In this document: piece after piece, positions 1-64,000 of the stretch
How the letters are laid out: each line of letters opens with the position of its first letter
Position numbering within the stretch: the first letter of the stretch is position 1
From: Candidatus Nezhaarchaeota archaeon
GTDB taxonomy: Archaea; Thermoproteota; Methanomethylicia; Nezhaarchaeales; WYZ-LMO8
Direction: 5' to 3'
Assembly (NCBI GenBank): GCA_030055465.1
Contig: JASFYF010000001.1
Span: 762,447-826,446, forward strand
DNA length: 64,000 bases
The notes under the pieces: generated by a model
Told to the model about the DNA's origin: nothing
Database searches by the model: none
What the model saw: the letters and a program-made list of their open reading frames with translations, nothing else
Program-made: the position numbers and the translations under genes

Positions 1-367
1 CGTCGTAGACCCTGCTGAAGCCGCTTCGCCTTAAGGTCTCGTCCTCTAGGCCGATTCTCCTAAGCCTGTAGTGCCCTCCCCCGAAGGCCATTAGAAGGTC
101 GTGGGTTACGTTGGCCCCCGTCGACACCACAACGTTGAAGAGCCCCCTCCGGATGGCCTCGCGAACCACGCCCCTTAAACCAGCCGGCACCACGGCGCCC
201 GCCAAGGCTAGGATCCTCAGCTCACATGTTGACGCCATCTCCTCCAGTATTTCGAGGGCCTCCCCGAGGCTCCTCCCATTGAACGCCGTCCCAGCCATGC
301 CCCTTAAAAGCTCCTTCACATCGCGGGAGGCCCTCAACTCCTCCACGCAGCCGAGAAGCCTATCCAT
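1..367 (-). CDS. Deoxyhypusine synthase-like protein, N-terminal part, runs off window edge
   Basis: Not in ORF track because no stop lies in the window. Reverse translation from CAT at 365-367: MDRLLGCVEELRASRDVKELLRGMAGTAFNGRSLGEALEILEEMASTCELRILALAGAVVPAGLRGVVREAIRRGLFNVVVSTGANVTHDLLMAFGGGHYRLRR. It aligns with the full DHS at 58072 (LLRAMAETAYQGRKLGEVYEVMLKMFEDPQVTIFMGLAGSMSTAGMWKIVKWMIDEGFIDVLVSTGANISEDIL). Confidence 0.85.
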   Translation of the reverse strand, partial: MDRLLGCVEELRASRDVKELLRGMAGTAFNGRSLGEALEILEEMASTCELRILALAGAVVPAGLRGVVREAIRRGLFNVVVSTGANVTHDLLMAFGGGHYRLRRIGLEDETLRRSGFSRVYD

Positions 368-739
368 AAGCTTTCACCACAAGTTAAATCGAGGCTTGAA
401 GCCTTAACTTCTTTCCTCGAGGCGTCCTCAGCCGCTCAGGGCCCTCACGCGTAAACGCTTTTAAGCGGCATTCACTCATCCCTTTTTGGGCGATGAGGAG
501 TACCAATCCGCGTGAACGGGTGATCTCACCGTCTCACACTGAGCCCCTCCTCCACTCGAAGCCCCAAGCGCTGAGCGCCCTTCCATCAACTACCGGGAAT
601 GAGATTGCGCGCGGGTTTGGGCTTAGCCCTAAACGCCCTTGATGCCGCTTGCGAAGCCCAGAGCGGCCCTGAACCGCCTGTGGGCGCCGCGGCGTGGCCG
701 CGGTTGTTGGGATGCAAAAAAAGTTGTTGTTTTTTGGGT

Positions 740-1027
740 TTACCCCTTAACCCTCTTTATGAGCTGTTCGACGGGTATGGCTGGCATGCTCATTATTTGG
801 ACCGTGCCTCTTGAGCCGAGCTCCACGGATATTCTGGCTATAGTCTCGTTGTCGGGCGCCTCAACCACGTTGACGAAGTCGTAGGGCCCCAGGACGGCGT
901 ACTGCTCGAGGACTTTGGCTCCGAAGGACTCTATCTCCTTGTTGACCTCCAGTATCCTCTCGGGCCTCTGCTTCACCGTTTTCCTTCCCTCAGGGGTGAG
1001 GGTGGAGAGGAGCACGTATATGCCCAT
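740..1027 (-). CDS. GYD domain protein
   Basis: 95 aa: MGIYVLLSTLTPEGRKTVKQRPERILEVNKEIESFGAKVLEQYAVLGPYDFVNVVEAPDNETIARISVELGSRGTVQIMSMPAIPVEQLI; typical GYD-family pattern. Confidence 0.88.
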   Translation of the reverse strand: MGIYVLLSTLTPEGRKTVKQRPERILEVNKEIESFGAKVLEQYAVLGPYDFVNVVEAPDNETIARISVELGSRGTVQIMSMPAIPVEQLIKRVKG

Positions 1028-1354
1028 GGCTGAGCCTCCAACTATATTTGTCTCTGTAGCGTTATATATTGTTATCCGAGCTGATTACCGGGGCGGCTGC
1101 GGGTGGAGCCTCCTCGAGGGAGGATGGTGAAAGCGGAGCGTTGCGCCCTCAGCCAGCCTCCGAGGCTTAGGGCCTCAGCCCTCCCGCTTAAGCCCTTGGA
1201 GCACCCGCTCTACTCGTCAAAGGCTTTTCTCCAGGATTCAATAGGTTTAAGGCGCCTCCTCGTCGTTTTCGGGAAAAAACTTATTAAAGTTCCTCTTTTC
1301 AAGAGAATCGAACCTTAGAGGGTTTCGTGGATCCCTTCAGAGTGGTGGAGGAGC

Positions 1355-1750
1355 GTGGTAACGCTCTCGTCGGTTGATGTGAGCTGCAGGGAGTGTCTCG
1401 CCTCCATAAGGAGGCTTGCCCTGAGGAGGGGCCTGTGGTTTAAGGTCTTGAACCAGTTTGAGAGGGCGGCCGTGGAGTTGACTATAATGACCTTGGAGCG
1501 CGTAAGGAGCTTCAGCTTGAGGAGGGTTCTCACCTGCATCGCCTCGAAGGTTTTAGAGGCCGTCAAGGCTAGGTCCATTAAGGCCAAGGCCTTGGAGGTC
1601 GGCCGCTCCCTAGCTGAGAGGGTGGCTCAGTTGGCCTTCAGGCTTGGGAACCGGAGGGCTTTGGCATGGGCCCGCGACCCGGGCTTCATAATGTACTTGG
1701 GTATAAGCTGGCTTAACACCTCGCCCATATTCAGGGGTTCAGCCTCCTAG
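1355..1750 (+). CDS. Hypothetical protein at head of MoxR/DUF58 operon
   Basis: 131 aa ORF with GTG start; codon usage resembles neighbours. Antisense ORF 1315-1587 is less convincing. Confidence 0.5.
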   Translation: MVTLSSVDVSCRECLASIRRLALRRGLWFKVLNQFERAAVELTIMTLERVRSFSLRRVLTCIASKVLEAVKARSIKAKALEVGRSLAERVAQLAFRLGNRRALAWARDPGFIMYLGISWLNTSPIFRGSAS

Positions 1751-1875
1751 GACCATGAAAGCCCTCGAGAGCCTTAGGCGTTCACGCCGGCGCATGGCGG
1801 CCCCGCAGCCGTGGATGAGCGTTTTTCCCAGCGCCTTACCTAAACCTGCTGACGCCTTGGGCTTGAGGGTGAACG

Positions 1876-2601
1876 GTGGCCGTTGACAGGAACGCGGTTT
1901 ACGGGTCCGCCTTGGCCCTGTTCGGGTTGGTGTTGGCCCTGGGATCCTACCTGCTGCTGGGCAGCGTTCCACTGACGGCCCTGGGCATAGGCATGGTGGT
2001 TGTCGGGGCCGCTTGGGCCTTGACGCCTGTTCAGCCCGTGCCCGAGAGGAGCGTCGCCGAGCTTGTCGAGTCGTCGTGCAGCAACGTGGAGGCCTTCCTG
2101 GAGCTGCTTGGAGCCTCGGGGAGGGCGGTTTACGTTCCGTCGAGGGTGGGAGTCGTCGCTTACGTCCCCTTGAACGGATCCAGCGCGCCGTTGAGCTACG
2201 TCGCCGAGAACCCCGACAAGCCAGTTGTGAGGGTTGGTGGATCACTCGGCGTGGTTGTGGTGCCCCCCAGGCCTAGGCTGGTGAGCCATAATCCTGGGCC
2301 CCCCGAAGGAGACTTGGAGTCCGCCCTCAGGCAGGTGATGGTGGAGGAGTCCGGGGTTGCCGAGTCCGTTAGAGCCGTTGTTTCGGGAGACGCAGTGGTG
2401 GTGGAGGTGCGCAGGCCCAGGATTGAGGTTGGGCATCCGAGGTTCAGGCTTGTCATGGGCTCCCTGGCGTCGTGCATAGCCGCTCAAGCCGTTGCCGCGG
2501 CGACCTCGAGGCCGGTCACGATAGTCGACGAGTCAAGGGAAGGAGATAGGCTCGTCACTCGCTTGAGGCTTCTGGATTGGACAGGAGCAGCCTCTACCTG
2601 A
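1876..2601 (+). CDS. Membrane-anchored hypothetical protein, two N-terminal TM segments
   Basis: 241 aa ORF, start-stop overlap with next gene, co-directional with the MoxR/DUF58 operon. Confidence 0.75.
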   Translation: MAVDRNAVYGSALALFGLVLALGSYLLLGSVPLTALGIGMVVVGAAWALTPVQPVPERSVAELVESSCSNVEAFLELLGASGRAVYVPSRVGVVAYVPLNGSSAPLSYVAENPDKPVVRVGGSLGVVVVPPRPRLVSHNPGPPEGDLESALRQVMVEESGVAESVRAVVSGDAVVVEVRRPRIEVGHPRFRLVMGSLASCIAAQAVAAATSRPVTIVDESREGDRLVTRLRLLDWTGAAST

Positions 2602-2822
2602 TATCGCTGGCATCGGCGGTTTCCTTGGCCACCTCCTTCCTAGCAGCCTTGGGGGAGGCTAGGCTTGACGTCTACGTTAGCGTGTTCACCTTGATATACC
2701 TCGCGTTTAAGGCCCTGTTTAGGCCGGCCACCAGGACCGTGGACTTCCTTGAGGCGGCCCTTGTGGCGTCGTTCTCCATAATAGTCGCCTTAAGGATCAT
2801 GGAGGTCCTCGCGGGGCGTTGA
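2577..2822 (+). CDS. Small membrane protein
   Basis: 81 aa hydrophobic ORF overlapping both neighbours by a few bases, as in a translationally coupled operon. Confidence 0.7.
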   Translation: MDRSSLYLISLASAVSLATSFLAALGEARLDVYVSVFTLIYLAFKALFRPATRTVDFLEAALVASFSIIVALRIMEVLAGR

Positions 2823-4708
2823 GCTCCAGCCTTAAGGGTAGGGGCTTCATGGTTGCGGCGGCCTTGGCCGTTGCCGTCGGCCTAGCCGTTGGGCTAATCG
2901 TTTGGCCGCCTCCAGCTCCAAGGCCGATCCCAAGGCACGTGGACCCATCGGCCGAAGCCGACGTGCTCCCGCTTCCCAGGTTCATGCTTCTCCTAGTGTT
3001 AAAGCCCCTCGACGACTTGGTTAGCTACAATTTCTCGGGGGTGAGCGGGGAACTCGAAGCGCTGGGGAACTCCTACGCCCCAGCCGGCTTAAGGTTCCTC
3101 GTTGATAGGTTCTGCACCCTGATGAGCCGGGTGGCCGAGGACTTAAACGAGACGGACTTGCTGCTCGACAGGGCCGAGCTCGCCGCTGCCTTGGGGCTGT
3201 GGGGAGACGTGGAGGCCGCGCTGGGCAAGGCCAAGGTTAGGCTTGCGCAGGCCAACGTGACCTGCGCTGAGCTTAGGCTCGCATCCAAGGAGCTCGCCGA
3301 GGCGTTCTCCCTTCCGAGGCTTGAGGTGTACGCGAGGCTTGAGGCGCTCGAATCGATGATCCGCGAGATGCACCGCAGGCTCTTGGGGCTCTTGGAGGTC
3401 GTTGAGAGGAGGCCCCAGCTGAAGGCGACCTCGATTACCATTAGCGTTGAGCCCTCAACCACCTGGACGGGGGGCGCGGTCAGCGTGGCTGGGAGACTCA
3501 CCTCGATGGGTGAGCCGCTGGCCGGCAGGGGCATCTCGCTCCTGGTGGATGGGGTCAGGGCCCTAAGCGTACCAACCGCCTCCGACGGTTCCTTCACGGC
3601 TCGGCTTAGCCTGCCATACCTCTACAAGGAGCTTGTGGCTGTCCAGGCAGTATACACCCCCGCCGAGAGCGACGCATACCTCTACGCGCCCTCTTCAGCT
3701 GAGGCCTACGTACACCTGCTGTTCTACACCTCCACTGTGATAGTTGAGCCCGTGGGGACGGTTATGCCCGGGAAGGCCTTCACCGTTAGGGGATGCGTGG
3801 AGGGCGCCGCCGCCCACCCCTCCTACACCGTCTCGATTTCGTGGGCTGGTGGAACATTGAGCACTCCGCTGAGGGAGGGCGTGTTCGAGGCCGTTTTGAC
3901 TGTGCCCGACAGCATTGCCTCGGGGAGCTACGCGTTGAAGGTTTCCGTTCCGGCCTCCGACGTGTTCGCGCCGGCTAGGGGGGAAACCGCGGTTACCGTG
4001 GAGAGGCTTCCAGTACGCTTGGAGGTGAACGCGCCGCCGGTTGCGCTGGCCGGCTTTGAGGCCGTCGTGTCGGGCTTCTTCAGCTCCGACGGGTTGAGGG
4101 AGGCGGCCGTCAGGGTCAGCTTGGCCGGCCAGACGCGGCTTGCCAACTCAAGCGGGGGCTTCGCGGTTGGCGTTGGGGTTCCCCTCACAGCCTTAACCGG
4201 TCTCCATGCCTGCAGGGTTTCGGTTTCCCCCCGCGACCCGTGGTTTGAGGGGGCCTCCTGGGAGGGGGAGGTCCTGGTTGTCAACCCCATCACGATGGCG
4301 GCTCCGGTGGGCTTGGCGGCCGCCGCAGCCTTGAAGCTTGCGGAGAGGAGGCCTAAGGTCGGTGGGAGGCCTTCGGAGCGTGGTCCCCCATCGGGGGGTG
4401 GATCTGAGGCCGCCGTCCCCCTGAGGGAGGCGGATTCAGGGGCCTTGAGGCTTATCTTAAACATGTACTGGGAGGCCGTCGGAGTAGTTGAGGGGGCGCT
4501 CGGCGTGAGGATGGCGCCCCCAACGACGATAGGGGAGTTCCTGGCTTCGGCCTCTCCAATGCTTGGGCCGCTCCGCGGGGCCTTCGAGGTTTTGTCTGAG
4601 GCAGCCGAGCGCGCCTTGTACTCTCCGAGCCTGCCGGTTGAGATGCTTCCGTCGGCTAGAAGGGCGCTTGAGGAGCTTAGGGGGCTTCGCGGTGCACGTG
4701 CCTCTTAG
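2819..4708 (+). CDS. Secreted/membrane protein with Ig-like repeats and C-terminal DUF4129-like domain
   Basis: 629 aa; signal/TM at N-terminus, beta-rich repeats (SITISVEPSTTWTGGAVSVAGRL...), C-terminal LRLILNMYWEAVGVVEGALGVRMAPPTTIGEFLA as in DUF4129 proteins of DUF58 operons. Confidence 0.78.
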   Translation: MSSSLKGRGFMVAAALAVAVGLAVGLIVWPPPAPRPIPRHVDPSAEADVLPLPRFMLLLVLKPLDDLVSYNFSGVSGELEALGNSYAPAGLRFLVDRFCTLMSRVAEDLNETDLLLDRAELAAALGLWGDVEAALGKAKVRLAQANVTCAELRLASKELAEAFSLPRLEVYARLEALESMIREMHRRLLGLLEVVERRPQLKATSITISVEPSTTWTGGAVSVAGRLTSMGEPLAGRGISLLVDGVRALSVPTASDGSFTARLSLPYLYKELVAVQAVYTPAESDAYLYAPSSAEAYVHLLFYTSTVIVEPVGTVMPGKAFTVRGCVEGAAAHPSYTVSISWAGGTLSTPLREGVFEAVLTVPDSIASGSYALKVSVPASDVFAPARGETAVTVERLPVRLEVNAPPVALAGFEAVVSGFFSSDGLREAAVRVSLAGQTRLANSSGGFAVGVGVPLTALTGLHACRVSVSPRDPWFEGASWEGEVLVVNPITMAAPVGLAAAAALKLAERRPKVGGRPSERGPPSGGGSEAAVPLREADSGALRLILNMYWEAVGVVEGALGVRMAPPTTIGEFLASASPMLGPLRGAFEVLSEAAERALYSPSLPVEMLPSARRALEELRGLRGARAS

Positions 4709-5672
4709 GGCACTCATCTGCGGGGCGGCGGTAGCGCTGGTTGTTTTGGCGTGCGCCTCAGCCGTGGTGCCGCCGTCGGAGGACTTCAACCCCTCAAACC
4801 CGTACTGGAACGGGTTGGAGCGGTTCTGCAGGGCCTTCAACGCTTCGGCTATCAGCTCGCCTGAGGCTCTGGACCCTGGCTCAACGGTGCTCTTCGTTGT
4901 TGGTCCATCGTTTGACGCGTCGGCGAGGGCGGAGGCCTGGAAGCTCTTCGTGGAGGGCGGAGGGATCCTCGTCCTCATGGATGAGGTGGGCCTCGTAAAC
5001 GGCTTCCTGGAGTCGCTGGGCTTGGAGGTTAGGGTGAACGGGTCGCCCATGCTTGACGCCGCCTTCTACTATAGGAGCTGGAGGCTTCCAAGGGCATCCT
5101 CGCTTGGCCTGAGCGACGTCACGGAGGGCGTTGAGTCGGTGGTGATAGATGTGCCGTCGGTGCTGGAGCTCCGCGGGAACGCTGAGGGATTAAGAGTGCT
5201 GGCTTGGTCCTCAAGCTTCAGCTTCCTCGACGTGAATCGAGATGGGGAGCCCTCGCAGGGGGAGCCCTCAGGACCATTCCCTCTCGCGGTTGAGGCTTCA
5301 TACGGCAGGGGCCGCATCCTCCTGTTCTCGGATTCAAGCATCCCGGTGAACGGGGTCGTGGAGCTTGGGGACAACTTAAAGCTGCTTGAAAGCGTTGCCT
5401 CCGGTAGAAGGGTAGCTGTGGATGTTGGCGTGTGGAGTAGGCCGACCTCGTCGATTTTCAGGGAGCTGGTGCTCTCAGCGCGGAGCGCTGCATCAAGCCC
5501 GGACGTTAAGTACTCCTTAGCCGCCGTGGCTTTGGCCGCATCGCTCTACGTTGGGTTGAAGGCTGGAGGCCCCGCCGTTGGGGCGGAGCCGCTGGAAGAG
5601 CTTATGAGGAGGCACCCTGACTGGGACAGGAGGATCCTCGAGGAGCTTTGGAGGGAGATGGAGAGGTGCTGA
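4692..5672 (+). CDS. DUF4350-like protein
   Basis: Trimmed from ORF 4563-5672 to the GTG at 4692 (VHVPLRALICGAAVALVVLACASAVV...), just upstream of the preceding stop. Contains VLFVVGPSFDASARAEAWKLFVEGGGILVLMDE...GRGRILLFSDSSI. Confidence 0.78.
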   Translation: MHVPLRALICGAAVALVVLACASAVVPPSEDFNPSNPYWNGLERFCRAFNASAISSPEALDPGSTVLFVVGPSFDASARAEAWKLFVEGGGILVLMDEVGLVNGFLESLGLEVRVNGSPMLDAAFYYRSWRLPRASSLGLSDVTEGVESVVIDVPSVLELRGNAEGLRVLAWSSSFSFLDVNRDGEPSQGEPSGPFPLAVEASYGRGRILLFSDSSIPVNGVVELGDNLKLLESVASGRRVAVDVGVWSRPTSSIFRELVLSARSAASSPDVKYSLAAVALAASLYVGLKAGGPAVGAEPLEELMRRHPDWDRRILEELWREMERC

Positions 5673-6592
5673 GCGGCGCCTTGGGGCTCGTGCTCTCCGA
5701 GGTGGAGAGGTTCATCGTTGGGAATAGGGATGTGCTCGAGATGATGCTCGTCGCGCTGCTGTCGGAGGGCCACATATTGCTTGAGGGCCCTCCGGGCACC
5801 GCGAAGACGCTCATGGCTAAGACGTTTGCCCGGGCCTTGGGCGTTGGGTTCTCGAGGATTCAGATGACCCCTGACACCCTTCCCGCGGACATCCTCGGGT
5901 TTACCGTTTACAGCTTTAAGGACTCGGACTTCCACGTTAGGAGGGGGCCAATATTCTCGAACGTGGTCCTCGTGGATGAGCTTAACAGGGCTCCCCCTAA
6001 GACTCAGGCGGCCTTCCTTGAGGTTATGCAGGAGGGCCAGGTGACCATTGAGGGAAGGGCGTACAGCGTTGAGAGGCCCTTCCTAGTGATAGCCACCCAG
6101 ATGCCCTATGGAGCCGCTGGCACCTATCCCCTAACCGACGTGCAGAGGGATAGGTTCGCCTTCAACGTGAAGGTCGCGCACGCCTCCAAGGATGAGGAGG
6201 CCGAGATCCTCGAGAGGGTGGACGAGATAGATGCCTCTGAGGTTAGGAGGGTTGCCGGGAGGGAGGAGATCCTTAAGGCTGTGGACGCCGCCAGGCGGGT
6301 TCACGTCTCCGAGGCGGTGAGGCGCTACATAGTTGACCTCGTATTTGCGTTGAGGGGTAACCCCGCGGTCGCCGACGGGCCGAGCGCTAGGGGGAGCATA
6401 TGGCTTATGAAGGCCGCTAGGGCCCGCGCCCTCCTCCACGGGAGGGAGTACGTGCTGCCTGACGACGTTAAGGCCGTCGCCGTGCACGTGCTGAGGCACA
6501 GGGTGACGTTGAGGAGGGAGCTGCTGGAGGAGGCTGATGTGGAGAAGCTGATAGCCGACGCCTTGAAGTCCACTCCGGTGCCCAAGCGGTGA
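5648..6592 (+). CDS. MoxR-family AAA+ ATPase
   Basis: Walker A EGPPGTAKT, VLVDELNRAPPKTQAAFLEVMQEGQVTIEG, ATQMPYGAAGTYPLTDVQRDRF. Confidence 0.96.
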   Translation: MEGDGEVLSGALGLVLSEVERFIVGNRDVLEMMLVALLSEGHILLEGPPGTAKTLMAKTFARALGVGFSRIQMTPDTLPADILGFTVYSFKDSDFHVRRGPIFSNVVLVDELNRAPPKTQAAFLEVMQEGQVTIEGRAYSVERPFLVIATQMPYGAAGTYPLTDVQRDRFAFNVKVAHASKDEEAEILERVDEIDASEVRRVAGREEILKAVDAARRVHVSEAVRRYIVDLVFALRGNPAVADGPSARGSIWLMKAARARALLHGREYVLPDDVKAVAVHVLRHRVTLRRELLEEADVEKLIADALKSTPVPKR

Positions 6593-7842
6593 GGAGGCTG
6601 AAGGTTGAAGCCCGCGGAAGAGCACTTATTGCCTCGGCCGTTGTTCTGCTGGCCTTCGGAGGACTCTTCGGAGACGCGCTGATGCTCTGCGCCTCCCTTA
6701 TCCCCTCCGCGCTGGCTGCGGCCTCGCTTGCATCGGCGGCCCGCCTGTCCAGGTGGATCCCCCTAAACGTGAGGGTTGAGCCCTCCTCGGTGTCCCTGAG
6801 GCTCGTCGCCGGCGGAAAGAAATCCGTGAAGGTTACTGTAGCCTCTCCAGGGTGGATGGCCTTCAGGTTTAGGCACCCTCTCAGGTTCTTCTCGGTTCAC
6901 CCTGAGCGGTGCGCTGGCGGCGGGCTTCTGCTGGAGGCCTCCCCGGAGGTTTCCGGGCGCTACTCGTCTGGTCACCTGGAGGTTGAGGCTGAGGCCCTCC
7001 TAGGGGCCTTCTCGGTTCGGGCTGCGGTGCCGTTCAGGTGCGACGTAACGGTGATTCCGAGGGTTGTTCCGGCGGCCTTGGAGGCCCTTAGGCTCGCGCT
7101 TTCGACTTCGCCTGGAGGGGCTCTCGGCGAGGCCTCACTGCCCCAGAGGATTGGCAGGGGCTTGGAGTACGCTGAGACCGATGAGTACCTTCCTGGGGAC
7201 GACGTTAGGAGGATAGACTGGAAGGCCACGGCTAGGCTGGGGAGGCTTATGGTTAAGAGGTTCCACGAGGAGCTGGGTGGAGACGTGAACCTCATATTCG
7301 ATTTGAAGTCTTCAAGCCCAGCTTCAAGGGACCTGTCCGCGACGGTTTTCCTCAGCTTGGCGACGGCGCTCTCGGCATCAGAGGTGCCGTACAGGATAAC
7401 ACTCCTGCACCCCGACGGGAGGGCTGAGGCCTTCAAGTTCAGGGATTGGAAGAGCGCCCTGCTAACCGCCGTGAACCACGCTTTAAGCGCCGTGGAGGTC
7501 GGCTACTCCTACCTCTACGAGGTGTTGGCTCCATCCTCGAGCAGGGAGGCCCTCGCGCTTTTGAGGATGCTGGATGGAGCCTACGGCGAGCCTGCAGCAT
7601 CTCATTGGGGGAGTGAAGGGTGGTCGGACGCTGTCGCGGTTTCGTGTCTTGTGGGCGACTTGACGTGGCTTGTCGACGTGCACGAGGAGGCTGAGGGCCG
7701 CGGCGGCAGGCTGCTGGTGTACGCCTGCTCCAAGGCGTGGCTTGGCTGTGGAAGGCTGGAGGAGGCCTACGCGGCTCGGGAGCGCTTCTTCAGGCTTGTC
7801 TCGGCGCTGAGGAGAAGGGGAATTGAGGTTGAGGTGAGGTAG
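6589..7842 (+). CDS. DUF58 domain protein
   Basis: YAETDEYLPGDDVRRIDWKATARLGRLMVKRFHEELGGDV is the DUF58 signature; follows moxR. Confidence 0.95.
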   Translation: MRRLKVEARGRALIASAVVLLAFGGLFGDALMLCASLIPSALAAASLASAARLSRWIPLNVRVEPSSVSLRLVAGGKKSVKVTVASPGWMAFRFRHPLRFFSVHPERCAGGGLLLEASPEVSGRYSSGHLEVEAEALLGAFSVRAAVPFRCDVTVIPRVVPAALEALRLALSTSPGGALGEASLPQRIGRGLEYAETDEYLPGDDVRRIDWKATARLGRLMVKRFHEELGGDVNLIFDLKSSSPASRDLSATVFLSLATALSASEVPYRITLLHPDGRAEAFKFRDWKSALLTAVNHALSAVEVGYSYLYEVLAPSSSREALALLRMLDGAYGEPAASHWGSEGWSDAVAVSCLVGDLTWLVDVHEEAEGRGGRLLVYACSKAWLGCGRLEEAYAARERFFRLVSALRRRGIEVEVR

Positions 7843-7849
7843 GCCCCGG

Positions 7850-9349
7850 ATGCCCGAGCCAGCGCTCCACTTCTCGGTTGTCTTCGCGGTTTCAGCCCCC
7901 CAATTCGGGGTTAGGAGGGCCCTGCCGCTGTCCGCCTTAGCCCTGCTCCCGGACGTCGACGTTCTGTTCGGGGTCCACAGGTCCATGAGCCACTCGGCCG
8001 TCCTTGTTGCCCTGGCCTTCCTGCCGGCGCTCTTGGCCGCCGCGCTTGCAGGGCGCAGGCGCCTGGGCCTAGCTGCAGCATGCTTCGCTGCTGTTCTAAG
8101 CCACCTAGCCTTGGACTGCTTTCAGTCGTATACCCCCCTGCTCTACCCGCTCTGCGGTGAGAGCTTCTGGGTTGACGTTGCTGGGGCAGTCTCGATCTCC
8201 GGGGGAGGCCTTGTCCCCCAGCTGTCGGCGGCGTTGAGGAGCATCCCAACAGAGTTCGCGGCCTTCGAATTCATGGATGCCCCCCTCTTCACCAGGGAGG
8301 GTTTCCTCGCCTCGGCCATGCTGGTCGCCGTTCCCCTCGCCTCGGCCCTCCGGCGGGTGAGGGTTGGTGGGGTAGCCGCTGGAGGTGGCTTTCCGGTTGG
8401 GCTCATGGTGATGGATGGCGGCCTCCGCCTCGAGGCCGTTGACCCCGGGGTCCGCGCCTCCAAGGACCTTGTGACGGTCGTGATACCCACCTTCAACGAG
8501 GAGGAGGGGATAGGCTCAGTGATAGATGAGCTTAGGGCTGAGGGCTACAGGAACATACTTGTGGTTGACGGCTACTCCACCGATAGGACTGTGGAGGTTG
8601 CAAGGTCCAAGGGCGTCGAGGTCGTCTACCAGAGCGGGTTTGGTAAGGCTGGCGCCGTGGCCACAGCCATAGGGCTCGTGTCAACCCCCTACGTGGTGTT
8701 CATGGATGGGGATGGAACCTACGACCCTAAGGACATAGAGGCCCTGCTTAGGCATGCGGGCGGCTACGACGAGGTCATAGGCTTGAGGTCCCAGAGGGAG
8801 AACATCCCGCTCCTGCACAGGTTTGGGAACAGGGTGATAAGCTCGGTGTTCAGCTTGATGTTGGGGAGGAGGGTTAGGGACCCGTGCAGCGGCATGTACC
8901 TTTTGAGGAGCGACTTCGCGAGGAGGCTTGAGATATCATCGTCTGGGTTCGACGTGGAGGTTGAGATTGCAGCTCAGGCAGCCTCTTTTGGGAGGATATT
9001 CGAGGTTCCGGTTAGGTATAGGAGGAGGCTTGGGAGGGGGAAGCTGAGGGCTTGCAGGGACGGGTTTAGGATACTCGCGTCGACCGTCAAGATGATGTGG
9101 CTCTACAACCCGGTGTTCCTGGCGTCCCTTATCGTGGCCTTACTAGCGTTTCCGGGGGCAGCGATACTCCTGGAGCAGCTGGTAACGAGGTACCTCTACG
9201 GTTCCTGGTCTCTGGGGTGGTCCTGGGTTGGGCTGGTGATGTTTGTGGCAGGCCTCCAGGGGTTGGCTGTGGTTGCGATATCGGTGATGTTGAGGGGTAT
9301 GGAGAGGAGGCTGATATCGATGCTGGAGGAGGCGAGGAGGGAGCGGTGA
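7850..9349 (+). CDS. Fusion of YdjM-like membrane-bound hydrolase domain and family 2 glycosyltransferase (dolichyl-phosphate hexosyltransferase-like)
   Basis: Single 499 aa frame. N-terminus: ALHFSVVFAVSAPQFGVRRALPLSALALLPDVDVLFGVHRSMSHSAVLV...LSHLALDCF. C-terminus: VTVVIPTFNEEEGIGSVIDELRAEG...FMDGDGTYDPKDIEAL...DPCSGMYLLR plus two TM helices. Confidence 0.88.
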   Translation: MPEPALHFSVVFAVSAPQFGVRRALPLSALALLPDVDVLFGVHRSMSHSAVLVALAFLPALLAAALAGRRRLGLAAACFAAVLSHLALDCFQSYTPLLYPLCGESFWVDVAGAVSISGGGLVPQLSAALRSIPTEFAAFEFMDAPLFTREGFLASAMLVAVPLASALRRVRVGGVAAGGGFPVGLMVMDGGLRLEAVDPGVRASKDLVTVVIPTFNEEEGIGSVIDELRAEGYRNILVVDGYSTDRTVEVARSKGVEVVYQSGFGKAGAVATAIGLVSTPYVVFMDGDGTYDPKDIEALLRHAGGYDEVIGLRSQRENIPLLHRFGNRVISSVFSLMLGRRVRDPCSGMYLLRSDFARRLEISSSGFDVEVEIAAQAASFGRIFEVPVRYRRRLGRGKLRACRDGFRILASTVKMMWLYNPVFLASLIVALLAFPGAAILLEQLVTRYLYGSWSLGWSWVGLVMFVAGLQGLAVVAISVMLRGMERRLISMLEEARRER

Positions 9350-9378
9350 AGGGCTCTAAGCTGGTTGGTGAGGCCTAG

Positions 9379-11337
9379 GTGCCCCGCCTAGAGCGGCTGC
9401 TCAGGCTGAGGCTTCTCCTGCCGTTGCTGGCCGTGGTTGCGCTGAGCTTCTCGGTGAGGCTACTGCTGGAGGGCGAGTACAGAAGCTGGGTGGTCTACGA
9501 CTACTCTGTGTGGCTCGCGGTGCTGCTGGTATGCTTGGGGGTTTACCTAGACGTGAAGCTTCTGGGCGGGAGGTTCGGCTACGCCTCAACGCTCCTCGTT
9601 GGCGTGTGCGGGGCCGCCGTAACCGTTGCGGGTAGGATTGCCTCCCTAATCTTAAACCAATCCGTGTACGCCCCCTACAAGCTTGTGCCGCTCTTCGGCT
9701 CCTCGTACTCCTACGATAGCTTTGTCGCCTCCTTGGTGTGCCTTATCTCGGGCTCCCTGTTGGCCAGCGTGGCGCTCGCGGTGCACTCCCTGTTGGGGAG
9801 GCCCCTAGTGTTCTTCGACTCTGCACCTCTAAGCTGCGCTGCGAGGTCTGCTTGGAGTGCTCTGGTGAGGCTGAACAGGAGGTTCTGGGCTCACAGGTGG
9901 CTCTACCTGCTTGCGGCTTTCCTATTCGGGTTTGCCTATAGGTTTGGGCCTGAGATTGTCTGGTGGCCTTGGCTTATAGGCTGGGATACCGTTGAGTACG
10001 CCGCCCACCTCATGGACTTCCTGGAGGGGCTTAACCCGCTTGCGAGCTACCACTGGATGGGCTCTATGAGGAACTGCCCTCCCCTCCTGAACGTGCTTCT
10101 ATGCCTCCCGGCATTGGCCGTCGGCGCCTGGAATGCCTTCAAGGTTTACCCGTCAGTTGCGTACGGCCTGCTCGCGATGTCGTCTGCGCTCGCCGCCAGG
10201 AGGGTCTTCGGGCTCGGCGGCTTCAGGTGCTTCCTCGCCTCGGCGGTTACGGCGCTATTCGTCTTGAACCTCAGGATCTCCTGGGACTACCAGAGGCAGC
10301 TTCTCGGCTCCGTCTTCATGCTTCTCTCGATAGCGGCCTTGGACTCGGAGGGTAAGCCCAGCTTGAGAAGATCGGTTGTCTCCGGCGTGCTCCTCGCCTG
10401 CTGCGCGCTGAGCCACGAGGTTACCGCGCTGTTCTCAGCTGCGCTATCGCTGCTCCTCGCTTACAGGTCCATTAGGCTTAGGGATTTCGGGGGGTTTGCG
10501 GCTGGCTTGGCCGCGCTGGCCGTCTCCGTTGGCTTGGAGGCCTGGTATTGGAGGAGGCCTTACACGCCGAACGCGTACTTTGGGGTTGCGCCTGTAGGCG
10601 TGGTCTCCTACTCCTCATCGACTATGTCTGAGGTTTTGGGCTACTTCGCCGCCGGCTTCGGCCTGATCCTCCCCTTCGCCGTCCTAGCCCTCCTCGACGG
10701 GTCCCGCGGCGCGGCGTACTCCAAGATCGGCCTGCTCTCGCTGGCGGCTGCGGGCCTGTCACCCCTCTTCGCGCCTTACACCTCAGCGGCCACATGGTAC
10801 AGGTTTCTCGTTGGGGCTGCCCCGCTCGCCTCTATGCTTGCCGGCGCCTGGATTATGAAGTCCGTTAGGGATAGGAGGTTCCACCTGCTATTCCTGCTCC
10901 TGCTCCTCGTCTTGGCGGTGCCCTACGCCTACGGCGTTGAGGACACATCCCGTTTCGTCTCTGCGCTCAGGGAGTTCCCCGGCGGCCTAGTTCCCTCACC
11001 CGTGAACCCCGCGGGCCTATTCGAGCTTAAGTCGTTGTCCGAGTGGTTTGAGGGGCGCGGGGCTGAGGCGGCTATCATTGCTGAGCCCGGGGTTGCCAGG
11101 TGGATTCACCTTGCGGTTAGGAACCCGACGCCCGGCGAGCTCGTGTGGGCAAGCTCCATCTCGAGCTCCTCCGTCAAGTCCATCATGGATGGGCTTGGGC
11201 TCGACAGGGCCTACGTGGCGTGCGCCTCCAGCCTCAAGGAGCTGGAGGGCTTCGAGGCGCGTAAGCTCAGGGAGGGAACCATCGACGTCTACCTCGTTGA
11301 GAGGCGCATAAGCCCTAGGGGGTTTGAGGCCTCATGA
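9379..11337 (+). CDS. Multi-TM GT-C-type glycosyltransferase-like protein
   Basis: 652 aa, many TM segments; WLIGWDTVEYAAHLMDFLEGLNPLASYHWMGSMRNCPPLLNVLL resembles PMT/ArnT-type proteins. Confidence 0.72.
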   Translation: MPRLERLLRLRLLLPLLAVVALSFSVRLLLEGEYRSWVVYDYSVWLAVLLVCLGVYLDVKLLGGRFGYASTLLVGVCGAAVTVAGRIASLILNQSVYAPYKLVPLFGSSYSYDSFVASLVCLISGSLLASVALAVHSLLGRPLVFFDSAPLSCAARSAWSALVRLNRRFWAHRWLYLLAAFLFGFAYRFGPEIVWWPWLIGWDTVEYAAHLMDFLEGLNPLASYHWMGSMRNCPPLLNVLLCLPALAVGAWNAFKVYPSVAYGLLAMSSALAARRVFGLGGFRCFLASAVTALFVLNLRISWDYQRQLLGSVFMLLSIAALDSEGKPSLRRSVVSGVLLACCALSHEVTALFSAALSLLLAYRSIRLRDFGGFAAGLAALAVSVGLEAWYWRRPYTPNAYFGVAPVGVVSYSSSTMSEVLGYFAAGFGLILPFAVLALLDGSRGAAYSKIGLLSLAAAGLSPLFAPYTSAATWYRFLVGAAPLASMLAGAWIMKSVRDRRFHLLFLLLLLVLAVPYAYGVEDTSRFVSALREFPGGLVPSPVNPAGLFELKSLSEWFEGRGAEAAIIAEPGVARWIHLAVRNPTPGELVWASSISSSSVKSIMDGLGLDRAYVACASSLKELEGFEARKLREGTIDVYLVERRISPRGFEAS

Positions 11338-11391
11338 TGGCCTCTCGGCAGGGTGGTTTAAGGGGCCCCGCGCGCCACGCCTAGCTGGGGG

Positions 11392-12879
11392 TTGCCGGTG
11401 AGCTGGGTCCTCGACGAGGAGGTTTTGGCCGTGCTGGCGGCGATAGTCGTGGTTTCATGTGTCTTCGCGGCGGTGCAGGCCTTCAGCGCTGGGAGGGTTG
11501 TTGAGCCCTTCTCCGAGCTGGGGCTTCTCGGGCCTGAGGGCAGGATAGGGGGTTACCCCAGGGCTGTGGTTGCCGGCCAGCCCTTCACCTTGAACGTGTA
11601 CGTTGGGAATCACGAGGGGAAAACGATGTATTACAGGGTGCTCGTTAAGCTTGGAGACAGCGCCTCGACCGTAAACGAAACGGTGTTCTTGCTTGCTGAG
11701 CCCATAGCTGAGGTTCGGGCCGTCTTAACGCACAACTCCTCGCGGGTGATCCCCCTCAACATAACTTTACGTGAGCCCGCTGTTCGGGCCAGGCTGATCT
11801 TCGAGCTGTGGGCGTTCAACGAGGCGGCCGGGGACTTCGCGTATCATGGCCGCTGGAACCAGCTTTGGATCAACGTGACCGGCGAGCCTGTCGGCGGCGA
11901 AGGCCCTCGGGGCATAGCCTTAAGCCGGGAAATGGAGGGCAGGCTTGTAGAGGGCTACTTGGCCGTGAGGAGGGCGGAGGGGGCTGGGGGGGAAGTTGCG
12001 GGGATGGTTGGCTTGTTGAGCGACGCGGTGAACCTGGCCTTAAAGGGATGTGGGGGCGAAGCTGAAGCCCTCGTCGCGCGGGTTTTGGCCGTGGAACCCG
12101 AGGTTTCGAGGCTCGGCTTGGAGGCTGGGAGGATGAAGCTTTACGCGGGCGTCGGCATCTCCATCGGGGTCTGCGCTGCCGGGGCTGGGATCTACATGCT
12201 TCTGAGGCGCAGGGTTTGGGGTTGGTGGGCGAAACTCTACAGGGGCTGGTCGGCGACGTGGAGGGGAGGCGCCTCAAAGCTTAACGGCTTGGAGGAGGCC
12301 TTAAGAGGCTACTTAGCCTCCGCCGGTGGGGTCCCTGTTGGAGACGTCGTTTTCGGGTGGGGCGCCGGGCGGGGCCCATGCGAGGTGGCGAGGGCCCTGC
12401 GTAGGCTTGTCAGGCGCGGGCTCGTCGAGCTTGTGGATCCCAATCCTCCTGGAAGCTTCCAGCGGTTCTTCTTTTCCAGGTATAACCTCGGCTTCGCCTT
12501 AACCGCGTTGGTGGTGGCCCTCCTGATCCTATCGGTTTTCCTGTCGGACCTTTCGCCATTCGTTGCTGGCTTGAGGGTTGTCTTGGGCTCGGCCTTTACG
12601 CTCTTCATTCCGGGCTGCGCGCTCGTAGAGGCCTTGTATCCGGGTGAGGGGGAGCTTACCCCCCTTGAAAGGTTGGCGCTTTCAGTCGGTCTCAGCCTAG
12701 CCCTCGTTCCCCTTGTGGGCTTGGCGCTTAACTACACTCCTTGGGGCATCAGGCTTAGCCCGGTCTTGGCTGCCCTGTCGGTCCTATCATTGGGGCTGAT
12801 GTTCGCGTCGGCCTACAGGAAGTTTCGCCTGTTAACCCTGAAGGCGTTGGCCTTGAGGGCTTCAGCTCGTGGCTTATAG
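11392..12879 (+). CDS. DUF1616 family membrane protein
   Basis: GQPFTLNVYVGNHEGKTMYYRVLVKLGD and C-terminal AFTLFIPGCALVEALYPGEGELTPLERLALSVGLSLALVPLVGLALNYTPWGI. Confidence 0.88.
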   Translation: MPVSWVLDEEVLAVLAAIVVVSCVFAAVQAFSAGRVVEPFSELGLLGPEGRIGGYPRAVVAGQPFTLNVYVGNHEGKTMYYRVLVKLGDSASTVNETVFLLAEPIAEVRAVLTHNSSRVIPLNITLREPAVRARLIFELWAFNEAAGDFAYHGRWNQLWINVTGEPVGGEGPRGIALSREMEGRLVEGYLAVRRAEGAGGEVAGMVGLLSDAVNLALKGCGGEAEALVARVLAVEPEVSRLGLEAGRMKLYAGVGISIGVCAAGAGIYMLLRRRVWGWWAKLYRGWSATWRGGASKLNGLEEALRGYLASAGGVPVGDVVFGWGAGRGPCEVARALRRLVRRGLVELVDPNPPGSFQRFFFSRYNLGFALTALVVALLILSVFLSDLSPFVAGLRVVLGSAFTLFIPGCALVEALYPGEGELTPLERLALSVGLSLALVPLVGLALNYTPWGIRLSPVLAALSVLSLGLMFASAYRKFRLLTLKALALRASARGL

Positions 12880-12937
12880 AAGCCCTGCTTTCGGCTATGG
12901 GGAATATTGATTTTAAGGCGTTCGGGGGTCAGTAGCC

Positions 12938-13909
12938 TTGAAGGGCGGAACCGTGCTCGTCACGGGCGGGGCCGGCTTCATTGGAAGCCACATGGTTGAC
13001 GTGCTTGTGCGCGAAGGGTTCAGGGTACGCGTGCTTGACAACCTCAGCAGCGGCAGGTTGGATAACCTTAACTGCCACGTGGGCGGCTCCAGCGTCGAGG
13101 TCTTGAACGTTGACCTCAAGGATGCGTCGGTGGTCCTTCAAGCCGTCAAGGATGTTGGCGCCGCCTTCCACTTTGCGGCGAACCCGGAGGTTAGGGTTAG
13201 CACCGTTAACCCGGATGTGCACTTTAACGAGAACGTCGTCGCAACGTTCAACCTGCTTGAGGCTGTGAGGAGGAACGACGTTGAAGAGCTTGTTTTCGCC
13301 TCCTCCAGCAGTGTCTACGGTGAGCCGGAGTCCATACCTGTTGGGGAGGACGCGCCGATTAGGCCCGTGTCCGTCTACGGCGCCAGCAAGGCTGCGTGTG
13401 AGGGCCTGATGCACGCGTACAGCCGCCTTTACGGGGTTAGGGCCCTCGTTTTGAGGTATGCCAACGTTGTTGGGCCTAGGCTTAGGCATGGAGTGGTCTA
13501 CGACTTCGTGGTTAAGCTGCTGAGGAACCCAGGAGCCTTGGAGGTCTTGGGCGATGGGGCGCAGGTGCGGAGCTACGTGCACGTAGAGGATGCTGTTGAG
13601 GCCACGTTGATTGCCTGGAGAAAGTTCGCCAACGCGTTTGAAGTCTACAATGTTGGCTGCGAGGACTGGATAAGCGTCAGCGAGGTTGCCGACATCGTCG
13701 GCGAGGTTATGGGGCTTAGAGGTGCTAGGCGCCTGTACAAGCCGGTTCTACACGGCGTTGGGTGGCCGGGAGACGTTAAGCGCGTAGCCCTAGCCGTGGA
13801 GAGGCTTAAGAGCTTGGGGTGGAGGCCTAGGATGAAGAGCAGGCAGGCGGTTTCGGAGGCTGCTAGGAGCATACTCCAGGAGCTTAAGGGCTCAGCGGGT
13901 GCCAGGTGA
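12938..13909 (+). CDS. NAD-dependent epimerase/dehydratase (extended SDR)
   Basis: VTGGAGFIGSHMVDVLVREGFRVRVLDNLSSG, SSSSVYGEPESIPVGED, YGASK. Confidence 0.95.
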   Translation: MKGGTVLVTGGAGFIGSHMVDVLVREGFRVRVLDNLSSGRLDNLNCHVGGSSVEVLNVDLKDASVVLQAVKDVGAAFHFAANPEVRVSTVNPDVHFNENVVATFNLLEAVRRNDVEELVFASSSSVYGEPESIPVGEDAPIRPVSVYGASKAACEGLMHAYSRLYGVRALVLRYANVVGPRLRHGVVYDFVVKLLRNPGALEVLGDGAQVRSYVHVEDAVEATLIAWRKFANAFEVYNVGCEDWISVSEVADIVGEVMGLRGARRLYKPVLHGVGWPGDVKRVALAVERLKSLGWRPRMKSRQAVSEAARSILQELKGSAGAR

Positions 13910-14136
13910 TGTCAGCCTTGAAGGCTGCCCCCGTAATGGCTGGATCGGTTGGGCTGGCATTCGTAGAACTGTTGGGCTGGGGAGCGTTGGGTGAGGCTGC
14001 TCAGGACATCCCAAGAAACCTTGAAGGTGCCTTGAAGCGGTAAGCGGATTGTAGCCTCGTTGGTGCAGTCAATGCATGAATTGGGTGGAAAGCGCTTTAA
14101 TATGCGCGTGAACCCTAGAGAGAACCGGTGGAGTAA

Positions 14137-14343
14137 TTGTTCATGGTTGGCCTCTCTCGCCTTGGGGTTGAGAGGATTCATCGCTGCAGCCTTGTGGATG
14201 CGCTTTGGCTCACGGCGCTGTACAAGCCTGTGGAGAGGAGGTTGGAGAAGGGCTTGAGAAGATTGAAGGGGCAGAGGAAGCCGGCAAGGGCAATTAATAA
14301 AGTTTGGGCTAAGCTTCTGCACGTTCACGCCTCGCCGAGGTAG
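14137..14343 (+). CDS. Short uncharacterised ORF or gene relic between epimerase and wecB
   Basis: 68 aa basic C-terminus; no recognisable family. Confidence 0.2.
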   Translation: MFMVGLSRLGVERIHRCSLVDALWLTALYKPVERRLEKGLRRLKGQRKPARAINKVWAKLLHVHASPR

Positions 14344-14354
14344 ATGATGCTTCA

Positions 14355-15644
14355 TTGAGGCCAGCTATGGTTGTTGCGGGCACTAGGCCTGAGCTTATTA
14401 AGCTGGCCCCTGTATTGCGGGGGCTGGATGAAGCCGGCGTAGATTACGTTTTCGTCTGGAGCGGGCAGCATTACGATTATCTGCTCAGCCAGGTTTTCTT
14501 TGAGGAGTTTGGGCTGGATGGGGCTGACGTGGACTTGGGTGTTGGCAGCGGCTCCCACGCCCAGCAGGCGGGCCAGATTATGGCTGGGCTTGAGGGGCTT
14601 ATAGGCGATTATAAGCCCTCTTTGGTGGTGGCTGAGGGCGACACCAACACGGTTTTGGCGGCGGCGCTTTCAGCCGTCAAGTGCCATGTGCCCTTCGCCC
14701 ATGTGGAGGCTGGTTTGCGCAGCTGGAACATGCTTATGCCTGAAGAGGTTAACCGGCGTGTCGCCGACGCGGTGGCAAGCCTGCACTTCGCGCCTACAGA
14801 GTGGGCGGCGCTCAACCTCCTATTCGAGGGAGTTTCAAGCCGAAGCGTGCATGTAACGGGCAACACGATTGTGGATGCTGTGGGGCGTTTCATGCCCCGC
14901 GTGGAGGAGCAAGCTGGGAAAGTTTTGGAGAAGCATGGGCTGGAAAGGGGCGGATACTTGCTTGTAACCCTTCATAGGGCCGAGAACACGGATAATCCTG
15001 AAAGGCTTAGGGGCGTGGTTGAGGCGCTTATGGAGCTTGCTAAACGCTTCAGGGTCGTTTTTCCCTTGCATCCGAGGACGCGGAAAATGCTTGATGGGCT
15101 GGGCTTGCTTGGACAGCTTGAGGATGCAGTTATGCTCATGGAGCCTCTGGGGTATTTCGAGTTTTTGGCCTTGTTGGCCAACTGCCTCGTGGCGCTTACG
15201 GATAGCGGCGGCGTGCAGGAGGAGGCCTTCACACTTAAGGTGCCAACGGTTACATTGCGCTACAATACCGAGAGGCCTGAAACCACCATGCACGGCGTGA
15301 ATGTGCTGGCCGGAGCTGAAGCCCACAAGATTGTTGAGTGTACGGTTAGGCAGGCTGAAAGGGCCGGCGAGATTAGGCGTTTAAGCTTCGAGAATCCCCT
15401 TGGAGATGGCGAAGCTGGAAGACGCATAACCCAAATAATCAGGAAGGCGGTTGAATCAGGGCTAGCTATTGTTGAGCCGGATCTGAGGGAGACGCCTATG
15501 GTGGTTTATAGGCTTTTGGAGGCTGACGCCATAAGCAGTCCAGAGGTTTTTGATTTGCTGGCTAGTTTCGATCATGATGGAAAGTCGCATCTGCCCAGCG
15601 GGACCCGTGGAAAACTTTTGGCTAGGCTTAAGATATGCTGGTAA
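14355..15644 (+). CDS. wecB: UDP-N-acetylglucosamine 2-epimerase
   Basis: GTRPELIKLAPVLRGL, GDTNTVLAAALSA, HVEAGLRSWNMLMPEEVNRRVAD, TLHRAENTDNPERL, SGGVQEEAFTLKVPTVTLRYNTERPET. Confidence 0.96.
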   Translation: MRPAMVVAGTRPELIKLAPVLRGLDEAGVDYVFVWSGQHYDYLLSQVFFEEFGLDGADVDLGVGSGSHAQQAGQIMAGLEGLIGDYKPSLVVAEGDTNTVLAAALSAVKCHVPFAHVEAGLRSWNMLMPEEVNRRVADAVASLHFAPTEWAALNLLFEGVSSRSVHVTGNTIVDAVGRFMPRVEEQAGKVLEKHGLERGGYLLVTLHRAENTDNPERLRGVVEALMELAKRFRVVFPLHPRTRKMLDGLGLLGQLEDAVMLMEPLGYFEFLALLANCLVALTDSGGVQEEAFTLKVPTVTLRYNTERPETTMHGVNVLAGAEAHKIVECTVRQAERAGEIRRLSFENPLGDGEAGRRITQIIRKAVESGLAIVEPDLRETPMVVYRLLEADAISSPEVFDLLASFDHDGKSHLPSGTRGKLLARLKICW

Positions 15645-15737
15645 CCATGCAGCGTATGGTGGCTTAGGTTGAAGGTGGCTAGAGATTGTATTACATAAAG
15701 TAAAATGCCGTACTTTTTAATGATAAGTGGGTGAAAG

Positions 15738-16052
15738 TTGGGATACGTTATAACTGAGAAGGGGACGGCTACTATTCCAGCGGAGGTTAGGAGAAGATAT
15801 AATCTGAGGAGGGGTTCCCGTGTTGAATTCGTTGAAACTGATGAGGGAATTCTGATAGTTCCAGTGGTTCCTTTGGAGGAGCTGTACGGCGTTGATGGGA
15901 AGGTTAGGAAAAAAGTCTACATGATTGTGAAGGAGCTGCATGAGGAAAGGAAGCCGCTGGGGGAAAATAAAGTACTTTTTGACACGGGACTACTTTTCTT
16001 CAATTTTGTCGAAACAAAATGTGGTAACCGTGAGACCGGCTTCGTGGCGTAG
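15738..16052 (+). CDS. AbrB/MazE-like antitoxin, possibly fused to a stub of a PIN toxin
   Basis: GYVITEKGTATIPAEVRRRYNLRRGSRVEFVETDEGILIVPV is an AbrB swapped-hairpin domain; the tail KVLFDTGLLFFNF resembles the start of a VapC/PIN domain and then goes out of frame. Confidence 0.75.
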   Translation: MGYVITEKGTATIPAEVRRRYNLRRGSRVEFVETDEGILIVPVVPLEELYGVDGKVRKKVYMIVKELHEERKPLGENKVLFDTGLLFFNFVETKCGNRETGFVA

Positions 16053-16245
16053 CGTGTATGGGAATTTTGGCTGTTAATCGTGCTTGTGATTTCCTGCGTC
16101 GTGGTGTCCAATGTGTCGCGATTGATGCTGTTGAAGGTTCTGAATATTGGTAAAACATGGGATGAGCCAAGAGAAACTATCCGCGGGGTTAAGCCCTCAA
16201 AAATCTCAATAATAAGCTTTAGCAGAGACTTCGACAGCTCGTTGA

Positions 16246-16950
16246 TTGAATAAACATTATAGTCTGCTTCTGCACAGGCTCTGTTTTTGCGATTACATGA
16301 TTCTGCGGTATTACCGCTCATCAGTACGTTTGTTAAGGAAGATAGGGGCATGGCAGCATAGGACAGAAGCATACCTACGCATCATTAAGGAGTTTATTGG
16401 AGGTTTATCGAAATTGACTGTCGTGGATATTGGATGCGGTTCAGGGGTTTTCAGCATTGCGTTGGCTCAGGACAACTTTGTTGTAGCTCTTGACATTAAC
16501 CGCAAACACCTGGAAGCAATCAAGAAAGTTGTTGCCGTGGTGAATGCGGACGCGCATTATTTACCCTTCAAGCCGGAAAGCTTTGACATCGTTCTCTCTC
16601 TCTCGTTAATGGAGCATCTGGAGAACCCCGCTGGTCATGTGGAATACTTGAAGAATGTTGTTAAACGTGGTGGGTGGCTTATACTGCAGCTTCCAAACTT
16701 ACAATACTTCTTCGAACCCCACAGCATGGTGCCTTTCCTATTCTTGTTGCCGCAGAAAATCCAAAAACTTGTCTTCAGAAAATTGGAGTATATATACGTG
16801 AACATGAATTTAACAATTAAAGGTGCCCTGAAACTTCTTTTATCTGCAGGATTCGCGCTAAGGAAAACCGTGAAAATTTACCATACCGAGGTCATGAGGC
16901 TAATACCATGGGCTCCCTCGTATATGTTTTTGCTGCAGAAGATGGGTTAA
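16246..16950 (+). CDS. Class I SAM-dependent methyltransferase
   Basis: VVDIGCGSGVFSIALAQDNFVVALDI, SFDIVLSLSLMEHLENPAGHVEYLKNVVKRGGWLILQLPN. ATG at 16297 is an alternative start. Confidence 0.9.
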   Translation: MNKHYSLLLHRLCFCDYMILRYYRSSVRLLRKIGAWQHRTEAYLRIIKEFIGGLSKLTVVDIGCGSGVFSIALAQDNFVVALDINRKHLEAIKKVVAVVNADAHYLPFKPESFDIVLSLSLMEHLENPAGHVEYLKNVVKRGGWLILQLPNLQYFFEPHSMVPFLFLLPQKIQKLVFRKLEYIYVNMNLTIKGALKLLLSAGFALRKTVKIYHTEVMRLIPWAPSYMFLLQKMG

Positions 16951-16954
16951 GCGG

Positions 16955-18070
16955 TTGATGCTGGAGCCTCTCGCTTTAGCTCTAGCGCTGGTGCACTTCG
17001 GGCTCCCATTAGCCTATTACTGGTATACTAAAGTCAGATGGTTTAAGAGACGTTGGGACATCACGATAGACGAAAACTACAGACCCCGGGTGACGACGGT
17101 CATACCCACGTATAACGAAGCAAAGCATATGGTAAGCAAACTCAATAATATCTACGAGCAAGAGTATCCGAGGGAGCTCGTAGAGGTTGTCGTGGTCGAT
17201 AGCGCCAGTACCGACAGAACTCCAGAGCTAGTAGAGAAGTGGGCGGCAGAGCATCAGGATATAAAAGTGAAGATAGTGCACGAAAGCTGTAGGCGCGGCA
17301 TGGTTCCAGCGATAAACTATGCTCTTAAGACAAACGAGCCTTCGGGCGAAATTGTGGTACTCACTGACGCCGATGCGTGGTGGCCAACCACTGCACTGAA
17401 GAACATAGTGAAGTACTTTGCAGACGATAAGGTTGGTGCGGTCACGGCTTCCGTAACTTACGAGGAACGGGATAAAGCCAACATGGAGGACATATACCGC
17501 CACTACTATAATATTCTGAGGATCTCGGAGTCCAAGAGACATAGCACACCAGTGCATAATGGTCCATTAGTAGCCTTCAGGAAGAACCTGCTCTATAAGA
17601 TAGGGTTGCTACCAGAATATGTCGGCAATGATGATAGTACCCCTGCGTCCGTTATCGCGTTTATGGGTTATAGGGCTATACAGGTAAACCATGTGGTGGT
17701 GAAGGAATATATTAGAGAGAACCAGTTTTGGAGAATAGTCAGGCGTGCGCAGCACCTCGTTGCTCACTTTGTCAAAACCAAGGGGTACGTCAAAAACAAG
17801 AACCTCTATCTATATGATAGGGACTTTGAGGTTATCTGGAAAATTGAGTGGTGGCTCCATGTAGCCAATCCTTGGTGTCTCTTAGCTTCTTTAGCTTTGT
17901 TTTTAACCTCCTACATAACCTCTCTTTCCATGGCTTCATTTGCGATAATGGTTGTTGGGGTATTCTTGCTAGGATCCAAAGTTTTTAGGACATGGGTGCT
18001 TCAGCAAATATGTCTAGCCATAGCTGCAATAAAAAACCTAAGATCCGTCAATATAGTTTGGAGCAAGTAA
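16955..18070 (+). CDS. Family 2 glycosyltransferase, membrane-associated
   Basis: VTTVIPTYNEAKHMVSKLNNIYEQEYPRELVEVVVVDSASTDRT, VLTDADAWW, C-terminal TM segments. Confidence 0.95.
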   Translation: MMLEPLALALALVHFGLPLAYYWYTKVRWFKRRWDITIDENYRPRVTTVIPTYNEAKHMVSKLNNIYEQEYPRELVEVVVVDSASTDRTPELVEKWAAEHQDIKVKIVHESCRRGMVPAINYALKTNEPSGEIVVLTDADAWWPTTALKNIVKYFADDKVGAVTASVTYEERDKANMEDIYRHYYNILRISESKRHSTPVHNGPLVAFRKNLLYKIGLLPEYVGNDDSTPASVIAFMGYRAIQVNHVVVKEYIRENQFWRIVRRAQHLVAHFVKTKGYVKNKNLYLYDRDFEVIWKIEWWLHVANPWCLLASLALFLTSYITSLSMASFAIMVVGVFLLGSKVFRTWVLQQICLAIAAIKNLRSVNIVWSK

Positions 18071-18095
18071 ATGGGCTTTAGATAGTGCCTGGAAA

Positions 18096-19160
18096 ATGAA
18101 AGTGCTGTATATATCACAGAGCTACCATCCACAAATAGGAGGCATAGAATACGTTGTCAAATCTGTGGCCGAGAGGCTTGTTAGGCGAGGACATGATGTT
18201 GCTGTGCTTTGCGGCGAACCGGATATAGAGAAATCATGCGAGGAACTGGTTAATGGCGTCCATGTTGTGCGGTGGCCTGTTTATGCTCCTGGAGACGCTT
18301 ATCACATTCCGAGGATGAGGAGTAACCTGAAAAGATGGCTTATCAAATCTGTTAAGTATTATGATGTGGTTCACTTCCATAGCGTCCATAGCATGTTTAC
18401 TATGTATTCCTTAAGTGTGTTAAGGGATTTTAAAGTACACCAGGTTTTAACTCCACACTATCATGGTACCGGTCATACTTTTTTCAGGAGAATCTTATGG
18501 AATGTTTGGAGGAGACATGTTAGAAACCTTTTAGTACATGTTGATATTGTCCACTCGGTTTCAGAATATGAAGCACAACTTCTGGCTAAGGATTTTAGAG
18601 TAAATCCTGTTATTGTAGAGCATGGTGTTGAAGAGTGGATTCTGGAGGTCGATTGGAACCCCTCAGGCTACGTTATGTATAGCGGCAGGATCGAGAAGTA
18701 TAAAAATATTCACAGGTTGGCGAACATCGTAAAACACCTGAATAATATGGGTCTAAGCTTGGAGCTGAAGGTCTTCGGAGAGGGTAGTTTTAAGCACAGA
18801 CTCAAGCGGCACCTTGATAACATTGGAATCAAGTATGAGTTCAAGCCGCCACAACCCTACAATGAATACATTAACTATCTTTCGAGGGCCAGCCTTTTCG
18901 GGCTTCTCTCAGAGAAAGAAGCCTTTGGACAAACGGTTAACGAGGCGAACGCCATAGGCGTGCCAGTAGTGGTCGCTGAGCCTTGGGGACGAAACTTCGC
19001 TGAACGAAGCAGAGCCCTCATAGTTCAGCTTGATGAGAGCGATGAAATGATAGCTGGGGAGATAGCCTCCTTCTTAAGAGAAGTTGGAAGACAGGCTAGA
19101 TCGCGGGTTATGGGCTGGGACCAAGTGGTAAACACGTACATTGAGATCCTATACCCCTGA
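18096..19160 (+). CDS. Family 4 (GT-B) glycosyltransferase
   Basis: MKVLYISQSYHPQIGGIEYVVKSVAERLVRRGHDVAVLC, VMYSGRIEKYKNIHRLANIVKHL, LSEKEAFGQTVNEANAIGVPVVVAE. Confidence 0.95.
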   Translation: MKVLYISQSYHPQIGGIEYVVKSVAERLVRRGHDVAVLCGEPDIEKSCEELVNGVHVVRWPVYAPGDAYHIPRMRSNLKRWLIKSVKYYDVVHFHSVHSMFTMYSLSVLRDFKVHQVLTPHYHGTGHTFFRRILWNVWRRHVRNLLVHVDIVHSVSEYEAQLLAKDFRVNPVIVEHGVEEWILEVDWNPSGYVMYSGRIEKYKNIHRLANIVKHLNNMGLSLELKVFGEGSFKHRLKRHLDNIGIKYEFKPPQPYNEYINYLSRASLFGLLSEKEAFGQTVNEANAIGVPVVVAEPWGRNFAERSRALIVQLDESDEMIAGEIASFLREVGRQARSRVMGWDQVVNTYIEILYP

Positions 19161-19894
19161 TGAAGAGAGTATTTGTTGCTTTAACATCGATACTGCAGAG
19201 TTTAAGGTTAGTAGTTTGGTGGGTTGTGAAGTTATTTGCCCTTGCATACGGAACACTTTTCTTTCACTCAGATCATGTTACATTGCCGACTGTATGGGGC
19301 TGTCGCTTTATTCTTCCTAAAAAAGGCTTTTCAAAGTATCTGCTGTTGTCGATTATGACCGGATTATATGAATTAGAGTGGCGGCCTTACTTTGACAGCT
19401 TTATAAGATCTGCTAGGTTTTTCGTTGATGTTGGCGCTGCCGCTGATGGATATTACTCGTTTAGAGCATTCAAAATGAATAAACGCCTCAGATCAGTGGC
19501 TTTAGAACCTCTTCAATTTGAGTTTGAGTACTTGATTAAGAATGTCCTGGTCAACCGGGCTTCTGAAAGAATTATTCCATTAAAGTTGGCTTTGGGCGAA
19601 GGATGCGGGGAAATACTGGTTGGTCAAGAAAAGGTTCCCATGCTAAGCCTAGACGAACTCGTTGAAAGATTGATTTTGCCTCATGTAGACGTCATTAAAA
19701 TAGATGTTGAAGGCGCTGGGTTAAGCGTCATCCAAGGGGCCTTGATGACTATAAGCAAGAATAGGCCCATAATCTTCTTGGAAATTCATAACGACCTTGA
19801 AAATCAAGCGCTAGAAACCCTTAAAACTTTTGGATACAATTTTATTATCAGGAAAGGAAAGGCCGTCGCTATACCTCAAACATGCAGAAGATAA
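19160..19894 (+). CDS. FkbM-family methyltransferase
   Basis: FVDVGAAADGYYSFRAFKMNKRLRSVALEP, VDVIKIDVEGAGLSVIQGALMTISKNRPIIFLEIHND. Confidence 0.88.
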   Translation: MKRVFVALTSILQSLRLVVWWVVKLFALAYGTLFFHSDHVTLPTVWGCRFILPKKGFSKYLLLSIMTGLYELEWRPYFDSFIRSARFFVDVGAAADGYYSFRAFKMNKRLRSVALEPLQFEFEYLIKNVLVNRASERIIPLKLALGEGCGEILVGQEKVPMLSLDELVERLILPHVDVIKIDVEGAGLSVIQGALMTISKNRPIIFLEIHNDLENQALETLKTFGYNFIIRKGKAVAIPQTCRR

Positions 19895-19930
19895 TAAAGG
19901 TGCCGAGACTTCAAGAGAACGATTCGAAAC

Positions 19931-20113
19931 TTGAAGGGAATGAATTTCAGCGGTAGAAAGAAGACTCTTGTAATAGATTTAAAGAAAGACGATTATGCGA
20001 TTGCTAGCGAAACAAGAGACTTCATAGGAAGATGCACGAAATATCCTCAATCAAATGTTCCCCGCTGGAGCGAAGTCGTTGAAGCGTATTTCAAACAATT
20101 ATATAGCGGCTAA
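19931..20113 (+). pseudogene. C-terminal remnant of a GT4 glycosyltransferase
   Basis: KKTLVIDLKKDDYAIASETRDFIGRCTKYPQSNVPRWSEVVEAYFKQLYSG aligns with the last ~50 aa of the GT4 at 18096 (RALIVQLDESDEMIAGEIASFLREVGRQARSRVMGWDQVVNTYIEILYP). Confidence 0.65.
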
Positions 20114-20332
20114 CAAGCGAAGGAGTGTAGTGTTGAACAAATTGAAATTGGTTGGTTTCTTTGATGTCAGTGCGATTATCATTCTCAAGAATTTGTAGTC
20201 AATGTCTTGTTGAAGGCGTTAAAGGTAGTCTTATCGGCACAATTAGGCAAAAGTGTTATCTGCTTAGAAGTAGTTAACCTCATGGTCTTTTAAAATTTAA
20301 GGCTATAAAGCAGATCTTAATGTAAGTTATAA

Positions 20333-21214
20333 TTGCCAAAAAATCTTTGGTGTGTTGAGTCAATGAAGGTTTCGGTTGTTGTTCCAAGCAAAGGCGGATA
20401 TTACTTGAAATATCTCCTTCCAAGTCTTAATAACCAATCACTCAAGCCTGATGAGGTAATTCTTATTCTAAAGAACTGTAACTTGAGAGATATCGAAGCC
20501 TTGTGCAATCAGTATACTTTAAACTGCGTTATTATTGAACAGAAGCGAGGATACTACACATCAGCGCTCAATTTAGGAAAACGTGAAGCATCTGGTGAAG
20601 TCATCATATTTACCGACGATGATGCCATCCCACCGAGGCGTTGGGTTAAGCGTTATGTAAAAATTTGGAAAAAAGCGCTGTATAACATTGGTAGCATTTC
20701 AAGCAGAGACTTTTATATAAGATTAAACGGTTTAAGAGTTGTCCCGACAAAAGATGACGCTATTGAAACTAGGATCTATAGATGGTTCGTTAGACCATGT
20801 CTCGAGCCTCCTCTCTCCGTGTTAAAAAAGTACAGATTTGGAGTTTACATCGATAAACGGCTTAATGTAGTTCATGGCCCATTTCTACCTTATAAAGCGT
20901 GTTTTTCACTGCCATATAGAGGCGTAAATATGAGTTTTAGGAAAGAAGCAATAAATGAAGCTGATTTCCCTGTGCATCCCTCTCTGAAGAGAGGATTTGG
21001 AAATGAGCAATATGTTGGTCTACAACTTGTGCTTAAGAAGTGGGAATTAGTATACACACCATCTAATCCGACCTTGCATATACAACGGAAAGAAAGTCTT
21101 TCGAGGATAGCAACAAAAGTTCAAAGGGCTGAGCTAAAGTACGAAACCTCGATAATGAGGGGTTTATTCAATAACCTTCTTTTGAGGGGTATCGCTGAGG
21201 GATTTAAAGAATAA
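20333..21214 (+). CDS. Family 2 glycosyltransferase
   Basis: MKVSVVVPSKGGYYLKYLLPSLNNQSLKPDEVILILK, VIIFTDDDAIPPRRWVKRYV. Likely true start is ATG at 20363. Confidence 0.9.
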   Translation: MPKNLWCVESMKVSVVVPSKGGYYLKYLLPSLNNQSLKPDEVILILKNCNLRDIEALCNQYTLNCVIIEQKRGYYTSALNLGKREASGEVIIFTDDDAIPPRRWVKRYVKIWKKALYNIGSISSRDFYIRLNGLRVVPTKDDAIETRIYRWFVRPCLEPPLSVLKKYRFGVYIDKRLNVVHGPFLPYKACFSLPYRGVNMSFRKEAINEADFPVHPSLKRGFGNEQYVGLQLVLKKWELVYTPSNPTLHIQRKESLSRIATKVQRAELKYETSIMRGLFNNLLLRGIAEGFKE

Positions 21215-21521
21215 GGAATCTTTAAGATCAATGGTATTAATCCTGGGAATAGGATTTGCTAAATGCTGTTAATTCTCTATTGATACAATGTAATCCTGTA
21301 TCAGGGCATAGAGATTATAGTAGCAGATTACATGTCATCTGACCGTACACCTCAAACGTTTGACGAATATTAAATGAGCCTTTAGACCTGAGCACCTATC
21401 GAAATCCTCGCTAATAAAACATTGATGCCATGAGCTTTAAGGTTCTGGATCCGCTTTACCATAAAAGTGCTGTGGAGTTTATTTATATAAACCTTGCAAA
21501 CCATTCAGAAAGAACAGATAT

Positions 21522-23537
21522 TTGCTAGGAACAAATTTAAGATCATATAATATGCATAATTCTGTTGTTATGAAGCAAAGTATTTCAAAAATAACTTCGT
21601 TTTTATCTTTGCTTTTACCATTAATTATGCTCATTTATAGGGAGTCTGTAATAAGAGTTTTTGGAGCTGTGGTATCCTACTTGATCATCTTTGCATTCGC
21701 CCTCCTCTTCTTATGGTCATTAATATATAATGTCATCAAGCCCGGCGAAGTTAAACGGATTTTTTGGAATGACTCTAATGCTTTTTCAACTCTTTTGTTC
21801 CATCTTTATCCTTTTCTATGTATCATCTCGATCTCAACATGCGCCTTATTGGGCTCTCGGTCAATCCTTTTAGTTATCATCTGTTTAGGACTTTCCCTAT
21901 CATCTTTTTTGGCAGTACTTTTTAAAGCTGCAAATAATGCTATATTATTTGGCATTAATATTCTCTTCCTAACATTTATATTATCTGTGTATTTGTTTTT
22001 CCCCCCATCGCTTGGTAACGACACTTGGAGAGATATTGCTTGGGCTGAAGCTATAGATAAAGGCTTTAGTTGGCCAATGTTCACTGCGTACCCCTTTCCT
22101 ATAATTCCCATATTGTACTCGGTATCATCTAAAATTATCGGCCTTTCAACCGTAGAAACAAGCGCTTTGATAGGTCTCGCTTATATAGAATTAGTGATCA
22201 TCCTTGTTTTTGTTATAAGCCGTATATTGGCCAGATACGTCACTTTATCATCACCCATAATCGTACTTCTAACCATCTCAAACCCACTTATCACACTTTG
22301 GGTAGTGCACTTTATTCCACAAGCATATGCTGTGTTTCTTTTCTTATTTATCGTGTTGTTTACAGTTAAAGAACTTAAAGAAGGTCAAAGTATTTTAGTT
22401 TTGACGTTTCTTATAACCCTCGCTTTAGTCTTTAGTCATGCTGTTGCCAGCATTTTAACAGCGTTCATGCTCTTATGCGTATTAAGTGGCATGAAATTTC
22501 TCCAAATGGATAGAATTTCCAAAACAAATTATCAATATGTAAAGTCAACCGTCAAGCTTTTGCTCATAGTTTTTTTGGCTTATGCGGTGTTTACAACTTT
22601 AATTGAGGTTTTAGTTATGGGTGCGAAGAACATCTTAAGCACTCTTTCGAAGACTGTTATGGGCGTGAAGACTGTTATGGGCGTAGCGCCACTGCGTACC
22701 AACTTCATAAATACGGTGGAAAGTCCGCTATGTACAGCATTACTTAGTTATGGTTCGCTAGTCGTATGCACGGTAAGCGCATTCTTCGCGTGGCTTGAGA
22801 ATAAACCTTCAAGGAGCATTACGGCAACCTTTGCAGAGGCGGGTTTTCTTTTAGGGTTTTCCTTATTAGCTACGGGCATGCTTGGAATCATATATAATCC
22901 TGAGTTTGTTCTCGACAGATACTTAGGGTTGCAAGCGATTCTCATCCTAATTGTTTTATCAGTAAACGGCTTTAATACCTTATTAAGGAGAGGAAAGATT
23001 GGAAAAACTTTTGTTTTGGCTCTCGCTACTCTCTTAATAGCCTCAACAATTTATGGTGGCACATTCACTCCAGACCAAGGCTTCCTCAATAATTCGAACG
23101 TATACGCAGTGCATGCCCCAATAAACTGGAATGAAAAGACAAGCTTAGATTTAATAGTGTCGTACATCAAAGGTTTAACGGTTTATGCAGATTGGAGAAC
23201 TTCAGTCTTCCTAATATGGCTTTATGAATGTAAAAGCGAAGTTTCAGCCGTCGAAAGTATAGATGCACCATTTGGCTTTAGGTTCTATCCAGATGAAGTT
23301 TCAATTGTAAATCTTGGTGCTTATGATACTCAATTAAGTTTGCTTGAAAACGGATCAATAGGTATATCTTTCGGAAACAGCTTAGAGCCCATACATCCTA
23401 ATAGCATATTCATATATAGGCGTTCTACGCTCACTAAACTTAATTCTCTGAAGAATTTAGATGAAACTCGCCTATACCATAAGCTCATTGATTACAGAAA
23501 GGTCTACTGCGGGCCCGTAGAGATTTTTGTTCTTTAG
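21522..23537 (+). CDS. Large multi-TM protein, possible GT-C/O-antigen polymerase-type
   Basis: 671 aa, more than ten hydrophobic segments; PSLGNDTWRDIAWAEAIDKGFSWPMFTAYPFPIIPILYSVSSKIIGL. Within a glycan gene cluster. Confidence 0.7.
   Translation: MLGTNLRSYNMHNSVVMKQSISKITSFLSLLLPLIMLIYRESVIRVFGAVVSYLIIFAFALLFLWSLIYNVIKPGEVKRIFWNDSNAFSTLLFHLYPFLCIISISTCALLGSRSILLVIICLGLSLSSFLAVLFKAANNAILFGINILFLTFILSVYLFFPPSLGNDTWRDIAWAEAIDKGFSWPMFTAYPFPIIPILYSVSSKIIGLSTVETSALIGLAYIELVIILVFVISRILARYVTLSSPIIVLLTISNPLITLWVVHFIPQAYAVFLFLFIVLFTVKELKEGQSILVLTFLITLALVFSHAVASILTAFMLLCVLSGMKFLQMDRISKTNYQYVKSTVKLLLIVFLAYAVFTTLIEVLVMGAKNILSTLSKTVMGVKTVMGVAPLRTNFINTVESPLCTALLSYGSLVVCTVSAFFAWLENKPSRSITATFAEAGFLLGFSLLATGMLGIIYNPEFVLDRYLGLQAILILIVLSVNGFNTLLRRGKIGKTFVLALATLLIASTIYGGTFTPDQGFLNNSNVYAVHAPINWNEKTSLDLIVSYIKGLTVYADWRTSVFLIWLYECKSEVSAVESIDAPFGFRFYPDEVSIVNLGAYDTQLSLLENGSIGISFGNSLEPIHPNSIFIYRRSTLTKLNSLKNLDETRLYHKLIDYRKVYCGPVEIFVL
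22649..22684. repeat. 18 bp perfect tandem duplication (gaagactgttatgggcgt x2), in frame
   Basis: Direct reading; gives KTVMGV-KTVMGV in the 671 aa protein. Confidence 0.97.
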
Positions 23538-23548
23538 GTGGCATATTA

Positions 23549-24664
23549 ATGAAGGTTGCTTTTGTGGTTGCCGGCCCTATGTACCCTGATGCTGTAGGTG
23601 GCGCAGAGATATTCACGGGCATGATTGCCAAAAGCCTATCTAACCTAGGATCTGAGGTTCATATCGTAGCCTACGAGGGCGTTAAATTCCATAATAAGCG
23701 AGATAACAAAATCGTATGGCACGGCATAAAGATGAAGATGCCTTTCCTAGGAAGAACCTTAACTTTTGCAGTTAAAGCCCTCGGAGTGTTGCTGGGAATT
23801 AAGCCTGATGTATGTATTGCCAATATGGGGCACTCTGTTTTACCATGCCTGGCATATTCGCTTCTTGTCAAAAGGCCGATTATGGTTAGAATGGCCGGCG
23901 GAGAATTTGTGGCAGCTTTTAAAAACAGGAATTTGGGACTATGGGCGAAGATATATTCAAGGTTTATGATCGAAATGTCAAGAAAATGCTACATAATAAC
24001 CCTTAACAGAGATGCCTACTCAACTTTCCGACTAAAAAAGATCGGAAAGAAAATATTCTTGATCCCAAATCCAATTAAAGACGAGTTTTTTGAAGTTAAA
24101 CCCAAACTAGATGGTTTTAACATAGTATACGTAGGAGGCTTAAAAGCAAGTAAGGGCCTTCATACACTCATAAAGGCCTTCGTAGAGGTGTCTGAGAAAA
24201 ATCCCAATGCTAGACTCCTTCTAGTGGGCGACGGTCCGCTCAGAAAAACTTTAGAAGAAATGATACATAGGCTGAACTTAAAGGGTAAAGTGTTGATCAC
24301 AGGATTTGTTCTAAATGATTATATTCCCAAAATTCTTGAAAAAGCCTCTGCCTTTGTTCTTCCATCACATTCGGAGGGATTATCAAATTCATTGTTACAG
24401 GCGATGGCCGCCGGGCTTCCATGTATAGTTTCGAATATAGAGGAAAATAAATACATCATCATTGACGGCTATAATGGTCTTATATTTGAGCTAGGTCAAC
24501 CTAAATCTTTAGCAGCTGCAATGACGCGTGTAATTACAGATAAAAAGTTTGCTTTAAAGATTGGATATAATGCTAGAAATAGTGTTTTTAATCTCAGGAT
24601 TTCGAATATAACAAAACTTTACATTCAAGCAATCTTTGACACCATTAAGGATTACAACAATTAA
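23549..24664 (+). CDS. Family 4 glycosyltransferase
   Basis: GGAEIFTGMIAKSLSNLGSEVHIVAYEG, NIVYVGGLKASKGLHTLIKAFVEVSEKNPNARLLLVGDGPLRKTLE, PSHSEGLSNSLLQAMAAGLPCIVS. Confidence 0.95.
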   Translation: MKVAFVVAGPMYPDAVGGAEIFTGMIAKSLSNLGSEVHIVAYEGVKFHNKRDNKIVWHGIKMKMPFLGRTLTFAVKALGVLLGIKPDVCIANMGHSVLPCLAYSLLVKRPIMVRMAGGEFVAAFKNRNLGLWAKIYSRFMIEMSRKCYIITLNRDAYSTFRLKKIGKKIFLIPNPIKDEFFEVKPKLDGFNIVYVGGLKASKGLHTLIKAFVEVSEKNPNARLLLVGDGPLRKTLEEMIHRLNLKGKVLITGFVLNDYIPKILEKASAFVLPSHSEGLSNSLLQAMAAGLPCIVSNIEENKYIIIDGYNGLIFELGQPKSLAAAMTRVITDKKFALKIGYNARNSVFNLRISNITKLYIQAIFDTIKDYNN

Positions 24665-24704
24665 TTATGCTATCAAATTAGGATATAATCGGAGAACCTA
24701 GATA

Positions 24705-25892
24705 ATGATGGATGTTTGCCGAAAAATAATTTCTAATCTAGCTCTTTTGAAGGGTTATGGTACAACCTTCTTTAAAGAGTACAATAGGATAGCGAGCATT
24801 AAAGATAGGGCATCCCTTTCGACGTTGCAGTATAGATTATTGAAAGCCCTTGTCTCACGTGCATACATTACTGTGCCTTACTATCATAGTGTTTTACGCG
24901 ATGTTATTAGGGAAGGCTTCGAAACAGCAAGTCTGGAGAGGTTGCCCATTTTAACTAAGAATGTCATTAGAAAATATTGGAATGAACTTTTATCAAATGA
25001 CATTAACTCAAGGAGATGGTACTATAACACGTCTGGAGGCTCAACCGGCGAACCTTTAAGACTAGTGCAGGATAACATATATGACATGTGGGGTGCCATA
25101 GCCTACCTCTATTATTATAGAGTAATGCTGGGAGTGGATGAGCCCACCGTTAAGAAGGTTCTTCTCTGGGGCTCTGAGAGAGATATCTTCCGAGGAGGAA
25201 AATACTCATTGAAAGAATATGCCAAGAACAGGGTGATTATGAATACTGTTTTTCTAAATACTTTCAAAATGACAGTTGGGGATATGGAACGTTACGTCAG
25301 AATTATAAACAGTTTTAAGCCTGTGATAATAAGAGGCTATTTACTTCGTTTACTTAGAAGAGATGGTTTCAAAGTCTATGGTATTGATGTCTCAACATAC
25401 ATCATTAATACGCTAATTCAGAAGCTCCAAAAGCACGGTATCCAATTAATATATGGCGACATTTCACGTCTGAATGTAAACTGCAAGGGTATGTTTGATG
25501 CAGTTTTTGCATTAGACGTGTTGGAGCATATTCCGAACCTAGAGCAAGCTCTATTAAACATAAAAGATCTCTTAAAAAAAGATCTCTTAAAAAAAGGAGG
25601 GTTACTGATTGCAACTGTGCCAGTTGGAGAAAATCCCTTTGAGAGATTAGCAAAGTGTCCTAAATGCGGCCATATTTTCCATCCGTTCGGCTATGTTCAC
25701 TTCTTTAAAAATATGAACGATTTAAAAGTTCTTTTAGATCATTATTATGAAATTATTGAATATGGTGTTGTTCCACCATCCACCGTATCAGGGCGCGCGT
25801 CACTATTGATAAGAAGGCTTCTGAAAGTTCTACGAATAGAAAAGACTCAGAATGTGTCAACTCTATACCTAATAGCAAAAACTCGAGAATAA
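24705..25892 (+). CDS. Chimeric ORF: N-terminal CapK/PaaK-like adenylate-forming domain joined to C-terminal SAM methyltransferase lacking motif I
   Basis: aa ~1-208 are CapK-like (ITVPYYHSVLRD...LERLPILTKNVIRKYWNELLS...NTSGGSTGEPLRL...FKPVIIRGY); the rest is methyltransferase-like (LLRLLRRDGFKVYGIDVSTYIINTL...DAVFALDVLEHIPNLEQALLNIKDLLKK...PKCGHIFHPFGYVHFF). Confidence 0.8.
   Translation: MMDVCRKIISNLALLKGYGTTFFKEYNRIASIKDRASLSTLQYRLLKALVSRAYITVPYYHSVLRDVIREGFETASLERLPILTKNVIRKYWNELLSNDINSRRWYYNTSGGSTGEPLRLVQDNIYDMWGAIAYLYYYRVMLGVDEPTVKKVLLWGSERDIFRGGKYSLKEYAKNRVIMNTVFLNTFKMTVGDMERYVRIINSFKPVIIRGYLLRLLRRDGFKVYGIDVSTYIINTLIQKLQKHGIQLIYGDISRLNVNCKGMFDAVFALDVLEHIPNLEQALLNIKDLLKKDLLKKGGLLIATVPVGENPFERLAKCPKCGHIFHPFGYVHFFKNMNDLKVLLDHYYEIIEYGVVPPSTVSGRASLLIRRLLKVLRIEKTQNVSTLYLIAKTRE
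25566..25595. repeat. 15 bp perfect tandem duplication (gatctcttaaaaaaa x2), in frame
   Basis: Direct reading; encodes DLLKK twice. Confidence 0.97.
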
Positions 25893-25899
25893 TGCGAGT

Positions 25900-26744
25900 G
25901 TGAAAATAGTGGTACAAGAACTTTATGACTTAAAGTTCGTTGATTCTCAGCAGAAAGCATTTGAGCGAATATTTTATGGCTCAAGTTCCTCTAAACGGGT
26001 ATGCTTTATACTAAAATCCTTCTCAGAGTTTACAATAACAAAAGGAGAAGTACTTGATTTAGGATGTGGAGTGGGCACATTTGCTATTCTATTATCTCAG
26101 AGAGGGTACTATTGTGTAGGTTTAGATATATCAAAGTACTCCATTAAACAATCCAGAGAAAATGCCAAAAGGCTTAATGTTGCTGCGAACGCCGAATTTG
26201 TTTTAGAAAGCTGCAGCAGTAATGTTTTCCGTGAAAACTCCTTTGATATTATTGTTGCTGCAGATATATTTGAACACCTGCCTTGGGATGTTTTTGTGAA
26301 GACCATTGTAAATTGCTTCTATTGGCTTTCGCCAGGGGGGTCCTGATAATCCATACTTTCCCAACGCTCTATTATCCCCTTCTACTTGGTAAAAGTGCCT
26401 TCTTAGTATTACCTATTCTCTTTCTTCCTTCACGTCTTATCCCTTTCTACTTAAATGTTATACTATACTATGTTCTTGATCTCTTTTACGTGCTGGTGAA
26501 GGGAGTTAGATATAGGGAAATTATTGCTAAGAGCATACATTGTAATCCTCAAAATCCTCGCTATTTCAAAAATTTGATTGAAAAAGTTGGGTTCAAAATC
26601 ATAAAGTATGTATTGCTGGAAGAACCATTAAGCGCATTGGAAGAAGACATGCCTAGGTATAAGTTTTGCAAACGCCTATTAAAAAATGAAATTATCAAGC
26701 CTGGCGTGTTTGTAATAGCTCAAAAACCAAAAAGCAGGTGCTAA
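25900..26744 (+). pseudogene. SAM-dependent methyltransferase broken by a frameshift in a G tract
   Basis: ORF 25900-26346 ends ...FYWLSPGGS*; the 26283-26744 frame continues ...GVLIIHTFPTLYYPLLLGKSAFLVLPI...LVKGVRYREIIAKSIHCNPQNPRYFKNLIEKVGFKII. One extra G in the G6 run near 26335-26340 restores WLSPGGVLIIHTFP. Confidence 0.85.
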
Positions 26745-26830
26745 TTTTGTAGCGTTCACATTGATGGTGTGATTTTTATAGGCGAAATTGGTATGAGGAG
26801 AGTTGGACATTGTTCGGGAGTTAGAAAATT

Positions 26831-27350
26831 ATGAGCAGGATTTTAATTACTGGTTGTGCAGGTTTTATAGGTAGCAATCTTGCTGAAAAACTTATTGAAG
26901 GAGGTTACTATGTTGTAGGTGTTGATTGCTTTACTGATTACTATTCTTCCAAGCTTAAACAATTTAACTTGAATAGGCTTCTAGCTAACTCGCACTTTCA
27001 ATTAATTAGACTCGATATTTCTGAGGCTTCGTTTAACCAGTTAACAGACATAGTTAGGCAGGTGGAGTACGTTGTTCATGAGGCTGCCCAACCGGGCGTG
27101 AGGAAAAGCTGGGGGACAGATTTTAAGGATTATGTTCGCCACAACATAATAGCAACGCAAAAGCTCGTTGAGGCTGTCTCCAAAGCTGAAAGTGTTAAAC
27201 GCTTCATATTTGCTTCTTCATCTAGCGTCTATGGTAATGTGGGAAATGTTCGATTAAGGGAGGATGCCCTGTCCAAACTGGCTTAACGGAGTCATAAAGC
27301 TGGCTGGTGAGAATTTGTGTTTATTAAGTTTCATAACAACGCCAGAACAT
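26831..27350 (+). pseudogene. Truncated NAD-dependent epimerase
   Basis: MSRILITGCAGFIGSNLAEKLIEGGYYVVGVDCFTDYYSSKLK...FASSSSVYGNVGNVRLREDALSKLA*. A KLAGENLCLLSFITTPEHP-like continuation is visible in another frame just after the stop; the C-terminal half is missing. Confidence 0.8.
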
Positions 27351-27397
27351 CCTAAAAGTCGCAAAAAATTTATTTATGTTGCGGAAATTCAATAGAC

Positions 27398-28393
27398 ATG
27401 GACTATACCATTGGAATTGTTGGCGGTTCAGGTTTTGTTGGATATTCATTAGCAAAGTTTCTTTCCGAAAGCTTTCATATTAAAATACTGGACATAAAGC
27501 AACCGTCGAATCAGCTAAGTGGGGATGTTGAGTATGTGCCATGTGATATTAGAAACTACGAGCATGCTAAATCATGTTTTAAAGATGTGGATCTGGTGAT
27601 TCATGCTTCTATCGTGCAGATTCCCTTAATAAATGAGCAGAAAAGATTGGGCTATGAGGTTAATGTCGTTGGAACGCAGAACGTGTGCAGGGCTGTTGAG
27701 GAAAATGCGCGCATTAAAGGGATGATTCTTACTGGTTCATGGCACACTATAGGTGAGAGGGAGCTAAGAGGTATAATAGATGAGGAGTTTGGATTTCGAC
27801 CTGACAAAGTTGAGGAAAGGGCAAGGTTGTATGCGCTATCCAAAATCGCCCAAGAATCCATAGTGAGATTCTACGATGAAATGTCAGATAAGATATACGG
27901 AATAATAAGAATGGGAACAGTACTAGGTGAAAGTATGCCTGAAAAAACAGCTGCAAACATATTTATAGAGAAAGGGTTAAGAGGCGAAGCAATAACGCCC
28001 TTTAAGCACAGCATGTATAGGCCCATGCTGTACGTGGACATAGAAGACGTCTGCAGAGTTTATAAAAATTTTTCCACGAAAATTTTGAACGGCCAATTAG
28101 AAAAAGGAGAAAACAGCTTGAAACACATAGTCAATGCGTATTATCCAAAACCCATAACCATTCTGGAACTTGCTGAAATAGTTAAAAGAGCAATAATAAA
28201 ATTCTCAAACGGCAATATACAACCAAAAATAGAAATAATCGACACAGGTCAACCGACACTATTCACGAAGGATGACGTGAAGAAAATAAAAGTAGACATA
28301 TCAAGATTAAAAAACTTCTTAGACATTAACGATATGAAAAGCCCAGAAGAGTCTATAAACAGAATAGTAAAACATAGAATTCAAAAAATATAA
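27398..28393 (+). CDS. NAD(P)-dependent epimerase/dehydratase (SDR)
   Basis: TIGIVGGSGFVGYSLAKFLSESFHIKILDI, YALSKIAQESIVRFY, MLYVDIEDVCRVY; 331 aa, apparently complete. Confidence 0.88.
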   Translation: MDYTIGIVGGSGFVGYSLAKFLSESFHIKILDIKQPSNQLSGDVEYVPCDIRNYEHAKSCFKDVDLVIHASIVQIPLINEQKRLGYEVNVVGTQNVCRAVEENARIKGMILTGSWHTIGERELRGIIDEEFGFRPDKVEERARLYALSKIAQESIVRFYDEMSDKIYGIIRMGTVLGESMPEKTAANIFIEKGLRGEAITPFKHSMYRPMLYVDIEDVCRVYKNFSTKILNGQLEKGENSLKHIVNAYYPKPITILELAEIVKRAIIKFSNGNIQPKIEIIDTGQPTLFTKDDVKKIKVDISRLKNFLDINDMKSPEESINRIVKHRIQKI

Positions 28394-29211
28394 AAAAATG
28401 ATAGAAGTGTGTATACGTGCAGATGAGAGACAGATCATCTTCGAATGCAACTTAAAATTCCACTGTAAATCTAAAAATTAACAAAATCTTTATTCATCGT
28501 CTTTACCTCAAAAAGAATGGTGCAACAATCAATCTCGAGAATAGAAAGCTAAAGCTATAACAAAATAGTCTTCTAACAAACAGAGGCTTAATACCCCTAA
28601 TAGGATTTTTTAAGAATACCTTCCGTTATGGGGTTAATCAAGCTGCTCATGTTTTATTCGAAGGAGAAAACAATGTTGTGGTAGTCTTCTAAAATCCGCA
28701 GAAACCAAGCCTAAAACTCAACGTTCAAATAGAGTGTGGCTTAGTGAATGCCAATAAGGCTAAATCCGGCGCAAACCGCTAAAATTCTAGCAACAAAACT
28801 TACTAAAGACTCAAGCTTTAGGGCAACAAGCATAAACACAATAAAGCTAGCAACAAAAAGAGAACAATAAGCAACTAATCTCAAGAATTAGAAGAAAAAG
28901 CTACTAAAAAGTTAAACCAGCCATACTCAATAGAGAAGCACTAGGGGGATGGGGTATACATCTATTGGCTGAATCCTCCATCAATAGATGTTACGCAATT
29001 TTAAAGAATCCAAGAAGCGCCAAAAATGATGCAGCCTAGAGGGGGAACCCTCGCCAGTTGGTTAAGGTTTCAGCCAATAAATTTGTTGAGCATAGGGTCA
29101 GCCTTCTCCGGCGGGAGGTTGAATCCTACACTAGAAAGCTTAGGAGTAGAGCATTAAAAAGCCTTGAAGAAATCTTCAAAATGGCCAGTAAAGCAGCGAA
29201 GGGGTTCTGAG

Positions 29212-30416
29212 TTAAGTAGGAATACATGGTGAATTGTTACCTTCATTTCTACTTAACTCTTCCCCTTCGATTATTTCATTGGGGGCTTTCGGGGAGAACC
29301 CGATTCCCCACATCCTGAGGATGTTGATGCAAGCTATAAAATGTCTGTCTGCCTTAAATCCGCAACCTTTGCATTTAAAGACCTGCTCATTTGTCTTGGA
29401 CAAACGCCCGCATCTTGGGCAGGTCTTGCTCGTGTTCTTAGCTGAAACGTAGTGTGTTTTGTAGCCATGCCACGCCATTTTGTATTCAATGAAGTCTTGG
29501 ATTTTCCTGTAGGGTAGGGAGGAGACTTTTCTATTTTTACGCTTAGCGTATTTATTTCTCGTTGCGTTGTAGCTTAACCCCTTTAGTTTCTTGAGGATTG
29601 GGGTAACGCCGTTTTTAACGAATTCTCTAACGATTGCCGTGGTTACTTTGTGAAGGATGTCGTTGATCCTTCTTTTCTCATGCTTAGAGTATTTCTCCAT
29701 AAGCATCTTTGAAGTATTGGGCTTAAATTTGGACAAAGCTTGGATTTTCTACGCTTCTCAAAATAATGAACCCTTACGCTGTACAGTTTCTTAAGGTCGA
29801 TTTTCCGATACCTTAACTCATCCTTTGCTTCAAGTATGTCTAAGCTCATTAGGTTAATGTCTACTGAACCGTAGCCACGGGGCTTTTTCTCTTCAACCTC
29901 TTTCTTGAAGGTTACAATCGCTCCATTGTTGAGTAACGTGATTTCCCCAACCTTTAACTTTCCCCCTCTCCATCCCTCAACAAATTATCTTTGATAGGAG
30001 CCTATGACCAGCGGAACTTCGATCCAGCTGTAAGGTTTTGTTGTAACGACTATTTTATCTCCACTATTTTATCTCCTCTGAAACCGCATAAGTTCCTTCT
30101 GGAGTCTCATGGCTGAAGCTTTAAAGGTTGGAGGTTTATTGGAGTTGGCCTTTCCCCTCTTCACAAGCCTCTTCCAAGAACGTATTATTCCACATGCTAC
30201 CCTGCAAGCCGATATGCAATAGTGAGTTGCAAATCCATACTTCTGCTTGAAATGGTTGTAGAGCGCTCTCTCAAGCTTCATTGGAGAGCTGATGTTGTTC
30301 TTTAAGGCATAAGCCATGCATTCGTTAACCATTTGATTGAAGACCTCAATCAGGGGCTTGACATCAGCATTATGCTTGAAGACCACCGCTTTAGCTGCTT
30401 CCATTCCTGCGCTCAC
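29212..30416 (-). pseudogene. tnpB: TnpB RNA-guided nuclease relic (IS607/IS605-type), at least four lesions
   Basis: Assembled from three minus-strand frames: MEAAKAVVFKHNADVKPLIEVFNQMVNECMAYALKNN... (30069-30416); GDKIVVTTKPYSWIEVPLVIGSYQR*FVEGWRGGKLKVGEITLLNNGAIVTFKKEVEEKKPRGYGSVDINLMSLD...; KFKPNTSKMLMEKYSKHEKRRINDILHKV...KTCPRCGRLSKTNEQVFKCKGCGFKADRHFIACINI (29212-29736). Confidence 0.92.
30049..30076. repeat. 14 bp perfect tandem duplication (actattttatctcc x2) inside tnpB relic, frame-breaking
   Basis: Direct reading of 30041-30080; removing one copy rejoins ...MRFQ(R)GDKIVVTTKPYSWIEVPL. Confidence 0.95.
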
Positions 30417-30579
30417 CTCTTAGAATTTTCTCTATGTCGCTTTTGTAATAGCGTAGTTTTCCACTTGGAAGGCGGGCCGCTCTTATGAGTCCCTTCTTAT
30501 ACCATAGCCATAGAGTCTTGTTGCTAACTTTAAGGATGGTTCTGGCTTCCTTCGGTGTAATGAGTTCTTCGTATGACAT
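30391..30579 (-). CDS. MerR-like HTH protein, equivalent to the DNA-binding domain of IS607 TnpA without the serine recombinase domain
   Basis: MSYEELITPKEARTILKVSNKTLWLWYKKGLIRAARLPSGKLRYYKSDIEKILRGERRNGSS*; overlaps the tnpB start as IS607 tnpA does. Confidence 0.75.
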   Translation of the reverse strand: MSYEELITPKEARTILKVSNKTLWLWYKKGLIRAARLPSGKLRYYKSDIEKILRGERRNGSS

Positions 30580-30662
30580 CAAAGAAAATATTAGAAATGA
30601 GTTAATATTTAAGCCCGTCCATTCTGAAACTGCTGACAACTGGCTAGAGACTTCATCCATAA

Positions 30663-30945
30663 GCTAACAACTTTTCTCTCCAGAGAATACGAAGGATACA
30701 TACATGGCTTCGAAGACTTGGAGAGGAAGCGGATGTTTAACAGCTCGAAGAGACATAATGGGGAGGTTGCGAAGAGCCACTGGAAGACCATACAGTCCTT
30801 TATGGCATATAAGTCGAAGACAATGCCTCTCAACCCGAAGAATACAAGCAAAAGATGCTCCAGATGTGGGATGATTAATGCCCCGAAAGGAGCGAAATAC
30901 GAATGCAGAGGATGCGGGTTGAGGATTGATAGGCAGCTCCTATGA
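30663..30945 (+). pseudogene. tnpB: C-terminal fragment of a second, divergent TnpB in the opposite orientation
   Basis: GFEDLERKRMFNSSKRHNGEVAKSHWKTIQSFMAYKSKTMPLNPKNTSKRCSRCGMINAPKGAKYECRGCGLRIDRQLL*: TnpB zinc-ribbon region, truncated right after the last catalytic Asp region. Confidence 0.85.
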
Positions 30946-31024
30946 ACTCGCGAGGAGCCCTAAGCTAGTGAACCCCAAGAGCTACGCAAGTCTATCTAAG
31001 ACTACGTAGCTCAGAACCCCACGC

Positions 31025-31168
31025 TTACCCCCTCATAAATTCCTGAACAAGCCTAGTCTTACCAACCCTTCTACGACCGTAAAGGAGCACAAGCGCCGCC
31101 CTACCCCCTACATGAAGCGCCTCTAAAAGCTTCAACTCCCCCCGTCTATCGACAAATTGTACAATCAT
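31025..31168 (-). pseudogene. N-terminal fragment of an archaeal AAA ATPase (Walker A retained)
   Basis: Minus translation: MIVQFVDRRGELKLLEALHVGGRAALVLLYGRRRVGKTRLVQEFMRG*. Too short to be in the ORF track. Confidence 0.8.
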
Positions 31169-31190
31169 GATTGTAACAATTACGATTGTA
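31160..31190 (-). promoter_or_regulatory. Two tandem palindromic operator-like elements overlapping the start of the ATPase fragment
   Basis: TACAATCATGATTGTA (31160-31175, perfect 16 bp palindrome containing the start codon) followed by ACAATTACGATTGT (31176-31189, imperfect palindrome). Confidence 0.6.
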
Positions 31191-31338
31191 AAAATTAAGC
31201 TTTTACGCCTCTATCAGCCATTGATGAAACTTTAAAATGAGTTGTTAGGCGAAAGCCAAAAAAAAGGCCCATCGAAAAACGCACTCCTATGGAATCCTAT
31301 ATAATCAACACATTCAATAAACCCCAAGCTAAGGATCA

Positions 31339-31773
31339 TTAATAATCCTTTATGTGCTTCACTATTTTGAGTTTCAGCACTTTTTGGTTGTTTAAAAGCC
31401 TGTCGTCTGCAGTATACATGATGGCTCCTAAGCTTGAAGCCAACGTTATATATGCTGCATCATAAACTGTTACATTACTGTCTAGGCTTGTCTTTAAACT
31501 CTTTAAGGCAATGTTCAGATCTATCTCATGCAGCCTTATCTCCGAATTCGCTATGAGTTCCAAGGCTTTCTCCGCTACATCCCTGCCTATAAAGCCCCTC
31601 AAGCAATACTTCCTTAGTGCGCTAGCAGCCTCTAAGAGAATGATGCTGGGCGCTTGAACATCAACATTACCATCCAGAAAGTCATCCCTTAGCTTTAAGG
31701 CATATTCAGCATAGTCCTCCGGTATAACCCATTTAATGATTACGCTTGCGTCCGCAACAACCTTATCGCTCAT
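31339..31773 (-). CDS. vapC: VapC-type PIN domain toxin
   Basis: MSDKVVADASVIIKWVIPEDYAEYALKLRDD...VTVYDAAYITLASSLGAIMYTADDRLL. Start trimmed to ATG at 31773. Confidence 0.9.
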   Translation of the reverse strand: MSDKVVADASVIIKWVIPEDYAEYALKLRDDFLDGNVDVQAPSIILLEAASALRKYCLRGFIGRDVAEKALELIANSEIRLHEIDLNIALKSLKTSLDSNVTVYDAAYITLASSLGAIMYTADDRLLNNQKVLKLKIVKHIKDY

Positions 31774-31975
31774 CCCTATCCTCCCTGACGAACTCGGCTG
31801 AAAGGTTACCCTTAACCTCTCTAATGCTTTCCCTAAGGCTATCCATATCCAACCGGAGCCTCTCAGCCCTCTTAACCCTTGCAAGCCTCTCCAGGAAAGC
31901 CCTAACCTCACTAGCATAATCTATTCCAAGCCTGTCAAGCTCCTCCTTAAGCCTCTTAGGAACCCTAAAACTCAT
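31763..31975 (-). CDS. vapB: VapB-like antitoxin
   Basis: MSFRVPKRLKEELDRLGIDYASEVRAFLERLARVKRAERLRLDMDSLRESIREVKGNLSAEFVREDRDER, overlapping vapC start. Confidence 0.85.
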   Translation of the reverse strand: MSFRVPKRLKEELDRLGIDYASEVRAFLERLARVKRAERLRLDMDSLRESIREVKGNLSAEFVREDRDER

Positions 31976-32249
31976 GACTACACTCAACGTAAACACCAAA
32001 GACGTTGGGAACAGTAGACAAAATAAAGTTTACGCTTTTATATGACGAGGTTAAGGCTTTCGAGTGGATAGGCAAAAGCATCGCTACTGGGTGTGAGGGA
32101 ACTAAAGTTTCCTTGGAGAAAAGATAAAGCCTCATCCCAGCAACATCCCACGGACTGGGAAACACACCTACTAATGGGCATACTACCATTCATACTATAG
32201 TCGGAAAACCCCTGCCAAACAGGAATAAAGCTTTTAATCTTTACTAAAA

Positions 32250-32266
32250 TTTCCCCTATAGGGAAA
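32250..32266 (+). promoter_or_regulatory. Near-palindromic operator-like element upstream of DUF4143 ATPase relic
   Basis: TTTCCCCTATAGGGAAA (a TTTCCC-TATA-GGGAAA palindrome with one extra C), 7 bp before the ATG at 32274. A half copy TTTCCCCCTA follows at 32282. Confidence 0.5.
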
Positions 32267-32273
32267 AACTTTT

Positions 32274-33298
32274 ATGAAAAGTTTCCCCCTACTCCCTGAA
32301 TACCTCTTCTTCGACGAGATTCAAGCCCTAGAAAATTGGCAAAAAGCAATTTACACCCTTTATGAGAGGAAAAGACACTATATTTTCATAACAGGCTCTT
32401 CATCAAAACTATTAAGTAGAGAGATAGCCACGCAGCTTCGGGGACGGGCGGTTACGGTAAAAGTTCATCCCTTCTCCTTTGCAGAAATCCTATCATTAAA
32501 CAACATACCTTGTAAAAAATACTACACAAACTATGAAATTGGGCAAATAAAAAACCTTGCCAGAAACTACATTGAGAGAGGCGGATTCCCAGACATAGTC
32601 CTCGGGCATGTTTTCCCATCAACATTTTTCAGGGATTACCTCGACCTAATAGTCTACAGGGACATCATTGAAAGGTATGGAATCAAAAACAGACACGCCC
32701 TGGACTTCACCATAAAATCAATCCTATCATCCTTCACCAAAACATTCTCAGTAAACAAGACCTTCAACGCCCTTAAGTCAATAGGCGCCAAAGTAAGCAA
32801 GAAAACCCTCTACAGCTTTCAGAAAATCCTTGAAGACATAGGATTCGCAATCTTCCTGAAAAAATCGACAAAAGCCTAAGAAAAACTGAACTAACCATGC
32901 CAAAGGCATACCTAACAGATAATGGAATTTTCCGATTCACAGAATACAGGCTAGATATGGGAAAACTACTGGAAAACGCGGTTCTGCAGGAACTGTGCAA
33001 AATTGGCCTTGAACCAAACCGGGACATCTTCTACTGGAGAGACAACACAGGCAAAGAGGTTGACTTCATAATCCGAGAAGAAAGGATCAAGCAGCTGTTC
33101 CAAGTAACCTATGCCTCTGACGCAGGTGAAATCGAAAACAGAGAAATCGAATCAATGCTGAAAGCAAGCAACCAGCTAAACTGCAACAACCTAAACATGA
33201 TAACATGGGACTATGAAGACGAAAAACGATACGCAAACAAGACAATAAAATTCACACCCTTCTGGAAATGGGCGATAAACTTGCACCATACACACTAA
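32274..33298 (+). pseudogene. AAA ATPase with DUF4143 domain, N-terminal Walker A region deleted and frame broken in an A tract
   Basis: EYLFFDEIQALENWQKAIYTLYERKRHYIFITGSSSKLLSREIATQLRGRAVTVKVHPFSFAEIL...ARNYIERGGFPDIV (32274-32879), then [33 protein letters not shown]...[17 protein letters not shown] (32897-33298). One extra A in the A6 run near 32861 rejoins [24 protein letters not shown]. Confidence 0.9.
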
Positions 33299-33499
33299 AC
33301 AAAGCTCATATTTCCTAATGTGAAGCACAACGCAAGCCATCCAAGGCTGATGAGCATTTAGTTTATCATACCTAAAATTCAAATTTTAGTAAAGTACACT
33401 ATATGTTAAGCGAGAACGTTTAACGCTTCAATGAATGACGGTTTACCGGATCACTTAGTAGTTAACTGGGAAAGCAGCCGCAGGATAGCCGAATATATT

Positions 33500-33960
33500 T
33501 GAAACTTCGTCATCGACAGGGTTGTCCTGAAGGATATCCCTGCAGTGTTTAGGACGCGGATCGTTGCCCTCATGGAAAACATTTTAGGGATTATCCTATC
33601 CAACCATGGAAGCCTAATAAACGTTAACGCCCTCTCCCAGAGCCTCGGCGAGAACAAAATAACCATATTAAACTACCTTAAATACCTAGAATCTTCAATG
33701 CTAATTAGGACGCTTTCAAAGTTCAGGCATTCTGAATGGCGGCCTCAAGAAAGCTGAAGAAATATTATCCGATATCCCCATCCCTAACATTCGCCATCCC
33801 TAACCAAAGCCTTGAGGCGAAAATGGGCAGCATGCTGGAAACATAAGCCGTAAACGCCTCAGAAGCCGAATACTTAGAGGCGCAGGCGAAGAAGTTAACA
33901 TAATCCTCAAAAAGGATAAGCTTCTTCCAACAGAGGTAAAAACGGTTATACATGCGTATA
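33500..33960 (+). pseudogene. Relic of another DUF4143-type ATPase, C-terminal half, many stops
   Basis: FVIDRVVLKDIPAVFRTRIVALMENILGIILSNHGSLINVNALSQSLGENKITILNYLKYLESSMLIRTLSKFR then decayed sequence ending ...ILKKDKLLPTEVK. Confidence 0.7.
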
Positions 33961-34621
33961 AACTTCTATGTTCAGCCGCTTAGATGCCTCTAATGCCTTA
34001 TCATCAACATAGGGCGTCACAATTAACAGTCTATCTGGCTTTCTACCCGTCTTCTCCATGTACAGCTCTGCCTTCCTCCTAAGCTGGTATACATCTGAAG
34101 CCTTCACATGGGATGCTACCTCAATCAATATCACCTTACCATCTTTCACAGCGATATCAACCTCCACCTCACTCGGGTAACCAAAAAAACCTTCCATCCT
34201 CATCATAAGCCCTCCACTTCTCAACCGTAAAGCCAAACTCCTTGCCTAGCAACCCCTCTAACTCCTCTCTAAAGGCCTCCTCAGCCATCAAACCCCACCT
34301 GGCGCCCAAAGCTGAAATATGCCTCTCAATCAGCATGAAACCCCTATTCATATCCTCCATAAGCCTAGCAAACTCCTCGTCATGTCGTTTGAATCCGGCA
34401 TTCATGTCCTCTCTAAGCTTGGCAAGCTCCTCGATACGTTTCGTAAGTATTTCCTCGTGTCTGTCAAGTCTGGCTAAAATTTCATTAAACTTCCTGTCAT
34501 GCTCCTCAAGTCTCCTTAGAACCTCAGCTAGCCCTATGTAGCCTGCCACTGCATACCTAAACTCCTCATCTTCCCTCAAGAGGCTTAGAAGCTTGGCCTT
34601 TAACTCGTTCGCTTCAATCAT
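33946..34621 (-). pseudogene. DUF3782-type coiled-coil protein with PD-(D/E)XK nuclease-like domain, split by a frameshift in a 7-base homopolymer
   Basis: 34621-34169: MIEANELKAKLLSLLREDEEFRYAVAGYIGLAEVLRRLEEHDRKFNEILARLDRHEEIL...EKWRAYDEDGRFF; 34236-33946 continues GYPSEVEVDIAVKDGKVILIEVASHVKASDVYQLRRKAELYMEKTGRKPDRLLIVTPY. Frames meet at an A7 run (+ strand, near 34183-34189). Confidence 0.85.
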
Positions 34622-35896
34622 ACATGAATGTTAAAATACGCATCACCTATTTAAACATCAGTCTGAACGTGTAAACAAGTTGTCTGCAAAAGAGTGTGGA
34701 GACAGGCTGTTCAGCGCATTCCAAAGCGTACCATCAAAATCTTTCATCATACGTGCTGTAGGGCTGCTGGATAATGATGCGGCTGTTGATGCATGGCTGG
34801 CTTGTTGTGGTCTGCAGCGTATTTTGGAGCTTCTTGCTGGTTGCCGCAAAACATTTATTAGGGTGTTTCATGGTGAAGTGAGGGCTGTTATCCGGCTTGA
34901 AAGGGATGTAATGGATGATCCTGCTTTACGTGGCACTTGCCACGGGAGCTGCTGCATTAGCCGTTGTGGCATGGCTTGCCTGGAAGGGTTTTAAGCGAGC
35001 CCCCGGGCAACCCCCGCATGGTTGAGGTGTCGGGCTACATTAGGGAAAGCGCTGAAGCGTTTATCCGCAGGCAGTTCAGCACCATAGCCGCTGCTATAGG
35101 GCTGCTGCTTATACCCTTCGCCCTGCTGGATGTTCGGGCAGCGTTCTCTTTTGTACTGGGCTCATGTCTCTCGCTTCTCGCCGCCTATATAGGCCTACGC
35201 ATAGCTGTTGAGGCCAATGTGAGAACAGCCCATGCGGCAACAGCTTCGCCTCTTAAAGCCTTCAACATAGCCTTCAGCGGCGGCTCCGTCACCGGGTTGT
35301 CCGTGGTGGGTCTAAGCCTGATAGGCGTATGCTCCCTTTACCTGCTCTATGGGGAAGCCAGCCCAATAGTAAGCTTCGGCTTCGGTGCAAGCCTCACGGC
35401 GCTGTTCGCCCAGCTTGGAGGCGGAATATTCACTAAGGCGGCTGACATAGGCGCGGACCTTGTGGGCAAGGTGGAACGCCACATCCCCGAGGATGACCCG
35501 CGTAACCCCGCGGTCATCGCAGACCTTGTAGGCGATAATGTGGGTGACTGCGCCGGCAGGGGCGCTGATCTTTTCGAGTCGATGAGCAACGACTACATAA
35601 CCGCCCTAATCCTCGGGGCGCTGGTGTCATGGCAGTATAGCCAGGCAGCCATGGCTTTTCCCTTCATGCTGGGCGCCGGAGGCATAATAGCAGCCGTAGC
35701 CGCCATAGCCCTTGTGAGAATGTGGGGCGATGGAAAGCCCATTTCAAAATTCAACCTGGGATTATTTGCAACTTCGCTTTTCCGTGTTCTGGGCTCGCTG
35801 GTCGCCTGCGCCGTCACCATAGGCGACTTGAAGATTCTCGCGGCAACCGTTGGGTGGACAGCAGTCCTAAATAGATAGATTTTTGTAGACGTTTTA

Positions 35897-37056
35897 GTGT
35901 ATACTCTATTCGTGGAGATAGTCCTCAGCGTTCCATTTGTTTACAAGGTTAACGATGAAGTTAGAAAGCTCTTAGAGGACTTCAGAGATATGGTGAACTT
36001 CTGCGTAGGCTTTGCCGCTGAGAGGAGGATAACTTCTTACGCCAGGCTTAGAAAGAGCGTTTACGAAGAGTGGAAGGGGAGGGGGATTACTCCACTCACT
36101 ACTGTCATTCAGCATGTAAAATAGCCTTAGCTATGCTCAAAAGCTTTAGGAGGCTTAAGCGTAAGGGATTAGCCAAGTTTGACAGGCCTGAAGCTAAAAA
36201 GCTCTTCATGCAACTCGACCCGCAACTGTACAAGTTTTACGGTGATAGGATCAGGATATCCGTTAAGCCCAGAAAGTTTCTCTTCATAGAGTTGAAGTAT
36301 GGTGAATATCAAAAGAAGTTCATAGATGCTTGGAAAGAGGGGAAGTTGAGGACTGGAGAGGTCACCATAAATGAAACGAAGATAATTATACCGTTCAAGA
36401 AGGAGGTTGACCTCACCAATCCAAGCGACTGGATGGCGATAGACGTCAACGAGTCCAATGTTACTGGAGTGAGCACAAACCCTCACATCATGAGGGTTGA
36501 AAGCAGCTTGAGGACGATTCACACAACCTACTTCAGCATCATTAGGCGAATTCAAAGGCTGGGGAAATACAAGCCGGAGACCACTGAGAGGTTGCTTAAG
36601 AGATATTCTAATAGGAGAAAGTCTAAGGCTAGAGACGAATGCCACAAAATATCTAGAAAAATCGTGGATTTTGCCAAGCAACACGGCTTTGGCATAATCA
36701 TAGAGGATCTCAAGGGAATTAGGAGAAGAATTAACTGAATTAACTACGGTAAAAACCTCAACCGTAGGCTGCATTCCTGGAACTTCAGGAGGATGCAGTT
36801 CTACATAGAGTACAAAGCTAAGCTTGAAGGTTTGCCAGTCGTATACATCAATCCTAAAGACACTTCAAGCCTATGCCCGATATGTGGCGGCAGGCTAGCG
36901 TCGAATGGGTATAGGCTTCTGAAATGTGAAAAATGTAGATATGAAAACGATAGAGACATAACCGCTTGCCTAAACCTACTCAGGATGAGGGGAGCCCCGT
37001 TGCCCCCGAAAGCCCTCTATGACCCTCAGATAATAGAGGTGAGGGGGAAGGGATGA
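35897..37056 (+). pseudogene. tnpB: TnpB with catalytic residues present but frameshift and duplication-derived stop
   Basis: VPFVYKVNDEVRKLLEDFRDMVNFCVGFAAERRITSYARLRKSVYEEWKGRG / THYCHSACKIALAMLKSFRRLKRKGLAKFDRPEAKKLFMQLDP...WMAIDVNESNVTGV...HGFGIIIEDLKGIRRRIN*INYGKNLNRRLHSWNFRRMQFYIEYKAKLEGLPVVYINPKDTSSLCPICGGRLASNGYRLLKCEKCRYENDRDITACLNLLRMRG. Confidence 0.93.
36728..36745. repeat. 9 bp perfect tandem duplication (gaattaact x2) creating an in-frame TGA in tnpB
   Basis: aggagaa-gaattaact-gaattaact-acggt; removing one copy gives RRRINYGKNLNRR. Confidence 0.95.
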
Positions 37057-38177
37057 AAATCTATGAATCCCACAACGGTTGGTTGCAAGCCTTGTGGTAG
37101 GTGTTGCCGTACAGTACTACACGGAGATTAACGGTCCAGTTATCAGGGAGGTTACGGAGTCGTCTAGAGCAGGATCCGCCATAAACATTCTAACAGGCAT
37201 GGCCTACGCTCTTCAAAGTCCCTTCCTGCCCATATTGTTCATAGCCGCAGCCGTGGGGTTAGCCTACATCCTAACCGGCGGGTCCCTGTATGCCGTTTTA
37301 GGGGGTTAACCTTGGAACGGACTTGGCCATAGGATTCATAATGTCAGGCGACGCCTTCGGCCCCATATGCGACAACGCGGACGGCATAGCTGAGATTGTC
37401 TCAAACCCGCACCGTTGGGCTTGACGAGCTTGACGCTCTTGGAAACACTACGAAGGCGTATACCAAGGCCTCCGCAACCTCCTCAGGCATGGTTTCAACC
37501 ATGGTGATGTTCATCACCTTCGCGCGGCTTGTAAACCTTCATGAGAACAGCCATAACATTCTAAGCCCAATATTCATAGCGGGCCTCCTATTCGGCGCCA
37601 TGCTGCCCTTCACCTACTCATCCTTGGCTATTAAGGCGACAAGCAAAACAGCCTACAAGATTGTGGATGAGGTGCGAAGGCAGTTCAGGGATAACCCAGG
37701 CATACTGGAGGGCAAATCCAAGCCTAACTACGCAAGAGATGCGTGGACCTCGCAACGAAGCATGCGCTTAGGAACATGATGGCCCCAGCCTCGTTAGCTA
37801 TACTCCCGCCCATAGCCGTGGGGCTAATCCTGGGAAGACACGTTTCAGGCGGGCTCCTTCTCGGCTGCCTCATCTCCTCCGTGCTGCTCTCCTCCTTCAT
37901 CTTCGGCGGAGGCATATGGGATAACAGCAAAAATAAATTGAAAAAACTGGATGAAAAACACCCCAATCCACGAGGCGGCGGTGGCAGGAGACATCGTAGG
38001 CGATCCCCTAAAAGACGTGGCAGGCCCATCGCTCAACATATTCATGAAACTAACAACCATAACCGCCCTACTAATAGCCCCCTTCATAATACCCTAAAGC
38101 ATCTCCACCACACATAAACGGGGACTGTGAAGCCGCAACGCTATATGAAGGGCGCATGTAAGCAGCCCTGAACAGGA

Positions 38178-38280
38178 GGGCCATCAAGAATCATCCTCAA
38201 GCATCCCCCAGCGTAAGCCTGGGTCAACTGTGAAAAAACGACGGGGTATCGATTTTGTAGCCCTCGTCAGCCGTTAAAAT
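38178..38280. repeat. Left copy of ~100 bp diverged direct repeat flanking the ATPase gene
   Basis: gccatcaagaatcatcctcaagcatcccccagcgtaagcctgggtcaactgtgaaaaaacgacggggtatcgattttgtagccctcgtcagccgttaaaatc; aligns by eye with 39459-39572. Confidence 0.55.
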
Positions 38281-38301
38281 CGGTTTTCCCGGAAATGTTA
38301 A

Positions 38302-38336
38302 GTATCAGGGGTGATACATTGTATCAGGGGTGATAC
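38302..38336 (+). promoter_or_regulatory. Two perfect copies of a 16 bp palindrome at the start of the ATPase gene
   Basis: GTATCAGGGGTGATAC (38302-38317), spacer att, GTATCAGGGGTGATAC (38321-38336); each has perfect 6 bp arms around GGGG. Confidence 0.8.
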
Positions 38337-39439
38337 TTCTGCTCTTCGATCCCAGACCTAAAGAACACATGGAGGAGCTTTTCGACAGGGAGGAGGAATT
38401 GAAGCTGCTCAGGAAGGCAATATCCACTCCATTAACGCTGCTCTTAGGTGTCAGAAGGGTTGGCAAAACCTCCCTTTTAAAGTCCTTCTTGAACAGCCTA
38501 GGCGCCCCCTATGTATACCTTGATCTGAGGGTTTTGGAGGATGGAGGATACAGCAGGGCGCAGCTGTATCGATTGCTTTCAGACTCCGTTTCCAATTGTA
38601 TATCCAAATGGAAGAAGATGCTTGATTGCTTCAGAGGCATAAAAGGCGTCAGCATTTCCGGCTTCAGTGTGGAATTTGACTGGAGAGAACAAACCCTCAC
38701 CCTAACAGCCCTCCTAAATAAACTAAATGATTACGCGCTGAACAGGACAGATGAGGGTTTCCTCATTATCTCCTTTGACGAGGCACAGTTTCTAAGGCTT
38801 CTGGCAGGCGGCAAGGGAAGAATAGACTTTAGAGGCATAATGGCTTACGCCTATGACAACCTAAGAGGCTTAAGGTTTATACTCACAGGATCCGAGGTTG
38901 GGCTGTTACTGCACTTTCTAAGGCTTGACGATGCTTCAAGCCCACTATATGGGAGATACGCCAGCATCGTAAGGGTTGAAAGGTTCCCAAGGGACAGGTC
39001 GATTGAATTCCTGAGAAGAGGCTTCATGGAAGCCAACCTGCCCATAAGCGATGATGCATTAGATGCCATTGTGGATAAGGTTGACGGCATCCCAGGCTGG
39101 TTAACCTACTTCGGCTATATGTGCCTTGAATCCGGAGGCGCATCGAAAGAAGCCATCAAAGCCGTAACGGAAAAAGCATTAGGGCTCGTTGAAAGGGAAC
39201 TTAAAGAACTTTTCAAAAGATCCAGCCAATACAAGCATGTACTCAAAGCCATCTCCCTCGAAGCAAACTCGTGGAGTAACATCAAAAGAACTGTTGAAGC
39301 ATGGATCGGGAGAAGACTCACAAATGCAGAGACAACCAGATTCCTCAATACGCTGATAAACCTAAGTATTGTGGAAAAAACAGACGGCGAATACAAAATA
39401 GCTGACCCGTTAATAGCGGAATATTGCAGAAAAATCTGA
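38330..39439 (+). CDS. Archaeal ATPase (AAA, PF01637-like) with C-terminal winged-helix-like region, intact
   Basis: ELFDREEELKLLRKAISTPLTLLLGVRRVGKTSLLKSFL, FLIISFDEAQFLRLL, LRFILTGSEVGLL, GIPGWLTYFG. The ATG at 38369 (MEELFDREEEL) is a likelier start than the GTG at 38330. Confidence 0.92.
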   Translation: MILLLFDPRPKEHMEELFDREEELKLLRKAISTPLTLLLGVRRVGKTSLLKSFLNSLGAPYVYLDLRVLEDGGYSRAQLYRLLSDSVSNCISKWKKMLDCFRGIKGVSISGFSVEFDWREQTLTLTALLNKLNDYALNRTDEGFLIISFDEAQFLRLLAGGKGRIDFRGIMAYAYDNLRGLRFILTGSEVGLLLHFLRLDDASSPLYGRYASIVRVERFPRDRSIEFLRRGFMEANLPISDDALDAIVDKVDGIPGWLTYFGYMCLESGGASKEAIKAVTEKALGLVERELKELFKRSSQYKHVLKAISLEANSWSNIKRTVEAWIGRRLTNAETTRFLNTLINLSIVEKTDGEYKIADPLIAEYCRKI

Positions 39440-39458
39440 TACCCCTCCAATAAGCAGG

Positions 39459-39572
39459 TGATCAATAGGCACCTTAAAACATGGTTGAGTGTAAGCGCCG
39501 AACTAACGTGAAAAACCGGGGGGGGGGTGCTGATTTTAGAGCCCATATCAGCCTACAAAATCACGCTCAAGA
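39459..39572. repeat. Right copy of ~100 bp diverged direct repeat flanking the ATPase gene
   Basis: gtgatcaataggcaccttaaaacatggttgagtgtaagcgccgaactaacgtgaaaaaccgggggggggtgctgattttagagcccatatcagcctacaaaatc; shares gtaagc, aac-gtgaaaaa, gatttt, tagccc/agagccc, tcagcc, aaaatc in the same order with 38178-38280. Confidence 0.55.
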
Positions 39573-39686
39573 CGGCGTAGCATGCCAGTTTTCCCCAAAG
39601 CAGCAGGCGAAATGTCCAAGCCTTCAAGAGCCTGTTGAAGACGGATAATTTAAAAGGGGGAATAAGGGCAACTTTCAAAGTGTGAT

Positions 39687-40610
39687 ATGAAAGTGCTTAT
39701 TACTGGCGGCGCAGGCTTCATAGGGCATAACACTGCAGTTTACCTTAAAAATCAGGGCTACGAGGTAGCCGCATTTGACAACCTTAAAAGGGCCACAGGA
39801 TACGCCGTTGAAAGGCTGAAGATGCATCGCGTGCCCCTCATTAAGGGCGACATACTAAGCCTCAGAGCTTTAAAAAAAGCCTTAGCAGGCGTTGATGTGG
39901 TGGTGCATGCAGCCGCCTACATAAGCGTTGAAGAATCCCTAAAGAAGCCCGCCATGTACTTCAGAAACAATGTTGCAGGCACAGCCAACGTGGCCTATGC
40001 CTGCATGCGCGAAAGCGTGAAGCTCATCTACATCAGCAGCGCAGCCGTCTACGGCAACCCAGCCCATCTGCCGATAAGCGAATCCCACCCGGCGAATCCC
40101 ATTTCACCCTATGGCCTATCAAAGCTCATGGGCGAGGAGACGGTGAACTTCCATGCACGGCGAGGCCTAAAACACGTTACACTTAGGCTTTTCAACGTCT
40201 ATGGGCCTGGGCAGAGCAGCAGCTACGCCGGCGTAATAACCCGCTTTATGGAGAGAATCAGGGCGAACAAGCCGCCCATAATCCATGGGGATGGACAGCA
40301 AACCAGGGACTTCATACACGTTTACGACGTGGCGGAGGCCATAAAACTCTCCGTGGAAAAGCGCTTGGAGAACGAAACCCTCAACATAGCCACGGGAACC
40401 CCCCTCACCATAAGGATGCTGGCGGAGCTCACCATAAATCATGCAAACCTAAACCTAAAGCCAACATTCGCCAAGCCGCGGCCCGGCGACATAAAACACA
40501 GCTATGCAGACATATCAAAAGCCAAAAGGCTCCTGGGCTTTAATCCAAAAATAAACCTTGAACAGGGCTTAAAGGAGCTTTTAAAACTTAAAACATGCCT
40601 TTCCTCCTAA
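39687..40610 (+). CDS. NAD-dependent epimerase/dehydratase (UDP-glucose 4-epimerase-like)
   Basis: MKVLITGGAGFIGHNTAVYLKNQGYEVAAFDNL, ISSAAVYGNPAHLPISESHPANPISPYGLSKLMGEE, GDGQQTRDFIHVYDVAEAI. Confidence 0.95.
   Translation: MKVLITGGAGFIGHNTAVYLKNQGYEVAAFDNLKRATGYAVERLKMHRVPLIKGDILSLRALKKALAGVDVVVHAAAYISVEESLKKPAMYFRNNVAGTANVAYACMRESVKLIYISSAAVYGNPAHLPISESHPANPISPYGLSKLMGEETVNFHARRGLKHVTLRLFNVYGPGQSSSYAGVITRFMERIRANKPPIIHGDGQQTRDFIHVYDVAEAIKLSVEKRLENETLNIATGTPLTIRMLAELTINHANLNLKPTFAKPRPGDIKHSYADISKAKRLLGFNPKINLEQGLKELLKLKTCLSS
40153..40344 (+). repeat. 192 bp tract identical to 43255-43446
   Basis: Base-by-base reading, constant offset 3102, no mismatch found. Confidence 0.97.
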
Positions 40611-40703
40611 ACACGGCTGCGAGGCGCCCATTCAAACCTACTCGGGCTTAAGGGTAATGTTTAAAATTGTGAAGCTCTACAAGCACACTACAACGATAGG
40701 ATC

Positions 40704-42240
40704 ATGACCTCAAACCATGTTGATGAGCGGGTGCTGGCCGCCGCTGAGGAGGCTGCGGGCGGAGCCTTCCACCTCTTCTGGGGAGGCAGCCTCGCCACGG
40801 TATTATCCGCCGTCTGCGCTATCCTCGTAGCCCGCCCCCTCGGCCCAGAGCAGTACGGCGTCTACTCGCTGGCACTGATTGTTTCAGGCTTCCTCATGCT
40901 TTTCACGGACTACGGCGTAAGCCAGGCATTAACCCGCTTCATAGCCTTCCACACTTCAAGGGATGAACTGTACCGCGTGATTCCGCTGCTCCGGAAGGCT
41001 TAGCCTTCAACCTGCAACCTGGCAACGTGCATCATCGTGTTCCTCGCAGGCTTCATCCTCGCGGAGCCCCCTACAAGCCTGCTCATCAACAGGCTGGAGA
41101 TGACCAGCCTTGTTAGGATAACCCTTATCCTCGTGCTGGTTTATCCGCTTTCCACAGCCGTGGGACATGCGCTTCTGGGCTTCGGAGATATGAAGGGCTA
41201 CGCCATGATAGATGTTGTCCACCAGGCCTTTAGAGCCCTGTTAAGCCCGCTTCTAATAGCCCTGGGCTTCGGCGTAACCGGCGCCGTAGCGGGATATGTG
41301 GTTGCATTCGCTGCCCGCTTCGCCGTAAGCCTAACTCTGCTTTATGGGCGTTATAGGCGGATTAAAGATGCAATTCCCTAAGGCGGCTCCGGCAGAGTTT
41401 TACATTCCATGATAGATTATGGCTTGCCGCTTTACCTGTCCAACACCCTTAACAGTTTCGTTACCACATTGCGAGGTGTAATCCTCGCCTACTTCACCAC
41501 AAACGTGCTTATTGGAAACTTCAACACAGCCATGAACTTCGCCGTGCTCATAACCCTTGTTTCCTCGCTAGTAGCCACAGCCTTGTTCCCCGCGTTCTCC
41601 AAGCTGGACAGCAACGGCGGCGAAGCTGAAACCATGTTCACCTACTCCGTCAAGTACACTTCCGCCCTAATAATCCCCGCAGCAGCCTTCGTTTCCGCCA
41701 TGTCCCGAGACCTAATATTCCTGCTTTATGGCGCAAGCCTTGGAAGATTCTTCAGCGGGTGGGCAACTCAAAAGTTAACCTCAAGGCCATGCTGCTCTAC
41801 GCAGGCATCTCTACCCTCAGCCATAGCGCTGACAAGCGCCCTCCAAGTTGAGGGGCTTTTAACCGCGATAATACTGGCTACAGCCGCCTCAACCATTTAC
41901 AGCCTAACGGTGGCCACCCGAAAGTGCAGCCTGCAGATTGACGTGAAAAGCTCAGCAGGCATATGTCTCGCCGCCTTTGTAGCAGAAGCTCCCGTAACTC
42001 CTCCTAGCCTTATATTCGCCGCTGCCTGGAATAGCGAACCTCGCATTAGCTGCTTTACATAACCGCCTATCTAACCCTCGCGCCGCCGCTAAAAATCGTA
42101 ACTGGGAGGGGACCTTGAAACCCTAACCCGCATATTCTCAAAAGTCACCGTGCTGCGACCGATAGTGCATTTAATCTTAAGCTATGAGAACGGAATAATC
42201 AAGCTCATAAGCCTTGAAACGAGAACGAGCGGTAGCAATG
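40704..42240 (+). pseudogene. Polysaccharide flippase (Wzx/MATE-like), multiple frameshifts
   Basis: FHLFWGGSLATVLSAVCAILVARPLGPEQYGVYSLALIVSGFLMLFTDYGVSQALTRFIAFHTSR (40704), RITLILVLVYPLSTAVGHALLGFGDMKGYAMIDVVHQAFRALLSPLLIALGFGVTGAVAGYV (41037), MIDYGLPLYLSNTLNSFVTTLRGVILAYFTTNVLIGNFNTAMNFAVLITLVSSLVATALFPAFSKL (41409). Confidence 0.88.
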
Positions 42241-43109
42241 AAAAGACATGATAAGGAAGCCCATTTAGGCTATGGAAATCGCAATGGTTACGCGAGGTTT
42301 ACGACCTAGTTAAAGCACATGCCTATGTTAATGCAGCTCTGCCTTGAAATCTTGTGAGAAGCACAGCACAATCCGTTATAACTCTAGCCCTGTTGGTAGC
42401 TATAATAGCATCTTTAAGCGACGCAGTTAACCGCCTAACCTTTCAAGTTGAAACTATTAGAAGGCTCGTCGCCCGCGGTTCTAAGCGAAGGCTCTACTGC
42501 TTTCGGATAATAGAACGGACGCGGATCCGCCTCGAAGCTTGCCGGCCTAAACTACTTTGAATGTTTTATTCACAACTGGAACTTACAATCAAAAAAAAGA
42601 GGTGGACGCCCGTCAGGCTCTAAAACAAGCAGCGCAGCTGTTTGTCGAGAGACGTCAAAACTTCAGTGCCCAGGAGCGACCATTTACGTGCTTTGGCCAC
42701 ATGTGCGAACATTGATGATGTAACCAATAATGTGAATTGGAGCGATGCGCTCGCGATGTCGTTTTGCGTTTGGCGGCCAAAGCACATAAATGGCCCGAAA
42801 GGGCGAATTCCCCACCCTATTTATGGTCCTCGAAGTTAAAGGGCTGTAGAGCCCATTTTTAAGGCAGCTTAAAATGTTGAAACTAGCTGCCTTGATTTTA
42901 GATGCGCAGAAAGCATGTTGAGCCATAAGTTGATTGCAAGAAAATTCAGGGATGTTGGCATCGACGTCCTCACCCCTTTTCGAAAACAAAGATGTGTACT
43001 TCACTAAGAGGAACGCGCTAAACATGGGCCTTCCAGGATAACGGGTAATCCCATTCACCATAGAACATACTGGTCTAAGGGCACATGGATAAAACTCATC
43101 GATCATATG

Positions 43110-43220
43110 GGATAGGTTAAAAGGAACTTGAAGAGCTGCTTAAAGGATCCAGCAACTACAAGCACGTGCTCAAAACCATCCCCCTCGAAGCAAGCTCGTG
43201 GAGCAACGTCAAAAGAACTA
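43110..43220 (+). pseudogene. Fragment of a second archaeal ATPase homologous to the C-terminal region of 38330-39439
   Basis: KELEELLKGSSNYKHVLKTIPLEASSWSNVKRT versus intact RELKELFKRSSQYKHVLKAISLEANSWSNIKRT. Confidence 0.85.
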
Positions 43221-43500
43221 TCAAAGCTCATGGGCGAAGAAGCTGTAAAATCCTATGCACGGCGAGGCCTAAAACACGTTACACTTAGGCTTTTCAACGT
43301 CTATGGGCCTGGGCAGAGCAGCAGCTACGCCGGCGTAATAACCCGCTTTATGGAGAGAATCAGGGCGAACAAGCCGCCCATAATCCATGGGGATGGACAG
43401 CAAACCAGGGACTTCATACACGTTTACGACGTGGCGGAGGCCATAAGGCTTTCAGCTTAAGAGAACTAGCCGAGCTTATAACCAGATTAGCAAGGCGAAG
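43218..43500 (+). pseudogene. Epimerase fragment fused to the ATPase fragment
   Basis: SKLMGEEAVKSYARRGLKHVTLRLFNVYGPGQSSSYAGVITRFMERIRANKPPIIHGDGQQTRDFIHVYDVAEAIRLS; 43255-43446 is identical to 40153-40344. Confidence 0.92.
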
Positions 43501-43636
43501 CTCGAAACACCTTCACGTAGCTTGTAGTGATCTTTAGCTCAATCCGCAGGTCTGCAGCAGTTTCCACGAGTTTTGCTATATAGGTTTGAGGCGCAGCCAA
43601 CCTAGTTCGGGGATTCCGGCGAGTGCATCTTTCACG

Positions 43637-44032
43637 CTAAACTAATATGGCTTTCAGCCCCAGCTTCCCCGCCGTTTTTGCCTGCTTAGCGTCGCTTGTT
43701 ACCAGCTCTTGGCTTCTATCCTTTGATAGGGCTATGAAGAGCGCATCGTATATCGTTAACCCGTGCTTCGCGGAGATTTCAAATGCGTTGACCAGATACT
43801 TATCTTGGTTTACTATCGGTATGGGCTTCTCTTCTACCATGTCCTTAAGAATTCCCATTGCAGCTTCACAGCTCAGGTCACCCCTCAAAACCTTCTTCAA
43901 TAATGCGTTTGCCACTTCTTTTATTGCTAGATCCAGCGTTATCACGCCTTCTAAGATGATCTTCCTAGCTTTCTCCCACCCATCCTCGCGCGCGAAATAT
44001 TTAATTAAAGTCGAGGAGTCAATGACCCTCAC
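43637..44032 (-). CDS. vapC: VapC-type PIN domain toxin
   Basis: MRVIDSSTLIKYFAREDGWEKARKIILEGVITLDLAIKEVANALLKKV...LTIYDALFIALSKDRSQELVTSDAKQA. Confidence 0.92.
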   Translation of the reverse strand: MRVIDSSTLIKYFAREDGWEKARKIILEGVITLDLAIKEVANALLKKVLRGDLSCEAAMGILKDMVEEKPIPIVNQDKYLVNAFEISAKHGLTIYDALFIALSKDRSQELVTSDAKQAKTAGKLGLKAILV

Positions 44033-44243
44033 GGTCCTCCCTCACAGACTCCTCAGAGAAGCCCGCTTCACTCGACCTCACGTCCCTTAAAATATTATCC
44101 CATTTTTCGATCATCCTTTTAATCTTCATCATCCATGCCAGTTCCTCCAAATACCTTCTAATCTCTTCGCCTACATTTAAGCCGCTTTCTTCTAATATCC
44201 TCTTAACCTCTTCTCTAACCCTAACGCTGACCACGGTGCTCAT
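44019..44243 (-). CDS. vapB: VapB-like antitoxin
   Basis: MSTVVSVRVREEVKRILEESGLNVGEEIRRYLEELAWMMKIKRMIEKWDNILRDVRSSEAGFSEESVREDREGH, overlapping vapC. Confidence 0.85.
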   Translation of the reverse strand: MSTVVSVRVREEVKRILEESGLNVGEEIRRYLEELAWMMKIKRMIEKWDNILRDVRSSEAGFSEESVREDREGH

Positions 44244-44489
44244 AAACACCGTTAAAATCATTAAAGTCCACAAATTTATAAACATTTATGTCTACAAAAA
44301 ATAGGACGAGGCAAGCTAGACTTGCCTTCCCAGAAAAGAACTTTCAAGGTCTTTTCACCAACATCTGGAAAAACAGCAGTTTTTACCTTGTTTTTCAGAT
44401 CGTGCTAAGCCATGCTGAACCGCTACGCGTGGTTAAAGAGCTTATCGATGCCGGTGATAACGCTAATAGAAGCTAGAAGCATTAAGAAT

Positions 44490-44740
44490 ACACGCTGATC
44501 CCACGAGGAGGCGCGTCAGGCTGAACCCTTCTGGTTGAACGTTAACTCGAAGAACCGTCACGAGCTGATCCCACCCCATGGGACGACGCGCGGCAGGCGG
44601 GAGCCCCGCGACCGCGGCTTCGGAGGGGTGAGCCGCGGGCTCCTTGGCCGAAGCCCCTCTAGGCCCCGCGAACTATCCCTTTAGGGTGCTCCGGGATTAG
44701 CACTTCCACCTCTAAGCCTTCGCGGGGCCCTCAACATGTG
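44490..44740. other. GC-rich intergenic region with strong self-complementarity, possible structured RNA or element end
   Basis: GGAGCCCcgcgaCCGCGGCTtcggaggggtgAGCCGCGGGCTCC forms an extended stem; further CCCCGCGA / TCGCGGGG pairing downstream; two ctgatcccac motifs ~70 bp apart. Confidence 0.35.
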
Positions 44741-44844
44741 GGCACCTCCATTATCCAGTCAAAGTTGAGGCGAACCTGCAGTAGCCTTATAGCCGGGGCC
44801 CCGCAAGGAGCTTTTCGAGGGGAGCGACCCTGCCCAAGATAATC

Positions 44845-45291
44845 GTGGTCTACGACAGCTTAACCGGAAACACGGCTAGGGCCGCCGAGCTCATAACTGA
44901 AGGGGCGAGGGCAGCCGGCGCCGAGGCCTCCGCGCGGAGGGTCGGCGTGGTCACCCTTGACGAGCTGAGGGCCGCCGACGCCGTCGTAGCGGGCTGCCCA
45001 ACCCACGCCTTCTCGGCGAGCAAGGCGATGAAGGCCTTCCTGGGAAGGCTGGAGGTGAGGGAGGCCTTGAAGGGCAAGTGCGGGGCAGCCTTCACCTCGT
45101 GCCGCCTCGCACCCTCAGCGTTGAGGTGGCTCGAGAAGGCCTTGAAGGAGGCAGGCATTAACCTCGTGGGGAAGGTCGGCGTCCACTCGGAGCCTAGGGG
45201 ACGCGAGGAGGAGGCCTGCAGGGAGCTGGGCAGGAGGGTTGCCCAGGAGCTTCAAGCCAACCCCCACAGGCCCCAATCGAAGGATTCATAA
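44845..45291 (+). CDS. Flavodoxin-family protein
   Basis: IIVVYDSLTGNTARAAELITEGARAAGAEASARRVG...DAVVAGCPTHAFSASKAMKAFLGRL. True start may be slightly upstream (LPKIIVVYDS). Confidence 0.88.
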   Translation: MVYDSLTGNTARAAELITEGARAAGAEASARRVGVVTLDELRAADAVVAGCPTHAFSASKAMKAFLGRLEVREALKGKCGAAFTSCRLAPSALRWLEKALKEAGINLVGKVGVHSEPRGREEEACRELGRRVAQELQANPHRPQSKDS

Positions 45292-45526
45292 AGTTAGCTG
45301 AGCCCTGCAGTCCACCCCTATAATGTGGAACCTACAACCCGGAGCTCCAAGCCCAGGAGTCCCTTGGAAGATGCATCCGCGGCCCCCTGTCTCGCCGAAG
45401 GCGTAAGCAACGTTTGGGAAAGCGTTAAAGCATCGGGCAAAGCCTATAACAACGCGTTAAGCGCAGGCGTGAAGCCCAAAGGAGGCTGGGGCCCTCCACC
45501 CCAAACCGCGCGGGGTTGCGGGTAGC

Positions 45527-46588
45527 ATGGTTGTCCACCTCAGCGTGATTGTGCCAACGTACAACGAGAAGGAAAACTTAGGCGAGCTCCTCGCCAGGAT
45601 AGACCGCGCCTTGAAGGGCTGCGGCGCGCCCTACGAAGTCATCGTGGTGGACGACAGCTCGCCCGACGGCACGGCTGAGCTCGCCGAGGAGCTCTCAAAG
45701 GCCTATCCAGTGAAGGTCCTCAAGAGGCCCGGCAGGCTGGGATTGGCGTCGGCGGTCCTAAGCGGGTTGAAAGTGGCGGAGGGCGAGGCCGTGGCCGTCA
45801 TGGATGCGGACCTGCAGCACCCCCCCGAGCTTCTACCCAGGATGCTTGAAGAGCTCCGCGCGTGCGACGTCGTCGTCGCTTCCCGGTACGTTAATGGGGG
45901 ATCCGTGCGCGGGTGGCCGCTCCTGAGGAGGCTGACATCGAGGGGGGCGACCCTCATAGCGGGGATTCTTATCCCCAAGGTGAGGGGGGTCAGGGACCCC
46001 ATGTCGGGCTACTTCATGTTCAGGCGGAGCGCCGTCGAGGGCGCCGTCATGAACCCGCGGGGCTTCAAGCTGCTCCTCGAGCTGCTCGTGAAGGGGAAGG
46101 TTTCCGGGGTGCGCGAGGTTCCCTACACCTTCTCGACGAGGATTAGGGGCAAATCGAAGCTAGGGGCCGGCGAAGTGTTCAACTACCTGCTGCACGTGCT
46201 CGCCCTAGCCCCTGAATACGTGAGGTTCACAATAGTGGGGGCAGCCGGCGTGCTCGTAAACCTAGGCGCCCTCGCATTGCTCGTGGCCCTGAGGGCACCG
46301 CACCTCATCGCCTCGGCAGTCGCCATAGAGGCCTCGCTAATCAACAACTTCCTGCTCAACGACCTCTGGACATTTAAGGGAGGCGGCGGAGGCTGGTGGA
46401 GCAGGCTGGCGAAGTTCCACTTCTCATCAGCTTTGTCGCTTCTGGCCCAATGGGTAACTTCAGTCGCAGTATACTATCTGGTGGTAAGCTATCCGCTACT
46501 AGCACAGCTGGCGGGGATCCTCGTTGGCTTCCCCATAAACTACATCCTCAGCAAGAGGCTAATCTGGCAACGCGGGCAGCACGCCTAA
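45527..46588 (+). CDS. Dolichyl-phosphate mannosyltransferase-like GT2 fused to GtrA-type membrane domain
   Basis: LSVIVPTYNEKENLGELLARIDRAL...VVDDSSPDGTAELAEEL...VMDADLQHPPELLPRML...DPMSGYFMFRR; C-terminal FTIVGAAGVLVNLGALALLV...NNFLLNDLWTFK. Confidence 0.95.
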   Translation: MVVHLSVIVPTYNEKENLGELLARIDRALKGCGAPYEVIVVDDSSPDGTAELAEELSKAYPVKVLKRPGRLGLASAVLSGLKVAEGEAVAVMDADLQHPPELLPRMLEELRACDVVVASRYVNGGSVRGWPLLRRLTSRGATLIAGILIPKVRGVRDPMSGYFMFRRSAVEGAVMNPRGFKLLLELLVKGKVSGVREVPYTFSTRIRGKSKLGAGEVFNYLLHVLALAPEYVRFTIVGAAGVLVNLGALALLVALRAPHLIASAVAIEASLINNFLLNDLWTFKGGGGGWWSRLAKFHFSSALSLLAQWVTSVAVYYLVVSYPLLAQLAGILVGFPINYILSKRLIWQRGQHA

Positions 46589-46729
46589 GCTGGGAGCCCT
46601 TCATCTAAGCCTTTAACCCCAACATCGAAGCCGAGCTAACCAGGCGGGTTGACCGGCAAGTCGGGATTCCGCAAACGCAACAATCAAGCCCTTACGTGAC
46701 AAGGCGCCGGCCAAGCGGTAACGCCGTGG

Positions 46730-48010
46730 TTAACGTAACCCTGCGCGCATCAGCTTGACTACGCCTAAGATTATCAGGGGGATGGCTGTGGCGTTGTACA
46801 GCGCGGAGATGGTAAAGGTGAATGCTGCATCCCCGTAGAGCTTCCAGTAGGCCGGGCACGCCAAGCTGATGGTTATAACGAACGCCAGAATAAGCAAAGC
46901 CTCGCGGCTCAACCTCGTCCTCCTGCTGCGTCTCAGCAACGCGCGCGCAACCTCAATGATGGCTACGTGAACCTCCTCCGGGTACGCCGCCAGCACCAGC
47001 GGCAAAACGTTGATCAAGTAGTGGGGGTAGAGGAATGTGTTGAACGTTACGGTCGAAGCCGTTATCACCAGAGCCTCCTCGAAAAGTTCCTCATTGTGAA
47101 CGGCGCCGTAACGCCCGCGCGAAACAACAGCGTAAACTGTTATGCCGTAAATCAACATCCTGGCGGCCCAGCTCACCGCTATCGCGTAGGGAGAGTCGTC
47201 AAATGTGAACCTCATGATCGAGAGCCCCTCACCTGACCTGACGCCGTGGAATTCGAGCTGCATGAAGGCGTATTCGCCTGCAGCCACGAGGAAGGGCAGC
47301 TCAAACGCCATGATCGTTGCGGATAGAACTACTAAGAAAGCAAGGGTCCTGCGTAGGCCTCCAGCAAGGTGTGCTCGCGCTGCGAGCAGCGGAGCTGCAA
47401 AGCCCGGAATCACCTTAGCCACCACGCCGAGGCCGAGCGCAACGGAGGAGGCCGCTGCCCTTCTACGCATAAACAGGTGTAAGCTGTAGAGCAGCATGAA
47501 CGCGGGGATGGAGTCGAAGAGCCCGTACCAAGCGGAGGCAATTATCGTAAGGGGGTTCAGGAAGTAGAGGGCCGACGCGTAAACCCCAGCGCTATGTGAC
47601 TTGAGCTCGCCGACGACCCTGTAGAGGAGGAGGGCCACAGCTACATCGAAGAGCATGGGCCACAGCTTGTAGGAGATGACGTTGGATCCAAGCGCAGCGA
47701 TTGCTAGGGCCTGAAGCACAGCGTAGAGAGGCGGATACACGTAGGAGACGTCGCGGTACAGCGCCTCGCCGCGAAGCAAGGCCTGCGCGCCGGCGACGTG
47801 ATACAGTATGTCTGTGCCGTGAATTCCGCTTGAAGCCAGCATTAACCTTACGAGCAGCCCAACGCTCAGGGACAAAGGCAGAATCCAAGGCCTTTCAGCT
47901 GCATCGCGCGGAGTGGACAAACAGCACCGCCTCGGCGATCCCGCATTTACGGGTTCTCGGCAACGTTTAAAAACTGCTGTGAGTCCATCTCTATGAGACC
48001 CTGACGACAC
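46730..48010 (-). CDS. Multi-TM GT-C glycosyltransferase (GT87/PIG-M-like)
   Basis: SSGIHGTDILYHVAGAQALLRGEALYRDVSYVYPPLYAVLQAL...YFLNPLTIIASAWYGLFDSIPAFMLLYSL. Real start probably internal. Confidence 0.8.
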   Translation of the reverse strand: MSSGSHRDGLTAVFKRCREPVNAGSPRRCCLSTPRDAAERPWILPLSLSVGLLVRLMLASSGIHGTDILYHVAGAQALLRGEALYRDVSYVYPPLYAVLQALAIAALGSNVISYKLWPMLFDVAVALLLYRVVGELKSHSAGVYASALYFLNPLTIIASAWYGLFDSIPAFMLLYSLHLFMRRRAAASSVALGLGVVAKVIPGFAAPLLAARAHLAGGLRRTLAFLVVLSATIMAFELPFLVAAGEYAFMQLEFHGVRSGEGLSIMRFTFDDSPYAIAVSWAARMLIYGITVYAVVSRGRYGAVHNEELFEEALVITASTVTFNTFLYPHYLINVLPLVLAAYPEEVHVAIIEVARALLRRSRRTRLSREALLILAFVITISLACPAYWKLYGDAAFTFTISALYNATAIPLIILGVVKLMRAGLR

Positions 48011-49079
48011 CCTCCTTAAAGGTCATGAGGACTCCGGAGTCGAGCTGCCTTATGAGGTACAAGCCCTCAGGGTATAGGTTCATCTTCGGCAAGATGAACG
48101 GCAGCCCTCCTTCCAAGCCCAGCTTCAAGTACGCGTAGGCTATGTTGTAGCTCACGTCCCCCAGAACCTTGCTGACAGCGTAGCCCCATAAGGGCGCCGT
48201 CGTATGCCACTTGCCGTCGACCTCGGTGACCCTAGGCCTCCCCTCAGCATCCTCCTTCAAGTCGACCGAGTAGAAGCCGTGGGGCCTCGGGTTCAAGGCC
48301 TTAACCGCCCTGACGCCTATACAAGACGCCTCATCGTGGATCAGGGTCCTCGCAACGCTGGGCGTCCCGGTTATGCCCGTCAGCGACACGTGCTTGAGGG
48401 GGTACTCGATTCGCTCCCTAACATATGATGTTACGAGCTCTCCGCGGAACCACAAGGAGTCGAATGCTAAGTCCCTGCCGGGCATGTACTCCTGAATCAT
48501 GAAGTCGCTTACTTTAGCCCTTCCTTGAACTACGTTAAGCTTAACCCACATCCTAGCCTCCTCAGGCGTGTTCACCTTAAGGCTTAACCTGCCGCCAGCG
48601 CCCGCCCTAGCCCTAACCCATAGGGGGGAGCCGAGAGCCATAAACGCCTCCTCCACATCCTCCAGGGAGGCCATGCACCTAGCTCTCGGAGCTGGAACAC
48701 CGTTGTCGACCAGCTTAACGTACGTGTCCCACTTGTCGGGGGCAATGTCCTCCGGCCTTGGAAGGTAGCATTTAACCCCAAGCTCATCGACGCAACCTGC
48801 TAACACCTTAGCCTCGGAGCTGGGATGGGGATGGAGGAAGTCGATTGAGTGTTCTTTGATGAGCCTGACAACCGCATCCTTAAAGTGGGGGTCGCTGTGC
48901 TTGGGGGTCCTGAACCTGACGTCAACGTCCGGCATCAACAAGTAGTAGGGATTGAACTCCGCTCCAACAATGAAGAGCTTGTCGCCGGTCATGCGCTCCG
49001 CGAGCCTTAAAGCCCTCACGAAATTCGAGCCTCCAATGCCGCCGCAGCCCGTAACGAGGATCCTAGCTCCAGGCACCAC
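47991..49079 (-). CDS. ATP-grasp ligase (CarB-like)
   Basis: ARILVTGCGGIGGSNFVRALRLAE, LHPHPSSEAKVLAG, DKWDTYVKLVDNGVPAPRARCMASLEDVEEAFMALGSPLWVRARAGAGGRLSLKVNTPEEA, QEYMPGRDLAFDSLWFRGELV. Confidence 0.88.
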   Translation of the reverse strand: MVPGARILVTGCGGIGGSNFVRALRLAERMTGDKLFIVGAEFNPYYLLMPDVDVRFRTPKHSDPHFKDAVVRLIKEHSIDFLHPHPSSEAKVLAGCVDELGVKCYLPRPEDIAPDKWDTYVKLVDNGVPAPRARCMASLEDVEEAFMALGSPLWVRARAGAGGRLSLKVNTPEEARMWVKLNVVQGRAKVSDFMIQEYMPGRDLAFDSLWFRGELVTSYVRERIEYPLKHVSLTGITGTPSVARTLIHDEASCIGVRAVKALNPRPHGFYSVDLKEDAEGRPRVTEVDGKWHTTAPLWGYAVSKVLGDVSYNIAYAYLKLGLEGGLPFILPKMNLYPEGLYLIRQLDSGVLMTFKEGVVRVS

Positions 49080-49293
49080 AGCACCTCCACGAATGCGAGG
49101 CTAGAGCGCGCCGCATAACTTTAATGCAGCTGAGGGGGCCACTTAAAGCCTGCACTTAAGCGGCAAGCCGATAAACCCCAAATCCGCTGCCCCGAGCCGG
49201 GGCAGTCGAAGGCCGGTGAGTGGCTCCAATCCGCGCCGCCGGGGAGCCACGATGGAACTCTGAGGAGGAAAGATGAGGCGGGCCAGCCGATCG

Positions 49294-50175
49294 TCAATGC
49301 TTGACGACCTCGAGCAGGTCCACGCCGCGAACCACCTTAACCTCCTCCCTTGAAGCCAAGGCTTCGACGAGCTTACCGTACATCCTTCCACCCCTCATCC
49401 TGAGTGAACAGTCGTGCCAAAGGATCGTAACTATCCTTTCACCGCGCCTCAGGGCCAAGTCGATGGCCTCCTCAACAACCCTCACAACCTCCTCCTCGGG
49501 CACATGCATATACGTGAAGAGATAGGCATCCATTATGGTTACGGGGAAGGTGGGGATGCCGTGAATGAGCCTGAAGCCCATATCGGCCACGTCTATCCTA
49601 TCCTTGAAGGACTTGATGGAGGAATCGTACTTTAAGCCGGCCTCGCGGAACATCCGGTAACTCTCTTCGCGAACCCTCAGGTAATGGGCCCTGCAGCCCA
49701 CAACCCTTGAACCCAAAACCCCCTCAACCGCCATCTTCTCCTCGGCTATGGATTCAGCGCTGGACGCATCGTTGATGTGAAGCCCAACCTCCCAGCCGCC
49801 GGAGGCAAGGTCTCTAATCACGTCTTCATAGCAGGATACGTCGAGGCCATCATCGTAGGTGGGCCTGAAGAAGAAGGTTGAAGCAACGCCGAACCGCTCC
49901 TCCACATCCATGACTTCGGGGACGTTAAAGTAGGGGTTAAACTCCTCCTCCAAAACCCTCCTAACAACGCAATTGTCAAACCTGTCGCGCCTAGCCAACA
50001 CGTGCTCAAGGCCGGGGCCACGCCTAGACCAATCAACATCGTGGCTCAGAAACACATAGATTACCCCATCCATGCTGTCCCACCACGCTTTGAGGGCTGA
50101 ACAACACTCACCAAGAAGACAGCTATTCAAGGTGAAGCTGACCTCTGCTCCACCAGCACCTTTAATCAAGTTCAA
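49294..50175 (-). CDS. Polysaccharide deacetylase-like (NodB-type) protein
   Basis: YVFLSHDVDWSRRGPGLEHVLARRDRF, GVASTFFFRPTYDDGLDV, GGWEVGLHINDASSAESIAEEKMAVEGVLG, GCRAHYLR. True start likely M at the MDGVIYVFLSHDVDW position. Confidence 0.82.
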   Translation of the reverse strand: MNLIKGAGGAEVSFTLNSCLLGECCSALKAWWDSMDGVIYVFLSHDVDWSRRGPGLEHVLARRDRFDNCVVRRVLEEEFNPYFNVPEVMDVEERFGVASTFFFRPTYDDGLDVSCYEDVIRDLASGGWEVGLHINDASSAESIAEEKMAVEGVLGSRVVGCRAHYLRVREESYRMFREAGLKYDSSIKSFKDRIDVADMGFRLIHGIPTFPVTIMDAYLFTYMHVPEEEVVRVVEEAIDLALRRGERIVTILWHDCSLRMRGGRMYGKLVEALASREEVKVVRGVDLLEVVKH

Positions 50176-50327
50176 CCACTCAGAGGCACCTTAAATTTTT
50201 GCGGTGCCCGCGTCAAAGCGGGGCGTTCGCGGTAACGCCTTAGGAGCAAGGAGCCCCGTAGATGTGGGCTTCATCAACGTGGAGAAGAACGCAAATGCCA
50301 TCAATGGCGATTCCCCCTCAAGAGCCC

Positions 50328-51299
50328 TCAACGAGTGGTTAGGGATCGTCGAGCTTTACTATAGAACACCGCTCCCCTGACGAGGCCGTGAAGGGCTGCT
50401 GGCAACCGCACGTGAGGGTGCCTCTTGGACATTATGGCGAGTCCAAGCAGGTACCTGGGGAAGGACATCGGGAGCGCCAGCGCTTTAAGCCGCCAGTAGT
50501 TGTACGATAAGTCGTAAATCCTCCAGTATTCGCTCTTCACGGGCTCCCTCTGCAGAGACAACTCATGGTGTATGTGCCAAACGATCGGGCTGACCTCGGG
50601 ATCCAACGCGCGGTAGACGTGGTAACCCTTCATCCTCGCGTGAACGGCTAGATATTGTTCGTTGCTGGTGCATATGCGGCTTTCCCTGAAAGCCCGGGAG
50701 AGGCTGCCTTCAACCCCGGCTATCGCTTCCCTCCTCCAAGCCATGTTAACGCCGGGAAATACAATGTCTCGGGCCAGCGTGGAAGCGCACCGGAAGCCAC
50801 CCTGCAGGCCCGAGTCCGCGATGAACCCGCAGTAGCCTTTAAACATTTCTAAAGGCCTTCTATGAGGCCCGATCACAGGCCTCTTCTCTACATAAAAATA
50901 TTCATTTACCTTAATTATGGAGTTGCGGGCCTTGAAAGCCTTGTAGACTATGCCTCCAATCCCGCCGGCGTCGCTTAGGGCATTGAACAGGCGCAGGTAC
51001 TTCTCCACCCACCTCTCCTCGGCGAGGGCGTCGTCGTCCAGGAATATTAATAAGTCCCCTCGAGCCTTCCTGATGCCCAGCAAGGCAGCGTCCACCATGT
51101 TCCCCTCCCTCTGGGTGACGAGCTTGATGTTGAGCCTCTTGGAGAAGCCCTCTACAACCTCCTCGCTGCCGTCGCCTGAGGGCTTAAGCACAACCACAAC
51201 CTCCTCGGGCCTGCGCGTCTGCTTAACGAGGCTGCCGAGGGAGAGCGGAAGCGCCCAGCTCCTCCGGTAGCTCGCCACCACAACCGAGACAGTGGTCAT
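50328..51299 (-). CDS. Family 2 glycosyltransferase
   Basis: VSVVVASYRRSWALPLSLGSLVKQTRRPEEVVVVLK, LLIFLDDDALAEERWVEKYLRLF. Confidence 0.93.
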   Translation of the reverse strand: MTTVSVVVASYRRSWALPLSLGSLVKQTRRPEEVVVVLKPSGDGSEEVVEGFSKRLNIKLVTQREGNMVDAALLGIRKARGDLLIFLDDDALAEERWVEKYLRLFNALSDAGGIGGIVYKAFKARNSIIKVNEYFYVEKRPVIGPHRRPLEMFKGYCGFIADSGLQGGFRCASTLARDIVFPGVNMAWRREAIAGVEGSLSRAFRESRICTSNEQYLAVHARMKGYHVYRALDPEVSPIVWHIHHELSLQREPVKSEYWRIYDLSYNYWRLKALALPMSFPRYLLGLAIMSKRHPHVRLPAALHGLVRGAVFYSKARRSLTTR

Positions 51300-51531
51300 A
51301 AGCTGATCCAGCCCCTAAAGCCTCAGCAAAAACGCCTTGAGCATCTCTCTGGCGCGTTTAGCCATCTCATAGGATTCGGAAGCTGCAAGTCCAACTATTG
51401 GACTCCTCAACCTAGTGACACCCTCAACTGTTAAGCTTTTTAAACCCTCCCAGCCTCGCGTAGTGTTGTTGGTGCCTTTGCATTCAGTTTGCGCCTGTAC
51501 GTTAAGCAGAATGGGTAAAAGCGTTAGCCAC

Positions 51532-52356
51532 CTAGCCGTAGGCCAGCCACCCCTTCATCGTTAAGGTGTATGTTAACGCCTGCCTTCTGGCCGCCTCCAA
51601 GTCTCTTGTAACCGCGTAGATCCAGGCGCACTTGGGGACCGTGAGGATGAAGCGCATGAGCACCATCTTGAAGTTCCACAGCCCATACTTGTGGAGTAGG
51701 TAGCCGTTCAGCACCGCGGAGTCCCTTCCCTTCTCCGAGACGTTGTGGAGGCAGTACGGCTCCTTAACTTTGAGGAACCTGTACCCCTTCTTTATGACGT
51801 GTCGGCCTATATACTCATCCTCCCATATATGCATGTCCCTGGGTATCCTCACGTCTTTGAGGGGCTCAGTCCTGAAGAGGGTGTCGTGGGTCATGCACCT
51901 CTCGCTCCTCATCTGCTTCACCAGCATGTCCCTTATGGACATTCTGTAGAACTTGCTCATCGCGTACACGATGTTGAACGTGTGCTGCTCGATTGGGACA
52001 GCAACGCCCCACACCGCCCCGACGTCGTCCTCCACGTGTCTAAGCGCCTTCTCAAACCACCCCTCGCAGAGGATTACGTCGCTGTCCACGTGCACGTGGA
52101 ACTCCGTCTCAACCGTCTCAATGCCCTTCTGCCTCGCCGTGGCCCTGTTGCCATTGGAATCGTCGATCACAACCGCGCTGGGCATTCTTTCCAGGTACTC
52201 CACCGTGCCGTCCGTGCTTCCGCCGTCAACAACTATGAGCTTGTTGACCGGCACGTTATCGTAGATTGACTTCACGCACTCCGGCAGGCAGGGCTTCATG
52301 CTGTTCTTCGTTAGTAGAACCACGTCAACCCTCAAGCCCCACAGCCCCTCCGCCAA
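51532..52356 (-). CDS. Family 2 glycosyltransferase
   Basis: VDVVLLTKNSMKPCLPECVKSIYDNVPVNKLIVVDGGSTDGTVEYLE, VHVDSDVILCEGWFEKAL. Confidence 0.93.
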   Translation of the reverse strand: MAEGLWGLRVDVVLLTKNSMKPCLPECVKSIYDNVPVNKLIVVDGGSTDGTVEYLERMPSAVVIDDSNGNRATARQKGIETVETEFHVHVDSDVILCEGWFEKALRHVEDDVGAVWGVAVPIEQHTFNIVYAMSKFYRMSIRDMLVKQMRSERCMTHDTLFRTEPLKDVRIPRDMHIWEDEYIGRHVIKKGYRFLKVKEPYCLHNVSEKGRDSAVLNGYLLHKYGLWNFKMVLMRFILTVPKCAWIYAVTRDLEAARRQALTYTLTMKGWLAYG

Positions 52357-52584
52357 AGCGGCCAGCGCAGCGCCCTTATAGGATTATAGGGGCAAGGCCG
52401 TTTTAGGCTTTATGTCTCAGGGTGGGATTTCTGGTCCACGCGTCGAAGCTTATAGCCTGGCAACCGGGCTAGGTCCATCCGTAAGCCCTCAAGCGCTTGG
52501 TTGAAGCTGGATGAAAGGGATTTGGAGCGAATTCGGGAAAAACCCTTTATGCAGTGTTGGCCCCCCATTCCAGGGGCTTCTGGA

Positions 52585-53793
52585 ATGTCGTTGTGGAGCT
52601 TGGCCTTCAGGAACCTGAGGAGGCGGAGGCTGAGGACCTCTTTAACCGCGTCGGGGATAGCGATAGGCATAGGCATGATGTTTGTCCCGCTGTCCCTAAC
52701 ATCTGGCATGGAGGCTCAGGCTAGAACCATGATCAGGGGGCTGACCGGAGCGGACATCGTGGTCTACAACGCCTCGAGGATCGGGGGATTTAGAGGGGAC
52801 GCCTCGGACTCCATGCTTGGCCCCGCGACGCTCAGCACGTCAACCCTAGCGGCCTTAGCCGCAATCCCCGGGGTCTACGCAGCTGCGCCTCAGCTCTCGT
52901 TTTCGGGGTACATGGAGGGGAGGAGGATCACCATCTACGGCGTTGAGCCAGCCTCCTACGGGGCTGTGACGGGTGGGCTGAACATCGTGGAGGGCCGCCT
53001 TGCCTCCCAGAGCGGTGAAGCCGTCCTAGGGAGGACCTTGGCGGAGCTCATGAACGTCGCGGTGGGCAGGGAGGTGGAGATTTCGGCCGGCCAAGCGAAA
53101 AGAGCCTTCACAATCGTAGGCATATTCGAGACCGGGGTCTCCTTCCAAGAGTACGCCGCCTACATGACGTTGAGCGACGCCCAGGAGCTCTCCGGGATGG
53201 AGGGGGCCACGCAGATCCTGGTGAAGTGCGAGGACCCATCAATGGCCAGGGACGTAGCCGACGCCATCTCCTCAGCCATCCCCCAGGTTAGAACCATGGT
53301 TCCCACGGCGCAGCTGCAGCAGGCCTCGCAGGTGCTGAGCTCGTTGACCATGTTCTTCGCCACCATAGGCTTAGTGGCCCTCTGCGCTGGAGCGCTTGGA
53401 ACCGTGAACACGATGATGATGTCCATCTTCGAGAGGACCCGGGAAATAGGCATCCTGAAATCTCTGGGCGCTGGGAGCGGCGACGTGATGAAGGTCTTCC
53501 TCGCCGAGTCGCTGGTCATAGGCGCGCTGGGCGGAGCCGTGGGGGTGGCGGCCGGGCTGATAATATCCTATGCGTTTCCAACGTTCTCGTCGATGTTGCT
53601 CGGCTTAGGCGGCCCGCCGACGCGCCTGGGCGGCAGGGTGGCCTCGGGCCTGCAGCTCGTGGCTCCAGCAGTAAGCCCCTTGAATGCCTTAATCTGCCTC
53701 ATGCTTGGGCTGCTCGTAGGCGTCTCGGCAGGCCTCTACCCGGCGTGGCAGGCCTCAAGGATGAAGCCCGTGGAGGCTTTGAGGCATGTCTGA
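52585..53793 (+). CDS. MacB/FtsX-type ABC transporter permease
   Basis: MSLWSLAFRNLRRRRLRTSLTASGIAIGIGMMFV...TVNTMMMSIFERTREIGILKSLGAGSGDVMKVFLAESLVIGALGG. Start trimmed to ATG at 52585. Confidence 0.95.
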   Translation: MSLWSLAFRNLRRRRLRTSLTASGIAIGIGMMFVPLSLTSGMEAQARTMIRGLTGADIVVYNASRIGGFRGDASDSMLGPATLSTSTLAALAAIPGVYAAAPQLSFSGYMEGRRITIYGVEPASYGAVTGGLNIVEGRLASQSGEAVLGRTLAELMNVAVGREVEISAGQAKRAFTIVGIFETGVSFQEYAAYMTLSDAQELSGMEGATQILVKCEDPSMARDVADAISSAIPQVRTMVPTAQLQQASQVLSSLTMFFATIGLVALCAGALGTVNTMMMSIFERTREIGILKSLGAGSGDVMKVFLAESLVIGALGGAVGVAAGLIISYAFPTFSSMLLGLGGPPTRLGGRVASGLQLVAPAVSPLNALICLMLGLLVGVSAGLYPAWQASRMKPVEALRHV

Positions 53794-54466
53794 CGTGATA
53801 GTCAACGCCGTCGACGTAACCAAGGTGTACAGGCGCGGCAGAGTTGAGGTTCAAGCGTTAAGGAGCGTCAGCCTGCAGGTTAAGCGCGGGGAAATAGTCG
53901 GGATAATGGGGCCCTCCGGCTCCGGCAAGACAACCCTCCTCAACATAATAGGCGGGCTCGACAAGCCGAGCAGCGGCAGGGTATTCGTAGATGGAGTCGA
54001 AATAACCTCCCTCGACGAGGGAAAGCTGGCCGGCTACAGGCTGAAGAGAATAGGCTTCGTCTTCCAGTCCTACAACTTGCTGCCGACCCTCACAGCCCTC
54101 GAGAACGTGGAGCTGCCGATGGCCCTCGCAGGCCTCCCCAAAGCCAAGAGGAGGGAGCGTGCCCTAAAGCTCCTGAGAATGGTGGGGTTGGAGGCTAGGG
54201 CATACCACATGCCGGAGGAGCTGAGCGGCGGGGAGCAGCAGCGAGTAGCCGTGGCGAGGGCGCTGGCGAACAATCCATCCCTAGTCCTAGCCGATGAGCC
54301 TACGGGGGATTTAGACTCCACGTCGGCCCGCGGCCTCATGGGCTTAATTGAACACCTCAACAGGGAGAACCGGCAGACCTTCATAATAGTCACCCACGAC
54401 CCCCTCGTGGCCGAGAGGTGCAGCAGCGTCTATCACATCAGGGACGGCAGGATAGAGTCGCTTTAG
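53786..54466 (+). CDS. ABC transporter ATP-binding protein (LolD/MacB-type)
   Basis: GIMGPSGSGKTTLLNIIGGLDKPSSGRV, ELSGGEQQRVAVARALANNPSLVLADEPTGDLDS. Confidence 0.98.
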   Translation: MSDVIVNAVDVTKVYRRGRVEVQALRSVSLQVKRGEIVGIMGPSGSGKTTLLNIIGGLDKPSSGRVFVDGVEITSLDEGKLAGYRLKRIGFVFQSYNLLPTLTALENVELPMALAGLPKAKRRERALKLLRMVGLEARAYHMPEELSGGEQQRVAVARALANNPSLVLADEPTGDLDSTSARGLMGLIEHLNRENRQTFIIVTHDPLVAERCSSVYHIRDGRIESL

Positions 54467-55199
54467 AGCTCCATAGGAGCTGGGGAAACCCATAGCGTCA
54501 CTTTAAACGGACAGCCCTGACACCCACTCCGCGATAGACGACTTAAGCCAAGCATTAGGCATCTACCTACTCCAGCGCCCAGGGAAAACCGGGTACCTGG
54601 TGGTCCCTACACGCGGAATGCTCTTCAGAAAAAATGCGGACCCTCGAAGAAACGCCCCCGAGCCCCCTGCAGTTAACGCATTGAAAGGACAACCTGAAAA
54701 CAATGAGGAACACTCCTTCACCCAAGATTGCCCTCCCTCGTCGAGGCTCCTTTCAAAGGGCTCAGCGCGGCTCAGCAGGCTAAACTCGGAAAGCGGGATT
54801 CTGCCGGCGGTTGATGCATTCACTTGCAGCCAAGTTCGCGTGCTTCGACGCATTAAAAGGGAAAAGCCGCCGCGGCAGGATGACTCTGCCCTTAAACTCC
54901 GGTTTTGCTACGATCACCGGAAGGCTACAAGCACTTTTTAGCCCCTATAAGAGGCTTTGAGAGGCATGAAAGCCTGCGCCATAAAACGGCCGCGATCCCC
55001 AGCCTTAAAGGCCAGGCGCATCCCGGAAATATAGGTTTACCGAGGTTCCCGCCGCGCCTCTATCACCTGAACCTGGGGAGAGTTGTCTTAGGCCGAGCTT
55101 CCTGAAGCATAGTTCAACCACTGTCGGGGCTCCTTACGCGGGCACAACAATAAGAGGGGTGGAGGCCAGCTCGCCGCGCCGGGGGGATCCAAGCTTCGG

Positions 55200-56615
55200 C
55201 TAGGCCCTGCAGAGCTTGTCGAGCTCCGTGAAGGCGTAGTCCAAGGCCTCAACCCCCCTGTCCACCTCCTCCCTCGTTACGGTTAGCGCTGGCCCTATCC
55301 TCAGGCAGTTGGGGGCGAAGCCACCCACGAGCACCCCCCTCTCGAGGGCCTTAGCCTGAACTATGTTTACGGCCCACCTTCCAAGGTCGCCGGTGCCCCT
55401 CGTGAACCTGTCCTCTGGGAAGAAGGGCTCCTTGGTCTCCTTGTCCCTAACGAGCTCCACACCCCAGAAGAGCCCCATGCCTGAGACCTCGCCGACGCAC
55501 TCATGCTCGCGTTCCAGCTCTCTAAGCCGCCTTCCAAGATACTCCCCCGTTTCTGCAGCCCTTTCCACGAGCTTCTCCTCCATCATTAACTTTATGTTTG
55601 CCACGACCGCCGCCATCGAGACCGGGTGTGCCGCATAGGTGTTCGCGTGCCACCACCTGTACTCCTCGAAGAACTCAGCCAACTCCTTGCTCACCACCAC
55701 CCCGGCTGCTGGAAGCTGGCTGCTCACGATGCCCTTACCCATAGTCATCACGTCGGGGGTTACCCCGTAGTGTTGATAGCAGAACCACCTGCCAGTCCTC
55801 CCGAAGCCGGTCATCACCTCGTCGTCTATCCAGAGGATCCCGTTCTTCCTCGTCAGCTCCCTAAGCTCCCTAACCCACTCCTTCGGGGAAACTATCAGCC
55901 CTCCACCGCTTATTATCTCGGTTATTACGGCGGCCACGTTCTGCGGGCCCAAGCCTAAGATCTGGCGCCACAGCGCGTTGATGCAGGCCCTCACGCCGTT
56001 CACGGTGCAGCGCTTCGGGTCCCCGTAGCCGTAGGGGCACCTGTAGCAGTGGGGTGCGGGAGCCACAACCAGGAACCCGCCGTGCTGGAAGCCAGGGACC
56101 TCCCTGTGCTCCTCGGTTGTAGGTGAAGCTATTGATCCGCGCCACCACCTCAACCCGCAGCAGGAGCCCGCACCGGTGGTCCACCCGTGGTAGGCGTACT
56201 CCCTAGCTATTATGTAGGGCCTGTTAGTGTAGAGCCTGGAAAGTATGAAGGCCTCCTCGTTTGCCTCGCTGCCCGAGTTCACAAACCTAACTCTTCCAGC
56301 CCACCCGTCGGGGCCCAGCACGTCCTCGACTATCAGCTTGGCGGCCTCCGACTTGTAGGGCGTCTGCATGAACTCCCACACGTAGCCGTAGCGGTCCAGC
56401 GCCTCCTTTATGGCCTCGACGACCTTGGGCTGCCTCTGACCCGCGTTTACCGATATCAACCCGGAGAGGAAGTCGAGTATTCTACCCCCATTGGGCGTGA
56501 CGAGGTAGCTCCCCTCAACCTTCGCGACTGGTATCGGCGTCCATTCCCTCAAAGCCTGCTTTATCCCCAGGTAGTACTTTCGATCCCACTCGATTACCTT
56601 CTCCCAGTCCACCAA
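55200..56615 (-). CDS. Class III aminotransferase
   Basis: GGRILDFLSGLISVNAGQRQPKVVEAIKEAL, VRFVNSGSEANEEAFILSRLYT, LWIDDEVMTGFGRTGRWFCYQHYGVTPDVMTMGKGIVSSQLPAAGVVVSKE. Confidence 0.96.
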   Translation of the reverse strand: MVDWEKVIEWDRKYYLGIKQALREWTPIPVAKVEGSYLVTPNGGRILDFLSGLISVNAGQRQPKVVEAIKEALDRYGYVWEFMQTPYKSEAAKLIVEDVLGPDGWAGRVRFVNSGSEANEEAFILSRLYTNRPYIIAREYAYHGWTTGAGSCCGLRWWRGSIASPTTEEHREVPGFQHGGFLVVAPAPHCYRCPYGYGDPKRCTVNGVRACINALWRQILGLGPQNVAAVITEIISGGGLIVSPKEWVRELRELTRKNGILWIDDEVMTGFGRTGRWFCYQHYGVTPDVMTMGKGIVSSQLPAAGVVVSKELAEFFEEYRWWHANTYAAHPVSMAAVVANIKLMMEEKLVERAAETGEYLGRRLRELEREHECVGEVSGMGLFWGVELVRDKETKEPFFPEDRFTRGTGDLGRWAVNIVQAKALERGVLVGGFAPNCLRIGPALTVTREEVDRGVEALDYAFTELDKLCRA

Positions 56616-56756
56616 ATGCTAGACCTCCTTGTACAAGCATTAAATCATCTATAATACCTTAAAAGGCTTTTTACAGCTAAAAACGCATGGCTCCAGCCAC
56701 CCAAACCTCCAACGCCTAGCTGATGCCTCAAACCTCAAGGAGGCTGCTCGGCAGCC

Positions 56757-57947
56757 TCAACCCGAGGATCTGCGGGCGGTTACTCGCACGCCTCTTCGAG
56801 GCGGCGGAATAACCATCGGCGGTGGATTCATGACCCTTCCCTCAACCATTACGAGCGCTATCCCAGGCACGTCCCCCACCTCCATGGCCTTAAGGGCGTC
56901 ACCTCCAACTGAGCCTTCAGGTGCATCCATAACCACCAAGTTCGCGGTGCAGCCCACCTCAACCCTCCCCTCCCTCAGTCCTAGGGCCCGCGCGGGGTTC
57001 CCGGTGGCCAACGCTACAGCCTGCTCCGCCGGCACTCCTCCCAGCGAGGATATCATCGTTAAAGCCCTTATGATCGCGTTGGTCCCCAAGCTCGCTATCT
57101 CCGTCGGCGAGTCGCTTCCCACAACTACCCTGTAAAGCGAATCCTCAGCCCTCGCCAACCTCACGGCGTCCACCAGCACTTTAAGGTTGCCGCCGTACGA
57201 GACCTCCAAGACGAGGTCCGTGTCCTTCACCAGCCTCTCCACGTCCCCTATCGGGGGCGAGGTGGGCCCCCCGTTAACGTGGGAGACAACGTCCGGCTTC
57301 ACCTGCACCACGTGCTCAGCCGTCACCGTCATCGACTCGGGTATCGACTTGCCGCCAACGTGCATGAACACCTTCATTCCATGCTTCCTGGCCAGGTCCA
57401 CGAGGGGCACAACCTCCTCCAAGCTCCTGTGGGTTGCCCCAACCTCAGCCGTAATCCACACCCCCTCCCTCTTTAGCTCCACGAAGTCCCCCTCCGTCAG
57501 CTCTGGGTGGAGTATGAGGGCGCCCCCGTAAACCTTGACCCCTCCCGGCTTGAAGCGGTCGAACGTCTTCTTCGCGAGTATGGCCAGGGCCTTAACCCCG
57601 CCGGGATCCGTGGGCCTGCCCTGAACCCCGTACTCGCCCTGAGATACGGCTGTGGTGGTTCCACTCCACAGGACGCTCCTCCAGTAACCCACGGCGCCGA
57701 AGAGGGGGCTCCAGTCGCCTATAGCCGGGTGCACGTGCGTGTCCACGAGGCCGGGCGCAACCGTCATCCCATTGGCATCCACCACGAGGTCTACTTCCTC
57801 CAGGTCCAGCTCCCCCTCAAACCCGACGCCCGCTATCCTCCCATCCTCGACGACCACCGCGTTCCCCTCAACGACGCCTAAGGTGACGTCCCCGGAGATT
57901 ATCCTACCCGCATTCACAATGGCTACCCTCACAGCGCACCACACCAA
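56757..57947 (-). CDS. Amidohydrolase, enamidase-like
   Basis: MTVAPGLVDTHVHPAIGDWSPLFGAVGYWRSVLWSGTTTAVSQGE, VWITAEVGATHRSLEEV, MKVFMHVGGKSIPES, DVVSHVNGGPTSPPIGDVERLV, SDSPTEIASLGTNAIIRAL. Start probably MRVAIVNAGRI (~57929). Confidence 0.85.
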   Translation of the reverse strand: MVWCAVRVAIVNAGRIISGDVTLGVVEGNAVVVEDGRIAGVGFEGELDLEEVDLVVDANGMTVAPGLVDTHVHPAIGDWSPLFGAVGYWRSVLWSGTTTAVSQGEYGVQGRPTDPGGVKALAILAKKTFDRFKPGGVKVYGGALILHPELTEGDFVELKREGVWITAEVGATHRSLEEVVPLVDLARKHGMKVFMHVGGKSIPESMTVTAEHVVQVKPDVVSHVNGGPTSPPIGDVERLVKDTDLVLEVSYGGNLKVLVDAVRLARAEDSLYRVVVGSDSPTEIASLGTNAIIRALTMISSLGGVPAEQAVALATGNPARALGLREGRVEVGCTANLVVMDAPEGSVGGDALKAMEVGDVPGIALVMVEGRVMNPPPMVIPPPRRGVRVTARRSSG

Positions 57948-58071
57948 AGCCTAACGGCCCCTGAAGGATATATCTGGCTTCTGCCCCTCGCGTGGGCCCG
58001 ACACTTCAAGATAGTCGTCAACGATAGAGATGCATTTATAGTGGTACGCGTAGGTGATTCGCTGAAGTGAA

Positions 58072-59106
58072 ATGGAGGAGAACCCCTACCTTAAGGATAA
58101 GCTGACGTCGATGGAAGTGAGGAGGAGAAATGTAAGCGAGCTCCTGCGAGCAATGGCCGAGACTGCGTATCAGGGAAGGAAGCTCGGGGAGGTTTACGAG
58201 GTCATGCTGAAGATGTTCGAGGACCCACAAGTGACGATATTCATGGGCCTAGCCGGGTCAATGTCCACTGCGGGCATGTGGAAGATCGTCAAGTGGATGA
58301 TAGACGAGGGATTCATCGACGTTCTCGTCTCCACGGGGGCAAACATCTCTGAGGACATACTCGAGGCGATGGGCTTCAGCTACTACAAGGGCTCGCCCAA
58401 CGTAGACGACGAGGACCTGCTGAAACACATGGTGGACAGATTCTACGACGTGTACGCGTCGGAGCTCGACTACAGGAAGATGGAGGCCCTCATAGCCGAG
58501 TTCATCAAGTCCCTCGAGGACGGCACATACTCGACGGCCGAGTTCCTACACCTCTTCGGTGGCTTCCTAGAGGGGAGGGGGATAGACTCGATGGTCACGG
58601 CGGCGTACAGGTCAGGCGTCCCAGTCTTCTCGCCGGCCCTCGTCGACTCCGGCTACGGGATGGCCGCGCTCCTAGCTTTAAGGGAGGGGAAGAGGCTCAT
58701 CCTCGACATGGTCAAGGACTTCAACCAGCTCGTGAAGGTGGCCGAGTACTCTCATGAGACCGCGGTGATATACATTGGGGGAGGAGTGCCCAAGGACACG
58801 ATAAACCTCGTCGCTGTTGCCCAAACCCTGCTAGCCGAGCGAAGGGGAACCCGCAGCTATTACAGGCCACACAAGTACTCGGTCCAGGTGACAACCGACA
58901 TGCCGCAGTGGGGAGGCCTATCAGGAGCCACGCTCGACGAAGCCGTAAGCTGGGGAAAGACCTCTTCGCGGGGACCCAAAGCAACCGTCCACGTGGACGC
59001 GACGATAGCTCTGCCCCTGCTCGCCCACGCCGTAGCCGAGGAGGTGTCGTCGAGGAGGCCCAAGAAGAGGCTTATCAACCTGTTGCTCTCGGAGCTGGGC
59101 AAGTAA
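58072..59106 (+). CDS. dys: Deoxyhypusine synthase
   Basis: VTIFMGLAGSMSTAGMWKIVKWMIDEGFIDVLVSTGANISEDILEAMGFSYYKGSPNVDDEDLLKHMVDRFYDVY, IYIGGGVPKDTINL, DEAVSWGKTSS (catalytic Lys context retained). Confidence 0.95.
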   Translation: MEENPYLKDKLTSMEVRRRNVSELLRAMAETAYQGRKLGEVYEVMLKMFEDPQVTIFMGLAGSMSTAGMWKIVKWMIDEGFIDVLVSTGANISEDILEAMGFSYYKGSPNVDDEDLLKHMVDRFYDVYASELDYRKMEALIAEFIKSLEDGTYSTAEFLHLFGGFLEGRGIDSMVTAAYRSGVPVFSPALVDSGYGMAALLALREGKRLILDMVKDFNQLVKVAEYSHETAVIYIGGGVPKDTINLVAVAQTLLAERRGTRSYYRPHKYSVQVTTDMPQWGGLSGATLDEAVSWGKTSSRGPKATVHVDATIALPLLAHAVAEEVSSRRPKKRLINLLLSELGK

Positions 59107-59387
59107 ACAAGCCTGAGGCCCTCAACATTCTTTTCCGTTTTTCAAGCTGCGGGAAGCCGGCCGCTCGCCTCACCCTTAAACCCTGAAATCGAAGCCACAA
59201 AGGGATTACCCCAAGCCGAAGCCTCGACCTTGAGGGTGCATCCTCCACGTGAATTTTCAGCTTGGCGCCCGGCCTCAGGCGGGCAACCCATCATTCACGG
59301 TCGGCGAAGCCGCCTCCCGCAGCCTGCACTTTAGATTACTGGGAGCGCGGCCACGTGGCCTCGGGGTTGAAGCATCTACATTCACGT

Positions 59388-59900
59388 TCAGGTACGCGTC
59401 AACACCTCTTCTAGGGGGCGAAGGGCCCTGCTCGCGAGCAGCCCCCTCCGCCTCGAATGAGTGTTCCTCCACCATATCGCGAAGAGGAGGAACATCGCGA
59501 CCAGCCTAGCGTATATGCTTACGCCCATGATCGTGCTGGTCATCGTAAACTTGATGAGCCCACCCTGAAACGTCCACGAGGCCGAGGACCCGTGGAGCCC
59601 CAGCTGCCAGGCAAACCACTCCGCCAAGTCGTATACGTGCAGGGAAAGCATGTTACTTATTGGACCGTAAAGGAGATCGTTCATCAAGCTTATGAGTATC
59701 CCAAGAGCCGCTGCAAGGCTCCAGCTCCTCCACCCGGAGGCTATAATGATGGTGATGGAGGGGCAGAAGTACACTGCGCCCAGAAACACGTGGTACCAGC
59801 TTCCCAGCGGGAGGCCTAAGTCCACGAGGTTGACTACGAAGACTCCGTAGACCGCGGAGAACGCGACCAGCGCCATCAGAAGCCTCTTGGCATCATCCAC
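59388..59900 (-). CDS. Multi-TM hypothetical protein
   Basis: 170 aa, several TM segments; minus-strand ORF with composition like neighbours. Confidence 0.6.
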   Translation of the reverse strand: MDDAKRLLMALVAFSAVYGVFVVNLVDLGLPLGSWYHVFLGAVYFCPSITIIIASGWRSWSLAAALGILISLMNDLLYGPISNMLSLHVYDLAEWFAWQLGLHGSSASWTFQGGLIKFTMTSTIMGVSIYARLVAMFLLFAIWWRNTHSRRRGLLASRALRPLEEVLTRT

Positions 59901-60179
59901 TAGTGAACACGCTCAACCAGGAGAAGCCGGGGGCGCGTAGGCTAACTGGGGCAGCCTGAAGCCGCAGGAGGCTGTGAATTGAAACCCGTGGATTCATATG
60001 TAAAATCCAGCTCTGAAAGCAGAGAGCGCGGGCGCTTATAAAGTAAACGCAAAGAAGAAACCAAGCGGGGAGCCCATGAAGGGCTGGGGTCCTCGAAGTT
60101 TAGGATTGCCGGCGCATTCTTGAAACCTTCGGCTGCCCCACCGATCTCGTTAAAAGCGCGCCAGTCCAGATAAAACCTG

Positions 60180-61292
60180 ATGTCTTTAGACCTGAAGATC
60201 CTTTTGAGGAGGAGTGGCACAGCCCACGCAATCATGGCCATAGCGCTGCCGGTGGCGGCGCTGGCCTCAATGATGGCCGTGGCGAACTTCATGGAGCTCA
60301 ACGTTGAGCTCTTAGTGAAGCTAGTAGCCCCGGGAAGGGCCTACATCATCTTGAACGGAAGCTCCGCAACCGACAGCAGGCTTGACGAGCACCTAGCAGA
60401 GGCTATCAAGGCGCTCCCCTACATCGATGAGGCGTCGGCTGAAAAGCTGTTCTGGGTGAACGCCTCAGCGGGCTCCACAAGCCTTCAGCTCCTCGTGAGG
60501 GGCGTAGAGGACGTGGTCTTCTACCTCGAAGTTCGAAGAGCAGCCTTCAACGGGTCTGCCAGCACAAGCGGGGGCGAAGCCTACTTGGGGTGGCTGGCCT
60601 CCCGGGCGCTCGGAGCGCGCGGCGAGTTGATCCTCAGCTGCCCTGCGGGCCACGCTGCAGTCAAGGTGGCCGGAACCTTCAAGACGGGGAGCGAGTTGGA
60701 CTCGGAGCTCCTGATGCCATTGAAGCTGGCCCAGCAGCTCGCCGGCGAGGCCGACGCATCGGCGATTCGATTCACCTTGAAGGAAGGGGTCAACGTGGAT
60801 TGGGCACTCAAGGAGATCGCGAGCCTCATCCCGGAAGAGGCTAGGCTGGTTAAGGCCCAGCAGCTTCAAGAATTCATCAGCGATGTTAGCTCCCAGGCCG
60901 TGGCCTTCCTGGGAATATGGTCCCTCGCGGTGTACGCGGTCGTCGCAGCCTCCTCCTACACCGTGGCCTCCAGGCTTGCGGCCGAGTCGAACCGCGAGAT
61001 CTCAACGCTCATATGCCTCGGGGCTGAGAGGCGTAGGATATTCGCGCTTCTGGTGTCGTACACCGCAATTGCGGCGCTGTTCGGCTCGGCGCTCGGCGTA
61101 GCCTTGGGAGTTGCAGGCTCCCAGGCGGCCTCGACGGCGCTCGCGTGGCTCACTCCAAGCGTGAGGGTGGAGCCCTTCCTGGAGCCGTTGCAGGCGCTTC
61201 AGGTGTGCGCCCTCACAGTGGCGTCGGCAGTCCTAGGCTGCGCGCATCCGGCTGCCGCAGCCGCCAAGAGCTGTGCTCCCCGCGGAGCGTAG
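60180..61292 (+). CDS. FtsX-like ABC permease
   Basis: N-terminal TM, periplasmic domain, C-terminal three TM with STLICLGAERRRIFALLVSYTAIAALFGSALGVALG. Confidence 0.78.
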   Translation: MSLDLKILLRRSGTAHAIMAIALPVAALASMMAVANFMELNVELLVKLVAPGRAYIILNGSSATDSRLDEHLAEAIKALPYIDEASAEKLFWVNASAGSTSLQLLVRGVEDVVFYLEVRRAAFNGSASTSGGEAYLGWLASRALGARGELILSCPAGHAAVKVAGTFKTGSELDSELLMPLKLAQQLAGEADASAIRFTLKEGVNVDWALKEIASLIPEEARLVKAQQLQEFISDVSSQAVAFLGIWSLAVYAVVAASSYTVASRLAAESNREISTLICLGAERRRIFALLVSYTAIAALFGSALGVALGVAGSQAASTALAWLTPSVRVEPFLEPLQALQVCALTVASAVLGCAHPAAAAAKSCAPRGA

Positions 61293-61400
61293 ACTTCATG
61301 CATCTAACGCGCGCAAACGTGCTGTGCCCGGCCGGCGAGCCGCAAAAGAACATAAAAGCTCTGTGAAGCCACAGTATAACGTGCGGGAAGGGTTGAAGCC

Positions 61401-62576
61401 TTGAAGCTGCTTCCCTTCAAGTACCTTAGGGGCAGGAGGCTTCTAGCATTCGTCGCGGTGTCGGCTTTGGCCTCAGCGCTCTTCTCGACAACGGCCTTCA
61501 GCCTCCTGGGCTTCTACAGGGGCCTCACCTCCTACTTAGGCGAGGAGGAGAACGTATTCGCAGTATACGATAAGAGGAGCCGGACGCCATTCACGGGCCT
61601 CGTGCCGGCCTATCTAGCCGAGGTTATCCGCTCGGCTGAAGGGATCTCAGCCTGCAGCCCTGAGGTAATAGCTCCATGCGTGGTAAACGGGGACGCGGTC
61701 TTCCTCAGGGGGGTGGTGCCAGGCGCCCTCAACGAGGTCAGCAACGTCAGAATCGTTGACGGCGAGCAGCTCGGAGAGGAGGACCTAAACTTCGTTGTTG
61801 CCGGCAGGAGGATCGCCGAGGAGCTGAGGCTGAAGCCAGGGGACAAGCTGCTCGTCGCCTCAGCGTTGACCGAGGAGCTGCTCGAGCTCAAGGTTAAAGG
61901 GATATTTGAGTCCGGGTGGGCGCTGGACGACGAGCTGGTCGCCCCGCTCCACGTGGGGCAGAGGCTTCGAGGCTCAGGCTACAACTACGTGACGCTCATA
62001 AGGGTCAAGTCCTATGGAGGGGTTAAGGTAAAGGAGCTGATATCCAACCTCCTCGCATCCCAAGCGTCCCAGCCTGCAGCCCAGGAGGGGGGATCTGCGC
62101 CCTCCATGCAAGACCTCGCGCTGTGGGCGAAGGTGGGCTTCAAGGTTAAGGACCTAGGCGTCGAGGAGGCCCAGAAGCTCGTGGAGAACTACGTTGAAGG
62201 GTACGGGGTGTCGAGGGAGTCAATACTCGCCGCTTCAGCAACTGTGCTGCTTCTCTCCGGCGCGGCTATAGCCCTCTCATCCAGGACGCTGCTCCTCCAG
62301 CACCGCAGCGAGATCACCGTGCTGAGGTTCCTGGGGGCTCCTCAAGGCCTCCTAAAGGTAGACTTAATCGCCAAGCTGGTGCCGCTGTCCGTGGCCTCCT
62401 CGCTCATAGGGGCAGCCTCGGCAGCCTCCTTCCTTGAGGTCGCGGTGGACCTCCTTCCCATAAAGGTTTTGTCCCACGCAGTTCAACTTCAGCTTGACCC
62501 GGCGGCTACAACCATAAGCGTCGCCATCCCCCTCCTCATAGCTTTGTCAAGCATATGGAAAGCTGACCTGCAATGA
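61401..62576 (+). CDS. FtsX-like ABC permease
   Basis: MKLLPFKYLRGRRLLAFVAVSALASALFSTTAFSLLGFYRGL...RTLLLQHRSEITVLRFLGAPQGLLKVDLIAKLVPLSVASSLIG. Confidence 0.8.
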   Translation: MKLLPFKYLRGRRLLAFVAVSALASALFSTTAFSLLGFYRGLTSYLGEEENVFAVYDKRSRTPFTGLVPAYLAEVIRSAEGISACSPEVIAPCVVNGDAVFLRGVVPGALNEVSNVRIVDGEQLGEEDLNFVVAGRRIAEELRLKPGDKLLVASALTEELLELKVKGIFESGWALDDELVAPLHVGQRLRGSGYNYVTLIRVKSYGGVKVKELISNLLASQASQPAAQEGGSAPSMQDLALWAKVGFKVKDLGVEEAQKLVENYVEGYGVSRESILAASATVLLLSGAAIALSSRTLLLQHRSEITVLRFLGAPQGLLKVDLIAKLVPLSVASSLIGAASAASFLEVAVDLLPIKVLSHAVQLQLDPAATTISVAIPLLIALSSIWKADLQ

Positions 62577-64000
62577 GGAGCCCCTACGTCGCCCTAGTCT
62601 TCCTCGCAGCCTTCGCCTTAAGGGTCTGCCCGGCCATACTCAGCGAGATGCCCTTCTCGACGGATGCGTGGAGCCCAATAAGGAACACCATGGCCCTGTT
62701 GGATAACACCCCCATACCCCTGGGCGATGACGACGTGTTCGACGGCTACAACAACTACTGGCCCGCAAACAGCCTCTTCGGAGCCGTGTTCACCCAAATC
62801 GTTGGTCTAAGCCCCCTAAGCTCCATGAGCCTCGCGGTTCCCCTCGCTGGAGCACTTGCAATACCGATATTCTACGCACTAGCCTCAAGGCTCCTGGGGG
62901 ACAGCCGGAGGGCCCTAGCAGCTTCAATCCTCCTCTCCTTGGCTTACCCGTACGCTCTGTTCACCTCCGGGGTCACCAAGGAGACCTACGCCGCCCCCCT
63001 CCTCATGCTCCTCCTCTTCGTCTTCTTGGCGTGCAGCCTCAACTTGAAGTCCCTACTCATCTTCTCGTTGTCGTCGATCGCTCTGGTGGCCTCGCACCAC
63101 TTAACCTCAGCTGTGGCCGCGGCGGTCATGGCGGCTTCTGCCCTAGCGGCATCGATTGAAAGGTTCAGGAGGGGCCTTGGAGCGGACCAGGCTAAGACGG
63201 CCTTCACCGTTGCCTTTGCGCTTGCAGCTGCCGCCTACCTGGCGGCCTACGCCGGCCGGGGCCTCAGGCTTCAATTGACGTTCAACGACCTGCTCTCGGT
63301 AGCATCCTACCAGGCGGTGGCCTTCGCCTTTACGCTGCACGCGTCGTCCAACACTCGGAGGTCATCCAACGCGAGGAAGATCGCCGTGTGCTTCATATCA
63401 ACACTGTTGGTTTTGGCGTCCGCAATCGCGTGCACCGCAACCGCCATTACGCCCAGCGCGCCGGTGCTGCCGAGGCACTACCTCCTCTACGCAGCGCACT
63501 TCGCGTTGCTCTCCCCGCTGGCCGCCTCAGGCTTCTACGCGCTGCGCAGCCGCCTCGGCGAGGATAGGCTGATTCCCCTCTTTTGGTTATCGGCGGTTTT
63601 AGCCGTGGAAGCCTACGCCGTCTTCGGGGATTCACCGCTTGGCTCAACCCTAGCCTACAGATCCATAAACTTCCTATGTGCACCACTCTGCATCCTGTGC
63701 GCAGCGGGGCTGCCGAGCTTCAAGTCGGCCCGCTGCAAGCACCTCGGAAAGGCCGTTGGAGCCGCGGCGCTCCTAGCCTTGACGGCCGCAGCAGCGTTAA
63801 GCCTCTACGGCTTCTACTCCTCCGTGGCGCTGCAGGAACGATACATGGGCTACTTCTGGCTCTACGAGGTGCCCGAGTTCAAGGCCGCCGAGTGGCTTTC
63901 GGCTTTGGGCTCAGGCGTAACGGTCCACGGAGACGTGAAGATGGAGTACCTGTTCCGAGACTACTTCAAGGTGAACTTCAACGTGTTGGGGTGCTTAAGG
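62573..64000 (+). CDS. Multi-TM GT-C-type protein, runs off window edge
   Basis: Not in ORF track (no stop in window). MRSPYVALVFLAAFALRVCPAILSEMPFSTDAWSPIRNTMALLDNTPIPLGDDDVFDGYNNYWPANSLFGAVFTQIVGLSPLSSMSLAVPLAGALAIPIFYALASRLLG...; ATG overlaps the TGA of the FtsX gene. Confidence 0.8.
   Translation, partial: MRSPYVALVFLAAFALRVCPAILSEMPFSTDAWSPIRNTMALLDNTPIPLGDDDVFDGYNNYWPANSLFGAVFTQIVGLSPLSSMSLAVPLAGALAIPIFYALASRLLGDSRRALAASILLSLAYPYALFTSGVTKETYAAPLLMLLLFVFLACSLNLKSLLIFSLSSIALVASHHLTSAVAAAVMAASALAASIERFRRGLGADQAKTAFTVAFALAAAAYLAAYAGRGLRLQLTFNDLLSVASYQAVAFAFTLHASSNTRRSSNARKIAVCFISTLLVLASAIACTATAITPSAPVLPRHYLLYAAHFALLSPLAASGFYALRSRLGEDRLIPLFWLSAVLAVEAYAVFGDSPLGSTLAYRSINFLCAPLCILCAAGLPSFKSARCKHLGKAVGAAALLALTAAAALSLYGFYSSVALQERYMGYFWLYEVPEFKAAEWLSALGSGVTVHGDVKMEYLFRDYFKVNFNVLGCLR

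Follow-up and report, generated by a model that had tools for sequence, protein, structure and literature searches.

A stand-alone, horizontally transferred archaeal AAA+/winged-helix ATPase that probably represses itself by acting on its own core promoter

Restriction-modification controller (C) proteins and lambdoid repressors are regulators that bind tandem dyads on their own promoters, and their operators have diversified. The usual binding place of an archaeal activator is upstream of BRE/TATA, and tandem binding sites next to an initiator gene are typical of replicons. The SSO1545-type ATPases, an abundant archaeal family with solved structures, have been placed structurally with Cdc6/Orc1 (PMC4599002). 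Among known activators are STAND-type ATPases like IniR, whose ATPase domain has a predicted structural similarity to SSO1545 (PMC5760070). In the literature searched, neither an operator nor a target had been described for SSO1545/2QEN-type ATPases, and no paper dealt with the operators presented here, although an earlier mention in the SSO1545 structure paper is possible.

The locus considered here lies in a 64-kb window (the whole stretch of DNA that was analysed) of a 1.02-Mb archaeal genome. It holds an ATPase gene which, judged from sequence comparison, probably acts on its own core promoter and represses itself. Its features, in window coordinates, are as follows.

38296–38301, + strand: weak TATA-like position TGTTAA, abutting site 1, as placed by the family promoter alignment.
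38302–38317, + strand: candidate operator site 1, GTATCAGGGGTGATAC; tandem dyad score 18/18, with the same pair before the homologue L009.
38321–38336, + strand: candidate operator site 2, GTATCAGGGGTGATAC; the centres of the two sites are 19 bp apart, and the GGGGTG of site 2 doubles as a Shine-Dalgarno-like element.
38330–39439, + strand: AAA+/STAND-like ATPase gene with a C-terminal winged helix; aligned start CTG at 38339, GTG at 38330 also in frame.
39320–39340, + strand: codons for residues 331–337 (TNAETTR), the start of the predicted recognition helix, which covary with operator bases.

A preliminary description of the window had reported an intact archaeal ATPase, and this is borne out by the uninterrupted ORF of 369 aa at 38330–39439 (+) and by its match to the PF01637 profile at 47.8 bits (curated cut-off 33.2). 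The Walker A (GVRRVGKTS) and Walker B (ISFDEAQ) motifs are both intact, and G45, K46, S48, D150 and E151 were invariant across the 20 ATPase sequences compared. The solved archaeal structures 2FNA (SSO1545) and 2QEN are full-length homologues (E 1.4e-64 and 2.3e-69, respectively), with phmmer alignments spanning residues 4–363/366, C-terminal winged helix included; a match of residues 297–357 to the MCM_C winged helix reached 22.4 bits, under the curated cut-off of 27, and an NCBIfam search returned zero matches. The nominal GTG start falls within the second palindrome, and the aligned start is the in-frame CTG, which several homologues also have at this place. Assignment as an anti-phage defence protein was rejected, the PADLOC defence models giving only weak matches of 19–24 bits, none full-length (PDC-S27 scored 20.6 bits, and PDC-S01 matched the P-loop region), that do not place the ATPase there.

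Around the gene, a membrane pyrophosphatase-like gene (34964–38117) is broken by a TnpB-like insertion (~35897–37056, zinc-ribbon motif visible) and by further frame breaks. An IS607-like pair at 29212–30660 consists of a MerR-type HTH/resolvase-like ORF (30391–30660) next to broken TnpB pieces, and two VapBC-like toxin-antitoxin pairs on the minus strand (31339–31999 and 43637–44285) flank the ATPase region.

The sequence GTATCAGGGGTGATAC is present at 38302 and 38321 and has no further copy within the window; no other site with two or fewer mismatches was found across the genome. Each site consists of 6-bp arms, GTATCA and TGATAC, flanking an asymmetric GGGG. What had been described as a doubled perfect palindrome at the start of the gene is therefore doubled, but is an inverted repeat around an asymmetric core rather than a perfect palindrome. 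Among the 61 genomes of the phylum compared, the closest homologue (L009, 73% identity) comes from another family of the phylum (G060) and carries an identical operator pair. At the other end of the gene, the stop codon lies inside TGATACCCCT (39437–39446), which holds a single reversed operator-like half-site, AGGGGTATCA, and may be due to chance.

A profile search of 398 genomes of the phylum found family members in 133. After 100 extra loci were added, 144 non-redundant members were kept, and in 141 the region from -65 to +5 was searched for the top-scoring tandem dyad (four half-sites, maximum 18). The mean score was 15.96/18, compared with 11.9 further upstream, 12.2 downstream and 11.95 in dinucleotide shuffles, and 111 of the 141 homologues exceeded the 99th control percentile for tandem dyads of ~16–18 bp between the TATA box and the start codon. 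The dyad period was 18–20 bp (19 bp in 77 members, 18 in 28 and 20 in 18). About one-fifth of the members did not rise out of the control range, often through degeneracy of one site of the pair. A scan of genome contigs with the single protein as query gave one distant locus, L178, with tandem repeats upstream by eye.

Alignment of 122 promoters, anchored on the junction J between the sites, placed an A+T block corresponding to the TATA position at J-23 to J-18 (A+T 0.87–0.95 at J-22 to J-19). Site 1 runs from this block to J and site 2 starts after J, with the start codon mostly at ~J+17 to J+21; the commonest placement in the family has site 2 ending exactly at the start codon. The half-sites in these loci comprise ~50 distinct 6-mers of the pattern [A/G][C/G]T followed by three variable bases. 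The putative tandem operator is conserved in its architecture family-wide while its sequence has diversified, and a conserved operator at its own promoter is what would be expected of an autoregulated DNA-binding protein.

On the coding strand, site 2 has a G-rich core in 107 of the 122 loci and a C-rich one in 6, which fits a Shine-Dalgarno element. This bias at the Shine-Dalgarno position would also suit repeats that work in RNA, through translation control or a hairpin, rather than in DNA. Such a role is highly improbable, however, given that site 1 abuts the TATA box and so is probably not transcribed, that the two sites are conserved as a pair, and that the half-sites covary with the DNA-recognition helix. 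In L085 and L100 the core of site 1 is C-rich (e.g. GTATCACCCCCGATAC), opposite in orientation to site 2; from such members the orientation of the site 1 core appears to be free and that of site 2 not.

Mutual information between operator bases 4–6 and the well-aligned protein columns ranked residues 331, 333 and 334 as the top three, and the top-ranked column for base 2 was residue 332. After removal of whole-protein distance, no 7-column window followed operator distance more closely than 331–337 (partial correlation 0.349; window mean 0, s.d. 0.075), with 0/999 permutations in a Mantel test of the helix. D332 occurred with C2 in 61 loci and with G2 in none, and K/N332 with G2 in 23 loci and with C2 in none. 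On a tree of the ATPase domain only, changes at residue 332 and at base 2 coincided on 8 branches (Fisher p = 2.9e-6), and base 2 was unchanged on 9 of the 17 branches with a change of residue-332 class. In nearest-neighbour operator transfer the helix was the better guide only below 60% overall identity, with 3.83 against 3.58 for the ATPase part, and 3.03 against 2.32 below 45%; at 70% the two tied.

Columns of the ATPase domain (e.g. 80, 154 and 162) covaried with the operator too, probably because of phylogeny. A low-confidence single-sequence structure model (mean pLDDT 42; winged helix 55–63) predicted helix H3 at 332–344 followed by a two-strand wing; with a model of this quality, the assignment of the helix draws mainly on covariation and homology. 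Residues 331–337, where the predicted recognition helix begins, covary with the sequence of the candidate operator, and specificity that follows the recognition helix would be expected of an autoregulated DNA-binding protein.

The half-site ACTTCTA was predicted from the 2FNA helix SDSEIYN before the operator was inspected. Indeed, the gene at L193 (genome G392), whose protein is 100% identical to 2FNA, is preceded by ACTTCTGGGGGTAGAAGT-T-ACTTCTGGGGGTAGAA-GTG. The half-site is ACTTCT, so that 6/6 predicted bases were right and the seventh differed, a result that tests transfer by the helix in the near clade rather than far extrapolation, since close relatives of SSO1545 with the same class were in the training set. 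SSO1545 shares the tandem layout before the gene with the window ATPase but differs from it in helix and half-site (SDSEIYN and ACTTCT compared with TNAETTR and AGTATC).

Exact GTATCAGGGGTGATAC occurred 16 times in 11 of the 398 genomes (reversed control 0), L187 being the one case not located at a family gene start; some of the genes concerned are decayed. In 12 Sulfolobaceae genomes, all matches to the SSO1545-type operator with at most one mismatch were at family gene starts, the sole apparent orphan, L217, preceding a dead remnant of a family gene; matches with two mismatches were scattered and single, with no family gene close by where checked. The predicted operator sites are near-exclusively at their own gene. 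A role as a dispersed genomic site or regulon was sought in the window genome, the 398 genomes and the 12 Sulfolobaceae genomes, and was not found. There was no signal that equal operators avoid one another within a genome (3 same-half-site pairs against 2.5 expected; 5 pairs at one mismatch against 8.0 expected, P = 0.18). At L187 (1460–1540) the tandem operator (GTATCACCCTTGATAC / GTATCAGGGGTGATAC) stands orphaned beside a PAPS-reductase-like gene, no ATPase being recognisable there; either the ATPase has been lost or the site is a second target.

Family mates of the window genome are mostly without the ATPase gene. In the pair L084/L087, with 97% protein identity, shared DNA is confined to -94..+40 around the gene and the sequences are unrelated beyond; in L061/L070 (86%) its limits are the operator (-33) and the stop codon. 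No neighbour gene was conserved in 65 loci, save ATPase shadow ORFs and groups of four or fewer loci. Shared DNA limited to the surroundings of the gene, together with the want of a conserved neighbour, supports horizontal movement of a bare operator–gene module. A toxin-antitoxin or restriction-modification module was rejected, as no adjacent partner is conserved in these loci.

Further repeats and fragments around the gene are listed below.

38183–38281, + strand: left flank repeat, locus-specific, by alignment to the right flank.
39461–39562, + strand: right flank repeat, locus-specific, by alignment to the left flank.
43116–43233, + strand: decayed ATPase C-terminal fragment, with 97/116 aligned bases identical to the ATPase C-terminus (84%).
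43218–43446, + strand: epimerase fragment fused to the ATPase C-terminal fragment; corresponds to 40116–40344, 221/229 identical (97%).

The preliminary description had taken diverged direct repeats on both sides of the gene, and a second, non-identical ATPase C-terminus, as signs of a proliferating unit. The repeats are real, the local score of one flank against the other (26) being equalled by 0/1000 dinucleotide shuffles and 0/1987 random window pairs; in the comparison of family loci they reach z = 9.0. Neither flank has a further copy in the window's genome, and L009 and L053, the nearest two relatives, have flanks that match them no better than shuffles do. Relatives with the same flanks had been proposed as a check, and the repeats proved not to be a family feature: direct repeats with z>4 flank 3 of 135 family loci, and the inverted control gives 8. 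They were rejected on these counts as the mark of a mobile unit for the family. A transposon or insertion sequence was likewise rejected, as domain profile searches of the window ATPase unit found no nuclease, transposase or recombinase domain. Orthologues lacking both repeats and palindromes had been named as evidence to the contrary; those found lack the repeats, yet carry the palindromes. One member, L025, has a 25-bp direct repeat (22/25 identical) with CCCC/GGGG arms at -147 to -122 and +37 to +62 of the gene start/stop (z = 5.1).

The second C-terminus is present, but not as an independent or transposed copy. The fragment continues into a nearly identical stretch (43218–43446) of the epimerase gene, the next gene after the intact ATPase, and is thus a relic of a duplicated ATPase–epimerase block. 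This rules it out as a sign of proliferation. What stands of the proliferating unit is horizontal transfer and a patchy, multi-copy spread, as in L084/L087.

A selfish mobile gene, whose operator is also the recognition or landing site for the ATPase's own transfer, would account for this patchy multi-copy distribution in 133 of the 398 genomes, for a nearest homologue that belongs to a different family of the phylum, for the unrelated flanks of the 97%-identical pair, for neighbours that are not conserved and for the direct repeats around the window copy and L025. The absence of a nuclease or transposase domain argues against it, as do flank repeats that are not family-wide and the empty operator sites expected of a landing site, which were not found except at L187. 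Nor were relatives found on plasmids, phages or viral contigs with the queries used, the viral scans detecting close relatives only. The landing-site reading is accordingly unlikely, and active selfish transposition of the ATPase unit is doubtful to the same degree.

Self-regulation, raised as a possibility in the preliminary description, is strongly supported by the conserved placement of the sites, the protein–operator covariation and the confirmed SSO1545 prediction. The palindrome pair is very probably the operator of the ATPase gene, bound by the protein's own winged helix. The C-terminal winged helix would occupy all four half-sites, with residues 331–337 reading half-site bases 2–6 (AGTATC at the window locus). 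Because the sites fill the space from TATA box to start codon, occupancy should block TFB/RNA polymerase; with the core promoter hidden under the bound protein, the gene would be silenced. Binding, repression and nucleotide control are all steps that we infer from sequence: repression is likely if the gene is autoregulated, and the AAA+/STAND-type domain plausibly sets operator affinity through its nucleotide state.

The same operator could instead serve an autoactivator or nucleotide-gated switch resembling the STAND regulators MalT and IniR, in keeping with the activator role of such ATPases. A protein on these sites, however, would sit past the TATA box and ahead of the start codon and so stand in the way of initiation, and not upstream of BRE/TATA like most archaeal activators, which makes this alternative quite improbable. 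The structural grouping with Cdc6/Orc1 and the tandem sites beside the gene also recall a replication-initiator-like element, an Orc1/Cdc6-like AAA+ winged-helix protein with two iterons. There are, however, many copies per chromosome and only two sites, always on the promoter, and the searches for plasmid and phage relatives were negative; an initiator is extremely unlikely.

Under autorepression, each family member would be paired with a private operator and, within the searches made, would have no further target; gene and operator together would thus form a self-contained module, transferable and able to work at once in a new genome. We propose, tentatively, that these ATPases may form a large family of stand-alone mobile archaeal regulators, with private protein–operator pairs whose sole target is self and a natural winged-helix/DNA code (~50 half-sites against residues 331–337), spread by virtue of self-contained control rather than of benefit to the host. 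The SSO1545-type ATPases now have a candidate target, their own promoter. More than 100 natural protein–operator pairs offer a source for reading a winged-helix recognition code, testable by residue swaps, and archaeal genetics could draw on them for many candidate orthogonal repressors. They also raise the question of why a DNA-binding ATPase that regulates only itself is retained.

Among described systems, C proteins and lambdoid repressors resemble the ATPase module in being small mobile modules with a regulator on tandem dyads of its own promoter. The ATPase differs in being an AAA+ ATPase–winged helix rather than a small HTH protein, and in lacking a conserved neighbouring partner from restriction, toxin or phage systems. 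Toxin-antitoxin autoregulation (e.g. VapBC) shares with it a private palindromic operator over the module's own promoter and horizontal spread, whereas the ATPase is a single gene with no partner. STAND regulators of the IniR/MalT type likewise join an NTPase to a DNA-binding domain, but act on an operon and carry extra sensor domains; the sites of the ATPase, a protein of ~345–400 aa, were found only at its own gene.
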